DNA of 64,000 nt from Lysobacter sp. yr284. Lineage in GTDB: Bacteria > Pseudomonadota > Gammaproteobacteria > Xanthomonadales > Xanthomonadaceae. Below, one piece after another: positions 1 to 64,000 of this stretch. Position 1 is the stretch's first letter; each line of letters begins with the position of its first letter. The stretch is from the NCBI RefSeq assembly GCF_900107375.1, contig NZ_FNPT01000026.1, positions 1-64,000 of the forward strand. Reading direction: 5' to 3'. Below the pieces are notes generated by a model, which saw only the letters and a list, made by a program, of their open reading frames with translations, was not told the DNA's origin and ran no database searches. Made by a program: the position numbers and the translations under genes.

Positions 1-160
1 GCCGCGACCGCGCCATCGCGGCGATTGCGAAAGCTTCGTCGTAGTTGTGTTGTCGCGGTCGCGGCTCGCGCCGCTCCTACAGTCGGATACGCAACTCCAC
101 TGCCGTCGTTGACGAGTGACGGCAAGCGACAATCAAGAGCTTTCGTCCGCAAGCGGCCGA

Positions 161-197
161 GTTACTTTCTTTTGGCAGCGCGCCAAAAGAAAGTAAC
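161..197. repeat. Perfect 16-bp inverted repeat, Xanthomonad dispersed element
   Basis: GTTACTTTCTTTTGGC (161-176) and its exact reverse complement (182-197) flank a 5-base loop. The flanks (AAGCGGCCGA before, CAAAGAAAAACGCTTTT after) match a dispersed intergenic element I recall from Xanthomonas and Lysobacter genomes. Its AT content contrasts sharply with the surroundings. Function is unknown; it could form a hairpin in RNA or a cruciform. Confidence 0.75.
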
Positions 198-483
198 CAA
201 AGAAAAACGCTTTTCTAAAATCACGAGCCACCAAGTCCAGCACCGGGCGCCGGGATGCGCCGTAAGGGGCATCCTGCCCCTACGGCGCACGCGCGCATCC
301 ATGCGCGCGCCCTCCGGGTCTGCGGAACATGGGCCTCGGGCGGAGTTGCGTCAGAGCAAACGGCAAAGGCAAAGGCAAAGGCAAAACCGATTCTGGCTCC
401 CGCCCACGCGATGGACAGACAGATTCGATGTCGCCGCCGCGGCGCGGCAGCGGCTTGCCCGCCGCCACGCCCCTCGACCGCAC

Positions 484-522
484 AAAACAAAACGGGCCCG
501 GCGCTGTGGCGACGGACCCGTT
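484..522 (-). terminator. Probable rho-independent terminator of oleA
   Basis: On the minus strand a stem pairing AACGGGTCC with GGGCCCGTT is followed by TTGTTTTGTG. It lies about 50 bases past the oleA stop codon and fits an intrinsic terminator, with a rather long loop. Confidence 0.6.
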
Positions 523-571
523 CGTTTGTTCGTATGCCGCCGCGCCCGCAGGCGCCGCGCTCAACCCGCAA

Positions 572-1594
572 TCACCACACCACTTCGGCCATCGAGCAGT
601 TCAGGCCCGAGCCGATGCCCAGCAGCGCGACCCGGTTGCCCTTCTTCAGGCGGCCCATCTCGCGCAGCTTGCTCAGCACGATCGGCACCGAGGCCGGGCC
701 GATGTTGCCGTGCTCGCCGAAGATCGTCATGACCTTGTTCGGGTCGATGCCGAAGGCCTTCAGGAAGGCCTGGGTGTGGGCGCGGCTGACCTGATGGATG
801 ACGAATTCGTCCAGCTCCTCCACCGCCCAACCCAACGCGGCGCGCGCGGCGGTGAAGGTCTTCTGGCCGAGCTTGAGGCCCTCGATCATCAGCATGCGGC
901 CGTCGGCCACCATGCGGTCGTGGTGCAGGTCGCCCACGCACAGGTGGTTCCACTCGGTCGCCGAGCGGGTCACGCCGCCGCGGTAGCGCGGCGCGCCCGG
1001 GGCCAGTTCGGCGCGGGCCAGGACCATCGCCGCGGCGCCGGAACCCAACGTCAGCGTCGCCATCTCGTCGCGCAGCTGCGCTTCGGTGACGTCGGCGCCG
1101 CTGAGCCGCTCGAGGGTTTTCTCGTAGGCCTTGTTGGCGGTCTCGCCGTCGACGACCAGGGCGTAGTCGATCTCGCCGCGCTCGATCATGCGGCCGGCGA
1201 TATCCATGCCGTTGATGAAGGCCAGGCAGGCGTTGGCGACGTCGAAGTTCTGGCAGTTCTCGCCCAGGCGCAGGTTGCCGGCGACGATGGAGGCAGTGGA
1301 CGGCTCCAGGTAGTCGCGGCTGACCGAGGTGTTGACCAGCAGGCCGATGCGGTCGGCGTCGACGCCGGCGTCGGCCAGGGCCTTGACCCCGGCCAGGGTC
1401 GCCGCTTCCGACGGCTTGACCTCGCCGTCCCACAGGCGACGCTCGCGCACGCCGGCGATGTTCTGCAGCACGTCCACCTTGATGCCGAGGCGGTCCAACG
1501 TCGGCTTGAGCCGGGCGTTGATTTCCTCGGTGGTCAGCTTTCGCGGCGCGTCGACATGGGCGAGGCCGGCGATGGCTACGTGTTGGAACAGCAT
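572..1594 (-). CDS. oleA: OleA, thiolase-family condensing enzyme of olefin biosynthesis
   Basis: This 340-residue protein is a FabH/thiolase-fold enzyme. OleA performs head-to-head Claisen condensation of two fatty acyl-CoAs to a beta-keto acid, the first step of long-chain cis-olefin synthesis. The sequence closely resembles Xanthomonas campestris OleA as I remember it, including NTSVSRDYLEPSTASIV, the nucleophile context FDVANACLAFINGMD (Cys123), VIHQVS (His), FGEHGNIGP (Asn) and the C-terminal GIGSGLNCSMAEVVW. Length matches the family. The ATG at 1594 has a modest AGGG upstream. The partner genes oleB, oleC and oleD are not in the window; the left edge is only 571 bases away, so they may lie beyond it. 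FabH is the alternative, but the C-terminus favours OleA. Confidence 0.93.
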   Translation of the reverse strand: MLFQHVAIAGLAHVDAPRKLTTEEINARLKPTLDRLGIKVDVLQNIAGVRERRLWDGEVKPSEAATLAGVKALADAGVDADRIGLLVNTSVSRDYLEPSTASIVAGNLRLGENCQNFDVANACLAFINGMDIAGRMIERGEIDYALVVDGETANKAYEKTLERLSGADVTEAQLRDEMATLTLGSGAAAMVLARAELAPGAPRYRGGVTRSATEWNHLCVGDLHHDRMVADGRMLMIEGLKLGQKTFTAARAALGWAVEELDEFVIHQVSRAHTQAFLKAFGIDPNKVMTIFGEHGNIGPASVPIVLSKLREMGRLKKGNRVALLGIGSGLNCSMAEVVW

Positions 1595-1780
1595 GGGCGC
1601 GAACCCTTGGCAGGCGAAAAGTGCGACAGGTTAGCGCCTTCGCGCCCCCTGTGCACCAGCGAAAGTCACGCTCCGGCCTCGGCCCGGACCCTGCCGAATG
1701 CAATTTTCCTGTTGTTTTTCAGCCGCTTATGCTGGTTTTTGCACCGCAAAAAACCCGTACGCCGGCGTCTGGATTTGCGC

Positions 1781-2167
1781 TCAACCGCCGACAGGATAGG
1801 TCTGGACGCTGCCCGAGGCCGGGTTTTGCGCGGCCGGGGCGGCCGCCGGGACGGCGCCGGCGCCGCAGCGGTAGGCGGCGAAGCGCTGCGCGCCTTCGGC
1901 CGGGGCGGCCAGCGGCTGGATGGTGTCGGCCTGCAGGCTCGGGGCCTCGTTGCGCGCCAGGGTCTCCAGTTCCTCGCGCACGCGCAGTTCGTTGCGCTCG
2001 TAGAAAGCGACGTTGTGCTTCACCGCGACCTGCACCTCGCCGCGCTTCTCGCACGAGGGCGCCGCGCCGGGGGAGATCACCCGCACGCTCTGCGCGCCCG
2101 GGGCCATATCGACCCAGGTGCAGGCGGAGACGCTCAGGGCCAGGAGCACGATTGCCGGTGCGCGCAT
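1781..2167 (-). CDS. Small lipoprotein, DUF4156-like
   Basis: This 128-residue protein starts MRAPAIVLLALSVSAC, a short lipoprotein signal with a lipobox ending at Cys16, so it is probably tethered in the envelope. The mature part has VRVISPGAAPSCEKRGEVQVAV followed by an Arg/Glu-rich helix (NELRVREELETLARNEA), resembling the DUF4156 lipoprotein family, in which a conserved Cys follows 'V..' and precedes a glycine-containing strand. The C-terminal 25 residues are Ala/Pro-rich and likely disordered. It sits alone between oleA and the M16 peptidase gene, in the same direction. No function can be assigned. Confidence 0.75.
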   Translation of the reverse strand: MRAPAIVLLALSVSACTWVDMAPGAQSVRVISPGAAPSCEKRGEVQVAVKHNVAFYERNELRVREELETLARNEAPSLQADTIQPLAAPAEGAQRFAAYRCGAGAVPAAAPAAQNPASGSVQTYPVGG

Positions 2168-2299
2168 GCGGAACCTCGTTGGAGTGCGGTAAGCCGGCCG
2201 GCATTGTCGCCGGAATCGGCTGAGTGCGATAGGAACACCGGGCGGCGCGGACGACAGCCGAGCGCTGCCGCTGCGCCGGCGCCGCTGGCGGAAACGAAC

Positions 2300-2327
2300 G
2301 CGGGCCGCCTGCACCCAGGCGGCCCGC
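2300..2327 (-). terminator. 12-bp perfect hairpin after the M16 peptidase gene
   Basis: GCGGGCCGCCTG (2300-2311) pairs perfectly with CAGGCGGCCCGC (2316-2327) around a 4-base loop, 28 bases past the M16 stop codon. On the minus strand it is followed by GTTCGTTTC, a weak U tract. It is probably a terminator or 3'-end stabiliser. Confidence 0.55.
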
Positions 2328-2355
2328 TTGCGGTGCGGCCTCGCGGCCGGCGCGC

Positions 2356-5217
2356 TCAGCGCACCGGCTTGCCGTCGTTGTCGATCACCTTCACCTCGCC
2401 CAGGTCCAGCGCGCGCACCGGCTGCTCGATCTTGGACAGGTCGCCGACCACCACCCAGGTCAGCGCGGCCGGGTCCAGGGTCTTGGCCGCGGCCTGCGCC
2501 AGCGCCGGGGTCATCGCCTCGTTGCGCGCCTTGTACTGCAGGATGTAGTCGGCCGGGCGGCCGTAGCGCAGGTCGGCGCCGATCTGGTCGAGCACCGCGT
2601 CGTTGGTCTCGTACGCGCCCGGCAGGCTCAGGGTGTTGGCGGCGCGGACCTTGGCCACCTCGGCATCGAGGATCGGCCGCTTGCCGTCGCTGAAGGCCTG
2701 GATCTCGCGCTTGAGTTCGGCCAGCGACTCGGCGGTCTTGTCCGACTGCACCGCCGCGCGGGCGATCCACGGACGCTGGCCCAGCGCGCTGCCCGAGCCG
2801 CTGTAGGCGCCGTAGGCCCAGTGCTTGTCCTCGCGCAGGTTCATGTTGAGGCGCGAGCTGAACTCGCCGCCGAGCACGCCGTTGGCGAAGTCGAAGTCGA
2901 TCGCGCCCTTGTCGCCGGTCGGCTCGGTCAGTTCGCCGACGTAGACGTTGGACTGGATCGCGCCGGGCTGGTCGACCAGGAACACCCGCGGCGCCTTCGG
3001 CCGCGCCACCGTCGCCAGGGCCGGCGCGGCCGGGGCGTCGGCGGCGCCCTTCCAGTCGCCGAAGCGCCGCTCCAGCAGCGGCACGATCTGCGCCAGGGTG
3101 GTGTCGCCGACCACGATCACGCGCGCCCGGCGCGGCTGCAGCCAATCGCCGTGGAAGCGCAGCAGGTCCTCGCGCTGGATCGCGGCGATCGAGGCCTCGG
3201 TGCCCGAGCCGGTGAACGGGATCGCATACGCGTGGCCTTCGCCGTACAGCAGCGGCGGCAGCACCCGCAGCGCCGCGGTCTGCGGGCGCGCCTTCTCCTG
3301 CTTGATCCCGGCCAGCCACTGCGCGCGCACGCGCTCGATCTCGCCGGCCTCGAAGCGCGGGCGGCGGACCACGTCGGCGAGCAGGTCCAGCGAGGGTTCG
3401 AGCTTGTCGCTCAGCGCCGACAGCGCGACGCTGGCCGAATCCAGCGCGGCGCCGCTGCTGAGTTCGGCGCCGAGGGTTTCCTTGCGCGCCGACAACTGCA
3501 GCGCGCCGTAGTCGCCGGCGCCCTCGTCGAGCATGGCCATGGCGAAACTGGCGGTGCCGGTCTTGCGGCCCAGGTCGGCGCTGAAGCCGCCGGGGAATTC
3601 CATCTGCACCTGCACCACCGGGGTTTCGTGGCGCTCGACCAGCACCACCTCGATGCCGTTGGCGAGCCTCGCGCTCTGGCGCTGCGGGAACTTCAGCGCC
3701 GGGAACGTCTTGGTCTGCGGCACGCCCTGGCTGCGGTCGACGTCGGACTTGACCGTCGTGAAGCGCGGATCCGGCGTCGGCAGCGCGGCCGGACGGCTGG
3801 CCGGCGCGGCGCGCGCGGTCTCCGGCAGCGCCGAGGCCGGGGTGTCGCCGGGCACCACGACGATGGTGTGCGAGCCCACGCCCAGCCACTTGCGCCCGGC
3901 CGCCTGCACGCTGGCGACGCTGGCCTTGTCGAGCGCGGCGAGGTCGTCGCGGTAGCAACCGGGCTTGCCGGCGAACACCGCGCAGCGCGCGAGCACGTCG
4001 GACTTGCCGCCGAAGCCGCCGATGCGCTCGACGCCGCGCACGAACTCGGCGCGGCTGGCGGTCTTGGCGCGCTCCAGCTCTTCGGCGCTGGGGCCCTGCG
4101 CGATCAGGCGCTGGATCTCTTCGTCGATGGCCGCGCGCACCTTGGCCGGCTCCACGCCCTGCTTGACGTTGGCCACCACCACCAGGGTGCCGGCGATCTC
4201 GGCGGCGTTGTAGGACACGCTGGCGCTGTCGGCGATGCGGTCGCGGTGGACCAGGCGCTCGTCCAGGCGCGAGGCGGCGCTGCCGCCGAGCACCTGCGCG
4301 AACAGCTCCAGGTCGGTGCCGTCGGCGGCGCCGAACTCGGCGACCGGCCAGGCGCGGTAGACGCGCGCCTGCGGCACGCGGTCGGGAATGCTCTCCTCGG
4401 TATCGCGCGCGCGCTTGGGGATGCGCGCGGGCAGGTCCTTGAGCGTGGCGGTGGCGGGGATGTCGCCGAAGTAGCGCAGCGCTTTTTCCTTGGCCGTGGC
4501 CGCGTCGATGTCGCCGGCCAGCACCAGCACCGCGTTGTTGGGGCCGTACCAACTGCGGAACCAGGTCTTGACGTCGTCGAGCGAGGCCGCGTCGAGGTCG
4601 GCCATCGAGCCGATGGTCTGCCAGCTGTAGGGATGGTCGGCCGGGAACAGCGCCTCGTACAGGCGCGCGCTGATGCGGCGGCCGTAGGGCTGGTTCTCGC
4701 CCTGGCGCTTCTCGTTCTGGACCACGCCGCGCTGCTCGTCCAGGGTTTTCTGGTCGATCGCGCCGAGCAGGTGGCCCATGCGGTCGGACTCCATCCACAG
4801 CGCCATGTCCAGCGCGGTGGTGGGCACGTTCTGGAAGTAGTTGGTGCGGTCCAGGTTGGTGGTGCCGTTCTGGTCGGTCGCGCCGACCAGTTCGAACGGG
4901 CCGAAGAACTCGTCGCGGTGGTTCTCCGAGCCCTGGAACATCAGGTGCTCGAACAGGTGGGCGAAGCCGGTGCGGCCGGGCTGCTCGTTCTTGCTGCCGA
5001 CGTGGTACCAGACGTTGACCGCGACGATCGGCGCCTTGCGGTCGGTGTGCACGATCACGCGCAGGCCGTTGGGCAGGGTGAACTCTTCGTACGCGATGTT
5101 GACCGCCGCGGCGGGCGGGGCCGGCGCCGCGAGCGCCGCGGCGGGCGCGGCCAGCGCGGCGGCCAAAGCCAGGGCGAGCGCGGCGGCGCGCGGGAAGGAC
5201 GAGGCGGGAAGGGACAT
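2356..5217 (-). CDS. Secreted M16-family zinc metallopeptidase (two-domain)
   Basis: This 953-residue protein has an N-terminal signal peptide (about residues 1-31, Ala/Leu-rich), so it acts in the periplasm or envelope. The N-terminal M16 domain begins near residue 40 (EEFTLPNGLRVIVH) and carries the inverted zinc motif HLFEH at 87-91, with the probable third ligand Glu169 in VVQNEKRQGENQPYGR. Middle and C-terminal M16 domains follow, with the typical second-lobe text ARLANGIEVVLVERHETPVVQVQMEFPGG near residue 520 and no second HxxEH, as is usual for the inactive lobe. The likely role is oligopeptide clearance, as in pitrilysin/insulinase-like Xanthomonad proteins. It stands alone, ending in the hairpin at 2300-2327. 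Confidence 0.92.
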   Translation of the reverse strand: MSLPASSFPRAAALALALAAALAAPAAALAAPAPPAAAVNIAYEEFTLPNGLRVIVHTDRKAPIVAVNVWYHVGSKNEQPGRTGFAHLFEHLMFQGSENHRDEFFGPFELVGATDQNGTTNLDRTNYFQNVPTTALDMALWMESDRMGHLLGAIDQKTLDEQRGVVQNEKRQGENQPYGRRISARLYEALFPADHPYSWQTIGSMADLDAASLDDVKTWFRSWYGPNNAVLVLAGDIDAATAKEKALRYFGDIPATATLKDLPARIPKRARDTEESIPDRVPQARVYRAWPVAEFGAADGTDLELFAQVLGGSAASRLDERLVHRDRIADSASVSYNAAEIAGTLVVVANVKQGVEPAKVRAAIDEEIQRLIAQGPSAEELERAKTASRAEFVRGVERIGGFGGKSDVLARCAVFAGKPGCYRDDLAALDKASVASVQAAGRKWLGVGSHTIVVVPGDTPASALPETARAAPASRPAALPTPDPRFTTVKSDVDRSQGVPQTKTFPALKFPQRQSARLANGIEVVLVERHETPVVQVQMEFPGGFSADLGRKTGTASFAMAMLDEGAGDYGALQLSARKETLGAELSSGAALDSASVALSALSDKLEPSLDLLADVVRRPRFEAGEIERVRAQWLAGIKQEKARPQTAALRVLPPLLYGEGHAYAIPFTGSGTEASIAAIQREDLLRFHGDWLQPRRARVIVVGDTTLAQIVPLLERRFGDWKGAADAPAAPALATVARPKAPRVFLVDQPGAIQSNVYVGELTEPTGDKGAIDFDFANGVLGGEFSSRLNMNLREDKHWAYGAYSGSGSALGQRPWIARAAVQSDKTAESLAELKREIQAFSDGKRPILDAEVAKVRAANTLSLPGAYETNDAVLDQIGADLRYGRPADYILQYKARNEAMTPALAQAAAKTLDPAALTWVVVGDLSKIEQPVRALDLGEVKVIDNDGKPVR

Positions 5218-5356
5218 GGCGGCTCCGGTCGTGAAAGGTCGGCCGCGAACGGCCCGGCGGCCATCTTAGGCCGGCCGCGGCGCGCGCGGCACGGGCCGGC
5301 GGTCACGAGGGGGTGGCGGCGCGCTTCTGCGTTGCCCCGCCGCGCATAATGTGTGG

Positions 5357-5836
5357 ATGTTCAACGTCATCCTGTTCCAGCCGGAGATTCCGCCCAACAC
5401 CGGCAACGTCATCCGCCTGTGCGCGAACACCGGCGCGTCCCTGCACCTGATCGCGCCGCTGGGCTTCACCCTGGAAGACCGGCAGCTCAAGCGCGCCGGG
5501 CTGGACTACCACGAGTACGCCCGCCTGCAGGTGCACGACGACCTCGACGCCGCGCTGGCCTCGATCGCCGCCGCGCAGGGCGCGCCGCCGCGGCTGTTCG
5601 CGCTGAGCACGCGCGGGCGCGAGCGCTTCGACGCGCCGCGCTACGCCGCTGGCGATGCGTTCCTGTTCGGCCCGGAGACCCGCGGCCTGCCGCAGGATGT
5701 GCTCGACGCGGTGCCGCCGGCGCAGCGCCTGCGCCTGCCGATGCGGCCGGACAACCGCAGCCTGAACCTGTCCAACTCGGTCGCGGTGGTGGTGTTCGAG
5801 GCGTGGCGGCAGTTCGGGTTCGCCGGCGGCGAATAG
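5357..5836 (+). CDS. trmL: tRNA (cytidine/uridine-34 2'-O)-methyltransferase TrmL
   Basis: This SPOUT-class methyltransferase methylates the ribose of the wobble nucleotide of tRNA-Leu isoacceptors using S-adenosylmethionine. The protein is about 159 residues when begun at ATG 5357 (MFNVILFQPEIPPNTGN), which aligns with the N-terminus of E. coli TrmL (YibK); a GTG two codons earlier is possible. Hallmarks are PEIPPNTGNVIRLCANTG, RAGLDYHEYA, the knotted SAM-binding region FLFGPETRGLPQDVLDAV, and RLRLPMRPDNRSLNLSNSVAVVVFEAWRQ at the C-terminus. It is monocistronic and ends 24 bases from the convergent OYE gene. Confidence 0.96.
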   Translation: MFNVILFQPEIPPNTGNVIRLCANTGASLHLIAPLGFTLEDRQLKRAGLDYHEYARLQVHDDLDAALASIAAAQGAPPRLFALSTRGRERFDAPRYAAGDAFLFGPETRGLPQDVLDAVPPAQRLRLPMRPDNRSLNLSNSVAVVVFEAWRQFGFAGGE

Positions 5837-5860
5837 CCGGGCCGCGGCGACTCCGCCGCC

Positions 5861-6952
5861 TCAGCCGGCGTAGGCCGGATAGCTGGTGTAGCCGCGCTCG
5901 TCGCCGCCGAACAAGGTCGCCGGGTCGAACGCCGCCAACGGCCAGCCGTGGGCGTAGCGCGCGGGCAGGTCCGGGTTGGCGATGAACGGCCGGCCGAACG
6001 CGACCGCATCGGCCAGGCCGCTGGCCAGGATCCGCTCGCCGCGCGCGCGGTCGTAGCGGCCGGCCACGATCAGCGCGCCGCGGTAGCGCTCGCGCAGCTC
6101 ATGGCGGAACGAATCGGGCACGTGCGGCGCGTCGTCCCAGTCGGCTTCCGACAGGTGCAGGTAGGCCACGCCGATGGCCTGCAGCCGCCGCGCCGCTTCC
6201 AGGATCGCCGGCACGATCTGCGGGCAGTTCATGTCGCGCGCGGTGATGTACGGCGCGAGCCGCACGCCGGTGCGCTGCGCGCCGACCTCGCCGGCCACCG
6301 CGCGCGTCACCTCGTCGAGGAACCGCACCCGGTTGGCGATCGGGCCGCCGTAGTCGTCCTCGCGCCGGTTGGAGGTGGTGCGCAGGAACTGGTCGATCAG
6401 GTAACCGTTGGCGGCGTGGATCTCGACGCCGTCGAAGCCGGCCGCGATGGCGTTGGCGGCGCCGCGGCGGAACTGCTCGACCACGCCGGCGATCTCGTCG
6501 CGGCGCAGCGCGCGCGGCACCGGGCAGTCGACCATCGCGCCGACGCCGTCGCGCACGATCCACACCTGCGCCTGCGGCGACAGCGCCGACGGCGCCACCG
6601 GCGCCGCGCCGGCGTGGAAGCTTTCGTGCGACATCCGCCCGACGTGCCACAGCTGCAGGAACATGCGTCCGCCGGCGGCGCGCACGGCGTCGGCGACCCG
6701 GCGCCAACCGGCGACCTGCGCGTCGCTGTGGATGCCGGGGGTGAAGCTGTAGCCCTGCCCCTGCGGCGAGACCTGGGTGGCCTCGCTGACGATCAGGCCG
6801 GCGCCGGCGCGCTGGGCGTAGTAGCGCGCCATCGCCTCGCTCGGCACGTTGCCGGGCTGGGCGCTGCGCGCGCGGGTCATCGGCGACATGACGATGCGAT
6901 TGGGCAAGGCCAGCGCGCCCAGGCGCAGCGGCTCGAACAGGGAATGGCTCAT
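5861..6952 (-). CDS. Old yellow enzyme-family alkene reductase (NemA-like)
   Basis: This FMN-dependent ene-reductase of about 363 residues reduces activated C=C bonds such as N-ethylmaleimide and alpha,beta-unsaturated carbonyls with NAD(P)H. It begins MSHSLFEPLRLGALALPNRIVMSPMTRARS at ATG 6952, preceded by GGAC; an in-frame Met 13 codons upstream has no better signal. Family hallmarks are QLWHVGRMSH, the FMN-site signature FDGVEIHAANGYLIDQFLRTTSNRR, DDYGGPIANRVRFLDEV and the C-terminal AFGRPFIANPDLPAR. It is the last of three leftward genes (VOC, MRJP-like, OYE) diverging from a LysR regulator, consistent with a detoxification operon for reactive electrophiles. Confidence 0.93.
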   Translation of the reverse strand: MSHSLFEPLRLGALALPNRIVMSPMTRARSAQPGNVPSEAMARYYAQRAGAGLIVSEATQVSPQGQGYSFTPGIHSDAQVAGWRRVADAVRAAGGRMFLQLWHVGRMSHESFHAGAAPVAPSALSPQAQVWIVRDGVGAMVDCPVPRALRRDEIAGVVEQFRRGAANAIAAGFDGVEIHAANGYLIDQFLRTTSNRREDDYGGPIANRVRFLDEVTRAVAGEVGAQRTGVRLAPYITARDMNCPQIVPAILEAARRLQAIGVAYLHLSEADWDDAPHVPDSFRHELRERYRGALIVAGRYDRARGERILASGLADAVAFGRPFIANPDLPARYAHGWPLAAFDPATLFGGDERGYTSYPAYAG

Positions 6953-7001
6953 GGTGGTGCGTCCTTCGATCGCGGGGGCGGGAATCCGCATCGGCCGCGG
7001 C

Positions 7002-8063
7002 TCAGCGCGCGCGGAAGCGGTAGAGGTAGTACGGCGGCCGGCCGCGGTCGGCGCCGCCGGTGAACGCGGGCGTGCGGTCGAGCTGGTTCACCGACAGGTA
7101 GATCCAGCCGTCCGGCCCCAGCGCGAGGTTGTCCGGCCACTGCAGGCGCGGATCGCGCAGCGCGTCGCGCAGCCGGCCGTCGCGGCCGAGGCGAACGACG
7201 GCGTGGCGTTGCAGGTCGGTGAACCAATGGGTGCCTGCGGCGTCGGTGGCGACGCCGTCGCTGATCGGTTTCGGGCCGGCCGGGGCGATCGCGGCGGCGA
7301 CGGCCGCATCGTCGGCGCCGTCGCGCAGCAACCGCGCCGGCAGGCGATACCAGGTGGTGCCGTTCATCGCGCCGAAGAACAAGGTCTCGCGATCGGCCGA
7401 CAGGGTGATCGGATTGACGCCCACGCGCGCCGGCTTGCCGCCGAAGTCGACCACGCGGCCGTCGATGCGCATGTCGATGTCCTCGGCCTGCAGCGAGGCG
7501 TGCCCGCCGAAGCGGTGCGCATGGCCGTCGTCCAGGTTCAGCGCGATCAGGCCCGGATCGGCGATGTCGGCCAGGTAGGCCCAGCCGCGCGCTTCGTCAA
7601 TGGCGAAGTCCTGCACGAAGCTGCCCTCGGGCGCGACCGAGGCCGGCAGTTCGTACTTGCGCGCGAGCTGGCCGGTGTTCAGGTCGAACGACCACAACCG
7701 GGTCTTGCCGAGGTTCAGGCCCATGTCGATCACCCACAGGCGTCCCTTGCGGTCGACGCTGATCCCGAGCGGCGTGTCCAGGGTCGCGTCCGACGCCGCG
7801 GCGCCGTTCTTCTGCACGCTCATGTCCGGATACGGCGCGAGCCGGCCGTCCTTCGCCTCGGCCAGTTGCAGCCGCGTATCGCCGAGCGGGTGGTAGGTGG
7901 CGAACACGCGGCCGTCGGCGGCGACAGCGACGTTGCCGGGACGCGCGTCGGAAACGGCGACCACCTGCAGGCGCGCGCCCTGCCTGGGCGCGCCGGCGGC
8001 CTGGCCGATGCCGCCCGCGCACAGCAGCGCGGCGGCGAGCAGGGAACGAGAGGGTATCTTCAT
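7002..8063 (-). CDS. Secreted beta-propeller protein, major royal jelly/Yellow-like (MRJP) family
   Basis: This 353-residue protein has an N-terminal signal peptide (MKIPSRSLLAAALLCAGGIGQAAG), so it is periplasmic or secreted. The body is a six-bladed propeller of the MRJP/Yellow or SMP-30-like type: DTPLGISVDRKGRLWVIDMG, DFAIDEARGWAYLADI, NPITLSADRETLFFGAMNGTTWYRLP, PISDGVATDAAGTHWFTDLQRHAVVR and WPDNLALGPDGWIYLSVNQLDRTPAF. Bacterial members are often annotated as gluconolactonase-like or dopachrome-related, but the substrate is unknown. An AGGAC ribosome site precedes the ATG. It lies between the VOC and OYE genes in one leftward unit, suggesting a linked role in lactone or quinone chemistry (inference). 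Confidence 0.82.
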   Translation of the reverse strand: MKIPSRSLLAAALLCAGGIGQAAGAPRQGARLQVVAVSDARPGNVAVAADGRVFATYHPLGDTRLQLAEAKDGRLAPYPDMSVQKNGAAASDATLDTPLGISVDRKGRLWVIDMGLNLGKTRLWSFDLNTGQLARKYELPASVAPEGSFVQDFAIDEARGWAYLADIADPGLIALNLDDGHAHRFGGHASLQAEDIDMRIDGRVVDFGGKPARVGVNPITLSADRETLFFGAMNGTTWYRLPARLLRDGADDAAVAAAIAPAGPKPISDGVATDAAGTHWFTDLQRHAVVRLGRDGRLRDALRDPRLQWPDNLALGPDGWIYLSVNQLDRTPAFTGGADRGRPPYYLYRFRAR

Positions 8064-8146
8064 CGAAGCGAGGTCCTTTCAGTGCAGGAGTGCGCCGCGC
8101 ACGGCGGCTGCGGACGTGGAAGCGGCGCGAGGCGCGTGCCGCAGGT

Positions 8147-8596
8147 TCAGACGCTTCGCCGTGCGAGCGCGCTGCGGTAGCCACCGTCGCCGACGAACGC
8201 CGGATCGGCCGGCGCGTCGAGTTCGATCACCAGCCCGCCGGGCAAGGGCACGAACACCTGCACCTCGCCCTGCTGCGGCACCACCGCGACCTCATGTTCG
8301 AGGCCGGCGGCGCGCACGCGTTCGAGCAGCGCCACGGCGGGTTCGTCGGTACGGAAAGCGATGTGCCCCAGGCGCACGCTGTCGTCGCGCGCCGAGGCCG
8401 GCTGCACCAGGTGCAGCCAGGCCTCGTCGCCGCGGTACCACCACTGGCCCGGGAACGGGAACGGCGGCCGATGGCCCGGCTGCAGCCCCATCACCCGGCC
8501 GAACAGCCTCGCCAGCGCGGCGCCGTCGGCGCGGCCGTGCAGGTTGAGGTGATCGAAGCGCCACTGCGGGGCGGCGATGCGGTCGGTGGCGGTCAT
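8147..8596 (-). CDS. VOC-superfamily (glyoxalase-like) protein
   Basis: This small 149-residue protein has vicinal-oxygen-chelate folding signatures: an N-terminal metal-ligand strand WRFDHLNLHG (His17), FGRVMGLQPGHRPPFPFPGQWWYRG, a central LHLVQPAS, a second ligand strand RLGHIAFRTDE, and VFVPLPGGLVIELD carrying a Glu near residue 128. Such proteins are metal-dependent isomerases, dioxygenases or resistance proteins; the specificity here is unknown. It is the first gene of the leftward set and starts 95 bases from the divergent LysR gene, so it is the most likely direct target of that regulator. Confidence 0.85.
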   Translation of the reverse strand: MTATDRIAAPQWRFDHLNLHGRADGAALARLFGRVMGLQPGHRPPFPFPGQWWYRGDEAWLHLVQPASARDDSVRLGHIAFRTDEPAVALLERVRAAGLEHEVAVVPQQGEVQVFVPLPGGLVIELDAPADPAFVGDGGYRSALARRSV

Positions 8597-8650
8597 GGCC
8601 GGCTCCGGCGTGGCGAGGGCTACAGGCTGACGCCTTGCCGGCGCCGCAGA

Positions 8651-8669
8651 AACCGGGCATAAGCCGGTT
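8651..8669. promoter_or_regulatory. Candidate LysR operator, AACCGG-N7-CCGGTT
   Basis: In the 95-base divergent gap between the VOC gene and the LysR gene lies a perfect hexamer inverted repeat, AACCGG (8651-8656) and CCGGTT (8664-8669), 23 bases before the LysR start. LysR-type regulators usually bind interrupted dyads in such gaps, so this is a plausible autoregulatory and target site. This is inferred from position and symmetry only. Confidence 0.5.
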
Positions 8670-8691
8670 CTGTTTCAACCGTGTCTTGAAA

Positions 8692-9600
8692 ATGAAGGCC
8701 TTCGCCGACCTCGTCCTGTTCGTCCGCGCCGCCGACGCCGGCAGCCTGTCGGCGGCGGCACGCGCGCTCGACATCAGCCCGGCCGCGGCCAGCGCCACGC
8801 TCAAGCGGCTGGAAGCGGAGCTGCAGGCGCAGTTGTTCGTGCGCTCCACCCGCAGCCTGCGCCTGACCGCCGAGGGCGAACGTTTCCTGCAGCACGCGCG
8901 CGAGGCGCTGCGGGCGATCGAGGAAGGCGAGCAAGCACTGCGCGGCGAACGCGCGCAGTTGCGCGGCAGCCTGCAGCTGTCGATGCCGTCCGACCTGGGC
9001 CGCTGCCTGGTGCTGCCGTGGCTGGACGACTTCCTCGCCGCGCATCCGCAGGTGCAGTTGCGCGCCAACCTCTCCGACCATTTCGCCGACGTCTACCGCC
9101 AACCGGTCGACGTCGCCCTGCGCTACGGACCGCCGCCGGATTCGAGCCTGATCGCGCTGCCGCTGCGCGCCGACAACCGGCGCGTGCTGTGCGCGTCGCC
9201 GGATTATCTGCAGCGCCATGGCGAACCGGCCGATCCTCGCGAACTGGCCGAACGCAACTGCCTGCGCATGCTGATCCGCGGCGAGACCCAGGACCGCTGG
9301 CGCCTGACCCGCGGCGACGAGGAGCGCGACCTGCGCGTGCGCGGCGACCGGGTCAGCGACGACGGCCACGCGGTCAAGCGTTGGGCCCTGGCCGGGCACG
9401 GCATCGCGTTCAAGTCCTGGCTGGACGTGTCGCAGCAGGTGCAGGCCGGACAGCTGCGGGTGCTGTGCCGCGACTGGCGCGGCGAGCCCGCGCCGCTCAA
9501 CCTGATGTGCCCGGACCGGCGCCTGCTGAGCCCGCTGGTGCAGCGGCTGCGCGAGTTCCTGCGCGAACGCTTCGAGGCGATCCCCGCGATCCCGGAGTGA
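8692..9600 (+). CDS. LysR-family transcriptional regulator
   Basis: This 302-residue regulator starts MKAFADLVLFVRAADAGSLS at ATG 8692. The winged helix-turn-helix spans residues 1-60 (AARALDISPAAASATLKRLEAELQAQLFVRSTRSLRLTAEGE), followed by the effector-binding periplasmic-binding-protein-like domain (LSMPSDLGRCLVLPWLDDFLAAHPQVQLRANLSD, DVALRYGPPPDSSLIALPLRAD). An earlier in-frame Met 19 codons upstream would place the start inside the candidate operator and is less likely. Being divergent from the VOC/MRJP/OYE genes, it probably controls them in response to a small electrophile or quinone-like ligand (inference). Confidence 0.94.
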   Translation: MKAFADLVLFVRAADAGSLSAAARALDISPAAASATLKRLEAELQAQLFVRSTRSLRLTAEGERFLQHAREALRAIEEGEQALRGERAQLRGSLQLSMPSDLGRCLVLPWLDDFLAAHPQVQLRANLSDHFADVYRQPVDVALRYGPPPDSSLIALPLRADNRRVLCASPDYLQRHGEPADPRELAERNCLRMLIRGETQDRWRLTRGDEERDLRVRGDRVSDDGHAVKRWALAGHGIAFKSWLDVSQQVQAGQLRVLCRDWRGEPAPLNLMCPDRRLLSPLVQRLREFLRERFEAIPAIPE

Positions 9601-9685
9601 ACCGCTGCGGGAGGGCCTGCAAGCCCGGCGCTTTGCTTTGCGGACGCGGCGCCTTGGACGAAGGCCTCCGCCGAAGCCACTCGAC

Positions 9686-9727
9686 ATAAAAAAAGCCCCC
9701 TCCTTTCGCCGGAGTCGAGGAGGGGGC
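9686..9727 (-). terminator. Terminator of the putative metallophore operon
   Basis: On the minus strand GCCCCCTCC (9719-9727 read in reverse) pairs with GGAGGGGGC (9695-9703), followed by TTTTTTTAT. This is a textbook intrinsic terminator 41 bases past the stop codon of the MFS exporter gene, and it marks the end of the ten-gene leftward operon. The stem could also stop rightward transcription of the LysR gene. Confidence 0.85.
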
Positions 9728-9767
9728 AAGTATCGCTACGGGGAAGGGAGAGAGCGCGACCCGAGCG

Positions 9768-10994
9768 TTACGACGGCGCCGCGCGCCCGCGCAGGGCCAG
9801 GTGCAGGCCGAGCGCGCTGGACAATCCGACCGCGCAGAACACCGCCCACGGCAACCACGGCCGCTGCGTCGCCGCGGCCACGTCCATCAACCAGCCGCCG
9901 GCGATGTTGCCCAGGCCGCCGCCGACCGCCAGGCTCAGCGAACTCACGCCGAGGAAGGTGCCGAGCGCGCGCGCGTCGGCCAGCCCGGCGATTAGGGTCT
10001 GCTGGGTCGGCCGGGTCATCACCGCGCCGAGCGCGTAGCCGGCCACGCAGGCGAGCAATCCGGCGTAGGAGCCGGCGAAGGCGATGGCGCCGGTGGACAG
10101 CGCCATCAGCGCAACGCCCAGCACCAACACCTGCGCCGCGCTGAGCCGCCGTTCCAGCCAGCGCACCAGCCCGTATTGCAGCGCCACGGTGATGCCGGCG
10201 CTGAGCGCGAACATCGCGCCGACGCCGTCGGCGCTGCCGGCCAGCTTCTGCGCCAGCAGCGGGAAGCTCAGATTGATCTGCACCGCCAGGAACCAGTACA
10301 GCATCAACCACCCGACCAGGGTCAGGAACCCGCGGTTGGCGCGCACCAGCCCGAGCCCGTGGCGCAGCGGCGGCGATTGCGGCGGCATCTCGAACTTCGG
10401 CAGCAAGCGCAGCGCGATGACGAAGTTCAGCGCGAAGCACGCCGCCGCGGCCAGGCAGACGATGCGGAAATCGAAGCGCAGCAGCGCCACCCCGAGCAGC
10501 GGGCCGAGCGTGGTCGCCACCCCGCTGACCCAGTTGCTGATCGCGTAGTAGCGCGGCCGCGACTGCGCGTCGGTCAGCGCGGCGATGCTGGCCTGGTACG
10601 GCGCTTCGAACATCGCCCCGCCCAGCGCCGACAGCGCCATCGCCAGCAGCAGCAACGGCAGGTCGACGGCGAAGGCCAGGCTGGCGAAGCCGGCCGCGCG
10701 CAGCAGCACGCCCAGGCAGATCATGCGCCGCGCGCCGTAGCGGTCCGACAGCATCCCGCCGAGCAGCGCCAGCCCTTGCTGCAACAGCTGCCGCAGCGCC
10801 AGCGCCAGGCCGACCGCGGCCGCCGCCATGCCCAGGCCGTCGACGTAGTGCACGGCCACCAGCGGCATCAGCATGGCGAAGCCGGCCACCATGAAGAAGG
10901 TGTAGACCAGCAGGCCGTTGAGCGCGCGCTTGCGCGCGCCCTCGTCCAGGAGCGGGCCCGCGGCGGCGGAACCGGCGGATGCGGCGGCGTTCAT
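9768..10994 (-). CDS. MFS exporter, MdtH-like
   Basis: This inner-membrane major facilitator transporter of 408 residues has about 12 hydrophobic segments. It parallels E. coli MdtH as I remember it: LALALRQLLQQGLALLGGMLSDRYGARRMICLGVLLRAAGF (MFS motif A region), DFRIVCLAAAACFALNFVIALRLLP, YWFLAVQINLSFPLLAQKLAG and GLADARALGTFLGVSSLSLAVGGGLGNIAGGWLMD. It starts at ATG 10994, only 8 bases after the DUF364 stop. As the last gene of an operon that also encodes a small-molecule ligase and TonB receptors, its likely job is to export the product made by the preceding enzymes, as MFS proteins do in metallophore systems (inference). A general drug exporter is the alternative. Confidence 0.88.
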   Translation of the reverse strand: MNAAASAGSAAAGPLLDEGARKRALNGLLVYTFFMVAGFAMLMPLVAVHYVDGLGMAAAAVGLALALRQLLQQGLALLGGMLSDRYGARRMICLGVLLRAAGFASLAFAVDLPLLLLAMALSALGGAMFEAPYQASIAALTDAQSRPRYYAISNWVSGVATTLGPLLGVALLRFDFRIVCLAAAACFALNFVIALRLLPKFEMPPQSPPLRHGLGLVRANRGFLTLVGWLMLYWFLAVQINLSFPLLAQKLAGSADGVGAMFALSAGITVALQYGLVRWLERRLSAAQVLVLGVALMALSTGAIAFAGSYAGLLACVAGYALGAVMTRPTQQTLIAGLADARALGTFLGVSSLSLAVGGGLGNIAGGWLMDVAAATQRPWLPWAVFCAVGLSSALGLHLALRGRAAPS

Positions 10995-11002
10995 GCCAGC
11001 GC

Positions 11003-11842
11003 TCAGGCGGCTTCGCGCGCGCCGATGCCGTCGGCGCGGTAGAGGTGGATCGGGGTCGGGTCGGCGCTGAACTGCGAGAACGGGAACGGCTCGGCCGACA
11101 CCGCGGACACGCCGTGGCCGAGGAAGCGCGGCACGATCGCGCTGCCGGTCTGGGCGTACACCACCAGGCCGTTGCCGCGTTCGCGCGCGACTTCGACGAT
11201 GCGGTCGAACGAGCCGTTGCTCAAAGTCATGCCGGTGGCGATGACCATGTCGGCCTGCGCCAGCACCAGTTCCATGTCGGCGACGACCTCGGTGCCATCG
11301 GCGGTGCGCTGCATATTGAAGTCGCACGGCAGGCAGGTGCCGCCGCGCGCGCGGATCGCCTCGACCAGCGGGTTGACCACGCCGATCAAGCCCACCCGCA
11401 TGCCCGGGCGGATGTCGAGCAATCCGGCGATCGCCGCGTCGCGCGCCTTGGCCCGCTCCAGCGGCGTGCCGTGCGGCAGCAGCTGCGCGTGCGCCTGCGC
11501 CTGTTCGCGGTGCGGGTAGGCGAGCGCGAGGTAGGCATCGAGCGCGGCGATCCGCACCGGCGTGCGCGGATCGCGCAGCAACTCGGCCAGGCTGCGGCCG
11601 GAGAGTTCCTCGGCGATCGCCGAGTCGAGCTGGTCGCGCTCCAGGCAGCAACCGCCGAACGCGGACTCGGCGCGCAGCACCAGGTAGTAGTTGCGGTACT
11701 TGGTGTCGGTGCCGGGAAACTGGGTGCTCTGGCGGACCCAGAACGCGCCGACCGCGTGCAGGGCGGCAGGGTCGGGGCCATGGGCGCCGCGCAGGACGGC
11801 TTCGGTGAGGTCGGCGACGGTGCTCGGAACGGGAGTGCGCAT
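11003..11842 (-). CDS. DUF364 protein, putative heavy-metal chelation domain
   Basis: This 279-residue protein starts MRTPVPSTVADLTEAVLRGA. The N-terminal part (to about residue 110) resembles the DUF4213-type domain: a WVRQSTQFPGTDTKYRNYYLVLR strand and AESAFGGCCLE. The second half is a Rossmann-like DUF364 domain: RPGMRVGLIGVVNPLVEAIRARG, then ADMVIATGMTLSNGSFDRIVEVA, then VVYAQTGSAIVPRFLGHGVSAVS. DUF364 was named for putative heavy-metal chelation and has structural kinship to Rossmann enzymes; no reaction is established to my knowledge. It lies between ATP-grasp and exporter genes (41- and 8-base gaps), suggesting a biosynthetic or metal-handling step for the small molecule made here. Cys84-Cys85 and several His are candidate ligands. 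Confidence 0.75.
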   Translation of the reverse strand: MRTPVPSTVADLTEAVLRGAHGPDPAALHAVGAFWVRQSTQFPGTDTKYRNYYLVLRAESAFGGCCLERDQLDSAIAEELSGRSLAELLRDPRTPVRIAALDAYLALAYPHREQAQAHAQLLPHGTPLERAKARDAAIAGLLDIRPGMRVGLIGVVNPLVEAIRARGGTCLPCDFNMQRTADGTEVVADMELVLAQADMVIATGMTLSNGSFDRIVEVARERGNGLVVYAQTGSAIVPRFLGHGVSAVSAEPFPFSQFSADPTPIHLYRADGIGAREAA

Positions 11843-11883
11843 GGCGGTCTCGATGAGGTTTGCGGAAGTTCGGCTCGCGCCGA

Positions 11884-13161
11884 TCAGGCGGCGGGCGCGG
11901 CGGCTTCGTCGGCGTAACGCAGCGCCAGGGCGGCGACGGCGCGCTCGGCATGGACGCGCGCGTGCGGGCCGTCGGGGTCGGTGGCGACGACGTGGCCGAG
12001 GTAGCAGGCGTTGTCGATCGGCGCGGACACCTCGGTGCCGGCCACCGCGGCCAGGCTGTAGCGGGCCACGCGCGGGTCGGCGTCGAGCGCGGCGGCGCCG
12101 TCGAGCGCGAGCGCGCGGCCGGCGCGCGGCGGCACCAGGAACTTGATCGCGGCGCTGGCCACGCCGGTGTCGCGCCGGCGCAGGTCCGGCTCGCGGCCCA
12201 GCGCCAGTTCGATCTGCGCGTCGAGCAGGTCGATGCCGGTCACGCGCTGGATCAACTCGGCGATGTAGTTGCCGCCGGGGCGCGGGTTGATCTCGACGAT
12301 GCGCGGCCCCTTCGACGTCAGCTTGACCTCGGTGTGGCTCAGGCCGTGGTCGTGGCCGACCGCGGCCAGCGCGCCGCGCACCAGCGCTTCGACCGACTGC
12401 GCCAGCGCCGGCTCCAGCCGCGCCGGGAACATGTGGCCGTCTTCGATGAAGTACGGAAAGCCGGTGACGCTCTTGTCGGTGATGCCGATCACCGTGGTCT
12501 GGCCGCGGTAGGTGCAGGCCTCGACGCTGACCTCTTCGCCGTCCATGTATTCCTCCAGCAACAGCAGCGGCACCCGCGCCTGCTCGCGGAAGTTGCGCGG
12601 GAACGCGGCCAGCGCATCGAAGGACTCGCGCAGCTGGTCCTCGTCGCGCACCAGCTTGACGAAGGCGCTGGAGGCCAGGTCGGTCGGCTTGACGATCAGC
12701 GGATAGCCGATGCGCTGCGCCTCGCGCCTCACCGCGTCCCACTCGCCGACAACGGCGAACTTCGGGTTCGGCAGGAACGCGCGCTCGATCGCCTCGCGCA
12801 CCAGATCCTTGCGCCGCTCCATCACCACGTTGTCGGAGAACGCCTGCGGCAGGTTCAGCGCCTGCGCCACTTCGGCCACGGTGCCGATGTAGTAGTCGCA
12901 GATGGTGACCACGCCGTCGAACTCCAGCGCCTGATGCTGGGCGCGCAGGAACTCGACCAGCGCCGGCACGTCGTTGGTGTCGAAGCTCAGCACGTTGTCG
13001 GCGTGCTCGATCACCGGGTGGATCTCGCGCGAGCGCGGGTCCTGGTAGTGGCCGCGGTTGCGGGTGACGAAGGTGTAGCGGTGGCCGAGCCGGGCGATCG
13101 CCGGCGGGAAGATCCGACCGGTGCCGCCGACCCAGCTTTCGATCATCAACAGATGCGCCAT
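11884..13161 (-). CDS. ATP-grasp carboxylate-amine ligase
   Basis: This 425-residue soluble enzyme joins a carboxylate to an amine through an acyl-phosphate. ATP-grasp marks in order are an N-terminal Rossmann-like part (MAHLLMIESWVGGTGRIFPPAIARLGH), the ATP-binding strand YPLIVKPTDLASSAFVKLV, the hinge LLLEEYMDGEEVSVEACTY, GLSHTEVKL and the metal-binding ending RIVEINPRPGGNYIAELIQ. This subgroup includes BtrJ- and L-amino-acid-ligase-like enzymes. It starts at ATG 13161, 26 bases after the PLP-enzyme stop. In this operon it probably couples a diamino acid or similar PLP product to another amino acid or acid (inference). Substrates cannot be read from sequence. Confidence 0.88.
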   Translation of the reverse strand: MAHLLMIESWVGGTGRIFPPAIARLGHRYTFVTRNRGHYQDPRSREIHPVIEHADNVLSFDTNDVPALVEFLRAQHQALEFDGVVTICDYYIGTVAEVAQALNLPQAFSDNVVMERRKDLVREAIERAFLPNPKFAVVGEWDAVRREAQRIGYPLIVKPTDLASSAFVKLVRDEDQLRESFDALAAFPRNFREQARVPLLLLEEYMDGEEVSVEACTYRGQTTVIGITDKSVTGFPYFIEDGHMFPARLEPALAQSVEALVRGALAAVGHDHGLSHTEVKLTSKGPRIVEINPRPGGNYIAELIQRVTGIDLLDAQIELALGREPDLRRRDTGVASAAIKFLVPPRAGRALALDGAAALDADPRVARYSLAAVAGTEVSAPIDNACYLGHVVATDPDGPHARVHAERAVAALALRYADEAAAPAA

Positions 13162-13187
13162 GGCGCGAAGCTCCGTGGGAAAGGGAT

Positions 13188-14255
13188 TCAGTGCGCGGCC
13201 GCGGGCTGCGCCGCGGCCATGGAAACAGGGGAAACGGCGGACGCCGGATCGAACGCGGCGCGGTTCCAGCGCATCGCCGACCACGGCAGCCGCAGCTGGT
13301 CCAGCCGCTCCACCGGCGTGGGCTGCAATGCGTCGAGCGCCAGCGCGTCCGCGTGCTGCGCGAACACGCCCTCGACATAGCGATGGCCGGTGTCGGCGGC
13401 GAGGAACACCACGTTGCGCTGCGGATTGAGCAGCGCCTCGCGCCGCGCCACCAGGTAGCCGCAGCCGCTGGACAGCCCGGCGAACAGCGCGTGCTCGCGC
13501 AGCAGCGCGACCGCGCCGGACAGGCCGTAGTCGAACGAGACCCAGTGCACCTGGTCGTACAGCGCGTGGCGCACGTTGCGGAACGGGATCGAGCTGCCGA
13601 TCCCGGCGATGATGATGCCGGGGTCTTCGATGTGCTCGCAGCCGAAGGTCATGCTGCCGAAGGGCTGCACGCCGATCAGCTCGGTCTCGCCGGCGCGTTC
13701 GCGCAGGGCGCAGGCCAGCCCGCCGGTGGAACAGCCCGAGCCGACCCCGCCGACCAGGGTCAGCGGCGCGCCGCGCACGCCCGCGGCGATCAGCTCCGCC
13801 ACCGGCTCGTAGCCGCAGTAGTGGATGTCGTCGTGGTACTGCTGCATCCAGTGCAGGTCCGGATCGGCCGCCATCAGCTCGCGGATGCGCGCCACCCGCA
13901 GGCTCTGGTCGAGCTTGAGCGTGGCCTGCGGTTCGACCTGCTCGACCGTGGCGCCGAGGATGCGCAACTGCACCATCAGCGTCTTGTCCACGGTCTTGGA
14001 GCCGACGATGCGGCACTTGAGCCCGAACTTGTGGCAGGCCAGCGCCAGCGCATACGCGTAGATGCCGCTGGAGCTGTCCATCAGCGTGGCGCCGGGGCGG
14101 ATCCGGCCGCTGGCGAGCAGGCGCTCGACCGCGACCAGGGTCGAGTACACCTTCATCGTCTCGAACCGCGCCACGTACAGGTTCGGCCCCAGCCGCACCA
14201 GGTCCGGCGCCTTGATCGCATCGCTGATGTGGGCGTGCACCGCGACCGCGCTCAT
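13188..14255 (-). CDS. Cysteine synthase-like PLP enzyme (SbnA/CysK fold type II)
   Basis: This 355-residue fold-type-II PLP enzyme has the likely Schiff-base lysine at Lys35 (FETMKVYSTL), the substrate-carboxylate loop MDSSSGIYAYALA at about 59-71 and the phosphate-binding glycine loop GGVGSGCSTGG at 169-179. Relatives make cysteine, cystathionine or, as SbnA does in staphyloferrin B synthesis, a diaminopropionate precursor from O-phospho-L-serine. Its start overlaps the kinase stop by ATGA, implying translational coupling. The neighbouring PduX-like kinase could supply O-phospho-Ser/Thr, the leaving-group substrate such enzymes use, so beta-replacement on a phosphorylated hydroxy-amino acid is the favoured reaction (inference). 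The C-terminal 30 residues are low complexity. Confidence 0.87.
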   Translation of the reverse strand: MSAVAVHAHISDAIKAPDLVRLGPNLYVARFETMKVYSTLVAVERLLASGRIRPGATLMDSSSGIYAYALALACHKFGLKCRIVGSKTVDKTLMVQLRILGATVEQVEPQATLKLDQSLRVARIRELMAADPDLHWMQQYHDDIHYCGYEPVAELIAAGVRGAPLTLVGGVGSGCSTGGLACALRERAGETELIGVQPFGSMTFGCEHIEDPGIIIAGIGSSIPFRNVRHALYDQVHWVSFDYGLSGAVALLREHALFAGLSSGCGYLVARREALLNPQRNVVFLAADTGHRYVEGVFAQHADALALDALQPTPVERLDQLRLPWSAMRWNRAAFDPASAVSPVSMAAAQPAAAH

Positions 14256-15196
14256 GGCCCGGTCTCGATCAGGCGGCAGGGCCGGCCGAGTCCGGCGAAG
14301 AACGCCGAGACCTCGCCCAGTTGCGCGCTGTCGGGCTGCTGCGCGAACAGGTAGCCGAGCAGGCTGCCGGTGTGCGCGATCACCAGGCCGTCGGCGCGCA
14401 GTTCGCGGCGGTGGCGCAGCAGGATGTCCAGGTGCGCCTTCGGCGTCACCCACTGCGCCAGCTGCGCGCTGCGGGTGGCCACTTCGCACACCGCGACCGC
14501 GTCGCCGCGTTCGAACGCGTCCAACGCGAGGTCCAGGTGGCTGCGATAAGAGGCGCGATGGCGCCGATAGTGGCGCAGCAGCGGCTCGGCCAGCTTCTCG
14601 GTTTCCACCGTGCCGCCCTCGTCGATGTAGCACGCGTGCAGCCGCGGCGCGTGCGCGAACTCGCGCAGCACCCGCTGGCGGCCGCTGAGGTAGAGCGCAT
14701 AGCGGTCCAGGAACACGCTGTCGGAGCGCTCGATCGGCCGCAGCAACGCGGTCAGCTGCTCCAGTGAGGTGCGCAGGCCGAACAATCGGTCCAGGCAGCG
14801 CACGGTCGCGACCAGGTCGGCGGTGGAACTGGCCATGCCCTTGCCGGTCGGCAGCTCGCTGTCGTGGCCGAAACGCCCCGGCGGCAACGCGACGCCGTGC
14901 AACTGCAGATACCCCTCGATCGCGCGCCGGCACTTGTCCTTGCCGGCGAGATCGCGCGCGATCTCGCCGTCCTCGCCCGGCAGGAAATGCATCCAGCTGT
15001 AGCGCCGCACCGGCAGCGAGATCAGGCCGATGTGCAACTCGCCCTCGTGCTCGCACGGTCCCTGCCACAACTCGCCCAGGGTGCCGTGGCATACGCCGCT
15101 GCAGGCCGCGCGCAAGGCCGCCTGCGGCGCCTGCACGGCCGCCGCGCTCGCCGGCTCCAGCGCCGGCCTGTCCCTCGATTCGGTCCGTTGCAACAT
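14252..15196 (-). CDS. GHMP kinase, PduX-like L-threonine/L-serine kinase
   Basis: This GHMP-superfamily kinase has 314 residues from ATG 15196, chosen because GGGGAG lies 6 bases upstream; a Met two codons earlier abuts that site. It matches Salmonella PduX in layout: N-terminal CSGVCHGTLGELWQG, ATP loop PTGKGMASSTAD (116-127), LLRPIERSDSVFLDRY and C-terminal IAHTGSLLGYLF. PduX phosphorylates L-threonine for the cobalamin side chain, but no cobalamin genes are nearby. Here the gene is coupled by ATGA overlap to a CysK-like enzyme, so it more likely activates the hydroxyl of Ser/Thr as O-phosphate for beta-substitution (inference). It lies 22 bases after the second TonB receptor stop. Confidence 0.86.
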   Translation of the reverse strand: MLQRTESRDRPALEPASAAAVQAPQAALRAACSGVCHGTLGELWQGPCEHEGELHIGLISLPVRRYSWMHFLPGEDGEIARDLAGKDKCRRAIEGYLQLHGVALPPGRFGHDSELPTGKGMASSTADLVATVRCLDRLFGLRTSLEQLTALLRPIERSDSVFLDRYALYLSGRQRVLREFAHAPRLHACYIDEGGTVETEKLAEPLLRHYRRHRASYRSHLDLALDAFERGDAVAVCEVATRSAQLAQWVTPKAHLDILLRHRRELRADGLVIAHTGSLLGYLFAQQPDSAQLGEVSAFFAGLGRPCRLIETGP

Positions 15197-15218
15197 GCGC
15201 ATCTCCCCAGCGCGAAGG

Positions 15219-17165
15219 TCAACCGTCGAAATCCACCGTCAGCTGGGCCACGTAGCGGCGCCCGTCGGTGAGGCCGAAACTGTTGTTGCCGTAGATGTTC
15301 CAGGTGAAGGTGTCGCCGACGTTGGCCACCAGCAGGCGCAGGCTCGCCGGCGCCTCGCCGAGGCGGAAGCGGTAGCGCGCGCCCAGGTCGACCAGCGCAT
15401 AGGCCGGCACCCGGTTGCGGCCGTCGCGCGAGGCCACGCGTTCGCCGTAGCGGCTCATCGAGGCGTCGAACGACCAGCCCGGCAGCCACGGCGGCCGGTA
15501 CTCCAGGTCGGTGCGCAGCATCTGCTCGGCCTGGCCGATGGGCCGGTCGCCGACCCGGCCCAGCCGCACCGCCTCGCCGCTGACCCGCGGGCGCATCAGC
15601 ACCGCGCCGGCGACCAGGTTCCAGTTGTCGGCGGGCTTGCCGCTCAGGCTCAGCTCGATGCCGCGATGGCGCACTTCGGCCAGCGGCGCGAACACGTTGT
15701 TTTCGTCGGTGGCGAAGTACGGCTTGCGCACGTCGAACACGCCGGCCACCAGCTTCATGTCGTCGCCGAGTTTCCAGCGCAGCCCGGCGTCGCTCTGGCG
15801 GGTGCGGATCGCCGGCAGCGCCTGGTTGCGGTTGGCCGCGTCGTCCGGGGCGATGCCGCTTTCCTCCAGGCCGCGGGTATGCCCGGCGTACACCGCCAGG
15901 CGCGGACCCAGCTGCAGCGACACGCTGGCGCTGGGCAGCCACGGATCGTCGCGGCTCAGCGCTGGCGCCAGTCCCGGCTGGACGATGCGCTTGCGGTAGC
16001 GGCTGCGCTGGATGCCGAGGTTCCACTCGCCGACTTCGCGCCAGCGGCCTTCGTAGGCCAGTCCCGCGGTCCATTGCTCGACGTGGTCCTGGGTGCGCTC
16101 GCCGAATTCGAACGCGTCCGGGCGCGGCTGCGGTCGCGGCTCGCCGAGCGGCCGCCAACCGTAGTCGATCGCCGGCGCCGATCCGCCGTACTCGTTGTCC
16201 ACGCCGCGCCCGCGCACCGCCGCGTGCAGCACGTGCAGGCGCGGGCCTTCGCGGAAACTGCGGCTCAGCCGCAGCTCGCCGCTGGTGGAAGCGTAGCGCT
16301 GGCGCGGATCGGCGACCACGCGCTCGCGGGTCAGGCCCTCGCGGGTGGTGTCGGCGAACAGTTCGGCGAAGCCCTGCGGCTGGTCGTTGATCGAACGCAC
16401 CACCCCGCCGGCGAAGGCCCAGTCGGCGCCGATGCGCGCCTTGGCCAGCACGCCGAAGTTGCGGCTGTCGTATTCGTTGTCGCTCCAGCTCTGGCCGAAG
16501 TGGCGGCGGCGCTCGATCTTCGGCGGCCGGTAGGGACCGGCGGTGAGCACGGTCGGCGCGACTTCCTCGTCGCGGCCGCGCGAGATGCTCCAGAACGGCA
16601 GGATCTCGACGTGCTCGTTGGGCCGCCAGCGCGGCACCACGCCGGCGCGCACGTAGCGCGCATCGGCGCCGTCGTAGTACTCCTCGCGCGACAGCGCCAG
16701 GTTGGCGGCGATGCCGAAGCGGCCCTCGACCAGCGGCAGCCGCGCGTCGAATTCCAGCGCCGGCGCGCCGTAGGCGTTGAGCGCGGCCAGCACGCTGAGC
16801 ACGCGCTCGTCGCCGGCCTTCTTCAAGCGATAGTCGACGATCCCGGTCGGCGCCGGGAACGGATAGTTCAGCGCCGATGGGCCGACCCGGATGGTCGAGC
16901 CTTCCACCAGCGCCGGCGGCACCGTGCCCTGGCGGTCGAAGTAGATGCCGTCCATGCGCACGTTGCCGGCATCCACCGGCGAGAAGCCGCGCACCTGCTT
17001 GGCGCTGTACAGGCCGATGCTCTCGTTGCCCAGGGTCGCGCCGAACGCGTCCTCGGCCGCGGTCACCGCGTTGTCGCCGGCGCGCTGGGCCTGGGCGGCG
17101 CCCGCGCAGGCGGCGAGCGCGGCGCCGACCGTCCACAGCCATCGCTTGGGGATTCGCGTCTCCAC
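15219..17165 (-). CDS. TonB-dependent outer-membrane receptor (second of operon)
   Basis: This protein of about 648 residues has a signal peptide (KRWLWTVGAALAACAGAAQA), a compact plug (QVRGFSPVDAGNVRMDGIYFDRQGTVPPALVEGSTIRVG, about 50-100) and a long 22-strand-type barrel ending LTDGRRYVAQLTVDFDG, with the terminal phenylalanine near the end. It imports a ligand across the outer membrane using TonB energy. I favour GTG 17165, with GGAG 8 bases upstream; GTG 17171, overlapping the permease stop (GTGA), is nearly as good. It sits directly upstream of the three biosynthetic genes, so its ligand is probably their product or that product's metal complex (inference). No clear TonB box is visible. 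Confidence 0.88.
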   Translation of the reverse strand: METRIPKRWLWTVGAALAACAGAAQAQRAGDNAVTAAEDAFGATLGNESIGLYSAKQVRGFSPVDAGNVRMDGIYFDRQGTVPPALVEGSTIRVGPSALNYPFPAPTGIVDYRLKKAGDERVLSVLAALNAYGAPALEFDARLPLVEGRFGIAANLALSREEYYDGADARYVRAGVVPRWRPNEHVEILPFWSISRGRDEEVAPTVLTAGPYRPPKIERRRHFGQSWSDNEYDSRNFGVLAKARIGADWAFAGGVVRSINDQPQGFAELFADTTREGLTRERVVADPRQRYASTSGELRLSRSFREGPRLHVLHAAVRGRGVDNEYGGSAPAIDYGWRPLGEPRPQPRPDAFEFGERTQDHVEQWTAGLAYEGRWREVGEWNLGIQRSRYRKRIVQPGLAPALSRDDPWLPSASVSLQLGPRLAVYAGHTRGLEESGIAPDDAANRNQALPAIRTRQSDAGLRWKLGDDMKLVAGVFDVRKPYFATDENNVFAPLAEVRHRGIELSLSGKPADNWNLVAGAVLMRPRVSGEAVRLGRVGDRPIGQAEQMLRTDLEYRPPWLPGWSFDASMSRYGERVASRDGRNRVPAYALVDLGARYRFRLGEAPASLRLLVANVGDTFTWNIYGNNSFGLTDGRRYVAQLTVDFDG

Positions 17166-17167
17166 GT

Positions 17168-18700
17168 TCACAGCTCCGCCGGCCATTGCCGCAACCGCCG
17201 CAGCGCCCAGCCGCTCAATGCGGCGGCCAACAGCGCCAGCCACAGCGCGGTCGGCAGCGCGCCGGCCACGCGCGACCACGCCGGCGCGTCGTTCCAGGCA
17301 TAGGCCGGAATCGCGTCGAATTCGAGGAAGTTCATCCGCCCGTAGCTGTCCGCGCGCGGTTTCGGCGTCGGCGCGGCGATCTGGCGCTGGATGCGCGGAT
17401 AGAACCATTCGCGCAATTGCCGCTGGTAGCCCGCCGCCTGCCGCTCGAAGCGGCGATGGCGCTGCGCGTCGGTGCCGGCCAACTGCGCCAGCGCCTGCTC
17501 CATGCCCAGCGGCGGCGCCAGATAGCCGGCCCATTGCGACAGCCGCTCGCGCGCGCTGCGCGCGCTCTCCTGGCGGTCGCGCAGCGGCTGCAGGCGCCGT
17601 TCCAGCTTCGGCGCGAGGAAGGTCATGCGCGTCGCGTAGTCGAGGCCGCCGAGCTTGTCGAGCGAACCGGCCAAGTCGGCGCGGGCGCGGAAGTCGCGCG
17701 CCAGCAGCGCATCGCGTTCGGCGGCGATGGCGTCGTTGGCGCGGCGCTGCGCGTCGACATAGGCGATCGGCGCCGGCGCATCGCCCAGCCGCGCGGCCGC
17801 GCCGCTGCCCAGCAGCGGCAGGCCGATCGCCAGCACCGCCCACACCGCGCTCATCAGGCTGATCGCGCCGGCGGCGCCGGGCCACGCGGACACCACGACG
17901 AAACCCAGCGCGGCCCAGAACCCCAGGTAGGCCACCACCAGTGCCGCCGACGCGATCAACTCGGGAACGGCCGCGGCGAGATCGGCGCCGGCCGAGAACA
18001 ACGACACCGCCACGCCCAGCAACACCGCCGGCGCCAGCCAGGCGAAGATCGCGGCGATGCGCGCGCCCAGCCACGCGCGCGGGCCGACCCGCTGCGCGGC
18101 GATCAGCCGCAACATGCCGTGGTCGCGCTCGAAGGTCGCGAGCAGGCCGATCAGCACGATCGCCGCCACCGGCAGCAGGTACACCAGCACATAGCCCAGG
18201 TCGAAACGGCCCAGGCCGAGCGCGCGCGGATTTTCGAAGTCGTAGGCCGGCTCCACCCCGAACGGCGTTTCCAGCTTCACCGGCAGGCGCGTCGGCATCA
18301 GGTCGCTGCCGCCCACCGCCAGCGGCGACAGCGGCAGGTTGGGCTTGTAGGCGTGGGCGCGCAGGAAGTAGCGGCTGAAGCCGGCGACGTCGGTCGGGTC
18401 CTGCCAGTACGGCACCGGCTCCTGCGCGGGCTCGGCGTAGCGGCGCGCGCGTTCGAGGATCTGCTGGGTCCAGGCCAGGTCGGCGGCGCGGCTGCGCTCG
18501 ATCGCGCGGTTCTGTTCGCGGTGCAGCGCGGCGCCGCTGTGCGCGCCCCACAGCATCGCCACGAACAACAAGCCCAGCACCGCCCACAGCAGGCGGCTGC
18601 GGCCGACGTGGCCGAGCTCCCAGCGCAGCAGCTCGGCGAAGCCGGCGGTGCGCGCGGCCGGCAGTTCGAGGGCGCCGAGATGCCCGCTTTGCGCGCTCAT
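17168..18700 (-). CDS. ABC-2-type permease, DUF3526-like (second)
   Basis: This 510-residue membrane protein has one N-terminal transmembrane segment (LLWAVLGLLFVAMLWGAHSG), a large extracytoplasmic insert, then a cluster of five hydrophobic segments (GYVLVYLLPVAAIVLIGLLATFERDHGMLRLIAAQ onward) and a C-terminal anchor (TALWLALLAAALSGWALRRLR). This layout and the FERDHGMLRL motif after TM2 are typical of ABC-2/DUF3526 permeases. The start overlaps the previous permease stop by ATGA. It is very probably a subunit, with the neighbouring permease and ATPase, of one transporter coupled to the receptors. The transport direction cannot be told; ABC-2 proteins are usually exporters. Confidence 0.85.
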   Translation of the reverse strand: MSAQSGHLGALELPAARTAGFAELLRWELGHVGRSRLLWAVLGLLFVAMLWGAHSGAALHREQNRAIERSRAADLAWTQQILERARRYAEPAQEPVPYWQDPTDVAGFSRYFLRAHAYKPNLPLSPLAVGGSDLMPTRLPVKLETPFGVEPAYDFENPRALGLGRFDLGYVLVYLLPVAAIVLIGLLATFERDHGMLRLIAAQRVGPRAWLGARIAAIFAWLAPAVLLGVAVSLFSAGADLAAAVPELIASAALVVAYLGFWAALGFVVVSAWPGAAGAISLMSAVWAVLAIGLPLLGSGAAARLGDAPAPIAYVDAQRRANDAIAAERDALLARDFRARADLAGSLDKLGGLDYATRMTFLAPKLERRLQPLRDRQESARSARERLSQWAGYLAPPLGMEQALAQLAGTDAQRHRRFERQAAGYQRQLREWFYPRIQRQIAAPTPKPRADSYGRMNFLEFDAIPAYAWNDAPAWSRVAGALPTALWLALLAAALSGWALRRLRQWPAEL

Positions 18701-20100
18701 GGCCGCAACCTGCGCGCTGCCAGCGCCAGCAGTCCCGCGGCCAGCGCCGCCCAGCCGAACAAGCCGGCCAGCGCCGGCGCCGCGTTGCGCCAATTCGCCG
18801 TCAGCCCCGGCTGCGGCGCCTGGAACTGCGGCACCTGCGCCCACAGCGCTTCGTCGTTGGTATGGCGCGGTTGCGCGCCGTTGAGCGGATGCGCCATCAC
18901 GTCCTCGTTCATGCGGTTGACCAGCGCGCGCCGGTACTGCTCGGCGGCGTCGATGAAACGCCGGTGGTGGCCGAAGTCGCTGCCGGCCAGCATCGGCGAC
19001 AGGCTCTGCATCGCCGCCGCCGGGCTCAGCCAGCCCCAGGCGGCGAACGCGCGGTCCTGCGCGGCGACGCGGTCGTAGAAGCCGCCGAGCACGCGGTCGA
19101 ACACCTGGTGCGAATGGCGTTCGCTCAGGTCCAGCTCGGCACCGCGCGCGTCCACCCGCATGTCGCCCACGTCCTTGGCGCCGTACTGCGCGAGCAATGC
19201 CTGGCGATGTTTTTTCGCCTCCTCGGCGGTCCAGAACGACGGCGCCTGGTCCTGCAGTTGCTGCTTGACCTGTTGGCTCGACGGCAGCGGATGCGCCGCC
19301 TCCACCGCGCTGCTGGCCCAGCGCGGCAGCGCCAGCGCCAGCGCGATCCACAAGCCGAACAACAGCGCCAGCGCCCCGCGCACGCTGCGCGCCAGCAGCG
19401 ACACCGACACGCCCAGCGCGGTCAGCACGCCCAGGTACAGCGCCATCGCCGCGGCCCACAGCGCCAAGCGCAAGGCCAGGTCCGCGTTCAACGCGCCCAA
19501 CGCGGCGCTGGCGACGGCCGAAGCCGCGACCACCGGCGCCAGCAACGCCAGCGACAGCGCCGACCAGATCGCCCACGCCTTGGCCGCGACGATCGCGCGC
19601 GGCCGCAACGCCGCGCCCAGCGCCAGCCGCAGAGTGCCGCGCTCGCGGTCCATCGCCACCGCGGTGAACGCCAACAGGAACGCGACCAGCGGCGCGAACG
19701 CGATCAGCAGGCTGGCCGGGCTGGCCAGGCCGGCGCGCTGCAGCGGCGAGGCGTCGCCCTGCGGCCGGTACAGCATGTCGTTCTGCACGTGCGCTTCCAG
19801 CCACACGGTCTGGCCGACGAAGGGTTCGGCGCCGGGATCCAGCGCCGCCAGCGCCGGGGTCGGCTTGAACGCGAAGATGCTGTAGTGCGCGGCCGAATGC
19901 GGGTCTTTCTCGCCCTGCCCCAGCCAGCGCGCGCGCTCGGCGCGCGCGGCCTCGTTCTTGGCGGCGTTGCCCGCGGCGACGCCGGCCAGATCGAACGCGA
20001 ACGCGAGCAGCACCAGGGCGGCCAGCGCCAGCAACGCCCACCACGCGCGCCGGTCGCGGCGCAGCAGGGTCCATTCGTAGCCGGTCAGCGACGCGCTCAT
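18697..20100 (-). CDS. ABC-2-type permease, DUF3526-like (first)
   Basis: This 467-residue permease has the same architecture as its neighbour: N-terminal segment (AWWALLALAALVLLAFAFDLAGV), an extracytoplasmic stretch, then SLLIAFAPLVAFLLAFTAVAMDRERGTLRLALGAAL and further transmembrane segments, a second soluble insert with HSHQVFDRVLGGFYDRVAAQDRAFAAWGWLSP, and a C-terminal anchor. The MDRERGTLRL motif matches the FERDHGMLRL motif of the paralogue, so the two probably arose by duplication and form a heterodimer. It overlaps the ATPase stop and the next permease start by 4 bases each (ATGA), implying tight translational coupling. Confidence 0.86.
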   Translation of the reverse strand: MSASLTGYEWTLLRRDRRAWWALLALAALVLLAFAFDLAGVAAGNAAKNEAARAERARWLGQGEKDPHSAAHYSIFAFKPTPALAALDPGAEPFVGQTVWLEAHVQNDMLYRPQGDASPLQRAGLASPASLLIAFAPLVAFLLAFTAVAMDRERGTLRLALGAALRPRAIVAAKAWAIWSALSLALLAPVVAASAVASAALGALNADLALRLALWAAAMALYLGVLTALGVSVSLLARSVRGALALLFGLWIALALALPRWASSAVEAAHPLPSSQQVKQQLQDQAPSFWTAEEAKKHRQALLAQYGAKDVGDMRVDARGAELDLSERHSHQVFDRVLGGFYDRVAAQDRAFAAWGWLSPAAAMQSLSPMLAGSDFGHHRRFIDAAEQYRRALVNRMNEDVMAHPLNGAQPRHTNDEALWAQVPQFQAPQPGLTANWRNAAPALAGLFGWAALAAGLLALAARRLRP

Positions 20101-20855
20101 GCCGCGGCCGCTCCCGCCGGCGCCGGGCCTGCGGCGTCGAGCTCCTGCAGGTACAGCGCCTCGATCTGCGAGGCCGACAGTTCGCTGGTGCGCCGCTCGG
20201 TCAACAGCCGGCCCGCGCGCAGGATGCCGAGGCGATGGGCCACGTCCTTGACCCGGTACAGATCGTGCGTCGCCATCAGCACCGCCACGCCGCGGCGCGA
20301 AGCCGCGCGCACGCCGTGCGACAGATCGTTGGCGGCGCTGGCGTCCAGGCCGGAGGTCGGCTCGTCGAGCAACAACAACTGCGCGTCCTTGGCCAGGGCG
20401 ATGGCGAGTCCGACCTTCTGCCGCATGCCCTTGGAGAAGCCGCCGGCGCGGCGCGCGTGCGCCTCTTCCTGCAGCCCGGCCTGGCGCAGCAGCTCGCGCG
20501 CCTGGTTCGCATCGATGCGGCGGCCGCCGAGCAAGGCGAAGTAGCTCAGGTTCTCGATCGCATCGAGCTGCGGATGCAGCATCACCGTTTCCGGCAGGTA
20601 GGCGATCTTGGCGCGCGCGCCGAGACGGTCGCGGGCGACGTCGGTGCCGGCGACCTCGATGCGACCGGCGTCGGGGTCGAGGAAGCCCAGGATCAGGTTC
20701 AACGTGGTGGTCTTTCCGGCGCCGTTGGGGCCGAGCAGGGCGTACACCTCGCCCGGCGCGATCGCCAGCGACAGCGCCTGCAGCGCATGGCGGTCGCCGA
20801 AGTCCTTGCGCACGCCGTCCAGCCGCAGCGCGTCGCCGTTGTGCGTCGAATTCAT
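20097..20855 (-). CDS. ABC transporter ATP-binding protein
   Basis: This 252-residue ABC ATPase has Walker A GPNGAGKT at 42-49, the Q-loop region YLPETVML near 87, signature FSKGMRQK at 140-147, Walker B LLLLDEP ending at 166 and the switch His in MATHD. The signature has the GMRQ form seen with ABC-2 permeases rather than importers that pair with a binding protein, and no substrate-binding protein gene is present. Start ATG 20855 overlaps the receptor stop (ATGA). With the two DUF3526 permeases it makes a complete inner-membrane transporter in the operon. Confidence 0.94.
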   Translation of the reverse strand: MNSTHNGDALRLDGVRKDFGDRHALQALSLAIAPGEVYALLGPNGAGKTTTLNLILGFLDPDAGRIEVAGTDVARDRLGARAKIAYLPETVMLHPQLDAIENLSYFALLGGRRIDANQARELLRQAGLQEEAHARRAGGFSKGMRQKVGLAIALAKDAQLLLLDEPTSGLDASAANDLSHGVRAASRRGVAVLMATHDLYRVKDVAHRLGILRAGRLLTERRTSELSASQIEALYLQELDAAGPAPAGAAAA

Positions 20856-23146
20856 AGGTTCACCCTCAAGGTCAGTTCGACGCTGCGCGGCGCGCCGAGC
20901 ACGAATTGGTCGGCGGCGCCGCCGGTCCAGTCGGCGTACAGCGCATCGCCGAGGTTGCGGCCGTACAGCGCGACCTCGCCGAACGGCAGTTGCCAGGCGA
21001 CGCTCGCGTCCCACACCGTGCGGCCGGCGACGCGCAGGCGGTTGGCGTTGTCGGCGTACCAAGGGCCGACGTAGCGCGCGCCGGCGCCGACGGTCAACGG
21101 CAGCGCATCGAAGCGATAGCTCGCGTGCAGCTGGGCGAGGCGCTCGGGCACGTTCGGCGGCACGTTGCCGGCGCGGTCGGCGCCGCCGGCTTCGCGCAAC
21201 GTGTCGAAGCGCGCATCCAGCGCGGCGACGCTGGCGTCGATGCGCAGCGCGCGGGTCAGCGACGCCGCCGCGGTCAGTTCGATGCCGCGCGAGGACTGCG
21301 TCCCGCCCTGCACCGACAAATTGGCGTTGTTCGGATCGCGGGTGACGATGTCGTCCTGTTCGATCCAGTACGCGCTCGCGCCCAGGTCGACGCGGCCGTC
21401 CCACACGCTGCTCTTGATCCCGGCCTCGGCCGAGCGGCCCTGGGTCAGCTCGAAGCGCGAGTTGGCCAGCGACAGCAGCGGCAGGCTGCCGACCGGCGCC
21501 ACCGAAGTGCTGTACTGCGCATACAGCTGGGTCTTGGGCGCCAGATCGTAGACCGTGCCCACGCGCCACGACAGCGGCTCGTAGCTGCGCTCGAAGCGCG
21601 AGCGCGCGCCGGTGTTGCGGTCGGCGATGTGTCGTTCCAGCTCGATCCGGTCGTAGCGCAGTCCCGCCAGCAGCAGCCAACGCTCGCTCAGGTTCAGCGC
21701 ATCCTCGGCGAACACCGAGTACACCCGGGTGCGCGAATCGAAGTCGACGCGGTTGCCGGCGCCGGGGAAGTTGGCCGCGGTGTCGGCGAAGCCGGCCGAG
21801 CCGCGCTGCGGCGCGAACGGGTCCACCGCCGTGGTCGCGCCGAACCGGCGCATGACCGCGAAGTCGCCATCGCTGACCTCCGCGCCGATCGCCGCGCGGT
21901 TGCGGCGGCCGCCCCAGTCGCCGTCCAGCGACAGCGTCGCGCGCTCGACCCAGAAACGGTGATCGTGTTCGATCCGGGTGGTGCCGCGGTCGAGCAGGCG
22001 CGTGCGCGGGTTGAACGCATAGGTTTCCGAGTTCCACCAGCGGCGCTTGGCGTCGTAATAGCTGAACTCGTTGGAGAAACGCAGGCCCTCGCCGATCTGC
22101 CAGCCGACCCGGGTGCGCAGCCAGTCGCCGCGCGAATCCTGCAGGCCGTTGTCGACGTTGTAGTTGCGCCGGCGCAGCGCGCGGTCCAGCACGCGGCCGT
22201 CGGCGCTGCGCACCAGCGATGCCGGATCGCGCGCCAGCGCCGCCGGGACCAGCGGCGTGCCCCAGTAAGCGGTGTCGTAGTCGTCCTCGAAGTGATCCAG
22301 CGCGACATCGACTTCGACCGCCTCGCTCGGCCGCCAGCGCGCGGCCACGGTCGCCGAGGTCGCTTCGCTCGCGGTGCCGTCGACGTAGCCGTCGCCGCGC
22401 CGGTGGCTGGCGATCGCGCGCAGCGCCAGGTTTTCGCCGACCGGCTCGTTGAAATCCACCGCGTAGCGCCGGCCGCCGAAGCTGCCGAAACCGACCAGGC
22501 CCGCGAACGCGCGCGCGTCGAAGTCGGGACGCTTGGGCACCAGGTTGATCGCACCGGCCAGCGCGCCCTCGCCGTACAGCACCGAGGCCGGGCCTTTGAG
22601 CACTTCGATGCGCTCGAAGCTCCAACTGTCGAAGTCGCGGGTCACCAGCGGCGCCGCGCTCTGACGCACGCCGTCGTACAGCAGCGCGATCGCGCCGCCG
22701 CTGAAGCCGCGCATCGAGGCCATGCCGGGCGAGGACGGCAGTTGCCCGGCGAGCACGCCCGGCGCCGCGTTGAGCGCCTCGACGCTGCCGCGCAGGCCGC
22801 GCGCCTGGATCTGCTCCTGGGTCAGGGTCTCGACCGTCGCCGGGGTCTCGCGCGCGCTCAGGCCCAGGCGCGAGGCGGTCGGCGCCGGCCGATCCCAGGG
22901 CGCGGTCGCGGCGCTTTCGACGGTGACCTTGTCGAGCAGCTTGGGGGTGGCGCCGCCGCCGGCCTGGGCCGGCGCGGTCTGGGCCAGCGCGCCGTGGCCG
23001 AACAAGCCCGGCAGCGCCAACGCGGCCAGCGCGGCGCCCGCGATCTGCCGCGCCGCGCCGGTGCGCGTCCGCGCGCCGTTGCCGCCGCGCTGCTGTGCCT
23101 CGATATCCGCCGCTGCCGCGCGGCCTCCCCGCCTGCCTGTACTCAC
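20852..23146 (-). CDS. TonB-dependent siderophore-type receptor, first gene of the operon
   Basis: This outer-membrane receptor has about 764 residues from GTG 23146, chosen because AGGGG lies 5 bases upstream; a TTG at 23167 lies only 5 bases from the palindrome. A long charged n-region is followed by a signal core (IAGAALAALALPGLFGHGALAQ). The plug carries the siderophore-receptor marks TPATVETLTQEQIQARG, PGVLAGQLPSSPGMASMRGFSGG and ERIEVLKGPASVLYGEGALAGAINLVPKRP. The barrel ends SVELTLRVNL. It probably binds a metal-chelate complex. The Zur/Fur-like palindrome immediately upstream suggests repression by metal. It is translationally coupled to the ABC ATPase gene. Confidence 0.92.
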   Translation of the reverse strand: MSTGRRGGRAAAADIEAQQRGGNGARTRTGAARQIAGAALAALALPGLFGHGALAQTAPAQAGGGATPKLLDKVTVESAATAPWDRPAPTASRLGLSARETPATVETLTQEQIQARGLRGSVEALNAAPGVLAGQLPSSPGMASMRGFSGGAIALLYDGVRQSAAPLVTRDFDSWSFERIEVLKGPASVLYGEGALAGAINLVPKRPDFDARAFAGLVGFGSFGGRRYAVDFNEPVGENLALRAIASHRRGDGYVDGTASEATSATVAARWRPSEAVEVDVALDHFEDDYDTAYWGTPLVPAALARDPASLVRSADGRVLDRALRRRNYNVDNGLQDSRGDWLRTRVGWQIGEGLRFSNEFSYYDAKRRWWNSETYAFNPRTRLLDRGTTRIEHDHRFWVERATLSLDGDWGGRRNRAAIGAEVSDGDFAVMRRFGATTAVDPFAPQRGSAGFADTAANFPGAGNRVDFDSRTRVYSVFAEDALNLSERWLLLAGLRYDRIELERHIADRNTGARSRFERSYEPLSWRVGTVYDLAPKTQLYAQYSTSVAPVGSLPLLSLANSRFELTQGRSAEAGIKSSVWDGRVDLGASAYWIEQDDIVTRDPNNANLSVQGGTQSSRGIELTAAASLTRALRIDASVAALDARFDTLREAGGADRAGNVPPNVPERLAQLHASYRFDALPLTVGAGARYVGPWYADNANRLRVAGRTVWDASVAWQLPFGEVALYGRNLGDALYADWTGGAADQFVLGAPRSVELTLRVNL

Positions 23147-23172
23147 TGCGACCCCTGCTACGCTCAAAGTGT

Positions 23173-23195
23173 GAAATGAAACGATATATCATTTC
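23173..23195. promoter_or_regulatory. Zur-like (alternatively Fur-like) operator before the operon
   Basis: A 23-base AT-rich dyad with perfect 7-base arms GAAATGA and TCATTTC lies 26 bases upstream of the first receptor start. Compared by hand with the remembered enterobacterial Zur consensus (GAAATG-TTATA-N-TATAA-CATTTC), 17 of 22 specified positions agree. An overlapping 19-base stretch (23183-23201) matches the Fur consensus at 13 of 19. AT-rich DNA of this kind is rare in this window. Metal repression of the operon is therefore likely, with zinc favoured. Confidence 0.65.
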
Positions 23196-23336
23196 ATTAT
23201 CGGCACAAGGTAAGCGCGGCAAGCGGGGCCGTCAATACGGGGTGAAGGGATTCCGTCCGGAATCTGTGTGCGCCATCAACGCCGGCGCAAACGCGGCGGC
23301 GCGGGCCGGGCCGCGCCGCGCGGGGTGGAGCGCCGC

Positions 23337-24122
23337 TCAGCCCAGGCGGATGAAGTCGCAGGCCGCGGTCTTGCGCGCGCGCTGGGCGACCTCGAAGCCG
23401 TTGGCCGAGCCTTTGTGGTCGGTGTTGCCCTCGATGCTGAGGAAGCTCTCGGCATTGCCGTCGAAGGCGAACCCGGTATGGATCCAGTCGCTGGCGCTCT
23501 TGCGCACCAGAAACACGCCGCAGGCGCCGAGCGCGGCGAAGCCCGGGCTGCCGCCGGCGACCGTGCGCCCGGCGAGGAAGCGTCCGCCCGCCTTGGCCTG
23601 CGCGGCCAGTTCGTCGCAACCGAAACTGCCGGCGACCGGCATCGCCCGCTGCGCGTGCTCGGCCGCCTGGCGCAGCACCGTGCTGACGAAGCCGGCGCAC
23701 CACAGCATCGAATCGCCTTCGCTGCCCTTCATGTACAGCCGCACCCACGGCCCGCGGTTGGCGCCGCCGATTTCGATCGGATGCGCGGCCAGATGCTGTT
23801 CGGCGAACCAGCGCACCAACTGCGGATACGGCTTGTTGGCCGGCGCGGCGGCGCCGGCGCCGAGCACCCGCGCCATCGGTTCGGTCAGCGCCGCCCACAG
23901 CGCCGGCCCGACTTCGCCGGCATAGGCGATGCGCTTGCGCGCTGCGAAGCCCTGCAGCGCGCGGTCGCTGCCCGGACCGAACTTGCCGTCGACCGGGGTG
24001 CCGTTGCCGTGGAAGCCCAGCCATTCCTGCACCCGCTTCACCGCCGCGCCGCTGGCGCCTTGGCGCAACGCGCCGGGGAAGTCGAGTTCGCGACGGACGA
24101 ACGATTGATCCTGCAGCGGCAT
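23337..24122 (-). CDS. Peptidoglycan-binding domain protein with CHAP-like C-terminus
   Basis: This 261-residue protein starts MPLQDQSFVRRELDFPGALR at ATG 24122, with AGGAG 7 bases upstream. Residues 20-80 form a PG_binding_1 domain (GASGAAVKRVQEWLGFHGNGTPVDGKFGPGSDRALQGFA). The C-terminal half has the Cys/His/polar spacing of a CHAP-type amidase: Cys142 in MLWCAGFVSTVL, His215 in DWIHTGFAF and Glu231/Asn233 in SIEGNTDHKGSA. There is no signal peptide, so it is either cytoplasmic or delivered by a secretion system or lysis. Similar proteins occur as cell-wall hydrolases in predatory Lysobacter. The catalytic assignment is by pattern only. Confidence 0.75.
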   Translation of the reverse strand: MPLQDQSFVRRELDFPGALRQGASGAAVKRVQEWLGFHGNGTPVDGKFGPGSDRALQGFAARKRIAYAGEVGPALWAALTEPMARVLGAGAAAPANKPYPQLVRWFAEQHLAAHPIEIGGANRGPWVRLYMKGSEGDSMLWCAGFVSTVLRQAAEHAQRAMPVAGSFGCDELAAQAKAGGRFLAGRTVAGGSPGFAALGACGVFLVRKSASDWIHTGFAFDGNAESFLSIEGNTDHKGSANGFEVAQRARKTAACDFIRLG

Positions 24123-24453
24123 GGTCTTGCTCCTTGAGGCCGACGCGTCCATGAGGGCGGCCGCGCGGCATGCGGCGCGGCCGGTGCGCGCGCAACCCGG
24201 TGCGCGCGACGTTCTAGCCAACGCCGCGGCTGCGGCGGCGCGGTCAATCCGCGGCGATACGCGAATGCAACGTCGCAGCGGCCGTCGTCGCGACGAAACC
24301 GCGTTTTTCGCGAGCCTTCGAAGGGCCGTTTGCGCAGGCCTTCGCCTGCGAGCGCGCTTGTGGGAGGAACTTCGGTCCCGACGCTCTTGTTCCCGATCGC
24401 AGCGACCCGGGCGAGAAGCGTCGGGCCTTAAGGCCTTCCAAAGCCACCGCCGC
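24123..24453. other. Intergenic gap holding a dispersed repeat element
   Basis: No gene is seen. The right part (24361-24440) is a diverged copy of the GGGAGGGCCTTCAGGCCCGACG family, with outward-facing complementary ends (TGGGAGGAACTTCGGTCCCGACGC and GCGTCGGGCCTTAAGG). It separates the CHAP-like gene from the oxygenase gene and may act as a terminator or processing hairpin. Confidence 0.6.
24361..24440. repeat. Palindromic dispersed repeat (REP-like), copy A
   Basis: The left end reads TGGGAGGAACTTCGGTCCCG and the right end GTCGGGCCTTAAGGCCTTCC, roughly inverted, with a spacer containing CCCGATCGCAGCGACCCGGG. It is the same family as the copies at 39461-39553 and 44861-44965 and the partial copies near 9602, 39311 and 43863, but more diverged. 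Confidence 0.65.
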
Positions 24454-25209
24454 TCATTGCGCGTCGTGGAAGATCACCCCGAGCGTATGCCGCGTCCCCG
24501 CGCGCAGCGCGCTCACGCCATGGCGCAGGTTGACCCGGTAGAACCCGCGCGCGCCGCGCTGCGGGCGATGGCGCACCGCGAACGCTACCGCATCGCCCTG
24601 CTGCAACGGCACCACCTGCGCGCGCGACTGCATGCGCGGGCGTTGCTCGGTCAGCACGAATTCGCCGCCGTCGAAATCGCGCCCGGGCTGCGACAGCAGC
24701 ACCGCCACCTGCAGCGGAAACACGTGCTCGCCGTAGACGTCCTGGTGCAGGCAGTTGTAGTCGCCCTCGCCATAGCGCAGCAGCAACGGCGTCGGCCGCG
24801 CCTGTCCGGCCGCGTGGCAGCGCGCGAGGAAGTCCTCGAGCGCGAGCGGATACGCACCGTCGATTCCGAGCATCGCATTCCAACGCGTCGCGGTCGGCGC
24901 CAGCCGCGGATACAGGCTTTCGCGCAGGGTCTGCAGCAACGGCGGCAGCGGATAGCGGAAATAGCGATACTCGCCGCGGCCGAAGCCGTGGCGCTGCATC
25001 GTCACCCGGCTGCGATAACGCGCGTCTTCGTCGTAACCCCCGGCCAGGGCCGCGCATTGGCGCGCGCCGAGCAGCCTCGGCAACACCGTCCAGCCGTCCG
25101 CGTCGAGCGCGGCGGCCGCCGCATCCCAGTCGTAGCCGGCGATGCGGCGGCGCAGGCGCAGGCGCGGATCCCGCGCGGCGTCCGCCAAGGCGTCGGTATC
25201 GGTTCGCAT
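24454..25209 (-). CDS. 2-oxoglutarate/Fe(II) oxygenase, prolyl-hydroxylase-like
   Basis: This 251-residue protein starts MRTDTDALADAARDPRLRLR at ATG 25209 (GAGGG upstream). The double-stranded beta-helix core shows the iron facial triad and 2OG arginine: CLHQDVYGEHVFPLQVAVLLSQPGRDFDGGEFVLTEQ (His-x-Asp), then RHGVSALRAGTRHTLGVIFHDAQ (distal His and Arg). An N-terminal region (WDAAAAALDADGWTVLPRLLGARQCAALA) matches other small bacterial members. Such enzymes hydroxylate proteins or small metabolites; this subgroup is often annotated as a proline hydroxylase. The substrate is unknown. It is monocistronic between a repeat element and the Ax21 promoter region. Confidence 0.88.
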   Translation of the reverse strand: MRTDTDALADAARDPRLRLRRRIAGYDWDAAAAALDADGWTVLPRLLGARQCAALAGGYDEDARYRSRVTMQRHGFGRGEYRYFRYPLPPLLQTLRESLYPRLAPTATRWNAMLGIDGAYPLALEDFLARCHAAGQARPTPLLLRYGEGDYNCLHQDVYGEHVFPLQVAVLLSQPGRDFDGGEFVLTEQRPRMQSRAQVVPLQQGDAVAFAVRHRPQRGARGFYRVNLRHGVSALRAGTRHTLGVIFHDAQ

Positions 25210-25558
25210 CGGTTCGATGCCCTCAAACGTATACGGATGACGGACGTCATGCTGGCGATGCGCGCATCGCCGCGCCATCCGATTCTTGCGCCCGGACGGT
25301 TTGCCGATCGTGCGCGGCGATGTTCAGCCGCGAGCAAGGCTGCGCTGCGAAAAACGCCAAAAACCCCTTGAAAACCATGACTTCAGGCCTAGGCGAAAAC
25401 CGAAGTACCGTAAACAGAACGTTTAGTTCCCATAAAAATATGAGAAAAATTCAGGCGCTATTGAAGCGCGGTGACGATACTGCGCACACCGATCCACACG
25501 GACGCCTTACCCCGAGGCGCGTGGAGACGGATAAGACCAATAAAGAGGCTAGACCTTT
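25210..25558. other. Leader/promoter region of the Ax21-family gene
   Basis: No gene is seen in 349 bases. Positions 25340-25470 are markedly AT-rich for this genome (runs such as CATAAAAATATGAGAAAAATTCAGG), consistent with a strong promoter and a long 5' untranslated leader for the abundant outer-membrane protein that follows. Confidence 0.5.
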
Positions 25559-26209
25559 ATGAAGCGTGCATTGCTTGCCCTCACCCTCGCCGCCGCGCTG
25601 CCGTTCGCCGCTTCGGCCGCCGAAGGCGTTTCCTACAACTACGTCGAAGCCGGCTACGCCAAGTTCGACGCCAAGAACAAGTTCGCCGACTCCGATGGCT
25701 GGACCATCGCCGGCTCGTACGCGTTCCACCCGAACTTCCACGTCTTCGGCAGCTACAGCAAGCAGGAGACCGACTCGAACAACCTCAACATCGGCGGCAA
25801 CGTGTTCCGCATCCCGAGCACCGATGTCGATCGCTTCAACGTCGGCGTGGGCTACAACCACGAGCTGAGCAGCCGGGTCGACCTGGTCACCCGCATCGCC
25901 TACGAGCAGAACAAGTACGACTTCGACAACGCCCTGGGCGGCGGTTCGCAGAAGTTCAAGGGCGGCTTCGTCGAAGCCGGCGTGCGCGGTTCGCTGGCGC
26001 CGAACTGGGAAGGCTATGCCTTCGCTGGTTACCAGGACTTCGACAACACCCGCAACTTCGGCGACCTGGCCAAGCAGTACGACGGCAAGTTCTACGGCCG
26101 CGTCGGCACCCAGGTGAAGTTCAACCAGAGCTGGGGCATCACCGCCGACGCCAAGTTCGTCGACGGCGGCCACAAGGAGTTCTTCATCGGTCCGCGCTTC
26201 AGCTTCTAA
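25559..26209 (+). CDS. Ax21-family outer-membrane beta-barrel protein
   Basis: This 216-residue protein has a clean signal peptide (MKRALLALTLAAALPFAASA, cut before AEGVSYNY) and an OmpX-like eight-stranded barrel ending in GPRFSF with a terminal Phe for BAM recognition. It matches the Ax21 family of Xanthomonas as I remember it (EGVSYNYVEAGYAKFDAK, DGWTIAGSYAFHPNFHVFGSYSKQ, GFVEAGVRGSLAPNWEGYAFAGYQDF). Ax21 was once proposed as a quorum and immunity signal, work since retracted; its role is uncertain and may concern envelope and vesicles. AGAGG precedes the ATG. It is monocistronic, with a strong terminator at 26281-26309. Confidence 0.93.
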   Translation: MKRALLALTLAAALPFAASAAEGVSYNYVEAGYAKFDAKNKFADSDGWTIAGSYAFHPNFHVFGSYSKQETDSNNLNIGGNVFRIPSTDVDRFNVGVGYNHELSSRVDLVTRIAYEQNKYDFDNALGGGSQKFKGGFVEAGVRGSLAPNWEGYAFAGYQDFDNTRNFGDLAKQYDGKFYGRVGTQVKFNQSWGITADAKFVDGGHKEFFIGPRFSF

Positions 26210-26280
26210 GAAAGCGCTCCGGAAAGACTCCGGCAACAATCGCGAACCTTTCTCTCTCTCCCCCGAATCGTCGCGATGGA

Positions 26281-26309
26281 GCCCGGCCGCAAAGCCGGGC
26301 TTTTTTTTT
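26281..26309 (+). terminator. Strong intrinsic terminator after the Ax21-family gene
   Basis: GCCCGGC (26281-26287), a 6-base loop and GCCGGGC (26294-26300) are followed by nine T residues. This is a textbook rightward terminator 72 bases after the stop codon. Confidence 0.95.
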
Positions 26310-26359
26310 GTCCGTATCGCGCGCGGCGCTTCGCCGGCCGTGCGCGCGGCGCGGATACG

Positions 26360-26386
26360 AAAAAGCCCGGCGCTGCCGGGCTTTTT
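26360..26386. terminator. Bidirectional terminator between Ax21 and gpsA genes
   Basis: AAAAA, GCCCGGC (26365-26371), loop GCT, GCCGGGC (26375-26381), TTTTT form a symmetric terminator. It lies 22 bases past the gpsA stop on the minus strand, so it mainly ends the leftward secB-gpsA transcript. It shares its stem with the terminator at 26281. Confidence 0.9.
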
Positions 26387-26407
26387 CGCGTGCGCCGGGC
26401 GCGCGCC

Positions 26408-27445
26408 TCAGCCGAACAGGTCGTTCGGGTACTCGGGCTTCTGTTCGCGCGCGAGCAGCTGGCGCAGGCCGTCGGAGGGGGTGATGCGGCCGTGCAGCAC
26501 CTCGCGCACGGCGCTGGAGATCGGCAGTTCGATGCCGTGGCGTTCGGCCTGGCGCATGACTTCGTCGGCGGTCTGCACCGACTCGACCACCTGGCCGATC
26601 TCGCGCACCGCGTCCTCGATCGACTGGCCGCGGCCCAGGGCCAGGCCCAGGCGGCGGTTGCGCGACAGGTCGCCGGTGCAGGTCAGCACCAGGTCGCCGA
26701 GGCCGGCCAGGCCCATCAGGGTCTCGGGCTGGCCGCCGATGGCCTGGTTGAGGCGCAGCATTTCGTTGAGGCCGCGGGTGATCAGGCCGGCGCGGGCATT
26801 GAGGCCCAGCTGCATGCCGTCGGCCACGCCGGTGGCCACCGCGAGCACGTTCTTCATCGCGCCGCCGAGTTCGGCGCCGAGCATGTCGTCGCCGGTGTAG
26901 GCGCGGAACGCCGGGCCGTGCAGCGCATCGGCCACCGACTGGGCGAAGTCCGCGTCTTCGGAGTGCACGGTCAGCGCGGTCGGCAGGCCCTGCGCGACTT
27001 CCTTGGCGAACGAGGGGCCGGTGACGACCGCGAGCGGCACGCCGGCGCCGAGCGTTTCCTCGGCGACTTCGTGCAGGAAGCGGCCGCTGCCGGGCTCGAA
27101 GCCCTTGGTCGCCCAGGCCACGCCGGCGTGCGCGGGCCGGTGCGGGGCCAGCGCGCGCAGGGTTTCGGCGAAGGCGTGCGAGGGCGTCACCACCAGCACC
27201 AGATCGGCGCCGGCGAGCGCGGCCGCCAGGTCGGTGGTGGCGCGCAGCGCGTCCGGCAGGGCGATGCCCGGCAGGTAGCGCGGATTCTCGTGGCGGCCGT
27301 CGATGGCCGCGGCGACGTCGCCGTCGCGGCCCCACAGCACGGTCGGGTGACCGTGCCGGGCGATCAGCGCCGCCAGCGCGGTGCCCCAGGAACCGGCACC
27401 GAGCACCGCCACGCGCGGCTTGGGAGTCGTGGTCTGCGAAGTCAT
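26408..27445 (-). CDS. gpsA: Glycerol-3-phosphate dehydrogenase [NAD(P)+]
   Basis: This 345-residue cytosolic enzyme reduces dihydroxyacetone phosphate to sn-glycerol-3-phosphate for phospholipid synthesis. The N-terminal dinucleotide fold shows [22 protein letters not shown]. Further hallmarks are [28 protein letters not shown], the catalytic-lysine strand [35 protein letters not shown] and [26 protein letters not shown]. It starts 31 bases after the secB stop, and the secB-gpsA order is conserved in many gammaproteobacteria. It is closed by the bidirectional terminator at 26360-26386. Confidence 0.98.
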
Positions 27446-27476
27446 GCGCGCGGCGGGTCCCGGTGCGTGTCCGGGA

Positions 27477-27986
27477 TCAGGCGTTGCCGGCGGTTTCCGC
27501 GTCGGCCAGGCTGCCCTGGGACGCGCGCTGGCGCAGGCCTTCGGCGTAGAGCGCGTCGAAGTTGATCGGCTGCAGGAAGAACGGCGGGAAGCCGCCGGCC
27601 TGGATCAGGTCGCTGACCAGCTGGCGCGCGTACGGGTAGAGCACGTTCGGGCAGTGGGTGCCGAGCATCGCGTCCAGGGTCTGCTCGTCGAAGCCGATCA
27701 GGCCGAACACGCCGGCCTGCTTCACTTCGGCCAGGTACATCGGCTTGTCGCCGGCGGTGCAGGTCAGGGTCACGCCGAGCACGACCTCGAAGGCGTTGTC
27801 GCCGACGCGCTGCACGTTCTGCGACAGGTTCAGCTGCAGCTGCGGCTGCTGGGTCTCGGCGAACACCGCCGGCGCGCCGGGGACTTCGAAGGAGACGTCC
27901 TTGACGTAGATCTTTTCGACGGTGAACGCGGGGCCGGTTGCGGCTTCGGCCGGCGCGGCGGCGCCGTTGACGTTTTCTTCGGACAT
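27477..27986 (-). CDS. secB: Protein-export chaperone SecB
   Basis: This 169-residue tetrameric chaperone keeps precursors unfolded and hands them to SecA. The start [21 protein letters not shown] at ATG 27986 has GGGGAG upstream. Family marks are [105 protein letters not shown]. It is upstream of gpsA in the same operon. The usual glutaredoxin gene grxC, found between the rhodanese gene and secB in E. coli, is missing here. Confidence 0.98.
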
Positions 27987-28400
27987 CGGTGGTGACTCCC
28001 CCAGCAAGATGAAATTCGGAAAAGAGGCCGATTATGCCCGCTCGCCTGCGCCGGGACCAAACGGCCCGACGCGGCGGCGCGCGATCGGCCGCGGAACAAG
28101 GTGGATTGAGGCGATTGCGGCGCGATCAAGCCCCCGCGACGCGGGCGGGCCCGGTCGCCGCGCCGGAACCCCGGCGCGCCTCACACAATGGCCCGGCGCG
28201 GTCGCCGGCGGCGAGACGCAGCGCCCAGCCTAAGCGGCGCGCGTGGCGGCGGTGCGACAGCCGCGCGGGGCGCGCAGATCCGGATTCAGGCGACCGGCGC
28301 GCGGGATCGCGGCCGGCGCGCGGCCTGACCGGGGACATCGCGCGCGCCAGGTCCGCGCGCCGCGACAGCCGGCCGGCGGCCCGACGCGGCCGCCGCGGCC
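27987..28400. other. 414-base GC-rich gap where grxC might be expected
   Basis: No gene is seen. It lies between secB and the rhodanese gene, the place grxC occupies in E. coli. Frames on both strands are low-complexity Arg/Ala/Pro and no CPYC or thioredoxin-like motif appears, so grxC is absent rather than decayed. Confidence 0.6.
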
Positions 28401-28838
28401 TCAGTTGCGGCCCTTGACCAGCGGCAGCTCGGCCTGCTGCCAGGCGGCGATGCCGCCGTCGAGCCAGTAGACCTTCTCGAAACCGGCCTTCTTCAGGCGC
28501 TTGGCCGCGTCGGCCGAGGCCTGGCCGTTGCGGCACACCGCCACCACCGGCAGCTGCTTGGCGTTGGCCAGCAGCTTGCTTTCCGGATCGAACTGGCTCG
28601 GCTGGACCGAGCGGCTGCCCGGGATGTGGCCCTTTTCGTACTCGCCGATCGCCGACAGGTCGATGACCAGGGCGTTGTCGCGGTTGATCATCTGGGTCAG
28701 CTCGGCCGGGCGCAGGGCCTTGTAGCCGCGGAACAGGCGCGCGGTCTCGGTGTAGATCAGCGCCAGGGTCAAGCCGACCAGGCCCAGCGACAGGTACAGG
28801 TGGCGGCCGGCGAACGCCAGCAATTCATCGAAACTCAC
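28401..28838 (-). CDS. Membrane-anchored rhodanese-like protein (YibN-like)
   Basis: This 145-residue protein has an N-terminal transmembrane helix (LYLSLGLVGLTLALIYTE, about 14-31) followed by a single rhodanese domain: ALRPAELTQMINRDNALVIDLSAIGEYEKGHIPGSRSV, then the active-site loop VCRNGQAS with Cys102 and the C-terminal KVYWLDGGIAAWQQAELPL. It may transfer sulfane sulfur at the inner membrane. It starts with GTG (28838) and lacks a clear Shine-Dalgarno. Its placement near secB-gpsA mirrors E. coli yibN. Confidence 0.92.
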   Translation of the reverse strand: MSFDELLAFAGRHLYLSLGLVGLTLALIYTETARLFRGYKALRPAELTQMINRDNALVIDLSAIGEYEKGHIPGSRSVQPSQFDPESKLLANAKQLPVVAVCRNGQASADAAKRLKKAGFEKVYWLDGGIAAWQQAELPLVKGRN

Positions 28839-28915
28839 GGGGTCAACTCATGCACGGGCGGGGCCGGCACGGCCCTCGCGGGCGGCGATTGTCGCCCAGG
28901 CCGGGGCCCGGGCGC

Positions 28916-28937
28916 AAAAAGGGCCCCGACGGGGCCC
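28916..28937 (-). terminator. Intrinsic terminator after lipoprotein gene
   Basis: On the minus strand GGGCCCC, short loop GTC and GGGGCCC are followed by TTTTTGCGCC. It lies about 90 bases past the stop of the lipoprotein gene at 29026-29448 and separates it from the rhodanese gene. Confidence 0.85.
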
Positions 28938-29025
28938 CTGCAGCGAACGCGACGCGGATCGGACCCGGGCGCCGGAGAACGCGGTTTTCGTTGGCGCCCG
29001 CGGCCTGGCCGGGGCGTCGCGGGCC

Positions 29026-29448
29026 TTACTCGCCCTGCCAGAAGTCCGGCAGGCCGCCGATCAGCCACCAGGTCTTGCCCACCGGATCCCATTCCCAGGC
29101 CTCGATGTAGCGCACGCTGCGCTCGGCCATGGTGTGGCGGTTGATCACGCCGATGTTGACGATGCGCACCGCGGTGCCCTTCTTCTTGTCGACTTCGCTG
29201 CCGACGTCGTTGTAGCCGGAGACCTGGATCTGCTTGTAGCGCTCCAGCTGCATCGGCGTGGGCGCCAGCCGCTTGCGCAGGTCGGGCTTGATCAGGTTGG
29301 CCGCGCCTTCGAAGTCGCCCCAGCGCACCGCCGCCGAGTAGGCGTACTGCATTTCGGTCAGGCGGTTGTTCTGGGTGCCGGTGGTCTGGCAACCGGCCAG
29401 GGCGAACGCGAACAGGCAGGACAGCAGCAGGTACTTCACGAGGCGCAT
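29026..29448 (-). CDS. Small conserved lipoprotein
   Basis: This 140-residue lipoprotein has signal MRLVKYLLLSCLFAFALAGC with the lipidated Cys20 (lipobox LAGC). The mature part is a small alpha/beta domain (RLTEMQYAYSAAVRWGDFEGAANLIKP, YKQIQVSGYNDVGSEVDKKKGTAVRIVNIGVINRHTMAERSVRYIEAWEWDPVGKTWWLIGGLPDFW), reminiscent of NTF2-like or SnoaL-like folds in Xanthomonad lipoproteins. Function is unknown. It is monocistronic and ends with the terminator at 28916-28937. Confidence 0.85.
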   Translation of the reverse strand: MRLVKYLLLSCLFAFALAGCQTTGTQNNRLTEMQYAYSAAVRWGDFEGAANLIKPDLRKRLAPTPMQLERYKQIQVSGYNDVGSEVDKKKGTAVRIVNIGVINRHTMAERSVRYIEAWEWDPVGKTWWLIGGLPDFWQGE

Positions 29449-29523
29449 CGCGGGCTCCGGCTCGAAGGCGGTGTGGCGTGCATCCTACCCGCACGCCCGC
29501 GCCGCGTCAGGCCCGCGCCGGCC

Positions 29524-29982
29524 TCAGGCCTTGGCGATGGCGACGTAGCGCGCGGTGAACTCGGTCGCGACCCCGCCCTCGGGCAGCAGCGCGCGCGCGA
29601 CCAGGCCGGTGCGGGCGCGGCCGCGGCCGCGCAGGGTCTGCACGAACAGGTCCCAGTCGGCGCCGTCGGCAAGTTCGGCCTGCACTTCCAGGTCGCCGAA
29701 CAGCGGCGCCAGGTAGCGGATCTGGCTGTCGGCGACGAACACTTCCGCGCGCAGGTCGGCCAGTTCCAGGCCGAGCGAGACCAGGCCCCACGAGGCCAGG
29801 GTCATCACCGAAGCCAGGCTGCCGCCGAACGCGCAGCCCTTGTCGTTGACGTGGTGGCTCAGCGGCGCGCGCAAGCGCAGGCGCTTGCCGTCGTAGCCGG
29901 AGATGCCGACGTTCATCGCCGCCACCGGCGGCATGGATTGGTAGTGGGTGTGCAGGCGTTGCAGTGCGGCGTCGAAAGTCAT
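29524..29982 (-). CDS. Hotdog-fold thioesterase (YiiD C-terminal type)
   Basis: This 152-residue protein starts MTFDAALQRLHTHYQSMPPVAAMNVGISGYDG at ATG 29982. The motif LRAPLSHHVNDKGCAFGGSLASVMTLASWGLVSL matches the putative thioesterase domain found at the C-terminus of YiiD (hotdog fold), with Asn-x-x-(G) and Gly-Gly-Ser around the long helix. The rest (VFVADSQIRYLAPLFGDLEVQAEL, GRARTGLVARALLPEGGVATEFTARYVA) fits strands of that fold. Its substrate is probably an acyl-CoA or acyl-ACP, not determined. It diverges from hemD. Confidence 0.88.
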   Translation of the reverse strand: MTFDAALQRLHTHYQSMPPVAAMNVGISGYDGKRLRLRAPLSHHVNDKGCAFGGSLASVMTLASWGLVSLGLELADLRAEVFVADSQIRYLAPLFGDLEVQAELADGADWDLFVQTLRGRGRARTGLVARALLPEGGVATEFTARYVAIAKA

Positions 29983-30154
29983 CAGCGTCGGTAGCGCGGT
30001 ACGAAGGATGTGAGGAGCGGAACGACACGCCCGGCGAACGACGGCCGGACGGACTACGGACCAGGCCGACCGCGCCTGGCGAACAAACGCGGGCGAATGG
30101 CGCTGCGACGTCCGGCGTGTGCCGTTGCGCGCGGCGCTGTGCGAAGCTGATCGC

Positions 30155-30961
30155 ATGAGCCGCGAGCCGCTGACACCGCCGCGATGGTACGTGATCTCGT
30201 TACGTCCTAGTGACGATAACGAGGCGATACGCTGTATCGCAGCGCAATACGGCAGCGCATTGATCGAGTTGTCGCCGTGGTCGATCCGCAGCGAGAACAC
30301 CGCCGTTGCGCGCGCGGCGCTGGCCTCGGCGCTGCAGTCGGCGCACGTGCTGGTCACCAGTCCGAACGCGGCGCGCGCATTGCGCGATCTGTGCGCGGCC
30401 GATGCGCGCACGGCCGCGCCGTCGTTGCCGCAGCCGCCGCAACGCGACGGCCAGGCGTGGTACGCGGTCGGCTCCGGCACCGCGCAGGCGCTGGCTGAAT
30501 TCGGCATCGCCGGCGTGCGTTGGCCCGAGCGCATGGACAGCGAGGGCCTGCTCGCCCTGCCCGGCCTGCAGCGTTTCGACGCCGGCGAAGCGGTGGGCCT
30601 GTTGACCGCGCCCGGCGGCCGCGGGGTGATCGCGCCGACGCTGGCCGCGCGCGGCGCGCAGGTGCGGCGCGCCGACATCTACCGGCGCGAGCCGGCATCG
30701 CTGGACCGTTCCATGCTCGCGCGCCTGAGCCAGGCGCGCGCGCCGCTGCTGCTGGCGCTGTCCAGCGGCGAGGCCCTGCAACGCGTGCTCGCGCAGTTGC
30801 CGCCGCAGGCCGCGGCGCGGCTGCGCGAGGCCCGGGTCAGCGCGGCCAGCGGGCGGCTGGCGCAGTGGGCGCGCGAGGCCGGCTTCGGCGACGTCGGCAT
30901 CGCCGCCGGACCCGGCGCGCGCGAGTTGCTGGCGCCGCTGGCGCAGGGCGATCGCGGCTGA
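30155..30961 (+). CDS. hemD: Uroporphyrinogen-III synthase
   Basis: This 268-residue cytosolic enzyme cyclises hydroxymethylbilane with ring-D inversion to uroporphyrinogen III. The family is weakly conserved, but the pattern is clear: WYVISLRPSDDNEAIRCIAAQYGSALIELSPWSI, HVLVTSPNAARALRDLC, QAWYAVGSGTAQALAEFGI, VGLLTAPGGRGVIAPTLAARGAQVRRADIYRREP, LLALSSGEALQRVL. The start ATG 30155 (MSREPLTPPRW) removes an unlikely 12-codon extension. hemX and hemY follow in the same direction; hemC is not adjacent. Confidence 0.94.
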   Translation: MSREPLTPPRWYVISLRPSDDNEAIRCIAAQYGSALIELSPWSIRSENTAVARAALASALQSAHVLVTSPNAARALRDLCAADARTAAPSLPQPPQRDGQAWYAVGSGTAQALAEFGIAGVRWPERMDSEGLLALPGLQRFDAGEAVGLLTAPGGRGVIAPTLAARGAQVRRADIYRREPASLDRSMLARLSQARAPLLLALSSGEALQRVLAQLPPQAAARLREARVSAASGRLAQWAREAGFGDVGIAAGPGARELLAPLAQGDRG

Positions 30962-31052
30962 AGCCGCCCATCCCGGCCAACCGCCCGGCCGCGGCGCTGC
31001 GCGGCCGCGTCAAGACTGTCTTGATCCGTTCATCCGGTAGCATGGCCGGGTC

Positions 31053-32054
31053 ATGAACGACCCCATCGATCCCGTGTCCACCTCTCCCTCCACCGCTGCC
31101 GCGCCGCGCCGCGGTTCTTCCGCCTGGCTGTGGCTGCTGCTGGCGCTGCTGGTCGCCGCCGGCGGCGGCTGGTTCGGCTGGCGCGAGTGGCAGCAGCGCG
31201 AGGTGCGCGAGCGCGAACAGGCCGCCGACGGCGCGCAGCGCCTGGAGGCGCTGGAACAGCGCGTGGACACCCTGCGCACCAACCAGGACGCGCAGAACCG
31301 CCGCATCGTCCAGGCCGACAGCACCAACCGGGTGCTGCGCGACGAACTGCACGGCATCGGCCAGCGCGCGGCGCTGATCGAGGACAGCGTGTCCAAGCTG
31401 GCCGACCCCAACCGCCACGGCGCCCAGGCCATGCGCCTGGACGAGACCGAGCTGCTGCTGACCCTGGGCCAGCAGCGCCTGCAGATCGCCGGCGACCTGG
31501 AAGGCGCGCGCCGCGCCTACTTCCTCGCCGGCGGCGTGCTCGACGGCATCGACGATCCGGCCTACCTGAGTCTGCGCCAGACCCTGCTGCAGGAAACCGC
31601 GGCGCTCAAGGAACTGGGCATCGAACCGCGCATGCAGGCGATGGCCAAGCTCGATGCGCTGACGCAGGGCCTGAGCCTGCCCGAAGACGCCGCCCGGCCG
31701 GTCGCCGCCGAGCCGGCGCCGTGGTGGCGGCGCGCGTTCGGCACCTTGATCGAGACCCAGCCGGTCAACCGCACCGTCGCCTCGCATCCGGCCGACCGCG
31801 CCGCCGCGCTGGCCGGGCTGCAACTGGAAATCTCGCTCGCGCGCGCAGCCGCCGAGCGCCGCGACGCGGCCGGCTACACAGTCGCGCTCAAGCGCGCCGA
31901 ACATTGGGTGCAGCGCCTGTCGCCGCCCTCGCCTGCGCAGGACCAGCAGCTCGCCCGCCTGCGCGAACTGGCGGCGATGCCGCTTTCACTGACGGTTCCG
32001 ACCCTGGGCACCACACTGCAGCAGTTGCGCCAGCTGCGCACGGCCGTGCATTGA
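31053..32054 (+). CDS. hemX: HemX-family inner-membrane protein
   Basis: This 333-residue protein has a short cytosolic tail, one transmembrane helix (AWLWLLLALLVAAGGGWFGW, about 24-43) and a long coiled-coil-rich periplasmic part (REWQQREVREREQAADGAQRLEALEQRVDTLRTNQ). The C-terminal half has the HemX marks RLDETELLLTLGQQRLQIAGDLEGARRAYFLAGGVLDGIDDPAYLSLRQTLLQE and ALAGLQLEISLARAAAERRDAAGYTVAL. It was formerly called uroporphyrin-III C-methyltransferase, but lacks SAM-binding motifs. The tie to hemD and hemY is conserved; the molecular role is unsettled. Confidence 0.94.
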   Translation: MNDPIDPVSTSPSTAAAPRRGSSAWLWLLLALLVAAGGGWFGWREWQQREVREREQAADGAQRLEALEQRVDTLRTNQDAQNRRIVQADSTNRVLRDELHGIGQRAALIEDSVSKLADPNRHGAQAMRLDETELLLTLGQQRLQIAGDLEGARRAYFLAGGVLDGIDDPAYLSLRQTLLQETAALKELGIEPRMQAMAKLDALTQGLSLPEDAARPVAAEPAPWWRRAFGTLIETQPVNRTVASHPADRAAALAGLQLEISLARAAAERRDAAGYTVALKRAEHWVQRLSPPSPAQDQQLARLRELAAMPLSLTVPTLGTTLQQLRQLRTAVH

Positions 32055-32097
32055 AGGCCGCCCGCACCGCCTGGGCCCCGAGGAAGGAAGCGCCGCG

Positions 32098-33348
32098 ATG
32101 AACCTGTTCCGCAATCTTCTGTTCTGGATCGTGCTGGCGCTGCTCGGCGCGCTGGTCGCGCAACTGCTGCTGCAGGACCCGGGCCGGGTGGTGATCACCT
32201 ACGGCGGCTACGACTACCTGACCAACGTGCCCAAGGCGCTGTTGATGCTGGTCGGCGGGCTGATCGCGCTGTGGCTGGTGTGGAAGGCGCTGAGCCTGCC
32301 GTTCGTGGCGATGCGCCGGCACCGCAAGAAGCAGGCGCGGGCGCGCCTGATCGACGGCCTGGATGCGCTGCACCAGGGCCATTGGAGCCGCGCCGAGAAA
32401 TCGCTGGCGCAGGCGGCGCGCAGCCGCGACGTGACTGCGATCGCCGCGGTCGGCGCCGCGCGCGCGGCCGCCGCGCGCGGCGATGCCGCGGCGCAGGCGC
32501 AACACCTGGACGCCATCGCCGCCGAGCATCCGGTCGCGCGCGCGCTGGCCGCGGCCGAGCAGGCGCTGGCCGAGGAACGCGCCGACGACGCGCTGGCCGC
32601 GCTCGACGCGGCGGCCGCGCAGCCGCTGCCGCCACGCGGGCTGGCCCTGCGCGCGCAGGCGCTGGCCGCGCTGGGCCGCGCCGGCGAGGCTTACGGCCTG
32701 CTCGGCGCGCTGCGCCAGAACAACGCCTGGCCGGCCGCGCGCCTGGGCCGGCTGGAAGCGCAGTGGGCCGAAGCCGCGCTGCGCGAAGCCGCCGACGCGA
32801 ACGTGCTGGCCGACCTGTGGGAAAGCCTGCCCAAGCCGCTCAAGAACGAACCGGCGGCGGTCGCCGCCTATGCCGAACGCGCGGCCGAGATGCGCTGGGA
32901 AGAGGCCGCGGCCAAGAGCCTGGAACAAGCGCTCGACGCGCGCTGGGACGAATCGCTGGCGGCGCTGTACGGCCGCCTGCCGATCGGCCGCCTGGACGCG
33001 CGCCGCGCCCAGGCCGAACGCTGGCTGGCCGGGCATCCCGGCAGCCCCGGCCTGCTGCTGAGCCTGGCCCGGCTGGCGCGCATGCAGGGCCAGTGGCCGC
33101 AGGCCGAGGCCTACCTGCATCGCGCGCTCGCGCAAGGCGCCGGCAGCGAAGCCTGGGAAGAACTCGGCCACGGTTTCGCCCAGGCCGGCGACGAGAACCG
33201 GGCGCGGCTGAGCTACCTCAACGCCCTGCGCGCAGCGCGCGGCGAGGCGCCGAGCGAACTGCCCGGGCGCGACCTGCGGCAGAAATTGTTCGACGAGGCG
33301 GTGGTCGAGGAACGCGACGAGTTCGGCATGCCGCGCTTGCGCGGCTGA
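32098..33348 (+). CDS. hemY: HemY-family membrane TPR protein
   Basis: This 416-residue protein has two N-terminal transmembrane helices (FRNLLFWIVLALLGALVAQLLL and LLMLVGGLIALWLVWKALSL), the HemY sequence RHRKKQARARLIDGLDALHQGHWSRAEKSLAQAA, and a long series of TPR-like helical pairs including the C-terminal GQWPQAEAYLHRALAQGAGSEAWEELGHGFAQAGDENRARLSYLNAL. AGGAAGGAAG precedes the ATG. It completes hemD-hemX-hemY. The name comes from the heme operon; it is not a protoporphyrinogen oxidase. Function is unproven, and a role in coordinating heme enzymes at the membrane has been proposed. Confidence 0.94.
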   Translation: MNLFRNLLFWIVLALLGALVAQLLLQDPGRVVITYGGYDYLTNVPKALLMLVGGLIALWLVWKALSLPFVAMRRHRKKQARARLIDGLDALHQGHWSRAEKSLAQAARSRDVTAIAAVGAARAAAARGDAAAQAQHLDAIAAEHPVARALAAAEQALAEERADDALAALDAAAAQPLPPRGLALRAQALAALGRAGEAYGLLGALRQNNAWPAARLGRLEAQWAEAALREAADANVLADLWESLPKPLKNEPAAVAAYAERAAEMRWEEAAAKSLEQALDARWDESLAALYGRLPIGRLDARRAQAERWLAGHPGSPGLLLSLARLARMQGQWPQAEAYLHRALAQGAGSEAWEELGHGFAQAGDENRARLSYLNALRAARGEAPSELPGRDLRQKLFDEAVVEERDEFGMPRLRG

Positions 33349-33405
33349 GGCCGCCTGCGCAAGCGGGCGACGCGCAGGCCGGGCCGCGCGCTGGCGCAGA
33401 ACCCA

Positions 33406-33433
33406 CGAACGGCCGCAGCGATGCGGCCGTTCG
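33406..33433. terminator. 12-bp hairpin between convergent hemY and membrane-protein genes
   Basis: CGAACGGCCGCA (33406-33417) and TGCGGCCGTTCG (33422-33433) form a perfect stem with a 4-base loop, 58 bases past hemY and 15 bases past the convergent gene. It lacks a long T run but is well placed to stop both transcripts. Confidence 0.6.
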
Positions 33434-33447
33434 CGATTACCCAACGC

Positions 33448-34008
33448 TCAGAACCCGGGATCGCGAAACGCCGGCAGCCCGGCCAGGAATTCTTTGCCGC
33501 TGCCGCCGAAGCGCGCATAGCGTTCGCCGATCCGCTTGGGATACAGCGTGCGCCCGGCCACGATGGCGATCACCACGCAGGCCAGAAGACACACGCCCGC
33601 GAATGCGAGCAACGGCCCCGAGTCGTTGGCGAGGCCGAAGAACAGCGCCAGCGCGAACCCGCCCAGGCTGGCGAACGCGCTCGCGACCAGGCGCGAGCGG
33701 CGCCGGGCGTGGCGCTCGCACAAGCTGGCGTCCAGCCGGCACTTCTTGCGCACGATCATCGCCACGATGGCGTAGATCACCAGATTGAACAGGATCAGCA
33801 GGTACCAGCCGCCGCTGTGCCAGTAATAGGTTTTGTTCAACCGCGCGTGGCCCGGCGCGTTGCACTTGACGCAACGGCCCGGCAGGCGCGAATCGCACAA
33901 GGTCACCAAGTCCGCACCCGCGCGCCACGGCCCGAGGCGCTGGTCGGATTCGCTGGACGTGTCGGCGAACGCGCTCTGCGGCGCTTCGTATGGATTGAAG
34001 GTTTGCAT
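33448..34008 (-). CDS. Small membrane protein with Cys-rich N-terminal motif
   Basis: This 186-residue protein starts MQTFNPYEAPQSAFADTSSE, an opening common to Xanthomonad membrane proteins of unknown function. A C-x-x-C site in RCVKCNAPG and nearby cysteines (LCDSRL, KCRLDASLCERH) suggest a zinc-ribbon-like cytosolic or juxtamembrane piece. Three hydrophobic segments follow (WYLLILFNLVIYAIVAMIV, LVASAFASLGGFALALFFGLAN, PLLAFAGVCLLACVVIAIVAG), then RIGERYARFGGSGKEFLAGLPAF at the end. No family function is known to me. It is monocistronic and convergent with hemY. Confidence 0.78.
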   Translation of the reverse strand: MQTFNPYEAPQSAFADTSSESDQRLGPWRAGADLVTLCDSRLPGRCVKCNAPGHARLNKTYYWHSGGWYLLILFNLVIYAIVAMIVRKKCRLDASLCERHARRRSRLVASAFASLGGFALALFFGLANDSGPLLAFAGVCLLACVVIAIVAGRTLYPKRIGERYARFGGSGKEFLAGLPAFRDPGF

Positions 34009-34253
34009 CCGGCCCCCGGTGTCCGCGCGTCCGGCCCCAGGCCCCCTGCCCGGCGCGGCGTCCGTCGCGGTCGCGCATGCGGCGGCGGGCCGCGTGCGCG
34101 GCGCGCGGTCCACGGCGATCCCCGCGGCCATCCTAGCGGCGCGCCGTCCCGGCGCAAGCGCTGCGGCGAACGCGGCGAGCCCGATGGCCCGCGGCCGCGG
34201 CGCAAGCGACGACGGCGCCTCGCGGCGCCGCCGTTCGCCGCCCGCGCGCCGGC

Positions 34254-35837
34254 TCAGCGCAGCGGCACGGTCAACGTCGCCGGGTTCGAGGCCGGCGAAC
34301 TGAAGCTCACCGTGCCGCCGATGCGGCTGGCGCCGGTGTAGCGCGCGTCGACGGTGTCGATCACCAGCACCAGGCGGCGGCCCGGTGCGATGTCCCAGCT
34401 GGTCGCTTCCAGGCGCAGGTCCAGGGTCTGCGCCACGCCCGGACGGGCGCCGCGCAGCGACACCGGCTTGTGGCTGAGCAGCTGGCCGGTGCCGAGCAGG
34501 TCGACGCTGTAGAGGTAGGCGAACAGGCTCACCTCGCTCTGGCTCGGCGTCGCGGTGATGCGCAGTTGCGGCATGCCGCTCAGCTGCGCCCCGCTCCAGT
34601 ACACCGGCGTCTGCCACACCGCCGCGCCGGCGCGCGCGACCAGCGGGATCGACGCGGTCGGCGCCACCTGCAGCGATTGCAGGAAGCCGCTGACCATGGC
34701 GACGCCGGAGCCGGCCACGGTCGGCAGGCCGGTGAGGATCGAGTGGCTCCAGCCCACGCTCGGCGCGCTGCGCAGCTCGCCGGTGGGCGCGATCAGGCCG
34801 CTGGGCTTGCTCAGCGCGAACACGGTCGCCCCGGCTTGCACCGCGTTCCAGTCGGCGTAGCCGCGCCAGTCGCCGTCCTGCGACTTCAACCGCACCGCCG
34901 GTTCGCGCGGCACGCCGTTGTCGGCGCCCTTGAGGTGATGGTCGAACCAGCGCTGCACCGCGGTGTAGGTCTCGTTCGGCAGGCCCAGCGCGCCGGGCGC
35001 TTCGATGGTGGCGTGGTCGCCGTGGGCGAACAGCAGTTGCTTGGGGCCGGTGAGCGCGTTGTAGAAATCCACGTACTGGCCCGGCGGAAACAGGCTGTCG
35101 TTGAACGCGTTGGCCAGCAGCACCGCGGTGCCGTTGCGGTTGAGCGCGGCGACCTCGGTCATCGGGCTGCGCTGCGGCACGATCGGCAGCAGGCCGGCGA
35201 CGGCGCCGTCGAAATCGCCCAGCGCGATGCGCGCGGTGGCCTGGGCCAGTTCCGGCCCGGGCCGGCCGGTGACCGCGCCGGCCACCACCAGCAGCGCCGC
35301 GCCCTGCTGGCTGACGGTGCGGTTGGCGTACAGCGACGCCTCCAGGTCGGCCCAGCCGCTGAGCGCGGCCACCGCCTTGATGCGCGGGTCGCGCTCGGCG
35401 GCGAGCAGGCTGATGCCGGCGCCGTAGGAAATGCCGCTGGCGCCGATCCGGGCCGGGTCGGACGGCGTGTTCGCCAGCGCCCAGTCGATCACCGCGCTGA
35501 CGTCCTCGACCGTGCCCGGCCCGGCGATGTCGATCTTGCCGGCCGAATCCCAGAACCCGCGCGAGGTGTAGCTGACCACCACGTAGCCCTGCGCCGCCAG
35601 CTGGCCGCCGCGGCCGACGTACTCCAGGTTCGGCACCGCCCAGCTGGCCGGCATCACCAGCAGCGGGAACGGGCCGGGGCCCTGGTCCTTGGGCACCATC
35701 ACGAAGGCGCCCATGTCGGCGCCGTCCCAGCCCGGGATGCGCTCGTAGCGGCCGGCGAAACCGCCGGCGTAGGCGGGGGCGAGGATGGACAGGCACAACA
35801 ACAGACACGACAGCCACAACGAATGAATCCTGCGCAT
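34254..35837 (-). CDS. Secreted alpha/beta hydrolase, X-Pro dipeptidyl-peptidase/CocE type
   Basis: This 527-residue protein has a signal peptide (IHSLWLSCLLLCLSILAPAYA). The N-terminal alpha/beta-hydrolase domain carries the nucleophile GISYGAG (Ser137), an Asp in ANAFNDSLFPPGQYVDFY and a His in FAHGDHATIEAPG. The C-terminal jelly-roll (residues about 340-527: GWSHSILTGLPTVAGSGVAMV, LRITATPSQSEVSLFAYLYSVDL, SWDIAPGRRLVLVIDTVDARY) is the X-Pro dipeptidyl-peptidase C-terminal domain. The protein may hydrolyse acyl-peptides or esters outside the cytoplasm. ATG 35837 has GGAGGGGA upstream. It is divergent from the effector lipoprotein gene. Whether it is a peptidase or an esterase cannot be told. 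Confidence 0.87.
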   Translation of the reverse strand: MRRIHSLWLSCLLLCLSILAPAYAGGFAGRYERIPGWDGADMGAFVMVPKDQGPGPFPLLVMPASWAVPNLEYVGRGGQLAAQGYVVVSYTSRGFWDSAGKIDIAGPGTVEDVSAVIDWALANTPSDPARIGASGISYGAGISLLAAERDPRIKAVAALSGWADLEASLYANRTVSQQGAALLVVAGAVTGRPGPELAQATARIALGDFDGAVAGLLPIVPQRSPMTEVAALNRNGTAVLLANAFNDSLFPPGQYVDFYNALTGPKQLLFAHGDHATIEAPGALGLPNETYTAVQRWFDHHLKGADNGVPREPAVRLKSQDGDWRGYADWNAVQAGATVFALSKPSGLIAPTGELRSAPSVGWSHSILTGLPTVAGSGVAMVSGFLQSLQVAPTASIPLVARAGAAVWQTPVYWSGAQLSGMPQLRITATPSQSEVSLFAYLYSVDLLGTGQLLSHKPVSLRGARPGVAQTLDLRLEATSWDIAPGRRLVLVIDTVDARYTGASRIGGTVSFSSPASNPATLTVPLR

Positions 35838-36207
35838 GAGCTCGTCCCCTCCCAAGGACCGGTCCCGCACTTGTGGATACGTTTGCGTATGGTTTACCGC
35901 CCCAGGACCGTACCACCGCGAATGGATGCACAACAATCGTGATCCCGGAGCAGCTAGGTGAACCGTGGCAACCTGGGTCACGGAATCGCGATCCGTCCGG
36001 CGACCGCGCCATCCGGCACGCCCGCCGTGCGGCAGCGCACCGTTCCGGGCCGCCGCGCCCGGTCGCGCCGGCAGCGCCCGGGCCGCGATCCTGAAACGGC
36101 GCCCGCCGCCGCGGTTTACCGCCCCCGGCGGGGCCTCTAGACTCGGCCCGCGCGGCTGCGCCATCGCCGCGAGCCGCTTCACCCGACCGCATCGACGGAG
36201 GATGCCG
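35838..36207. other. Divergent promoter gap
   Basis: 370 bases without a gene lie between the hydrolase gene (left) and the lipoprotein/effector genes (right). It holds a small dyad, ATACG-TTTG-CGTAT (35877-35890), about 40 bases before the hydrolase start, and an AT-richer stretch at 35870-35945. The remainder is GC-rich and unremarkable. Confidence 0.5.
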
Positions 36208-37059
36208 ATGACGCCGCACGCGTCGTTCAGCGCACTGCTCGCTTTCGCCTGCCTGGCGACGGCGGCGTGCACCTCGGGCGCGGCGCCGCCGCGCAGCAGC
36301 CAGGACACCCGCCCCATGAACGCAGCCGACGCGCCCGCCCAGGCGCGCCCGGTCGAGGTCGACCTCGGCCCGCACCGCTTCCGCATCGCCTCCAACTACT
36401 TCGACATCGAGCGCGGCCAGGACGCGCAGGGCTTCATGCGCCTGATCCTGCGCTGGCCTGAGTTGGCGCCGCTGCCGCCGGGCGTGCACTACCTCAGCGG
36501 CGGCGAGTCCGAGCGGATACGCAACATCGACATCAGCCCCACCTACCTCGACCGGGTGCCGCCGCAGACCCGCCTGGATCGCGAATGGATCTCCAACGTC
36601 GACTCCGAGCAGGAGCTGCGCGAGAACCCGACCCTCAATCCCGAACTGCGGATCAAGGCCGCGCCGGTGGACGGGCTGACCCCGTACTACACCGACTTCG
36701 CCAAGGTCGACGCCTACTACCTCAAGCGCTACGGCAAGCAGGACCTGCCCGCGACCGACCGCCACTCGCTGTTCAACAACGACTGGTTCGTCGCCCGCGA
36801 CGCGGACGGGACGCTGACCACGATCATCAAGTGCACCGCGCGCGAGGAGCCCGACGGCGCGCGCATCGTCGACGGCCGCCTGGAGCTGCTGGACGCGCCG
36901 CGGCTGCCGAGCTGCAGCCACGCCTTCCTCCTGCCCAAGTACGGCACCTACGTGCAGGTGAGCTACCTGCGCCTGTTCATGCGCGACTGGCAACGCATCG
37001 AACAGCGCATCCGCGCTATCTTCGACGACGGCCACATCGGCGATGCGCCGCGGCGCTGA
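36208..37059 (+). CDS. Lipoprotein, candidate immunity protein for the adjacent XVIPCD effector
   Basis: This 283-residue protein starts MTPHASFSALLAFACLATAAC (ATG 36208, GGAGG 6 bases upstream; an ATG two codons earlier is too close). The signal ends in an imperfect lipobox before Cys21, placing the protein in the periplasm where antibacterial effectors act. The mature domain begins VEVDLGPHRFRIASNYFDIERG and includes LPPGVHYLSGGESERIRNIDISPTYLDRV; it resembles no family I can name. It lies 24 bases before the effector gene in the same direction, the usual layout of X-T4SS effector (X-Tfe) and immunity (X-Tfi) pairs. The immunity role is inferred from context. Confidence 0.72.
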   Translation: MTPHASFSALLAFACLATAACTSGAAPPRSSQDTRPMNAADAPAQARPVEVDLGPHRFRIASNYFDIERGQDAQGFMRLILRWPELAPLPPGVHYLSGGESERIRNIDISPTYLDRVPPQTRLDREWISNVDSEQELRENPTLNPELRIKAAPVDGLTPYYTDFAKVDAYYLKRYGKQDLPATDRHSLFNNDWFVARDADGTLTTIIKCTAREEPDGARIVDGRLELLDAPRLPSCSHAFLLPKYGTYVQVSYLRLFMRDWQRIEQRIRAIFDDGHIGDAPRR

Positions 37060-37083
37060 CCGCCGCTTTTCAAGGAGGAAGAC

Positions 37084-38352
37084 ATGAGCGGACTCGACCA
37101 ACGCGACCTGGACGTGCTCGGCCACTACGCCCGCACCGGCAATCGCGAGCTGTACTGGAACTACCTGGCCCAGCATCCGGGTTCGGACGGCTACGGCCTG
37201 CTCGCGCTGGGCGTGGTGCGCAACGACAACGCGCCGGGGCAGGTCGCCAACCTGTACGCCGACATCCGCGCGCGCGACGGCGGCCGCAACATGCGCGAAA
37301 GCGACTGGGAGGGCTTCGGGGTCGACCTGATCCGCCAGGACCTGGAGCTGCGCCGGCAACAGCTGCGCAGCGACCGGCCCGACCTGGCGCTGAACCTGCC
37401 GGCGCGCGACGTGCAGCGCGCCCACGACATCTCGTTCGCGAACGCGCGCATCGATCCCAACGCCTGGACGCCGCGCGTGCTGCTCGAAGCCGCGCGCAAC
37501 GGCCGCGGCGAGGCCGAGGTCGAGCGGATCTGGTCGCACATGCTCGACAACGACTGGCGCGGCAGCGAGCGCATGCTCAACACGCTCAACGACATCCGCC
37601 GCAACATGCCGGTCGACGACGCCGCCGGCTACACCGCCCGGCTCACCGGCGTGCGCGCGGCGGTCGCCGCCGGCGCCCACCCCAACACCGATCCGAACAC
37701 CATCGGCGGCCCGCCGCTGACCTACAGCTACAACCAGCGCGACAACAGCTGGAGCCAGATCAGCAGCGGCGGAATGATGCCGCACGTCAGCGAAGTGACG
37801 AATCCGCGCCTGCTGGCCGAGCTCAACGACGCGCGCACCACCCGCCTGCACCGCCAGGACCTGCGCGACGACTTCCATCCCGCCGATCCCAACCGCAATC
37901 GCCCGATCATGGCCAGCCCGTGGGTGGTGGCCGATGCCGGCAATCCGGACCGGCCGGGCACCACCGCGGTCGCGCTGGCCGCCGCATCGCGGCCCGAGCT
38001 CACTCCCGCGCAGTGCGCGATCCACGACCAGTGCCGAGACGGCGTGCAGCGCCTCGCCGCCGGCTACGGCCCCGAGGCGGAAGCCAACCTCAGCGCGCGC
38101 CTGGCCCGGCTCGCCGGCGACCAGGGCTTCCGTCAGGTCGATGCGGTGGTGACCGGCGGCGGCAACGCGTTCATCGTCGAGGGCAATCCCGCCGACCCGG
38201 CCAACCGCAACGCCCACGTCGGCCTGCGCGAGGGGCTGGAAACGCCGGCGCAGCACTCGCTGCAGGCGATGGCTGCGCAAGGCGCGCAGCCGCGCGAGGA
38301 GCCGGCGCCGCAGCAAGAGCAGCAGCGCACGGCGGCGCGGGCGATGGCCTGA
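37084..38352 (+). CDS. Putative X-T4SS effector with C-terminal XVIPCD
   Basis: This 422-residue protein has no signal peptide. It starts MSGLDQRDLDVLGHYARTGNRELYWNYLAQ, an N-terminus I recall from Xanthomonadales type IV effectors. The region to about residue 300 (VVRNDNAPGQVANLYADIRARDGG, LTYSYNQRDNSWSQI) is the presumed toxic domain, with no recognised catalytic motif. From about residue 315 the protein shows XVIPCD-like features: HDQCRDGVQRLAAGYGPEAEANLSARLARLAGDQGFRQVDAVV, NAFIVEGNPADPANRNAHVGLREGLETPAQHS, then a Gln-rich tail. XVIPCD is the VirD4-docking signal of Xanthomonas-type T4SSs. No secretion-system gene is in the window. GGAGG lies 5 bases upstream. Confidence 0.82.
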   Translation: MSGLDQRDLDVLGHYARTGNRELYWNYLAQHPGSDGYGLLALGVVRNDNAPGQVANLYADIRARDGGRNMRESDWEGFGVDLIRQDLELRRQQLRSDRPDLALNLPARDVQRAHDISFANARIDPNAWTPRVLLEAARNGRGEAEVERIWSHMLDNDWRGSERMLNTLNDIRRNMPVDDAAGYTARLTGVRAAVAAGAHPNTDPNTIGGPPLTYSYNQRDNSWSQISSGGMMPHVSEVTNPRLLAELNDARTTRLHRQDLRDDFHPADPNRNRPIMASPWVVADAGNPDRPGTTAVALAAASRPELTPAQCAIHDQCRDGVQRLAAGYGPEAEANLSARLARLAGDQGFRQVDAVVTGGGNAFIVEGNPADPANRNAHVGLREGLETPAQHSLQAMAAQGAQPREEPAPQQEQQRTAARAMA

Positions 38353-38469
38353 GGCCCGGCGCGGCCGGGCTCGTCGGATCGTCGGCAGAGCCGGGGCCGC
38401 GCGCGGCCTCGGCGCGAGCGCCGGCGGCGCACCACATCGGCAGACGCGCGCGTCGAAGCGCGCGCAGCC

Positions 38470-39201
38470 TCAGAAATCGACGATCTCGCCGTTCTCGTCC
38501 AGGCGCGCGTGCGCCACGCTGCGGTCGCGGATCAGGGCGAGCTGGGCATCGACGATCTTGCGCCGCTGTTCGGCCGCGTCGGCGTCGTCGCGCTTGCCGG
38601 GAAAGCCGCGGTCGGCGCGCAGCGCCTCGAAGCTCGCGCGCGCGTCCTCGAAGCGGCCGAGCCGGCGCTGCAGTTCGCCGACGAGCATGCGCGCGTCGTA
38701 GCCGGCGTCGCTGCCGGCCTCGCGCTCGGCGCGCCGCTGCCACGCCGCCAGCGCCTCTTCGGCATAGCGCGGGTAGCGGCGCGGGCCGGCCTCCCAGGTG
38801 GCGGCCAGCAGGATCTGCGCGATCGCGTCCTCGGATTCGCCGAGCCAGGCCTGTTGCCGGGCCAGCCGGTAGTACGGCGTGTCGTCGGCGACCCAGCCGC
38901 GGTACTCGGGGCTGGCGACGAACGCGCGCAACCGCGCCAGTTCGGCGGCATCGTAGCGGCGTTGCGGGTCGAACACGACGAAGCCGTTGCCCGGGCACAC
39001 CGGCAGCGGCCAGGGCGAGGCGATCGGGCCGTAGTGCTGGCCGTCGAAGTAGCGCCCGAACGAGGTGCCCGAAGCCGCGACCCGGGCCTGGAACGGCTGG
39101 CCGTCGATGGGACAGACGAAGGACGCGTCCATGAAGGTCATCGCCGCGGCGCCGTGCGGCAGCGAGGCGAGGGCGAACAGCAATACGGCGTGCGGGCGCA
39201 T
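38470..39201 (-). CDS. Secreted protein, possible DUF2225-like with helical repeats
   Basis: This 243-residue protein starts MRPHAVLLFALASLPHGAAA (ATG 39201), a signal peptide. The domain that follows, MTFMDASFVCPIDGQPFQARVAASGTSFGRYFDGQHYGPIASPWPLPVCPGNGFVVFD, has two Cys-Pro sites spaced as in DUF2225 zinc-ribbon-like proteins, but with only single cysteines. The rest is helical with a TPR look (ARLRAFVASPEYRGWVADDTPYYRLARQQAWLGESEDAIAQILLAA, ARMLVGELQRRLGRFEDARASFEAL). Function is unknown. It is convergent with the effector gene and separated from fadI by repeat DNA. Confidence 0.75.
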   Translation of the reverse strand: MRPHAVLLFALASLPHGAAAMTFMDASFVCPIDGQPFQARVAASGTSFGRYFDGQHYGPIASPWPLPVCPGNGFVVFDPQRRYDAAELARLRAFVASPEYRGWVADDTPYYRLARQQAWLGESEDAIAQILLAATWEAGPRRYPRYAEEALAAWQRRAEREAGSDAGYDARMLVGELQRRLGRFEDARASFEALRADRGFPGKRDDADAAEQRRKIVDAQLALIRDRSVAHARLDENGEIVDF

Positions 39202-39615
39202 GACAGGTCCTTGTCGCGGCGGGGCGGGCATTGTGCCTCACCGCGCGCGGGCCGATGCTGGGGATCGCGGCGGCGGACGGTGGAGACGCCGCGGCGGAAA
39301 CCGGAGCGCCGGGACTGAAGCCCCTCCCACACGATCGCTGTTGCAGCGGCTTGTGGTTGTGTCGCTGTCTTGCCGTCTTGCCGTCTTGCCGGCCTATCGC
39401 CTTGCCGTCCCCAAGCTCGCAGCTGCGGCGCTTGCAGTCTTGCCGAGGCCTGCGCGGTGGTGGGAGGGCCTTCAGGCCCGACGCCTTTCGATCCGCTGCG
39501 ATGACGGCCCGATCCCGGCCGGGAGAAAAGCATCGGCGCTCAAGCCCCTCCCGCATCGCCCTTCGCTTCGATCCGGGCGCCGGCGGATCGCCGGCCCCGG
39601 ATTTGCGCGTTGCGC
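39202..39615. other. Repeat-filled intergenic gap
   Basis: No gene lies in 414 bases. It contains a partial dispersed repeat (about 39311-39331), three tandem copies of GTCTTGCC (39367-39390) and a complete palindromic repeat (39461-39553). It separates the DUF2225-like gene start from the fadI stop. Confidence 0.65.
39461..39553. repeat. Palindromic dispersed repeat (REP-like), copy B
   Basis: The left end is TGGGAGGGCCTTCAGGCCCG and the right end CATCGGCGCTCAAGCCCCTC, inversely related, with a spacer including GATCCCGGCCGGGAGAAAAG. The copy at 44861-44965 is almost identical at the left end and carries the same CCCGGCCGxGAxAAAAGCATCGG spacer segment, so these are members of one family. Confidence 0.8.
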
Positions 39616-40893
39616 TCAGCGCTCCAGGATCGCCACCACGCCCATGCCGCCGGCGGTGCAGATCGAGATCAGGCAGCGGCCGCCGCCGCGCTGCTTGAGC
39701 TCCTTGGCGGCGGTGGCGACGATGCGCGCGCCGGTCGCCGCGAACGGATGGCCGGCGGCGAGCGAGGACCCGTTCGGGTTGATCTTGGCCGGGTCGATCC
39801 GGCCCAACGGCGCGTCCAGGCCGAGCCGGTTCCTGCAGTAGTCCTCGCTCTCCCACGCGCGCAGCGTGCACAGCACCTGTGCGGCGAACGCCTCGTGGAT
39901 TTCGTAGAGGTCGAAATCCTGCAGGGTCAGGCCGTTGCGCTTGAGCATCTCCGGCACCGCCACGGTCGGCGCCATCAGCAGGCCCTCGCCGTGGACGAAG
40001 TCGACCGCGGCCACCTGCGCGTCGCGCAGGTAGCACAGCACTTCCTGGTTGTGCGCCTGCGCCCATTCGTCCGACGCCAGCAGGCAGGCCGCGGCGCCGT
40101 CGGTCAGCGGGGTCGAGTTGGCGGCGGTGAGCGTGCCGCGGCCGGAGGTCTTGTCGAACGCCGGCTTCAGCGTGGCCAGCTTTTCCAGCGAGGAATCGGC
40201 GCGCAGGATGTTGTCGCGCGAGACGCCGCGGAAGCTCACCACCAGGTCGTCGAAGAAGCCGCGCTCGTAGGCCGCGGCGAGCTTCTGGTGCGAGGACAGC
40301 GCCCACTCGTCCTGCGAGTCGCGCGAGATGTTCCACTGCTTGGCCATGTCCTCGCAGTGATCGCCCATGCTCTTGCCGGTGCGCGGCTCGGCCACGCCGG
40401 GGAACTCGGGCTTGAGCTCGCGCAGGTGGAAGCCCTTGAACGCGGCGATCTTGTCCTTGGTGGTCTTGGCCCGCGCCGCGGTCAGCAAGCGCCGGCGCAG
40501 GCTCTTGCCGTAGACGATCGGCACGTCGGAGGTGGTGTCCGAACCGCCGCCGATGCCGGCCTCGATCTGGCCGGTGGCGATCTTGTTGGCGATGGTGATG
40601 ATCGAATCCAGCGAGGTGCCGCAGGCGCGCTGCAGGGTGATGCCCGGGGTCAGCGGCGACAGCCCGGAGGACAGCGCGGCCTCGCGGCCGAGGTTCCAGT
40701 CGCTGCTGTGCTTGATCACCGCGCCCATCGCCACTTCGCCGAGCTGCTGGCCGTGCAGGCCGAACTTCTCGACCAACGCGCCCAGCGTGCGCACCGACAT
40801 GCCCAGGTTGCCGACGTCCGCATAGGCGGTGTTCTGCCGGCAGAACGGGATTCGCACGCCGCCGAGCACGGCGACGGGACGGTTTTGACGCAT
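39616..40893 (-). CDS. fadI: Acetyl-CoA C-acyltransferase (FadI-like thiolase)
   Basis: This 425-residue thiolase carries out the last step of fatty acid beta-oxidation, cleaving 3-ketoacyl-CoA with CoA. The start MRQNRPVAVLGGVRIPFCRQNTAYADVGN at ATG 40893 matches FadI-type enzymes. Catalytic residues are Cys91 in LQRACGTSLDS, His in INPNGSSLAAGHPFAATGAR and Cys in CTAGGMGV, with NEAF replaced by HEAF (YEIHEAFAAQ), the hallmark of the FadI subgroup. No fadJ is adjacent. An unrelated upstream in-frame extension has no start signal. It is divergent from the hypothetical gene at 41021. Confidence 0.93.
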   Translation of the reverse strand: MRQNRPVAVLGGVRIPFCRQNTAYADVGNLGMSVRTLGALVEKFGLHGQQLGEVAMGAVIKHSSDWNLGREAALSSGLSPLTPGITLQRACGTSLDSIITIANKIATGQIEAGIGGGSDTTSDVPIVYGKSLRRRLLTAARAKTTKDKIAAFKGFHLRELKPEFPGVAEPRTGKSMGDHCEDMAKQWNISRDSQDEWALSSHQKLAAAYERGFFDDLVVSFRGVSRDNILRADSSLEKLATLKPAFDKTSGRGTLTAANSTPLTDGAAACLLASDEWAQAHNQEVLCYLRDAQVAAVDFVHGEGLLMAPTVAVPEMLKRNGLTLQDFDLYEIHEAFAAQVLCTLRAWESEDYCRNRLGLDAPLGRIDPAKINPNGSSLAAGHPFAATGARIVATAAKELKQRGGGRCLISICTAGGMGVVAILER

Positions 40894-41020
40894 CGGCAGC
40901 ACCTCTGAAGAAGCGGTTTCGGGGAACTTCGCGCGGGCCCGCGGGGCAGAGCGGGCATAATGGAGCCCAGTGTAGCGCCGCCAGCGCGCTCTACCAAACG
41001 CCAGCGTATCCTCGGTGACC

Positions 41021-41938
41021 ATGACCTCCGAATCCCCCTCCGCACGCGGCCCGGCCGCGCCCCTGCACGTCCTCGGCGCGCTCGCCCTGGAGCTCAAGGG
41101 CGACGCCGCTGTGCAGCGCAGCGCCCTCGCCCGCCAGGACGCCGGCACGCTGTCGGAGAAGATCGCCCGCGACCTGGCCGGCTTCGCCGCCGATACCGCG
41201 GCGCTGGACCTGGTCACGGTCGGCGCCCACTACGACCCGGTCGAACTGCTGCGCCCGGGCTGGCCCCTGCACCGCGAACTGGACGACCTCGCCGCGCGCG
41301 CCCCGCGCGAGCGCGGCGCCGAACAGGCCGGCCGGGTCATCGCCTTCGGCGCCCACGACGACCAACTGCCCGGCGCGCTGACGCCCTCGCCCGACTTCGC
41401 CGGCGGCCCGTTGCGGCTGGTGCCGTTCGCGCTCAGCGGCTCGCCCGAGCTGGTCGCCCGGGTCGGCGAGATTCTCGAATCCAGCCTGCTCGAACGCGGC
41501 ATGGCCGGCGCCGACACCGCCCTGGCCGCGCAGGCCGCGTTCGGGCTCAAGGTCGAGCACGCCCGCTACCTGACCGTGCACGACCTCGCCGCGATGATGG
41601 CCATGCAGTACGACCACGCCGGCCTGGGCCCGCTGTGGCCGCTGCTGGAAACCGCACTGCTGCAGCCCGAGGGCGAGCAATGGCTCGACGCCCTGCCCGA
41701 GCCGCTGGTGCACTACGCCGACGGCGAGGCCCGCGTGGCGCTGTTCTCGCCGGCCGCCTGGCATGCGCGCTACGCGCCCGAGGCGCCGTGCGACACCGCC
41801 GAATGCCGCGACAAGCTCAACCGCCGCTACCAGCACTTCGAGGCGCGGCTGCGGCAGATCGCGGCGGTGCTCGGCGCGCACGCGGTGCCGGTGACGTTCG
41901 TGCATTGCGACGGGCCGTACCAGCCCGACAGCCTGTAA
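41021..41938 (+). CDS. Conserved hypothetical protein, possible TmcA/virulence-factor-like fold unknown
   Basis: This 305-residue cytosolic protein starts MTSESPSARGPAAPLHVLGALALELKGDAAVQRSALARQ at ATG 41021; a GTG two codons earlier is possible. Visible features are AGAHYDPVELLRPGWPLHRELDDLAARAP, VIAFGAHDDQLPG, LVPFALSGSPELVARVGEILESSLLERGMAGADTAL and a Cys/His-bearing C-terminus (APCDTAECRDKLNRRYQHFEARL, VTFVHCDGPYQPDSL). I recognise it only as a protein conserved in Xanthomonadaceae, without a domain name. It diverges from fadI across a 127-base gap, so the two may share regulation. Confidence 0.7.
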   Translation: MTSESPSARGPAAPLHVLGALALELKGDAAVQRSALARQDAGTLSEKIARDLAGFAADTAALDLVTVGAHYDPVELLRPGWPLHRELDDLAARAPRERGAEQAGRVIAFGAHDDQLPGALTPSPDFAGGPLRLVPFALSGSPELVARVGEILESSLLERGMAGADTALAAQAAFGLKVEHARYLTVHDLAAMMAMQYDHAGLGPLWPLLETALLQPEGEQWLDALPEPLVHYADGEARVALFSPAAWHARYAPEAPCDTAECRDKLNRRYQHFEARLRQIAAVLGAHAVPVTFVHCDGPYQPDSL

Positions 41939-41989
41939 CCGCGACCCGCCCGGCCGCGCTGCGCCGGCGACGTCGCGACGCGCGCCGGC

Positions 41990-43303
41990 TCAGTCCTGGA
42001 ACTTGCCTACGCGGCGGCCGCAGGCGACATAGCGCGCGTGCGAGCGCCAGGCCACGTCGAGGCTGGGTTCGCGGATGCGTTCGAACAGTTTCGCCAAGGT
42101 GTCCTCGTCGCCCGCGTCGCAGGCGAAACTGGCGTAGTTCTGCAGGTTCCACTGGTCCGGATAGCGCGCGATCACGTCCTCGAAGCCCTCGCGCATGCGC
42201 GGCCAGCTCGCCTTGGACTGCGCGAACAGGTTGTCGCGGAACTGGCCCTGCGCCGCGGACCAGTACAGCCGCGCGTACATCGCGCGGCCTTCCTCGCGCT
42301 GGGTGCGCGCGACCGCTTCGGCGGCGAAGTGCTCGAGCTGGTCCAGGCCGCCGTGCCACTTGGGCAACAGGTACTCCATCATCGCGAAGTACATCGGGTA
42401 GTAGCCAGGGAATTTCTCCAGGCCTTCGTCGAACGCCGCGAACGGGGATTTCTGCCGGTCGCGCTGGAGATCGACCGCCAGTTCGTAGTACTCCGGCCGG
42501 GTCGAAACGATGGCCTTCTCGGCATCCAGATAGTCCTGCGCCTTGGCCAGCCAGTCGAAGAACGGCCGCCAGTTTTTTTCCTCGACCGTGGCCGCGTAGC
42601 CGCCGCCGCGGAACGCCCAGCCGCGCCGGACCATCAACCTGGCCCGCAGCAGGCGCGCCAGCGCCGACTGCGGACGCTCGCGCAGCCATTGCTGCAGCAC
42701 TTCGTCGCGCTCGCGGTAGGCCTGGTCGCTGTCGGCCCTGACCGACAGGGCGGAATACCAATAGCCGCTCTTCCACACGCCGCTGGGCGTGCGCGCGCCG
42801 CGCAGGGCGTAGTCGTCGTAGTAGCGGTCGAGCTGGGCGAAATCGCGCGCCTGGAACAACTGCTGCGCGCGCATGGCCAGCGCCTGGCGCATGTCGAGCT
42901 CGGGACCGTCGTCGAAGGCCGCCTCGATCTGGCGGCGGCGCTGGGCTTCGCGCTCCGGCGCGCTACGTTGGTACTCGGCGAGTCGCCGGGCGATTTCTTC
43001 CGACGAAGGGTTGCGCCGCTGCTGCAGTTGCCGGAGCAGTTCCGCGGTCTGCGCCTGCGCGCGCGCCTTGCGTTCGGCGATGCGCGCCTGTTGCCACGCG
43101 ATCTGCTGCTCGCGGGTGAGTCCGCTCGGCATCGGCTGCATCGGCTGCATCGAGGGCGAGGGCGCGGGCGCCGGCGGCGGGACGGTTGCCGATGAGACTT
43201 CCGGCGGCTCGGCGGCCGATGGCGGCTCGGCGCGCGAGGGCGTCGTGCCCAGCAGCAACGACAACGCGAGCAGGCCGGCGGCGGCCGGGCGCTTTCCATC
43301 CAT
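41990..43303 (-). CDS. Secreted DUF4034 protein
   Basis: This 437-residue protein has a signal peptide (MDGKRPAAAGLLALSLLLGTTPSRA), a Pro-rich linker (PPPAPAPSPSMQPMQPMPSG), a charged coiled-coil (REQQIAWQQARIAERKARAQAQTAELLRQLQQRR) and the DUF4034 domain from about residue 140 (LFQARDFAQLDRYYDDYALRGARTPSGVWKSGYWYSAL, SALARLLRARLMVRRGWAFRGGGYAATVEEKNW, FPGYYPMYFAMMEYLLPKWHGG). DUF4034 proteins are helical and TPR-like with no known function. Members are often tandem or effector-linked in proteobacteria, which is noted but not conclusive. It is monocistronic. Confidence 0.85.
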   Translation of the reverse strand: MDGKRPAAAGLLALSLLLGTTPSRAEPPSAAEPPEVSSATVPPPAPAPSPSMQPMQPMPSGLTREQQIAWQQARIAERKARAQAQTAELLRQLQQRRNPSSEEIARRLAEYQRSAPEREAQRRRQIEAAFDDGPELDMRQALAMRAQQLFQARDFAQLDRYYDDYALRGARTPSGVWKSGYWYSALSVRADSDQAYRERDEVLQQWLRERPQSALARLLRARLMVRRGWAFRGGGYAATVEEKNWRPFFDWLAKAQDYLDAEKAIVSTRPEYYELAVDLQRDRQKSPFAAFDEGLEKFPGYYPMYFAMMEYLLPKWHGGLDQLEHFAAEAVARTQREEGRAMYARLYWSAAQGQFRDNLFAQSKASWPRMREGFEDVIARYPDQWNLQNYASFACDAGDEDTLAKLFERIREPSLDVAWRSHARYVACGRRVGKFQD

Positions 43304-43336
43304 GGCGGGCTTCCTGAAGTGGCCGGAGCGGGACGA

Positions 43337-43819
43337 TCAGAGCTCGGATTCGTAGATCCGGTAAACGCTCTCGTCCATCCCCTGCGAGCGGTAGGTGTTC
43401 TGCGCGGCGATGTTCTCGCGCTCGACATACAGACGCAAGCCGATCACGCCGGCGCTCGCCTGCGCCAGCGCGGCGACATGACGGTGCAACGCGTCGTACA
43501 CGCCCTGCCGGCGGTGCTCGGCGGCGACAAAGACGCTCTGGATCCACCACCACTCGCCGTTGCGCCAGTCGCTCCACTCGCGGGTGAGCATCAAGGTGCC
43601 GGCGGGAACGGCGATGGTCTCCTGGCCGGCGGTCTGCGCCTCGCGCATGGCGACGAAGTAGCGCGCCTTGGCCGGATCAGCCAGGCCGGCGGCGACGCCG
43701 GCGTGGACGGTGGCCGGGTCCAGGCGCTTGTGTTCGGTTTCCCAGGCCATCGCCGACATCCATTGCGCGATGAGGTCGCAGTCGGCGGGGGCGGCGTCGC
43801 GGATGCGCAGGTGGGTCAT
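43337..43819 (-). CDS. GNAT-family N-acetyltransferase
   Basis: This 160-residue enzyme starts MTHLRIRDAAPADCDLIAQWMSAMAWETE at ATG 43819. The GNAT fold is visible: strand WWWIQSVFVAAEHRRQGVYDALHRHVAALAQ, containing the acetyl-CoA pyrophosphate loop (Q/RxxGxG/A as RRQGVY), and the C-terminal GLRLYVERENIAAQNTYRSQGMDESVYRIYES. The substrate is unknown. An upstream in-frame extension falls in repeat DNA and is unlikely. It is probably monocistronic; it starts 132 bases from sodC. Confidence 0.92.
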   Translation of the reverse strand: MTHLRIRDAAPADCDLIAQWMSAMAWETEHKRLDPATVHAGVAAGLADPAKARYFVAMREAQTAGQETIAVPAGTLMLTREWSDWRNGEWWWIQSVFVAAEHRRQGVYDALHRHVAALAQASAGVIGLRLYVERENIAAQNTYRSQGMDESVYRIYESEL

Positions 43820-43951
43820 GGCGTCGGGGGTTGGCGAAAGGTCGCAGTGTCGCAGCGAACGGCGTCGGGCCGGAAGGCCCTCCCAGCGCAACGCGCGGGA
43901 GGGCGATGCAGCCGGCGCGACGCGCCGGAAGCGCGTCGCGCTGTGCGGGCC
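43820..43951. repeat. Gap containing half-copies of the dispersed repeat
   Basis: It contains GGCGTCGGGCCGGAAGGCCCTCCC (within 43861-43884) and GCGCGGGAGGGCGATGCAG (within 43893-43912), both matching ends of the repeat family seen complete at 44861. No gene is seen. Confidence 0.6.
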
Positions 43952-44527
43952 TCAGCGGCCGGTCTTGATGATGCCGCAGGCCAGGCGCGCGCCGGCGTTG
44001 CCGGCCGGCTGGCTCTTGTAGTCGTCCGCGGAGGCGTGGACGATCACCGCGCGGCCGGCGACGTCGTTGGGCGCGCCGCCGCCGAGGGTCACGCCGCTGG
44101 CGTGCGCATCGACCTTGGCCACGCCGTCTGCGTTGGCGACCAGGTTGTCCATGTCGCCGGCGTGGTGCGCGCCGTGGTCGACCTGGCCGTGCGGCTGCGC
44201 GGCCGGATTGAAGTGGCCGCCCGCGCTGCTGGCGTCGGCGGCGCTGCAATCGCCCTTCTCGTGGATGTGGATGGCGTGGGTGCTGTTCGGGGTCAGGCCG
44301 CCGATCTCGCCGGTGATGTGCACGCCGTCGCCCATCGGACGCACGCTGAGCTTGCCGCTGACCAGGCTGCCCGAGGCCGAGGCCAGCACCACGCTGGCCG
44401 AACTGGCGGTGGACACCGGCTTGGCGGTCGCGGCCGGCGGCGGCGTGGGCTTGACGGCCTGGCCGCCGCACGCGGCGAGCGCGGCGGTGGCGGCGGCGAG
44501 AAGGGCGATGCGAAGAGTCGCGTTCAT
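43952..44527 (-). CDS. sodC: Periplasmic Cu/Zn superoxide dismutase lipoprotein
   Basis: This 191-residue enzyme dismutes superoxide outside the cytoplasm. It has a lipoprotein signal (MNATLRIALLAAATAALAAC, Cys20), a short Pro-rich linker, then the SOD barrel. The copper ligands are in HAIHIHEKGDCS, the zinc loop is GGHFNPAAQPHGQVDHGAHHAGDMDN, and the C-terminal copper His/Arg region is GRAVIVHASADDYKSQPAGNAGARLACGII, with the disulfide pair in GDCS and LACG. All metal ligands appear intact. It is monocistronic, upstream of repeat DNA. Confidence 0.96.
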   Translation of the reverse strand: MNATLRIALLAAATAALAACGGQAVKPTPPPAATAKPVSTASSASVVLASASGSLVSGKLSVRPMGDGVHITGEIGGLTPNSTHAIHIHEKGDCSAADASSAGGHFNPAAQPHGQVDHGAHHAGDMDNLVANADGVAKVDAHASGVTLGGGAPNDVAGRAVIVHASADDYKSQPAGNAGARLACGIIKTGR

Positions 44528-45000
44528 TGCGGTGCTCCTGGTCGGCGGCGTCGCGCGGCGACGCCGGGTCGTGGAACCGACGCTAGCTGGGCCTGGGTTC
44601 AGCGCGGGTGAAGCGCGATGGCGTGGCGGCGCGGCATGAGGGGTGGCCTTGCCGCGCGATTATGGCGGCGATGCGGGCGCGCGCGCCATCGGCGCGGCGA
44701 TCGGCCAAGACGCGCACCGTCGCGGTTGCGAAGGCGTTTCGGCGGCGGGCGCGGCGGTGCAGGCGTCTTCGGCGCCGGCGCCATCATGGCAGGGCCCTGC
44801 TGTTGCAGGAGAGCCTTGCTGTCGTGGAAGAACCTTGCTGCCGTGGAGGGCCTTGCCGTTGTGGGAGGGCCTTCAGGCCCGACGCCGTTCGCCCCGGCGC
44901 GGCTCATTTCGCATCGAACATCGTCCCGGCCGAGACAAAAGCATCGGGCCTGAAGGCCCTCCCACAACAGCGGCGGCGGGCGCTGCGACCGCGCCCCGCC
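44528..45000. other. Intergenic gap with tandem and palindromic repeats
   Basis: No gene lies in 473 bases between sodC and the ntrC-like stop. The right half contains three imperfect 18-19-base tandem copies of CCTTGCTGTCGTGG(A)GGG (44814-44869) that run into a complete palindromic repeat (44861-44965). Confidence 0.65.
44861..44965. repeat. Palindromic dispersed repeat (REP-like), copy C (most complete)
   Basis: Left end GTGGGAGGGCCTTCAGGCCC and right end GGGCCTGAAGGCCCTCCCAC are exact inverted copies, flanking a spacer of about 65 bases. It is the best-preserved member of the family in the window. Confidence 0.9.
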
Positions 45001-46404
45001 TCAACTGCGCTTGCGCCCCGGCCCGAGCTTGCGCGTAAGCGTGTTGCGGCCCAGCCCCAGGCGCGCGGCCGCTTCGGTGCGGCGTCCGCCGGTGTGCGCC
45101 AGCGCGGCCTCGAGCAACGCGCGGTCGAAGCGCTCGCGCGCGTCGGCGTGCAGGTTGGCGCGGCCGTCGGCCAGTTGCGCGCGCGCCCACGCCGACAACA
45201 GCGCTTCCCATTCTTCGCCTGCGCCGTCGCCGCGCGCGGGCTCGGCGCCGAGCGCCTCGTCGAGGTCCTCGCGGGCGATCGCGTCGCCCGGCGCCAGCGC
45301 GGCCAACCGCCAGCACACGTTCTCCAGCTCGCGCACGTTGCCGGGCCAGTCGTGCGCCATCAGCCGTTCCAGCGCGGGCTTGGACAGGCGCTTGAGCGGT
45401 GCGCCGAAGCGCTGCGCGGCGGCGGCGAGGAAACGCTCGGCCAGTTGCGGTACGTCGCCGCGACGCTCGCGCAGCGGCGGCAGGCGCAGGCGCACCACGT
45501 CCAACCGGTGCAGCAGGTCGGCGCGGAAGCGGCCTTGCGCGACCAGGCCTTCCAGGTCCTGGTGGGTCGCGGCGATCACCCGCACGTCGACCCGGATCAG
45601 TTCGCGCCCGCCGACGCGGAAGAACTCGCCCTCGGCCAGCACGCGCAACAGCCGGGTCTGCAACGGCAGCGGCATGTCGCCGATTTCGTCGAGGAACAGG
45701 CTGCCGCCGTCGGCCTGCTCGAAGCGGCCGACGTGGCGGCGCTGGGCGCCGGTGAAGGCGCCGGCCTCGTGGCCGAACAATTCGCTTTCCAGCAGCTCAG
45801 CCGGGATCGCCGCGGTGTTGAGCGCGACGAACGGCCGCTGCGCGCGCGGCGACTCGCGATGCAGCGCGCGCGCGACCAGTTCCTTGCCGGTGCCGGTCTC
45901 GCCGGTGATCAGCACCGACAGCGGCGCCTGCGCGAGCCGGCCGATGGCGCGGAACAGGGTCAGCATCGCCGGCGTATCGCCGACCAGGGCATCGGCGGGC
46001 GCGGCGTCGGCCACGGGCGGCGGCGGCGCCGGCGCGCTGACCGACAGCGTGCGCGCGGCCAGCGCCACCGCGTCGTCGAGGTCGAACGGCTTGGACAGGA
46101 ATTCCTGCGCGCCGCCGCGGAACGCGCCGGCGGTGCTGGCCACGTCGGTGTAGGCGCTCATCACCACCACCGGCAGCGACGGCGCGCGCGCCTTGAGTTT
46201 CTCCAGCAGCGCCAGCCCGCCGTCGCCGGGCATGCGCACATCGGTGAACAGCAGGTCCGGCGCGCCGCGTTGTTCCAGCGCGTCCAGCGCATCGGCGGCG
46301 TTCTCGAAACCGTCCACGCTATAGCCGGCTTCGCGCAGCGCGGTGGCGAGCACGAAGCGGACCGAGCGGTCGTCGTCGACGACCCAGATGCGCGCCGCGC
46401 TCAT
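45001..46404 (-). CDS. ntrC: NtrC-family sigma-54-dependent response regulator
   Basis: This 467-residue protein has a receiver (residues 1-120) with phospho-acceptor Asp55 in LLFTDVRMPG and switch Lys in FLSKPFD. A central AAA+ domain follows, with Walker A ITGETGTGKELVARAL, the sigma-54-contact GAFTGA loop (GHEAGAFTGAQRRHVGRFEQADGGSLFLDEIGD) and an arginine-finger region. The C-terminal Fis-type helix-turn-helix is GGRRTEAAARLGLGRNTLTRKLG. It activates sigma-54 promoters, classically glnA and nitrogen genes. It overlaps the kinase stop by ATGA. The glnA gene is not in the window. Confidence 0.93.
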   Translation of the reverse strand: MSAARIWVVDDDRSVRFVLATALREAGYSVDGFENAADALDALEQRGAPDLLFTDVRMPGDGGLALLEKLKARAPSLPVVVMSAYTDVASTAGAFRGGAQEFLSKPFDLDDAVALAARTLSVSAPAPPPPVADAAPADALVGDTPAMLTLFRAIGRLAQAPLSVLITGETGTGKELVARALHRESPRAQRPFVALNTAAIPAELLESELFGHEAGAFTGAQRRHVGRFEQADGGSLFLDEIGDMPLPLQTRLLRVLAEGEFFRVGGRELIRVDVRVIAATHQDLEGLVAQGRFRADLLHRLDVVRLRLPPLRERRGDVPQLAERFLAAAAQRFGAPLKRLSKPALERLMAHDWPGNVRELENVCWRLAALAPGDAIAREDLDEALGAEPARGDGAGEEWEALLSAWARAQLADGRANLHADARERFDRALLEAALAHTGGRRTEAAARLGLGRNTLTRKLGPGRKRS

Positions 46405-47468
46405 GCGCCAGTCTCCGTGGCGGGGTTGGCGGGGTCTTCGATATGCATCGGCAGCAGCAGGGTGAACACGGTGTGGCCCGGGCGCGAGCGATAGGTCAGC
46501 GAACCGCGGTGCTCGCGCGCGACCTGCTGCGCCAGCGCCAGGCCGAGCCCGCTGCCTTCGGCGCGGCCCGACACCAACGGCAGGAACAGCTGCTCGGCGA
46601 GTTCGTCGGGCACGCCGCGGCCGTCGTCGATGATGTCCAGGCGCAGCGCGATCGGATGCGCGCTGTCGCCGATGCGCGCGCCGTGCTCGACCCGGGTGCG
46701 CAGGTGGACGTGGTTGGCGCCGGCCTCGATCGCGTTGCGCGCGAGGTTCCACACCGCCTGCATCAGGCGGTCGGCGTCGCCGGCGAATTCGGGCAGGCTG
46801 GGATCGTAGTCGCGCACCAGCCGCACCGCCCAGCCGGCGTCGGCTTCGGCCAGGCGCAGCACCCGTTCGAGTACGGCGTGGATGTTGAGCGGCGCGTGCG
46901 GGCGCGGCGGCGCCGGGGTCAGCAAGCGGTCGACCAGGCCGGTGAGGCGCTCGACTTCGCTGTCGATCAACTCGATCAGTTCGCGCGCATCGCGGTCGTC
47001 GATGCGGCGCGCGAGCAGTTGCGACGCGCCCTTCAGGCCGGCCAGCGGATTGCGCAGTTCGTGCGCGAGCCCCTTGAGCGAAGCCGACAGCGCCGACGGC
47101 AGCAACAGCGCCGGATCGTCGCCGGGAAACTCGTCGACCGGATGCGCTTCCAGCAGCCAGCCGCCGTCCTCGCGCCGGCTCAGCCACAGGTCGGCGAAAC
47201 GCTCATCGCCGTCGGCGTAGCGCAGGCGCATGCGGCGCATGCGCAGCGGCGCCTCGTCGCCGCCCGCGCGCGCGACCGCCAGCGCCAGCCGGCCGTCGGC
47301 GTCGAGCCCGGCCAGCGGCCAGCCCAGCAACCGCCGCACGCCGATGCCGAACCAGCGCGAGAACGCCAGGTTGCAGCCGGTCAGGGTGCCGGCCGCGTCG
47401 CTCCAGGCCACCGGAGTGGTCAGGGCGTCGAGGCCGAGGTCGGCGGACGGTGCGGGATCGGGCGGCAT
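46401..47468 (-). CDS. ntrB: NtrB-type histidine kinase
   Basis: This 355-residue cytosolic two-component kinase has no transmembrane segment. Its order is a PAS-like sensor (TTPVAWSDAAGTLTGCNLAFSRWFGIGVRRLLGWPLAGLD), an H-box LKGLAHELRNPLAGLKGASQLL with His136, then the HATPase domain with N-box NLARNAIEAGA, DDGRGVPDELAEQLFLPLVSGRAEGSGLGLALAQQVA. It phosphorylates the adjacent NtrC-like regulator and is normally gated by PII proteins. It is the first gene of the ntrB-ntrC pair, with ATGA coupling to ntrC. Confidence 0.93.
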   Translation of the reverse strand: MPPDPAPSADLGLDALTTPVAWSDAAGTLTGCNLAFSRWFGIGVRRLLGWPLAGLDADGRLALAVARAGGDEAPLRMRRMRLRYADGDERFADLWLSRREDGGWLLEAHPVDEFPGDDPALLLPSALSASLKGLAHELRNPLAGLKGASQLLARRIDDRDARELIELIDSEVERLTGLVDRLLTPAPPRPHAPLNIHAVLERVLRLAEADAGWAVRLVRDYDPSLPEFAGDADRLMQAVWNLARNAIEAGANHVHLRTRVEHGARIGDSAHPIALRLDIIDDGRGVPDELAEQLFLPLVSGRAEGSGLGLALAQQVAREHRGSLTYRSRPGHTVFTLLLPMHIEDPANPATETGA

Positions 47469-47556
47469 TGCACCATGTTAGTGCAAAGAATCGCGCGCCG
47501 CGGCGGCCTTTCGCGACCGCCGCACCAGATCGGATCGCCCGGACCTGGCCCGAAAG

Positions 47557-49449
47557 CTACAGCCCGTGCCGCGGCGCGGCCGGCGTCTCCGCCTGCACGG
47601 CCGCCGCCGGGGTTTGGGCCTGGGCCTGCTTGTGCTGCGCCGCTTCCAGCGCCACTTGGCTGGACTGCGAGGACTGCTCGATCGGCGTCGCCAACCCGCG
47701 CTGGATGTCCACGGCCGCCAGATGGTTGACCGGGCCGTTCATGCTGCCGAGCACGCCGATCACCATGGAGCGGTCCGTGTTGAGCACCATGTGATCGATC
47801 TTGGCCTGCGGGAACGCGTCCCGCTGACCCAACGCCTGGGCGACGACGGCCGCGCCCAGCGCCTGTTTCTGCTCCTGGGTGAAGGCGCCGGCGGGAATGT
47901 TGGGCGAGCGATCGAACGCGTCCAGCGCCTGCCGGTACATCGCGTGCCCCAGGTGTCCGGGCTGCGGCAACGTCGGCTCCTGCCCGCCGCGCGTCTGCTG
48001 CACAGGCGAGGTGGTGGGAGAGGCCGGGGCGGTCGGAGGAGCCGGAGGCGTCGGAGGCGTGGACGGCGCGGGAGGCGTCGGGGTGGCCGGGCCAGCCGGG
48101 ATGGTCGGAGCGGCCGGCGCGGGCGGCGCCGTCCCGGTCGAAACATGCTGGTTCTTGTTGGGGCCGTCGTAGGTGTTGTCGAAGCGGCCCACCGTCGCCG
48201 GCGACGTGCTGGTGTCGCGGTAGCGCTGCGACACGGTCGAGCCGGCGACGATCTGGATCCCCTTCTCTTCCAGCAAGGCCTCCGTGAACCCCAGGCTGTG
48301 CATGTTCACGCGCATCTGCGAGGCGTTGCCGTGCTTGGGCACCGCGATCTCGCGTTCGGCCCAGATCGCCAGGCTGATGTTGCCCGCCCCGTAGTGGTTC
48401 TTGTAGTCGGAATGTTTGTACAGCCCCAGGTCCATCGAATCGATCGCGGCGACGCCCGGCGTGCCCGCCGGCGGCTGGTCGAAGTAGTGCTTGCCCATCG
48501 CTTCGACGTTACCGTTCGGCCCGGCAGTCGCGGTCAGGCTGTTGTCGGCGTTGAACGTCAGCCCGGCCTTGGCGGCCGCTTTTCCGCTCGCGTCGAGCTC
48601 GACGAAATCGGCGACGCGCCAGCGCTCGGCCTTGTCCCACATGTCCTGCAGGCTGACGTTGGCGTTGCCGCTGCGCTGCTGCTCGTAGCTCAACATCGCG
48701 TTCCAGCCGGCGATGTGCGACTCGGCCTCGTCGCGGCGATGGGCCTGCATGCGCGTGTCCAGGGCCGGGGTGTAGTCGTTGACCGGATTGGCGTCGCCGG
48801 CGATCGTGCGCAACGCGCCGATGTAGGTCTGCCGGGACCGCTCCAGATCCAGCCGGTTGAAGCCGTGTTCCAGCTCGTGCCCGAGCACGAAGGTCATGTT
48901 GTATTGGTTGTAGGTGGCCGGCGCCAGCGAATCCGTGGTCAGGTTCATGCTGCGCTTGGCCGGGTCGTAGCTGCCGCCCGCGCCGGGCTCGGAATTGAAC
49001 TGGAAGCTGGTCAGGTGCCGGCTGCCCTCGTCGCGCACCGCATCCTTGAACCGGTCCACCAGCACCGGCGAACCGTTGATCGTGCGCTGCAGGTTCTCGT
49101 GCATGTCGGCGGTGACACCCGGCATGTGCGCGAAGCGCAGGCTCATGTCCTGCAGTTTCAGCACCGCGCGCAGGTCCGGATCGACCGGAGGGTTGCCGCT
49201 GAGCACCTGCGCGGGGATCGCGATCTTGTTGCTGGCCGCGTCGTAGCGGCCGATCGACTCCGGCCCAGCCGGCGCCAGCACGAAGCCCTGCAGATGGCCG
49301 CTGGCCGCGTCCTGGTTGAACGCGCGCAGCAAGCTCGGGGTGGCCTGGATCGCGGATTTGAGCTGCGCGACCTGCTGCGCGGTGACGCCGGGTTCGGCGG
49401 CGAAGTTGTCGAGCGCGGTCTTGAGCTGCGGATTGATCGGCGCAGGCAT
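47557..49449 (-). CDS. Putative X-T4SS effector with HExxH motif and XVIPCD
   Basis: This 630-residue protein has no signal peptide. The N-terminal domain holds a zincin-like motif HELEH at 191-195 (FVLGHELEHGFNR), with a helical run before it and YTPALDTRMQAHRRDEAESHIAGWN after, where Glu may be the third ligand. A conserved-looking region YDRDTSTSP and AIWAEREIAVPKHGN follows. A Pro-rich linker (about 440-490) leads to the XVIPCD: PGHLGHAMYRQALDAFDRSPNIPAGAFTQEQKQALGAAVVAQA, then IDHMVLNTDRSMVIGVLGSMNGPVNHLAAVDIQRGLATPIEQS and a Gln/Ala tail. The role is probably a T4SS-delivered antibacterial metallopeptidase. The start directly abuts the immunity-gene stop (TAAATG). Confidence 0.85.
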   Translation of the reverse strand: MPAPINPQLKTALDNFAAEPGVTAQQVAQLKSAIQATPSLLRAFNQDAASGHLQGFVLAPAGPESIGRYDAASNKIAIPAQVLSGNPPVDPDLRAVLKLQDMSLRFAHMPGVTADMHENLQRTINGSPVLVDRFKDAVRDEGSRHLTSFQFNSEPGAGGSYDPAKRSMNLTTDSLAPATYNQYNMTFVLGHELEHGFNRLDLERSRQTYIGALRTIAGDANPVNDYTPALDTRMQAHRRDEAESHIAGWNAMLSYEQQRSGNANVSLQDMWDKAERWRVADFVELDASGKAAAKAGLTFNADNSLTATAGPNGNVEAMGKHYFDQPPAGTPGVAAIDSMDLGLYKHSDYKNHYGAGNISLAIWAEREIAVPKHGNASQMRVNMHSLGFTEALLEEKGIQIVAGSTVSQRYRDTSTSPATVGRFDNTYDGPNKNQHVSTGTAPPAPAAPTIPAGPATPTPPAPSTPPTPPAPPTAPASPTTSPVQQTRGGQEPTLPQPGHLGHAMYRQALDAFDRSPNIPAGAFTQEQKQALGAAVVAQALGQRDAFPQAKIDHMVLNTDRSMVIGVLGSMNGPVNHLAAVDIQRGLATPIEQSSQSSQVALEAAQHKQAQAQTPAAAVQAETPAAPRHGL

Positions 49450-50181
49450 TTACCGGCTCCCCGCATCGGACGGCGATTCGGAGAAGTCGCGCGCTTCGGC
49501 GCTGACGACGCAGGCGCGCTCGCGCCGCGCCTGCGGTTGCGCCGCCTCGCGCTGGGTCACCAGCGACACCTGCAGCGGGCCGCGGCTGAACACCACGGTG
49601 GCCGTGCCCTTGCTCGCGTATCCGGCGTCGCTCGGCGCGGTCGGCCCTTCCAGATAACCCGCGTCCAGCAGCGCCTTGCGGAAGCCGTCGAGATCGAGGC
49701 CGCAGACCGGGGCCAGATCGAGCGCGGCATTGTCCAGGCGATCGTCCGGATGCTCGAACGCCAGCCGCGCGAAGCGCGCGCCGGGCTGCCCGTCGCCGTC
49801 GCCGAAGCTGGCGATGCCAGCCCATTTTCCGCCGGCGAATTCCTGGGTGAAGGCCTGGTAGCCGGGTTCTTCCTCGAAGTACTGGCTGTCGCTGAGTTGC
49901 TGCGGCGGAAGCTCCATCGCCTTCCAGAAGCGGGCGCGCTCGAAATCGCGCGAGGCGCGGGCTTGATCGGCGAATGCCAGCCATCGCTTCGCCATCGTCT
50001 GCGCCGCAATGGCGGTGGACGGCGCAGGCGTCGTCGCGTCGTGCATGTGAACCTCCTTCCTTGAATGGTCCGGGGTCGGTGCGGCGGGCGCGCGCTGGGT
50101 CGCCAGGCACGCGGTGCAGGCCAACGCGGGCGCCAACAACAACGCGGTGCGCGCGAAAGCGGCGATGCGAATTCCGGGCAT
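49450..50181 (-). CDS. Candidate immunity protein for the HExxH effector
   Basis: Two starts are possible. From ATG 50181 the 243-residue product begins MPGIRIAAFARTALLLAPALACTAC, a lipoprotein-like signal giving a periplasmic protein. From an internal ATG at 50046 (MHDATTPAPSTAIAAQ) the 198-residue product lacks any signal, yet this ATG has the best ribosome site here (AAGGAAGGAGG, 5 bases away). The mature region (AMELPPQQLSDSQYFEEEPGYQAFTQEFAGGKWAGIASFGDGDGQPGARFARLAF, GLDLDGFRKALLDAGYLEG) matches no family I know. It is immediately upstream of, and contiguous with, the effector gene, so it is the presumed X-Tfi; the role is contextual. Confidence 0.75.
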   Translation of the reverse strand: MPGIRIAAFARTALLLAPALACTACLATQRAPAAPTPDHSRKEVHMHDATTPAPSTAIAAQTMAKRWLAFADQARASRDFERARFWKAMELPPQQLSDSQYFEEEPGYQAFTQEFAGGKWAGIASFGDGDGQPGARFARLAFEHPDDRLDNAALDLAPVCGLDLDGFRKALLDAGYLEGPTAPSDAGYASKGTATVVFSRGPLQVSLVTQREAAQPQARRERACVVSAEARDFSESPSDAGSR

Positions 50182-50251
50182 GGTCGGCCTGCTCCTTGGC
50201 TAGTCGAATCCGGGCCGCGCCGTCGTGGACGGGCGGGCTCCGGGCCGTCGC

Positions 50252-50298
50252 GCTGCGCGGCTGCGCGGCTGCGCGGCTGCGCGGCTGCGCGGCTGCGG
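50252..50298. repeat. Octanucleotide tandem repeat, GCTGCGCG x about 5.9
   Basis: Five full copies of GCTGCGCG and a sixth near-complete copy lie 5' of the immunity/effector pair and of the SDR gene, between their divergent starts. Simple repeats of this type can vary in copy number by slippage. They lie about 70 bases from the immunity start. Confidence 0.85.
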
Positions 50299-50357
50299 CC
50301 CAGTCTACGCCGGGGCGCCCGGCCGGCAAGCGGACGCGCCCGCCGCCCAGCGTATTT

Positions 50358-50369
50358 AACCATGTGGTT
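50358..50369. promoter_or_regulatory. Candidate operator AACCATGTGGTT before the SDR gene
   Basis: The dyad AACCA-TG-TGGTT lies 73 bases before the SDR start, flanked by TATTT and TTGACA-like DNA (GTTGACAACAGG). The AACCA/TGGTT arms are of the kind bound by ArsR-like winged-helix repressors, and the TTGACA could be a -35 element. The regulator gene is not nearby. Confidence 0.4.
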
Positions 50370-50442
50370 GACAACAGGTCTGGGCAGGGTGTCAGCTGTC
50401 GTCCCTGGCCCCCGACCGGCCCGACCCGAACACGGAGGACGT

Positions 50443-51240
50443 ATGCACGGCGAACTCGCAGGCAAGGTGGCGGTGGTCCACGGCGGCAGCGGCGCCATCG
50501 GCGGCGCGGTGGCCCGGGCGTTCGCGCGCGAAGGCGCGCGGGTGTTCCTGGCCGCGCGCGGACGCGAACGGCTCGACGCGGCCGCGGCCGCCATCGCCGC
50601 AACGGGCGGCAGCGCGCAAGCCGATTGCGTCGACGCGCTCGACCCCGACGCGGTCGCGGCCCACGCCGACCGCGTCGCCGCGCGCGCCGGCGGCATCGAC
50701 ATCGTGTTCAACGCCGTCGGCTTCGTCCACGTGCAAGGCGTGCCCTTCGCCGAACTGAGCCTGCCCGACTTCGAACTGCCGGTGCATCGCTACATCCGCA
50801 GCCAGTACGCCATCGCCCAGGCCGCGGCGCGGCACATGCGCGACGGCGGCGCGATCCTCTCGCTGATCACCCCGGTATCGCGCATGACCGGCCCGGGCTA
50901 CCTCGGCCACTGCGTCGCCTGCGCCGGCGTGGAAGCGCTGTCGCGGCACCTCGCCGGCGAACTCGGCGCGCGCGGCATCCGCAGCGTGTGCCTGCGCTCG
51001 CATGTGATTCCGGAAACACTGCAGCATGGCTCGCATGCGCGCGAAGTGTTTCAACCGCAGGCCGATGCGGCGGGCATGAGTTTGGACGAGATGATGCGCG
51101 CCGCGGCCGAGAGCACGCCGCTGCGGCGGTTGCCGACGCTCGACGATATCGCCGCCGCCGCGGTGTATGCGGCCTCACCGCGGGCGGGGGCGATGACCGG
51201 GGCGATTCTCAATCTGACCGGCGGGGCGTTGGTGGATTGA
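50443..51240 (+). CDS. SDR-fold protein with non-canonical active site
   Basis: This 265-residue protein starts MHGELAGKVAVVHGGSGAIGGAVARAFAREGARVFLAARG (ATG 50443, GGAGG 5 bases upstream), the Rossmann cofactor site of a short-chain dehydrogenase/reductase. Asn90 (FNAVG) and Ser140 are in place and the catalytic Tyr is Tyr153 in GPGYLGHCVACAG, but the YxxxK lysine is replaced by Cys157. The C-terminal PLRRLPTLDDIAAAAVYAASPRAGAMTGAILNLTGGALVD is canonical. Without the Lys it may be catalytically altered, a binding protein or a pseudoenzyme. It is monocistronic. Confidence 0.87.
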   Translation: MHGELAGKVAVVHGGSGAIGGAVARAFAREGARVFLAARGRERLDAAAAAIAATGGSAQADCVDALDPDAVAAHADRVAARAGGIDIVFNAVGFVHVQGVPFAELSLPDFELPVHRYIRSQYAIAQAAARHMRDGGAILSLITPVSRMTGPGYLGHCVACAGVEALSRHLAGELGARGIRSVCLRSHVIPETLQHGSHAREVFQPQADAAGMSLDEMMRAAAESTPLRRLPTLDDIAAAAVYAASPRAGAMTGAILNLTGGALVD

Positions 51241-51274
51241 CGCCGCTGCGGCATTGGCCGCAGCGGCGCGCGGA

Positions 51275-51673
51275 TCAGGGTTGCTTGACCGCGTTCGACG
51301 AGCCGTTGGCGACATAGATGCTGTTGCAGTTGCCGGCGCCGTCGTGGCTGAAATCGATGTAGGAATCCGGCCCGACCGCGCCCGCCGCCGTGACCAGCGC
51401 CGCGCCGGTCGTCGTGCAGCTCACGTAGCCGCCTGCGGCGTTCTGCGCTTCGCACCCGGCCTGCAGATTGGTGCCGAGCGCGCTCACGAAGCAACCGATC
51501 GACTGCTTGGTGTCGGCGCTGTTGCGCGCGGTGCCGGCCATGCCGAACGCGCCGATCGTGTGGCCCTGGGCGTTGGTCTTGAAGGTCACCGGCACATTGG
51601 TTTTTTCGCCGGCGTGAGCGGTCGCGGCCAGCGCCAAGCTTGTGGCCAGCGCGACGGAAATCGCGAGTTTCAT
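51275..51673 (-). CDS. Small secreted protein with Cys pairs
   Basis: This 132-residue protein has a signal peptide (MKLAISVALATSLALAATAHA) and strong ribosome site AGGGAGGAA 5 bases before ATG 51673. The mature protein (EKTNVPVTFKTNAQGHTIGAFGMAGTARNSADTKQSIGCFVSALG, AGCEAQNAAGGYVSCTTTGAAL, VGPDSYIDFSHDGAGNCNSIYVANGSSNAV) has four cysteines, likely two disulfides, and is probably all-beta. I recall no named domain. A degenerate copy of its C-terminal half lies 300 bases upstream (51960-52140), so the gene was once duplicated in tandem. Confidence 0.82.
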   Translation of the reverse strand: MKLAISVALATSLALAATAHAGEKTNVPVTFKTNAQGHTIGAFGMAGTARNSADTKQSIGCFVSALGTNLQAGCEAQNAAGGYVSCTTTGAALVTAAGAVGPDSYIDFSHDGAGNCNSIYVANGSSNAVKQP

Positions 51674-52248
51674 CGTAGTTCCTCCCTGAAAGCCCTTCGG
51701 GATGAAGGGGCACGGGCACTGGAACACGCGCCGGCGACGGCGACTATCGCGATGACCCACGCGAATCGCGGGGCGCGCCGGCGGTCGCAGACGGATCGTG
51801 TCGGACGTCGCGGCCGGCTTGCCCCGGCATGCGTAACGATCCCACGGCCCGCAATCTCGATGCTGCGAACACTGGCTGGCCACAGGCACTCGCCGACCCG
51901 GTTTCGCTGGAACCGACGCTGCCGCCGGTCCGCCTCCGCCATCGCGGCCGCGCCCCGGAAAGGCCGAGCTGGCCAACGGCTCGGAGCTGCTCGACCGGAT
52001 TCACCGAGTTGTTGGCCACACACAGACCGCTTCAGTGTCGTTCGCGTAGCGGTCGAAATCGATGGAGGAATCGCGCCCGACCGCCTGCGCCGCCGCGACG
52101 ATGCTGGGATCGGCGCTGAAACACAACTACGGAAACTCCAATGCGGGCTCAGAAACGCGATGACGCCAACAAAGCACCCACAAGAAGCGCAAGCGATACC
52201 GCAGTCAAAGCAGACCACCCTTAACTCGACAAGCTCGACACCCAAACC
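51674..52248. other. Gap with a decayed gene copy
   Basis: This 575-base stretch contains no intact gene. 51960-52140 is a remnant of the neighbouring secreted-protein gene. Bases 52141-52248 are AT-richer (CAAAGCACCCACAAGAAGCG, TTAACTCGACAAGCTCGACAC) and lead into the immunity gene. Confidence 0.6.
51960..52140 (-). pseudogene. Degenerate duplicate of the small secreted-protein gene
   Basis: The minus strand reads AVGRDSSIDFDRYANDTEAVCV then, after one frameshift, ANNSVNPVEQL. The intact gene reads AVGPDSYIDFSHDGAGNCNSIYVANGSSNAV. At nucleotide level, TGAAATCGATGTAGGAATCC in the intact gene corresponds to CGAAATCGATGGAGGAATCG here. No start, signal peptide or upstream half was found, so the copy is truncated and frameshifted. 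Confidence 0.75.
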
Positions 52249-52617
52249 TCATCGAATAAACTCATCCGTATCGAGCGGACAGGCCCCCGGCCGATGATAG
52301 AGGCGGTGCTTCTCGCAATACTCGGTGCCGGAATTAGGATTGCAGTCCCACTCCACAAAAACGGCCGACCCAGGCACCACGAAATCGGGCAAATCTTCAA
52401 GCAGCTCCGGCAACGCCCCCCATCCCACCGGCGCGAATACCTTGACGTATCGCCCTTGCGAAATGTCCTGCGCCATTTCGCGAAAGGCCTGTGGAACAGT
52501 AATCGGCACTTCCAGCTTTTCCACCATCCACTTCGCAGCGGACATTGTCCGATCCTGATCTACCAGCCCCCAGACTTCGAACTGAGAAAAAGTAGAGAAC
52601 TCATCGTGTGCCGACAT
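52249..52617 (-). CDS. Candidate immunity protein for the RHS toxin tip
   Basis: This 122-residue protein starts MSAHDEFSTFSQFEVWGLVDQDRTMSAAKWMVEKLEV at ATG 52617, with GAGGG 8 bases upstream; a TTG overlapping the RHS stop (52650) is less likely. It is small, acidic and without a signal peptide (VFAPVGWGALPELLEDLPDFVVPGSAVFVEWDCNPNSGTEYCEKHRLYHRPGACPLD, with three cysteines). It lies 29 bases past the RHS toxin stop and is AT-richer than most genes here (hand count about 53% G+C over two lines), typical of a horizontally exchanged toxin-immunity cassette. No family is recognised; the immunity role is contextual. Confidence 0.75.
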   Translation of the reverse strand: MSAHDEFSTFSQFEVWGLVDQDRTMSAAKWMVEKLEVPITVPQAFREMAQDISQGRYVKVFAPVGWGALPELLEDLPDFVVPGSAVFVEWDCNPNSGTEYCEKHRLYHRPGACPLDTDEFIR

Positions 52618-52646
52618 CGCCAAAACCCTCAAGATAGAAAAACCCG

Positions 52647-55600
52647 TCAACGCGCGCCGCTGCCATCCGTGAACATATAGCTTCGACCGGGCTTGTATAC
52701 AATCCTGCTGTTATTGACAGCACCGTAGTCCATATTGGTCGACGTCTGATTAAAGCGGAACGGCGGGGCGTTGGCAGGCACAATGATCGAAGAACGCTGT
52801 GGAGACCCAGCTGCGATGAATCCATCGAGCGAGAACTGGTCGCCGGATCTGTACACCCGCCCCATGGCGATGTCCTGGGGAGTCGGATTGCCGACCTCTT
52901 TCCGATCGTAAATGCTGCGCCAGTTCCGGCCGCTCGCCATCCGCGCCCCGCCTGGATGAGTGTGCATGATCAGCATCACATCTTTCGATCGAGGCCCGAC
53001 CGATACGGACTTGGCCGTACCCGAATAGAGTGTATAGAAGCCGCCGCCGCCATTCTTCCCAGGCCCAAGGGTATACGTCACCGCAAATTCCACGCCGTGC
53101 TTTTTTGAAACATCGATGATTTCCGAGAACGTAGGACGCCGCGCGATCGCGACCCCTGCCGCACCCGGCAATCCCTCCCCGGGGAGCACGCCGTACAGCA
53201 GCATGTTTATCTCGTCGGGCGTTTCAAGACTGATCGCTTTTCCGGCCGTATCCCGCAAGCGAGCGGCAGCGTCCAGCCCCGGCACCGCAAATGCTTCGGC
53301 GCGCGTTGTTGCACCGACTTGAGTGACGTTGGACAGATCGTCACCAGCCATCAATCCCGAAGAGCCCGCCTGCCCGCGCGGACCCAACGGCGCCCAGAAC
53401 AAATCCTTCATGGAAGCGGCGCCGCGAATCTCGATTGCCGCCGCTCCCACACCGAGCACCCCGCCGAGAATCTGCAACCCTCCGGAAATATAATTTCCGT
53501 TGTAGATGTCTCGCGCCCCCGAGCCTATGCCGACTCCGCCCATGAAGGCTCCGAACGCCGGAACGATAGTTCCCGCTGCGCCGAGGGCGCCGGCCGCCCA
53601 GGTCGCCCCCATGTACTTCAGGAACTGCTTGGAGTTCTCCCAGCGGAACTCACGCCACTCCTCGTCAGTGATATGCAGATACCGCTCGCCGACGCTAGAT
53701 ACGCGTGGACCGGTGTAAGTCGAATTCAACCACTGTCCGTAGGCGTTCTGCGCCTGCAGCGCATGCTGCGACCGATAGGCGTTCAGATCGGACACGATCG
53801 CCGACGTAGGTGCTTCGCGCCCGGTTTCGCGCGCCGAGAACCATTGCTCCACGAAGTACCGGTTGCCCCACTCATTATTGGCACGAACCTCGATCCGAGG
53901 TTCCCACATGCTTTTGTATCTGTCGGTCAGGGTCTTGTAAGTGTGGTAGTAGGACGAAAAGCTCTGGCCCGGATCCATGCCCGGAGCTCCGCGCGCCGCC
54001 GCCCATCGCAGGAACTGCTCGGACTGGGACTCCGCCGGCGGCCGGTCCATACGCACGTTCTCGGCTCCGCGGCCATCGCCGATATCCACCGTCAGGGGCA
54101 TCGGCTCCAGTTGCAGACTTTCGGGCTGCACCGGCCCCACGACACGATTGACGGCTCCATCCACGATCGCATTGCCGATGGTGGAGCCAATCGCATTGGC
54201 GCCGAGCTCGCTCAACGTCGTACTGTTCAAATTGCCGCGAGCCGCCGCGCTGACGATGCCTCCCGCCATGTTCTGAGCGAACCCGCGAATCGCCGACAGC
54301 CCCACGTCCTGACGGAACGCGCCTGTGGCCAGGGCGTCCTTCCAGGCATCCTTGCCACCGTACTGACCACGTCCGATACCTTCACCCACGCCGTACGACA
54401 CACCGGCCGCTACCGCAGAAATCGCCAGGCCCTTCCAATCGAAGCCATTCTGTTCGCCGGTCAGGATGTTCAACGCTTGGTTGGCGACGTTGTTGGCACC
54501 GGCGGTAACGACGGCCTTGCCCAAGCCGTTGCTGATCTTCGAGATCACATCGAGGTTGCCGATGCCGGCGGTGATCGCCGCGCCCGCTGCGCCCAGTCCC
54601 ACCTGTTTCCAGTTGAAACCGTCCTGCATGCCGCCCGCGATCAACACAGCCTGGCTGGCGATCGACCCAACCGCACCGCCTAAAGCAGCCGAACCAATGA
54701 TGGTCCCCGCAGTCAGACTCAGGCTGGCGCCGCCCGCCATGACCGCCGCACCTTGCGACATCGCCCCCACGAAGCCCCAACCCGCACCGGAGGCCACGCC
54801 GGCGGTGTAGATGGAAACCACCACCGCCACCACCACCGCCAATATCTTGACGAACCCACCACACCCCTTCTTAGCCGCCGGCGGCGGCGGAGGTTCCGGC
54901 ACCGTCGGGCTGGTGTTGCCCATCGCCGAGCCGGCGTCGTACGGCTTGAACGTGCTGGCGTTGTTGTGGATGTTGGCGACCTTGTTCGGCACCGTGAGCA
55001 CGGTGTTCGGAATCAGGGCCTGGGTCGGGGCGAGGTTGTTGGCGTCGGCCAGCAGGTACCACATCGCCGAGTCGCCCCACAGGGCGGCGGCGATGGTCTG
55101 CAGGGTGTCGCCGGCCTTGACGATGTAGCTGCCCGGCGCGGCGGTCGGGTAGAGGCTGTTGATCGGCAGGTAGTTCTGGTCGAAGTCGGCGCCGGAGACC
55201 GGGGCGTAGCGCTTGTGGCGATCGTCGTTCTGGGCGCCGGGCTTGACCTGGTTCTGGGCCAGTTCCTTGGCGTAGTCGATGCGGTCGATGCCGTCGTTGC
55301 CGGCATTGCCGACCTGGCGGTCGTCGAAGAAGTAATAGCTGTGGAAGCGGTTCTGGGTGCCCGAGGAGAACGTGCCGTCGCCGTTGTCGCGCACGCCCAG
55401 CAGTTCGTCGCGCTGCAGGATGCGGCCTTCGCCGTCGGTCTCGTAGGAGAACGCGCGTCCGCCCTTGACGTCGCGCGCGGTCTTGATCCGGCCCAGGTCG
55501 TCGTACTCGAACACCGAGAAGCCCGGCGCCCAGGGGCCCTGCACGCTGCCGTTGCTGGCCTGGACCCTGATCTCGCTCTGCTTTGCGCTGTCGAACCAGC

Positions 55601-58600
55601 GGTAGGTGTAGGTGGTGGTGACGGTGGTGGCTTCGCCGTAGGTCTCGGTCGAGGTGACCGTGCCGTCGCCGTCGCGGTAGGTGATCGTGCCCTTGTTGGC
55701 CTGGTTGTCGTGCTCCTGCATCAGCAGGCTGTCGTTGTCCCAGTAGCGGGTGGTGCTGCTCTTGAGCGCGCCGCTGGCGTCGTACTCGTAGTAATCGCCG
55801 ACGCGGCCGGCCAGGTCGTTGACGCGGCGCGCGCGCAGCGTGCCGTCGATGGTGGTGTCGGTGAGGTAGCCGCGAACGTCGTAGGCGTAGCGCTCGGTAT
55901 GGCCGTCGCGGCCGTAGTGGGCCATCACGCGCTGGTTGGCCTGGTCGTAGGCTAGCAGCACGCCGTCGCCGACGCCTTCGTTGACCTGCACGCTGGTGTC
56001 GTACTCGTTGGCCCCGCGGACTTCGTTCTTCTCGCCCAGCGTGCCCATGGTCACGACGAACCGGTTCATGTTGTCGTAGCGGTACCAGTAGTCCTGCTTG
56101 GACCGCACGCCCGACACCGGGTCGTTGTACGTGGACAGCATGTGGATGCGGTTGCCCTGCGCGTCGTACTCGTACTCGATGACGTAGCGCGGGTCGATGA
56201 TCTTCGTCAGGCGGTTGAGCGAGTCGTACTTGGCCTCGGACTGCTGGAACGCCCAGGTGCCGCCGCGGGTGGTGAAGCCCTCGAAGGTGCGGTTGCCGTT
56301 TTTGTCGTACTCGTAATAGCCGCGGATGCCGCTGACCAGGTCGGTCTGGCTCTTGATCAGGCCGTTGCCGTAGTACTCGTACACCGTGTTGCCGGACTTG
56401 GCGAGCAGGCCGGCGAGGTTGTAGTCGTAGACGAAGGCGTTGTTGCCGAAGTCCACGTGCGACAGCCTGCGGCCGCTGGCGTCGACCAGGTCGGTCGCGC
56501 TCTTGGCGTTGGCCAGCACCGTCACCTTGCGCCAGGCGCCCTTGCCGCCGTTGGCCTGCGCGTCCCAGGTGGCCGAGTAGCGGGTGGTGCGCCCTTCCGC
56601 GCTGACCACGCGGCTGACTTCGCCTTCGATGTCGAAGTCGGTGGTGTTCTGGCCCAGGTTGGAGACGCTGTGCAGGATGCGCCGGTCGAGTTCGTCGTAC
56701 TGGTAGGTTTCCTCCAGCGCCTGGGCCTCGTTCGCGGCCTTCGGACGCTTCACCGAGATCAGGCGGTTGCCGGCGTCGTACGCGTAGGTGGTGGTGCGGC
56801 CGATCTCGTCGGTGACCGCGCGCTGGTTGCCGTGCACGTCGTAGCCGTAGCGCTTGGCGCCGCCGTCGGCATGCCATTCGCCGACCAGGGTCGGCTTGGC
56901 GCTGCCGTAGTTCCAGGCCTGGGTGGTCAGGTTCCGGTTGGCGTCGTAGTAGGCGACGATGTTGCCGACCCGGTCGTAGACGTACTCCACCGAGTTGCGC
57001 ACCGAGGTCTTGAAGCCGTTGGCGTAGGTGATCTCCGCCAGCGGATCGAGCTTCTTCACCATCTTGCCGAGGGTGTTGTAGCGCAGGTCGGTGGTGTTGC
57101 CGTTGCCGTCGGTCTCGCTGGCGATCTCGCCGAAGGCGTTGTAGCTCTGGTAGCGGTGGATCAGGTTGGCCGAGGGCTGGATGGTGCCGAACTCCCAGCG
57201 CACTTCGTTGGCCGGGCGGTCGAGATCGGGCCAGAAATAGCCGGTGTTGCGCACCAGGCTCAGGCCGGCGCCGGGGTTGCGCGCGTCGGCGAGGGTGCGG
57301 AACGCGTCGTAGAAGTACTCGTAGGTGATGCCCTTGTCGAGGCTCACGCTGTCCCAGTGGAACTTGCCGTCCGCGCCGCGCAGCACCACCACTTCCTGAA
57401 AGTTCGCGGCGGTGTTGCCGTCCGGGCGGTAATGCAGCACCAGCACCTGGGCTTCGGCCTGCTTGGGGTCCAGGGTCAGCGAGTACAGGTGGCCGGCAAG
57501 CTGCAGCACCGGCTTTTCCTGCCGGCGGCGCGGGCCGATTTCGATGTTGCCGGAGATCTCGTAGGTCTGCGCCGGATCGACCATGCGGTCGGTCACGCTC
57601 AGCAGCAACCGGAAGCTGCGCACGCCGTCGCCGACTTCGGCCAGAAGTTCCGGCGGGATGTTCCAGCTCAGCGCGCCGTTGACCACGCTCAGGTTGAAGG
57701 CCTGGGCGGCGACGCGATTACCGTCGAGCACCTGCAGGTTCAACGAGCTCGCGTTCGGCGGCAGGTTGGCCAGGCTGATGACCGGCACGTTCTTGGCGAA
57801 GTCCAGGTTCACCGCCGGCGCGGCGCCGACGCTGACCTCGCCGGTGACGGTTTCGATGACGGCGTTGTTGGCGTCGCGCAGCTTGAGCACGACTTCGTAG
57901 TCGCCGCTCATGCCGGCGGTGTCCCAGCGATAGCTGCCGGCGGTGCCGCGCGGCGGCTGCAGCGGCAGGTTCGCGGTGCCCGCCCACGGGTCCTGGCTGC
58001 CCTTGCGGCGGTACTCGACGATCGCGGTGTAGGGGATCGCGCCGTCGCGGGTGCGCAGCGCGCTCATGTCCAGGCCGGCGTCTGTCCAGACGAAGTTGCC
58101 CAGGCCGTTGGCCCGGAACGCCGCCGAATAGGCCGATTCGTTGTCGTCCAGGCGCTGGATGCTGAGGTTGGGACCGGCGACGAAGTTGTAGCGCTCGCGC
58201 CGCACCAGCTGGCCGCCGTCGTTCTCCACCACATACAGCATTTCGTACGACTGCCCGGCGGCCAGGCCGCTGGTGTCGACCATCGCCTTGTCGTTGACGA
58301 TGCTGATCGGCCGGCTCTGGAACGCGTCGTTGGAACCCATCGGACGCACGTAGACCTGCACGCTGTTCGACGGCTGGATCGCCTCCGCCGGCAGGATCAC
58401 GCCGCCCTGGGTGCCTTGCGGCAGGTTCGAGGCTTCCTGGTCGGGAACGCGGTACTGCAGGCCGTACACCTTGTCGTTGCCCGGGATGACCGGCTGGAAG
58501 TACCACTCGTGCTCTTGATACTGCTCCAGGTCGACGATGACGCCGCCGCCGATGTCGACCGGCGTGGTGGTGTAGCGGCTGATCAGGACCGGATTGCCCG

Positions 58601-61600
58601 GATCGGACTTGCGCACCACCAGGACCCTGAAAGCGACCTCGATCCGCATGGGATTGTCGCGGCGCAGGATCTGACCGAACAGGCTGCCGTCGGCGGCGTT
58701 GGCCTTGTCGAGGTGGACCGTGACCGGACCCGTGCCCAGGCCATAGCCGACCACCGGGCTGCCCAGGGTGGTGGGCGAGAACGCTTCGACCTTCAGGTCG
58801 TACTGGCCGAAGATCGAAGTCAGGTCCGGAACGTTGATCGTCAGATCCACGTCCAGCGACGACACGCTGTAGTGCGCATCGAAGTTGAGCGAGCCGCTGG
58901 CCTGGAAGCTCATCTGCACATCGCCCAGCGCCGGCTGCGCCTGGATCACGCCGTGCGCGGCGCCCAGGTTCGGCACCTGCCGTTCGCCGCCGATGCGCCC
59001 GCCCACGCCGACCGAGATCTCGCCCGGGCGGGTCGGATTGATCGGAGTCGGCTTGAGGCCCAGGCGCTGGCCTTCGGCGCTCATCGCCGCCTGGATCACC
59101 TGCACCGCGTTGTTGCGCTTGTCGTACAGGGTCAGCGTGCTGAACAGCGACGCCTTGTCCTCCAGCGACATGTTGCGGACGGTTTCGAGATCGACCCCGC
59201 TCAGGTCGGCGGTCTGCGACTCGATCTTGACCGTGGCGTTGCCGTTGCGGTCGTACGCGTACAGCCGCATCACCCCGCCTTCCATGTTGCTGCGGTACAT
59301 GCGGCCGGCGCGGTCGTAGTCGGCGACTTCCTGCCAGCCGCTGGCGCCGGTGCCGCGGCCGGTGACGTCGCCGAACAGGTTGTAGCGGGTGCGCCGCTCG
59401 ACGCTGCGGCTGCCGTCGCTGGCGACGGTGACGCGGCCGGTCTCGCGGTTGTCCTGGTCGTAGGCCACCTGCACGGTCTCGGTGCGCTGGCCGCCGCCGG
59501 AATCGGTGCGCCGGTAGCTCATCGTGAGCATGTTGCCGGCGAGGTCGTAGCCGAATTGGGTGGTGTAGCCCATCGCGCCGGTCTTGCTCAGCAAGCGGCC
59601 GCCGCTGCCGTAGACGTAGGTCGAGGTCTGGTCGGCCTCGACGCCGCCGCCGCGGCGCACTTCCTTCAGCACCTGGTTGAGGCCGTTGTAGGTGTACTCG
59701 GTGCGCGAGCTGACGCTGCGGCCTTCGTAATCGACGAAGCCGGGCAAGATCACCGCGGTGTTGCGGCCGGCCTTGTCGTACTCCCAGGCGAACAGGCTGC
59801 CGTTGGCGTCGGTGCGGCGCAGCAGGTTGCCGGCCGCGTCGTAGGCGTACTGGGTGAGCGCGCTGCCGGTGGACTGGGTCAGGCGGCCGTTGCCGCTGTC
59901 GACCATGCCGTAGTCGACGCCCGCGCGCGCTTCGCTGAGGCGCCGGCCCATGCGGTCGTAGGTGTAGTCGGTGACGCGATGCTGGCCCGAGGCCGCGGTC
60001 GCGACCGGCCACGCATCCAGGTACGCCTGCAGGTCGGCGCCGGCCGCCGGCGGCTGCGGGTTGACGGTGGCGTAGCGGGTTTCCTTGAGCACGTTGCCTT
60101 CGGCGTCGCGCACCCAGGCCACGCCGTAGCCCTCCGCGTCGATTTCCAGGCGCTTGTTGCCGAGCGCGTCGTACCAGGTGCGGACGACGCCGCCGTTGCC
60201 GTCGGTGTGCTCGACCAGGCGGCCGCCGAGGTCGTAGCGCCAGCGCTCTTCGATCTGGCCGATGGTGAGCTGGTAGCTGCGGGTCTGCTGGTTGGTGTCG
60301 CCGAAGATCGCACCGAGGGTGAGCGCGCGGGTGCGGCGGCCGTTGGCGTCGTATTCGAAAGTCTGCTCGCGCGCCGCGCTGGCCTGGCCGGTGGCCGGAT
60401 CGGTCGGGATCGCCGGCACGGTGGCGCCGGCGGGCAGCGCCACCGGGGTCAGGAACGCGCGGGTGCGGATCAGGTTGCCGGCCTTGTCGTAGTCGTTGAG
60501 GGTCAACAGGCCGTTGGCGCCGACCTGGCCGATCAGGCGGTCGGCGGCGTCGTAGTAGAACGCCGTGCGCGCGCCGTTGGCGGCGGTCTTCTCGACCATG
60601 TTGCCGCGGGCGTCGTAGACCACGGTCTCGGTCGCATCGGCTTCGCCCTGGGCGGTGGCGACGCGTTGCGCGCTGGAGGTGCGGCGGTTGAGGGCGTCGT
60701 AGGCGTACACGGTGACGCGCGCATCGGCGCCGTCGCCGGAATCCTGCTGGCGGATCAGGTTGCCGTGGGCGTCGTAGCTGAAGTAGTTGGTCACCGGCAC
60801 CAGCGCGCCGCCGAAGCGCGACGGCGCCACGATCGGCAGCGCTTCGGAGATCGTGCGGCCGAGCTTGTCGTGGCCGTAGTACGTGGTGCCGCCGAGCTTG
60901 TTGATGTATTGGCTGCGGTTGCCGAACGCGTCGTAGCGGAAGATCTCGATGCCCTGCGCGGCGTCGGTAGTCTTCACCAACTGGCCGAGCAAGTCGTATT
61001 CCATCGCCGTCGCCGACACGCCGCCAGCCGGATCGGCCGGCGGCGTCGCGCCCGGCTGGGCGCCCACGCGGTTGTCGAAGCGCAGCACGCGCAGCGCCTG
61101 GCCGAGGAACCCGTACTCGGTGCGGGTCAGATAGCCTTCGGGATCGACCTGATGGGTGACCCGGCCCAGCGCATCGAAGTAGAAGTAGCCCTTGTTGCCG
61201 AGCGCATCGGTGATTTCGACCGCGTCGCCGAAGGCGTTGTAGGCACGGGTCACCCGCGCGCCGTTCGGGTTGCTCTGGTCGCCCGGGCTGCGCGGGCCGC
61301 GCGCCTCGATCGATTCGATCACGCGACCCTGGCGGTCGTAGACGGTGCGGCTGGTGTACATCGCGCGCAGCGCGTCCTGCTTGACCTGGCCGAGGTCGGC
61401 GGCGCGCAACACGGTACCGGTCTCGTTGAGGTAGTCCCCGCCCAGTTCCTTGCGCATCGCCAGCGCCCAGGCCGAATCGGTTTCGGCCAGTTCCACGCCG
61501 CGCGGGTCGAGGCTCGCAATCACCTGGCCGAAGGCGTCATAGACGTAACGCCGGGTCGCTGCGGCCGCCGTATCGGCGCCCTGGATTTCCTGGATCAGGC

Positions 61601-64000
61601 GGCCCGCGGCGTCGTAGCTGCGTCGCGTCTCGACCTGCGCCGCGGTGCCCCAGGCTTCGAACTCGCCGACCACTTGGCCGAGCGCGTCGCGCTGGTAGTG
61701 GCGCACGCCGCCGAGCGCATCGATCGCGTCGGACAGGCGGCCGGCCTTGTCGTAGCGGAACTGCGTGGTCTGCTTGCCGTAGACGGCCGCCGTCAGCAAC
61801 GCGCGCAAGCTGGTCGCGGTGTCGTCGACGGTGATCGCGCGGTCGTTGACATACTCGCCCCACTTGCGTTCGTGGCGGGTCGAAGCGGTGCGGTTGCCGA
61901 TGGCGTCGTAGGCGGTCTCGGTGAAGTAGCCCTCGGCGTCGTAGCTGAAGACCGCGCGGCCGGCGCCGTCGTAGAACCACATCGTGGTCGGGTTGTTGCT
62001 GCGGCCCGGCCCGCCGTAACTGGCGAACCACGCCTCCATGCCCGCGGCGGTGAAGGCGGCGGGCAGGTACTGGCCCGCCGCCGGCAGAAGGAAGCGCGTG
62101 CTGATGCGCAATTGCCCCACCGCATCGTAGACGTTGCGGGTGACCCGGCCGCCGGCGTCGATCTGCCAGCTCGCGCGGCCTGCGGCATCGAACACCCAAC
62201 GGTTTTCCGCGACCTGCGGTGCGGATTGGGCCGCACCCCAGGCTTCCAGGCTGGCCAGGTCGGCCGCGGCGGCGGGCGGATACGCGGCCGCGAAGCGGGC
62301 GCTGGCGAGCAGGTTGCCGTTGGCGTCGAAGCGGTTGCGGGTGACGTAGCCGCCGGCGTCGATCGCGAACGCAGCGCGGCCCGCGGCATCGTAGACGATC
62401 CGCTGGCTGCGGTCGGCGGCGTGTTCGGCCGTGCTCTGCGCGGCCAGCGCCGCGGCGACGTCGGCCGCGGCAGGCGTCGCGCCGAGGTTGGCCAGAGCGG
62501 TGGCATAGGCAACGGTGCGCACGACGTTGCCGCCGTTGTCGTAGACCGATTCGACCACGTAGTTGGAGGGATCCAGCACGTAGCGCAGGCGGCCGTCGCG
62601 GTCGTAGACGTAACGCACGACGCGGTCCTCGCCCTGCGCCGTCAGCTTCTGCTCGATGTCGGCGGCGGTGGGGTATGCGCCCAGGCTCGCGGGATCGATG
62701 CGGCCGGCATAGGCCGTGGTCCGGGCCAGGCGGCCGTCGGCGTCGTAGGCGCGGATCTCCACCGCGCCGGTGGCGTCGACCGTATGCGTCAGGCGGTTGT
62801 TGACGTCGTAGACGTAGCGGGTGACCTTGCCGTTGGCGTCGGTGCGACCGACTACATTGCCGCGCCAGTAGGCGAACTGGGTCTTCAGCGCCAGCCCGTC
62901 CGGATCGACCGTGACGCTGAGCAGCTGACCCTGCTTGTCGTAGCTGTTGAGCGTGACCTTGGCCGCGGCGGTGCCGGCGCCCTCGGTGACCCGCAGCAAA
63001 CGGCCGAGCGGATCGTAGTCGTACGCGGTGGCGAGGTTGAGCTTGCCCTCGCCGGCATCGACCACCACGGCGATCTTCTGGCCGCCCAGGTCGTAGCGGG
63101 TCTCGGTGACCACGCCCTGCGGGTCGGTCGCGCGGACCAGTTGGCCCTTGGCGTCGTACTCGTAGGTGGTCTTGATCTTGAGACCGTCGGGATCGACCAC
63201 GCGCTCGAGCACGCGGCCGGCCGCATCGTAGGCGAAGGTGGTGCGCACGCCGCGCGCGTCCACGCTCTCGATCACCTGGCCGGCCTGGTCGTAGACCGCT
63301 CGGGCGGTGCCGGCCGGGTTGGTGGTGCGGATCAGGCGGCCGTCGAGATCGTACTCATAGACCGTGCTGTTGCCGCGCCCGTCGACGATCTCCACCGTCT
63401 GCCCGTGGGCGTTGTTCTTGACGACGGTCTGGATGCCTTCGGCGGTGGTGGTGCGCACCTCGCGGTTGAAGGCGGTGAAGCTGTACTGGGTCTTGTTGCC
63501 GCTGCGGTCGGTCTGGCTGAGCACGTTGCCGAAGGCGTCGTACTCCATCTTCGCCCAGGCGTCGCCGCCGTCGAGCTGCTGCACCGCCCGACCGTTGCGA
63601 TCGAAGAGGGTCAGGTACTGGCGCAGGCTGTACGTAGTGCCGAAGTAGACCTGGCCGAAGGCGTTGGCGATCTCGGTGGTGGTGCGGCCGTTGCCGACGA
63701 CATCGTCGACCCGCGCGTTGCGATTGCCGCGCCGGTCGTAATAGAACAGCGTGCGGACTTCGTTGTTGGAGATGCGGTTGGCGCGGTCGGTCCACTGCGA
63801 GGTCTGCTCGAGCTGGCCGAAGGCGGTGTAGCGGTAGTCGGTGTAGCTGCCCAGCGCATCGATGCTGCGGTTCAGCAGGCCGGCGATGGTGTAGCTCAGA
63901 TCGACCCGGCTGGCCTGCGCATCGTCGAGCAGGGCGAAGGCCTGCTGCACCTGGCTGCTGAGCGCGCCGCCGTGCATCTGGCCCAGCGAGGCGGCGGTCA
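52647..64000 (-). CDS. Giant RHS/YD-repeat toxin with LysM and JAB/MPN-like tip (5' end outside window)
   Basis: The frame is open to the right edge; at least 3,784 residues are visible. Numbers count from the Met at 63977. Residues 1-1640 and about 2260-2890 are YD repeats (NGNLLASARFAAAYPPAAA, YDAAGRLIQEIQGAD), separated by a beta-rich non-YD segment (about 1640-2250). A LysM domain (YIVKAGDTLQTIAAALWGDSAMWYLL) lies near 2945, then a Pro-rich stretch, a hydrophobic Gly/Ala region (about 3040-3260) and a C-terminal domain from about 3550 with MHTHPGGARM...NPTPQDIA, close to the JAMM/JAB pattern HxHP...PSxxD. It is probably a contact-dependent or secreted toxin whose tip is a metalloprotease-type domain. 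The canonical RHS DPxGL cleavage motif was not found. Confidence 0.88.
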   Translation of the reverse strand, partial: TAASLGQMHGGALSSQVQQAFALLDDAQASRVDLSYTIAGLLNRSIDALGSYTDYRYTAFGQLEQTSQWTDRANRISNNEVRTLFYYDRRGNRNARVDDVVGNGRTTTEIANAFGQVYFGTTYSLRQYLTLFDRNGRAVQQLDGGDAWAKMEYDAFGNVLSQTDRSGNKTQYSFTAFNREVRTTTAEGIQTVVKNNAHGQTVEIVDGRGNSTVYEYDLDGRLIRTTNPAGTARAVYDQAGQVIESVDARGVRTTFAYDAAGRVLERVVDPDGLKIKTTYEYDAKGQLVRATDPQGVVTETRYDLGGQKIAVVVDAGEGKLNLATAYDYDPLGRLLRVTEGAGTAAAKVTLNSYDKQGQLLSVTVDPDGLALKTQFAYWRGNVVGRTDANGKVTRYVYDVNNRLTHTVDATGAVEIRAYDADGRLARTTAYAGRIDPASLGAYPTAADIEQKLTAQGEDRVVRYVYDRDGRLRYVLDPSNYVVESVYDNGGNVVRTVAYATALANLGATPAAADVAAALAAQSTAEHAADRSQRIVYDAAGRAAFAIDAGGYVTRNRFDANGNLLASARFAAAYPPAAAADLASLEAWGAAQSAPQVAENRWVFDAAGRASWQIDAGGRVTRNVYDAVGQLRISTRFLLPAAGQYLPAAFTAAGMEAWFASYGGPGRSNNPTTMWFYDGAGRAVFSYDAEGYFTETAYDAIGNRTASTRHERKWGEYVNDRAITVDDTATSLRALLTAAVYGKQTTQFRYDKAGRLSDAIDALGGVRHYQRDALGQVVGEFEAWGTAAQVETRRSYDAAGRLIQEIQGADTAAAATRRYVYDAFGQVIASLDPRGVELAETDSAWALAMRKELGGDYLNETGTVLRAADLGQVKQDALRAMYTSRTVYDRQGRVIESIEARGPRSPGDQSNPNGARVTRAYNAFGDAVEITDALGNKGYFYFDALGRVTHQVDPEGYLTRTEYGFLGQALRVLRFDNRVGAQPGATPPADPAGGVSATAMEYDLLGQLVKTTDAAQGIEIFRYDAFGNRSQYINKLGGTTYYGHDKLGRTISEALPIVAPSRFGGALVPVTNYFSYDAHGNLIRQQDSGDGADARVTVYAYDALNRRTSSAQRVATAQGEADATETVVYDARGNMVEKTAANGARTAFYYDAADRLIGQVGANGLLTLNDYDKAGNLIRTRAFLTPVALPAGATVPAIPTDPATGQASAAREQTFEYDANGRRTRALTLGAIFGDTNQQTRSYQLTIGQIEERWRYDLGGRLVEHTDGNGGVVRTWYDALGNKRLEIDAEGYGVAWVRDAEGNVLKETRYATVNPQPPAAGADLQAYLDAWPVATAASGQHRVTDYTYDRMGRRLSEARAGVDYGMVDSGNGRLTQSTGSALTQYAYDAAGNLLRRTDANGSLFAWEYDKAGRNTAVILPGFVDYEGRSVSSRTEYTYNGLNQVLKEVRRGGGVEADQTSTYVYGSGGRLLSKTGAMGYTTQFGYDLAGNMLTMSYRRTDSGGGQRTETVQVAYDQDNRETGRVTVASDGSRSVERRTRYNLFGDVTGRGTGASGWQEVADYDRAGRMYRSNMEGGVMRLYAYDRNGNATVKIESQTADLSGVDLETVRNMSLEDKASLFSTLTLYDKRNNAVQVIQAAMSAEGQRLGLKPTPINPTRPGEISVGVGGRIGGERQVPNLGAAHGVIQAQPALGDVQMSFQASGSLNFDAHYSVSSLDVDLTINVPDLTSIFGQYDLKVEAFSPTTLGSPVVGYGLGTGPVTVHLDKANAADGSLFGQILRRDNPMRIEVAFRVLVVRKSDPGNPVLISRYTTTPVDIGGGVIVDLEQYQEHEWYFQPVIPGNDKVYGLQYRVPDQEASNLPQGTQGGVILPAEAIQPSNSVQVYVRPMGSNDAFQSRPISIVNDKAMVDTSGLAAGQSYEMLYVVENDGGQLVRRERYNFVAGPNLSIQRLDDNESAYSAAFRANGLGNFVWTDAGLDMSALRTRDGAIPYTAIVEYRRKGSQDPWAGTANLPLQPPRGTAGSYRWDTAGMSGDYEVVLKLRDANNAVIETVTGEVSVGAAPAVNLDFAKNVPVISLANLPPNASSLNLQVLDGNRVAAQAFNLSVVNGALSWNIPPELLAEVGDGVRSFRLLLSVTDRMVDPAQTYEISGNIEIGPRRRQEKPVLQLAGHLYSLTLDPKQAEAQVLVLHYRPDGNTAANFQEVVVLRGADGKFHWDSVSLDKGITYEYFYDAFRTLADARNPGAGLSLVRNTGYFWPDLDRPANEVRWEFGTIQPSANLIHRYQSYNAFGEIASETDGNGNTTDLRYNTLGKMVKKLDPLAEITYANGFKTSVRNSVEYVYDRVGNIVAYYDANRNLTTQAWNYGSAKPTLVGEWHADGGAKRYGYDVHGNQRAVTDEIGRTTTYAYDAGNRLISVKRPKAANEAQALEETYQYDELDRRILHSVSNLGQNTTDFDIEGEVSRVVSAEGRTTRYSATWDAQANGGKGAWRKVTVLANAKSATDLVDASGRRLSHVDFGNNAFVYDYNLAGLLAKSGNTVYEYYGNGLIKSQTDLVSGIRGYYEYDKNGNRTFEGFTTRGGTWAFQQSEAKYDSLNRLTKIIDPRYVIEYEYDAQGNRIHMLSTYNDPVSGVRSKQDYWYRYDNMNRFVVTMGTLGEKNEVRGANEYDTSVQVNEGVGDGVLLAYDQANQRVMAHYGRDGHTERYAYDVRGYLTDTTIDGTLRARRVNDLAGRVGDYYEYDASGALKSSTTRYWDNDSLLMQEHDNQANKGTITYRDGDGTVTSTETYGEATTVTTTYTYRWFDSAKQSEIRVQASNGSVQGPWAPGFSVFEYDDLGRIKTARDVKGGRAFSYETDGEGRILQRDELLGVRDNGDGTFSSGTQNRFHSYYFFDDRQVGNAGNDGIDRIDYAKELAQNQVKPGAQNDDRHKRYAPVSGADFDQNYLPINSLYPTAAPGSYIVKAGDTLQTIAAALWGDSAMWYLLADANNLAPTQALIPNTVLTVPNKVANIHNNASTFKPYDAGSAMGNTSPTVPEPPPPPAAKKGCGGFVKILAVVVAVVVSIYTAGVASGAGWGFVGAMSQGAAVMAGGASLSLTAGTIIGSAALGGAVGSIASQAVLIAGGMQDGFNWKQVGLGAAGAAITAGIGNLDVISKISNGLGKAVVTAGANNVANQALNILTGEQNGFDWKGLAISAVAAGVSYGVGEGIGRGQYGGKDAWKDALATGAFRQDVGLSAIRGFAQNMAGGIVSAAARGNLNSTTLSELGANAIGSTIGNAIVDGAVNRVVGPVQPESLQLEPMPLTVDIGDGRGAENVRMDRPPAESQSEQFLRWAAARGAPGMDPGQSFSSYYHTYKTLTDRYKSMWEPRIEVRANNEWGNRYFVEQWFSARETGREAPTSAIVSDLNAYRSQHALQAQNAYGQWLNSTYTGPRVSSVGERYLHITDEEWREFRWENSKQFLKYMGATWAAGALGAAGTIVPAFGAFMGGVGIGSGARDIYNGNYISGGLQILGGVLGVGAAAIEIRGAASMKDLFWAPLGPRGQAGSSGLMAGDDLSNVTQVGATTRAEAFAVPGLDAAARLRDTAGKAISLETPDEINMLLYGVLPGEGLPGAAGVAIARRPTFSEIIDVSKKHGVEFAVTYTLGPGKNGGGGFYTLYSGTAKSVSVGPRSKDVMLIMHTHPGGARMASGRNWRSIYDRKEVGNPTPQDIAMGRVYRSGDQFSLDGFIAAGSPQRSSIIVPANAPPFRFNQTSTNMDYGAVNNSRIVYKPGRSYMFTDGSGAR

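What the first reader, a model, noticed from the sequence alone, without database searches (positions are those of the whole stretch)
9768..23195. Ten-gene operon that looks like an undescribed zincophore/metallophore system
Genes run leftward with overlaps or gaps of at most 41 bases between a metal-regulator-like palindrome and an intrinsic terminator: TonB receptor, ABC ATPase, two DUF3526 permeases, TonB receptor, PduX-like kinase, CysK-like PLP enzyme, ATP-grasp ligase, DUF364, MdtH-like exporter. Kinase plus PLP enzyme plus ligase is a short NRPS-independent route to an amino-acid-derived chelator. Known parallels are SbnA (O-phosphoserine to a diaminopropionate precursor in staphyloferrin B) and the Zur-controlled EDDS zincophore of Amycolatopsis. 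I know of no cluster with this exact composition. Product and metal are inference.
Basis: partly seen in the sequence, partly recalled or inferred. Interest (0 to 1): 0.9.

Follow-up and report, generated by a model that had tools for sequence, protein, structure and literature searches.

The report
Zinc-controlled metal-scavenger operon in Lysobacter
A soil bacterium carries a ten-gene set that looks as if it makes, exports and re-imports a small zinc-grabbing molecule when zinc is scarce, by a route that differs from the zinc scavengers it was compared with.

Summary
In detail: ten minus-strand genes (23146 to 9768) lie between a 24-bp palindrome and an intrinsic terminator. The palindrome fits the published E. 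coli Zur motif at all 20 positions and is the genome's only site within one mismatch. It is kept in 12 of 12 fetched relatives (11 without mismatch, one with one). The genome has a Zur gene; a ZnuD-like receptor nearby carries a related box in 19 of 19 genus genomes with a match to it. Relatives of the PLP and DUF364 enzymes in Kribbella and some Streptomyces lie behind the different actinobacterial Zur box (21 of 24 loci with DUF364, 1 of 39 without). Two lineages thus put one enzyme pair under Zur, so a zincophore is the best reading. Product and enzyme steps are inferred: phospho-amino acid, PLP beta-substitution, ATP-grasp ligation, an unknown DUF364 step. The ten proteins show no NRPS, IucA/IucC, nicotianamine-synthase or opine-dehydrogenase domain. 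Against zinc only: five of five Massilia relatives lack the box, and 20 of 38 named actinobacterial loci without DUF364 hold a ferric-reductase-like neighbour.

The parts
23230..23235 (-). TTGACG, putative -35 element; weak -10 TACCTT at 23207-23212 (spacer 17)
   Evidence: TTGACG 39-41 bases upstream of the box in window, L019-L023, L025, L027, and 28-29 upstream in L024, L026, L028; absent in L029 and L030. The -10 matches only 3-4 of 6. The generic scan found no promoter.
23175..23198 (.). 24-bp palindrome; core 23177-23196 is a Zur box just after the putative -10, over the likely transcription start
   Evidence: palindrome; published motif TRWNAYRWTATAWYRTNWCA; only site within 1 mismatch in 6.25 Mb; reversed-pattern control 0; no mismatch in 11 of 12 relatives, L029 in one orientation only; 1 in the twelfth; 300 random 250-bp window pieces: best 4 mismatches or more
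20852..23146 (-). TonB-dependent receptor 1 (764 aa, plug and barrel)
   Evidence: TIGR01783 siderophore receptor, 253 bits, above cut-off 223.5; best PDB chain 9rvq_A, E 3.8e-96; next FoxA/CntO-labelled chains
20097..20855 (-). ABC transporter ATPase (252 aa)
   Evidence: PF00005, E 3.1e-33
18697..20100 (-). ABC-2 type permease with DUF3526 (467 aa)
   Evidence: PF12679, PF12040
17168..18700 (-). second permease with DUF3526 (510 aa)
   Evidence: PF12040, E 1.3e-16
15219..17165 (-). TonB-dependent receptor 2 (648 aa; barrel found, no plug hit at E 0.001)
   Evidence: PF00593, E 2.6e-22; TIGR01783, 140 bits, below its cut-off
14252..15202 (-). GHMP kinase (316 aa), presumed free serine or threonine kinase
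   Evidence: PF00288, E 3.1e-9; 31.6% identical to the kinase beside cobD in Candidatus Manganitrophus; no PDB relative at E 0.001
13188..14255 (-). CysK/SbnA-like fold-II PLP enzyme (355 aa); RFETMKVY with the presumed PLP lysine K35
   Evidence: TIGR03945 SbnA 131.5 bits, cut-off 349.95; SbnA 5d87, E 1.8e-15; alignment and tree of 96 sequences
11884..13161 (-). ATP-grasp L-amino-acid ligase-like enzyme (425 aa, LAL_C2)
   Evidence: PF13535, PF18603; 3vot L-amino acid ligase, E 9.8e-25
11003..11842 (-). DUF364 enzyme (279 aa)
   Evidence: PF04016, E 8.9e-12; 33 sequences; the other 32 are 52-90% identical to this one; 77 invariant columns
9768..10994 (-). MdtH-like MFS exporter (408 aa)
   Evidence: PF07690; MdtH model 285 bits, cut-off 469
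9688..9727 (-). intrinsic terminator (stem 9695-9727, T run 9694-9688)

Best explanation
It is a Zur-repressed zinc metallophore (zincophore) operon of Lysobacter. When zinc is plentiful, Zn-Zur sits on the box over the transcription start and keeps the operon off; when zinc falls, all ten genes are made as one transcript. The GHMP kinase makes a phospho-amino acid (O-phosphoserine or O-phosphothreonine). The SbnA-like PLP enzyme replaces the phosphate with the amine of a second amino acid (aspartate or glutamate are my first guesses), giving an amino-polycarboxylate. The ATP-grasp ligase adds a further residue through an amide, and the DUF364 enzyme does one more step of unknown chemistry. 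The MFS protein exports the chelator, the TonB receptors take the loaded complex back, and the ABC/DUF3526 transporter moves it across the inner membrane (direction not settled). Shown by computation: gene content, order, Zur box and its conservation. Inferred: one transcript, repression, every enzyme step, the product and the metal bound.
For: Operon kept whole in 12 of 12 relatives. Zur box: 20 of 20 to the published motif, unique in the genome, 11 of 12 relatives without mismatch; a like box (1-2 mismatches) in four further named loci with all ten genes, L043, L051, L052, L053. The genome encodes a Zur: best PDB hit 7dh7, labelled Fur-family regulator (E 3.4e-69), then E. coli Zur 4mtd (E 2.7e-34). 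A ZnuD-like receptor (NF038289, E 1.9e-129, 433 bits, below that model's cut-off of 950) lies 2.6 kb from zur. Its promoter has a Zur-type box in 19 of 19 genus genomes with a match (20 searched; 14 matches at 80-100% identity, 5 at 55-57% that may be paralogues; 2-3 mismatches), so the motif is the genus's own. Independent support: actinobacterial loci with the PLP and DUF364 genes carry the different 7-1-7 Zur box. Kribbella couples them to a NikA/Opp-type ABC importer, the family of the staphylopine importer. S. alfalfae puts the box between a divergent GHMP kinase and PLP-DUF364-MFS. No ZnuA in this genome, while 11 of 14 control genomes ring. SbnI/SbnA is a precedent for a free serine kinase feeding a CysK-like enzyme; AMA synthase condenses O-phosphoserine with aspartate without releasing diaminopropionate; aspartate is a precursor of the zincophore EDDS.
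Against: No metabolite, expression or binding data. Massilia relatives (5 of 5) and the Acidobacteria MAG (L050) have no Zur-motif match better than 4-5 mismatches, the level of resampled sequence; the Massilia promoters have another palindrome, and their best Fur match (11 of 19) is within chance. Of 39 actinobacterial loci without DUF364, 38 lack the box, and 20 of the 38 named ones have a neighbour like the annotated ferric-reductase-like protein of S. clavifer (the label is that record's, and Pfam named nothing on the S. griseus copy), so the chemistry may also serve iron. A predicted aminopolycarboxylic-acid metallophore in Nocardia is placed under the iron regulator DmdR1 (PMC10920908, passage). 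The Fur consensus scores 13 of 19 at this promoter, above nearly all random window pieces. ZnuA is absent from 13 of 13 genus genomes sampled, two of them without a kinase match, and from 221 of 247 family genomes, so its absence does not demand this operon; a ZIP-family gene is present. Kinase substrate, PLP nucleophile and DUF364 reaction are untested. ABC-2 permeases are more often exporters (recalled), so the import route is unsure.
Confidence: 0.8

Rival explanations
1. The operon makes a broad or iron metallophore; Zur is one of several regulators (as Fur and Zur both control staphylopine).
For: Massilia relatives lack the Zur box (5 of 5); 20 of 38 named actinobacterial loci without DUF364 have a ferric-reductase-like neighbour; receptor 1 belongs to the siderophore-receptor family; staphylopine is Fur- and Zur-controlled (passage). 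The Fur consensus (recalled) scores 13 of 19 at the window promoter and in two of 17 relatives (L036, L053); only 2 of 500 random window pieces reach 13.
Against: The Fur score is only 9-11 of 19 in the other 15 relatives' promoters, where the Zur motif stays. Zur fits with no mismatch, Fur with six. Actinobacterial DUF364-type loci show Zur boxes, and no iron box (recalled consensus) within 4 mismatches was found in the 63 actinobacterial loci.
Confidence: 0.12
2. The enzymes make a small peptide or non-protein amino acid (for example a diaminobutyrate or diaminopropionate dipeptide) used as an antibiotic or antimetabolite, released under zinc starvation; receptors and exporter serve other roles.
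For: A kinase and a PLP/ATP-grasp fusion occur in a Kitasatospora plasmid NRPS cluster beside a lyase; Lysobacter are antibiotic producers (recalled); MdtH-like exporters are drug exporters (model name).
Against: Two TonB receptors and an ABC system in the same operon, and an importer in the Kribbella operon, point to re-uptake; no lyase gene in the operon to free the diamino acid.
Confidence: 0.07
3. The box is not Zur's: the palindrome belongs to another regulator and zinc has no part.
For: No binding data; the weak -10 is unproven.
Against: Match to the published motif without mismatch, one site in 6.25 Mb, and a related box at the ZnuD-like gene in 19 of 19 genomes.
Confidence: 0.03

Closest known systems
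EDDS zincophore of Amycolatopsis japonicum (aminopolycarboxylic acid metallophores)
   Same: Zur-controlled, neither NRPS nor NIS, aspartate a precursor (PMC6103462, PMC4993170, PMC9252823, passages); a CysK-like enzyme is recalled for it
   Different: The gene paper (Spohn 2016) was not available, so genes were not compared; DUF364, GHMP kinase and TonB receptors are not part of my recall of that cluster
Staphyloferrin B precursor steps SbnI-SbnA-SbnB
   Same: Free serine kinase feeding an SbnA-type PLP enzyme (PMC9598555, passages and reference title); the PLP enzyme's best NCBIfam model is SbnA
   Different: PLP enzyme far below the SbnA cut-off; no NIS synthetase domain in the ten proteins; a Zur box, where sbn is Fur-regulated
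Opine-like zincophores (staphylopine, pseudopaline)
   Same: Operon logic of biosynthesis, exporter and TonB receptor (PMC7438024, figure legend passage) under Zur; Kribbella relatives use a NikA/Opp-type importer like CntABCDF
   Different: No nicotianamine synthase or opine dehydrogenase domain in the ten proteins
Aspergillomarasmine A synthase (fungal)
   Same: CysK-like enzyme joining O-phosphoserine and aspartate into a metal chelator (PMC12751119, passages)
   Different: Fungal; not compared by sequence; kinase, ligase and DUF364 partners not known to me
DUF364 family (Dhaf4260)
   Same: Same Pfam family; its structure paper proposed a role in siderophore-like synthesis and heavy-metal chelation (PMC2954201, passages)
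   Different: Only remote similarity to a solved member (3npg, E 0.0012); no known reaction

Membership tests
Zur regulon | Promoter match to a published Zur motif | tested here: met
   20 of 20 positions; single site within 1 mismatch in the genome
Zur regulon | A Zur protein in the genome | tested here: met
   C31:15298; 4mtd E 2.7e-34; NCBIfam Zur 142 bits, under its cut-off of 167
Zur regulon | Zinc- and zur-dependent expression | not testable with these tools
   no expression data
Opine-like zincophores | Nicotianamine-synthase-like enzyme and opine dehydrogenase | tested here: not met
   neither among Pfam hits of the ten proteins; elsewhere in the genome not searched
NRPS or NIS metallophores | NRPS modules or IucA/IucC synthetase | tested here: not met
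   none among the ten proteins; elsewhere in the genome not searched
SbnA (staphyloferrin B) | NCBIfam SbnA equivalog cut-off | tested here: not met
   131.5 bits against 349.95
EDDS / aminopolycarboxylic acid metallophores | Zur control | tested here: met
   by motif only
EDDS / aminopolycarboxylic acid metallophores | Homologous aes genes, or the antiSMASH rule for the class | not tested
   class is named in PMC10320115 (passage); rule and aes sequences not at hand
Metallophore | A secreted metal-binding product | not testable with these tools
   needs LC-MS

The most novel reading that the evidence does not exclude
A new class of zincophore, defined by an SbnA-like beta-substituting PLP enzyme plus a DUF364 enzyme, is shared by Gram-negative bacteria (re-uptake by TonB receptors and a DUF3526 ABC system) and actinobacteria (Opp/Nik-type importer), each lineage placing it under its own kind of Zur box. 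DUF364 gains a physiological role, as a metallophore-building enzyme.
Probability: 0.5. Interest if true: 0.85.

Novelty: new variant of a known kind. Interest (0 to 1): 0.77.

Why it matters
Few bacterial zincophores are known, and the best-studied are nicotianamine-like opines (recalled). This would be another biosynthetic logic with a compact gene signature (PLP + DUF364 + Zur box). It would give a role to an enzyme family of unknown reaction, and a candidate explanation of how Lysobacter, in which no ZnuA was found, takes up zinc. Lysobacter are studied as biocontrol bacteria (recalled), so the system can be tested in safe strains.

Tried and rejected
Fur box as the explanation: not preferred, but not excluded as an overlap in this window (13 of 19; kept in only 2 of 17 relatives). 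Iron boxes in the 63 actinobacterial loci: none within 4 mismatches. ZnuA absence as the reason for the operon: too common in the family to argue from. Reading receptor 1 as a pseudopaline receptor because PDB hits are labelled CntO: not used, since one entry group carries both the CntO and the FoxA label. Relaxed Zur pattern at 2 mismatches: 2 sites, but the reversed control also gave 2, so that count alone means nothing. DUF364 prevalence: the profile at E 1e-40 found 1 of 398 phylum genomes, the own one; at most 6 candidates a genome were scored, so some may be missed. Generic promoter scan: nothing. PDB search with kinase and with the single DUF364 protein: nothing at E 0.001.

One search returned 80 of 112 relatives, so 32 were not seen. 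In one search my crude ORF picker failed L030 as 'ten in order', although one search shows all ten there. The weak fourteenth kinase match (G154, 27% over 93 residues) was not followed. In one search the single box-bearing locus without a DUF364 hit (L069) is a Kribbella; of the three DUF364 loci without a box, one (L083) holds only 132 bases upstream. Seventeen of the 24 DUF364 loci are titled Kribbella, so the Fisher P values (1.5e-12 and 1.1e-6) overstate independence.

Literature: no such system seen in the listings; the library lacks most subscription papers. No paper was read whole; passages only. Spohn 2016 was seen only as a reference.
Full report
Observation. The window is part of a 67-kb contig of a 6.25-Mb, 46-contig genome of the Lysobacter kind: the nearest named relative of the PLP enzyme, 92% identical, is Lysobacter enzymogenes ATCC 29487. 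In order of reading they are TonB receptor, ABC ATPase, two DUF3526 permeases, TonB receptor, GHMP kinase, CysK/SbnA-like PLP enzyme, ATP-grasp ligase, DUF364 and MFS exporter. A strong intrinsic terminator follows.

Conservation. The kinase has a strong match in 13 of 247 family genomes searched, own genome included; a fourteenth match is weak (E 8e-4). All 12 others hold all ten genes in the same order. A scan of named genomes with the PLP enzyme returned 80 loci of 112 relatives. All ten genes also appear in Lysobacter enzymogenes, a Rhodanobacteraceae MAG, Tahibacter aquaticus, a Sphingomonas MAG and a record titled Bacillus sp. 2B10. Five Massilia loci lack receptor 2 and carry receptor 1 divergently. 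An Acidobacteria MAG has a rearranged version. Beyond this the system looks rare: the DUF364 profile found 1 of 398 phylum genomes, the own one, with at most six candidates a genome scored.

Regulation. The promoter palindrome fits the published E. coli Zur motif TRWNAYRWTATAWYRTNWCA (PMC6103462, passage) at every position. Within one mismatch it is the only site in the genome, and the reversed-pattern control gives none. Of 12 relatives, 11 have no mismatch (L029 in one orientation only) and one has a single mismatch; in 30 resampled loci the best match had 4 to 6. A TTGACG hexamer stands 39-41 bases upstream in eight of 13 Lysobacter-type promoters (window and L019-L030), 28-29 upstream in three, and is absent in two. 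The box therefore covers the likely start of transcription; the -10 is weak and the promoter is inference.

The regulator. The genome has two Fur-family genes. The one on C31 resembles Zur of known structure (4mtd, E 2.7e-34; best hit 7dh7, labelled only as Fur family, E 3.4e-69) and scores 142 bits on the NCBIfam Zur model, cut-off 167. A TonB receptor 2.6 kb away is nearest to ZnuD (E 1.9e-129, but 433 bits against a cut-off of 950). A relaxed form of the box hits its promoter, and that is the only other site in the genome at two mismatches, though the reversed control has as many hits. A Zur-type box is there in 19 of 19 genomes with a match (20 searched), at 2-3 mismatches from the E. coli motif; five of those matches are only 55-57% identical and may be paralogues. 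I take this as validating the motif inside the genus.

An independent line. In Kribbella and some Streptomyces, relatives of the PLP enzyme (55-64% identical over the actinobacterial loci) lie with DUF364 behind TGACAATCATTTTCA-like sites. These fit the Streptomyces coelicolor Zur motif tGaNNatSatNNtCa (PMC5472717, passage). Of 24 actinobacterial loci with DUF364, 21 (17 Kribbella, 4 titled Streptomyces) have such a site within 6 kb upstream, against 1 of 39 without DUF364 and 0 of 63 resampled controls. With the published motif at one mismatch the counts are 17 of 24, 4 of 39 and 1 of 63. Most are Kribbella, so these are not independent events. Still, two lineages with different Zur motifs put the same enzyme pair under Zur. 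In Kribbella pittospori the box heads a NikA/Opp-type binding protein, two permeases and a double ATPase, then PLP and DUF364. The staphylopine importer CntABCDF belongs to that transporter family (PMC9598555, passage). The Kribbella exporter was not established. In Streptomyces alfalfae the box lies between a divergent GHMP kinase and PLP-DUF364-MFS, with an ABC ATPase further on.

Chemistry, inferred. SbnA makes an adduct of O-phosphoserine and glutamate; AMA synthase makes one with aspartate and does not release diaminopropionate (PMC12751119, passages). [quoted passage not shown] A kinase beside an SbnA-like enzyme therefore reads as phospho-amino acid formation followed by beta-substitution. 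Whether the kinase acts on serine or threonine is open: its relative beside cobD in Candidatus Manganitrophus (31.6%) suggests threonine, while the Kribbella loci show no kinase hit and could use O-phosphoserine from serine synthesis (recalled). Elsewhere the kinase-PLP pair occurs with an ATP-grasp-lyase fusion (Sinorhizobium) or with a lyase and a PLP-ATP-grasp fusion in an NRPS cluster (Kitasatospora). If those lyases act like argininosuccinate lyase, the nucleophile there is aspartate; no lyase is in the window operon, so the adduct could be kept as the chelating part. The ATP-grasp protein is nearest to L-amino acid ligases. DUF364 is strongly conserved across the divide (52-90% identity to the window protein, 77 invariant columns), which argues for an essential step; its structure paper proposed siderophore-like synthesis and heavy-metal chelation (PMC2954201, passages).

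Results against. Massilia (5 of 5) and the Acidobacteria MAG lack the Zur box; the Massilia palindrome fits no consensus I tried. Of 39 actinobacterial loci without DUF364, 38 lack the box; 20 of the 38 named ones have a neighbour like the protein annotated as ferric-reductase-like in S. clavifer, a label that Pfam did not confirm on the S. griseus copy. The family may thus include iron chelators. At the window promoter the Fur consensus scores 13 of 19, reached by 2 of 500 random window pieces; it is 13 in two of 17 relatives and 9-11 in the other 15, so an overlapping Fur site is not excluded here. ZnuA is missing from this genome, but also from 221 of 247 family genomes; a ZIP-family gene is present.

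Verdict. Zur control is about as firm as sequence can make it. A zincophore is the best reading (0.8). The exact chemistry is a hypothesis (about 0.45 for a phospho-amino acid/amino acid adduct as the core). In the held library I saw no description of it (listings). I rate it a new variant of a known kind.

Noticed in passing
L035:7007-11259 (own genome C31): Near zur: ZnuD-like receptor, a 223-aa protein without Pfam or NCBIfam hit, and an MFS transporter on one strand behind a Zur-type box; a likely second Zur operon.
   Followed up: partly
L066, L079-L082, L087, L088, L091, L092, L094, L095, L097-L099, L101, L106, L108, L113 (Streptomyces): A cluster of methyltransferase, PLP enzyme, ATP-grasp and, in all but one by tblastn, an MFS protein near a ferric-reductase-like protein, often with a sigma-70 family factor, without DUF364 or Zur box; possibly an iron-related cousin.
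   Followed up: partly
L017 (Kitasatospora plasmid NZ_CP108290.1): Kinase, lyase and a PLP enzyme fused to an ATP-grasp domain inside an NRPS cluster.
   Followed up: partly
L016 (Sinorhizobium meliloti pEm1132b) and other plasmids: Kinase, PLP enzyme and an ATP-grasp-lyase fusion among insertion sequences; 90 plasmid records hold a kinase relative, at least 60 of them from Rhizobium, Sinorhizobium, Mesorhizobium or Bradyrhizobium.
   Followed up: partly
L042:4831, L044:4773, L045:4805, L047:4640, L048:4821: Massilia promoters share the palindrome GATAATAAGTTCTCATTATC in place of a Zur box; regulator unknown.
   Followed up: partly
L052 (RPSH01000009.1): Record titled Bacillus sp. 2B10 holds a ten-gene cluster with TonB receptors, laid out like the Sphingomonas MAG's; perhaps mislabelled or contaminated.
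   Followed up: no
own genome: 64 matches to the TonB receptor barrel (a few are pieces of one gene), a large set.
   Followed up: no
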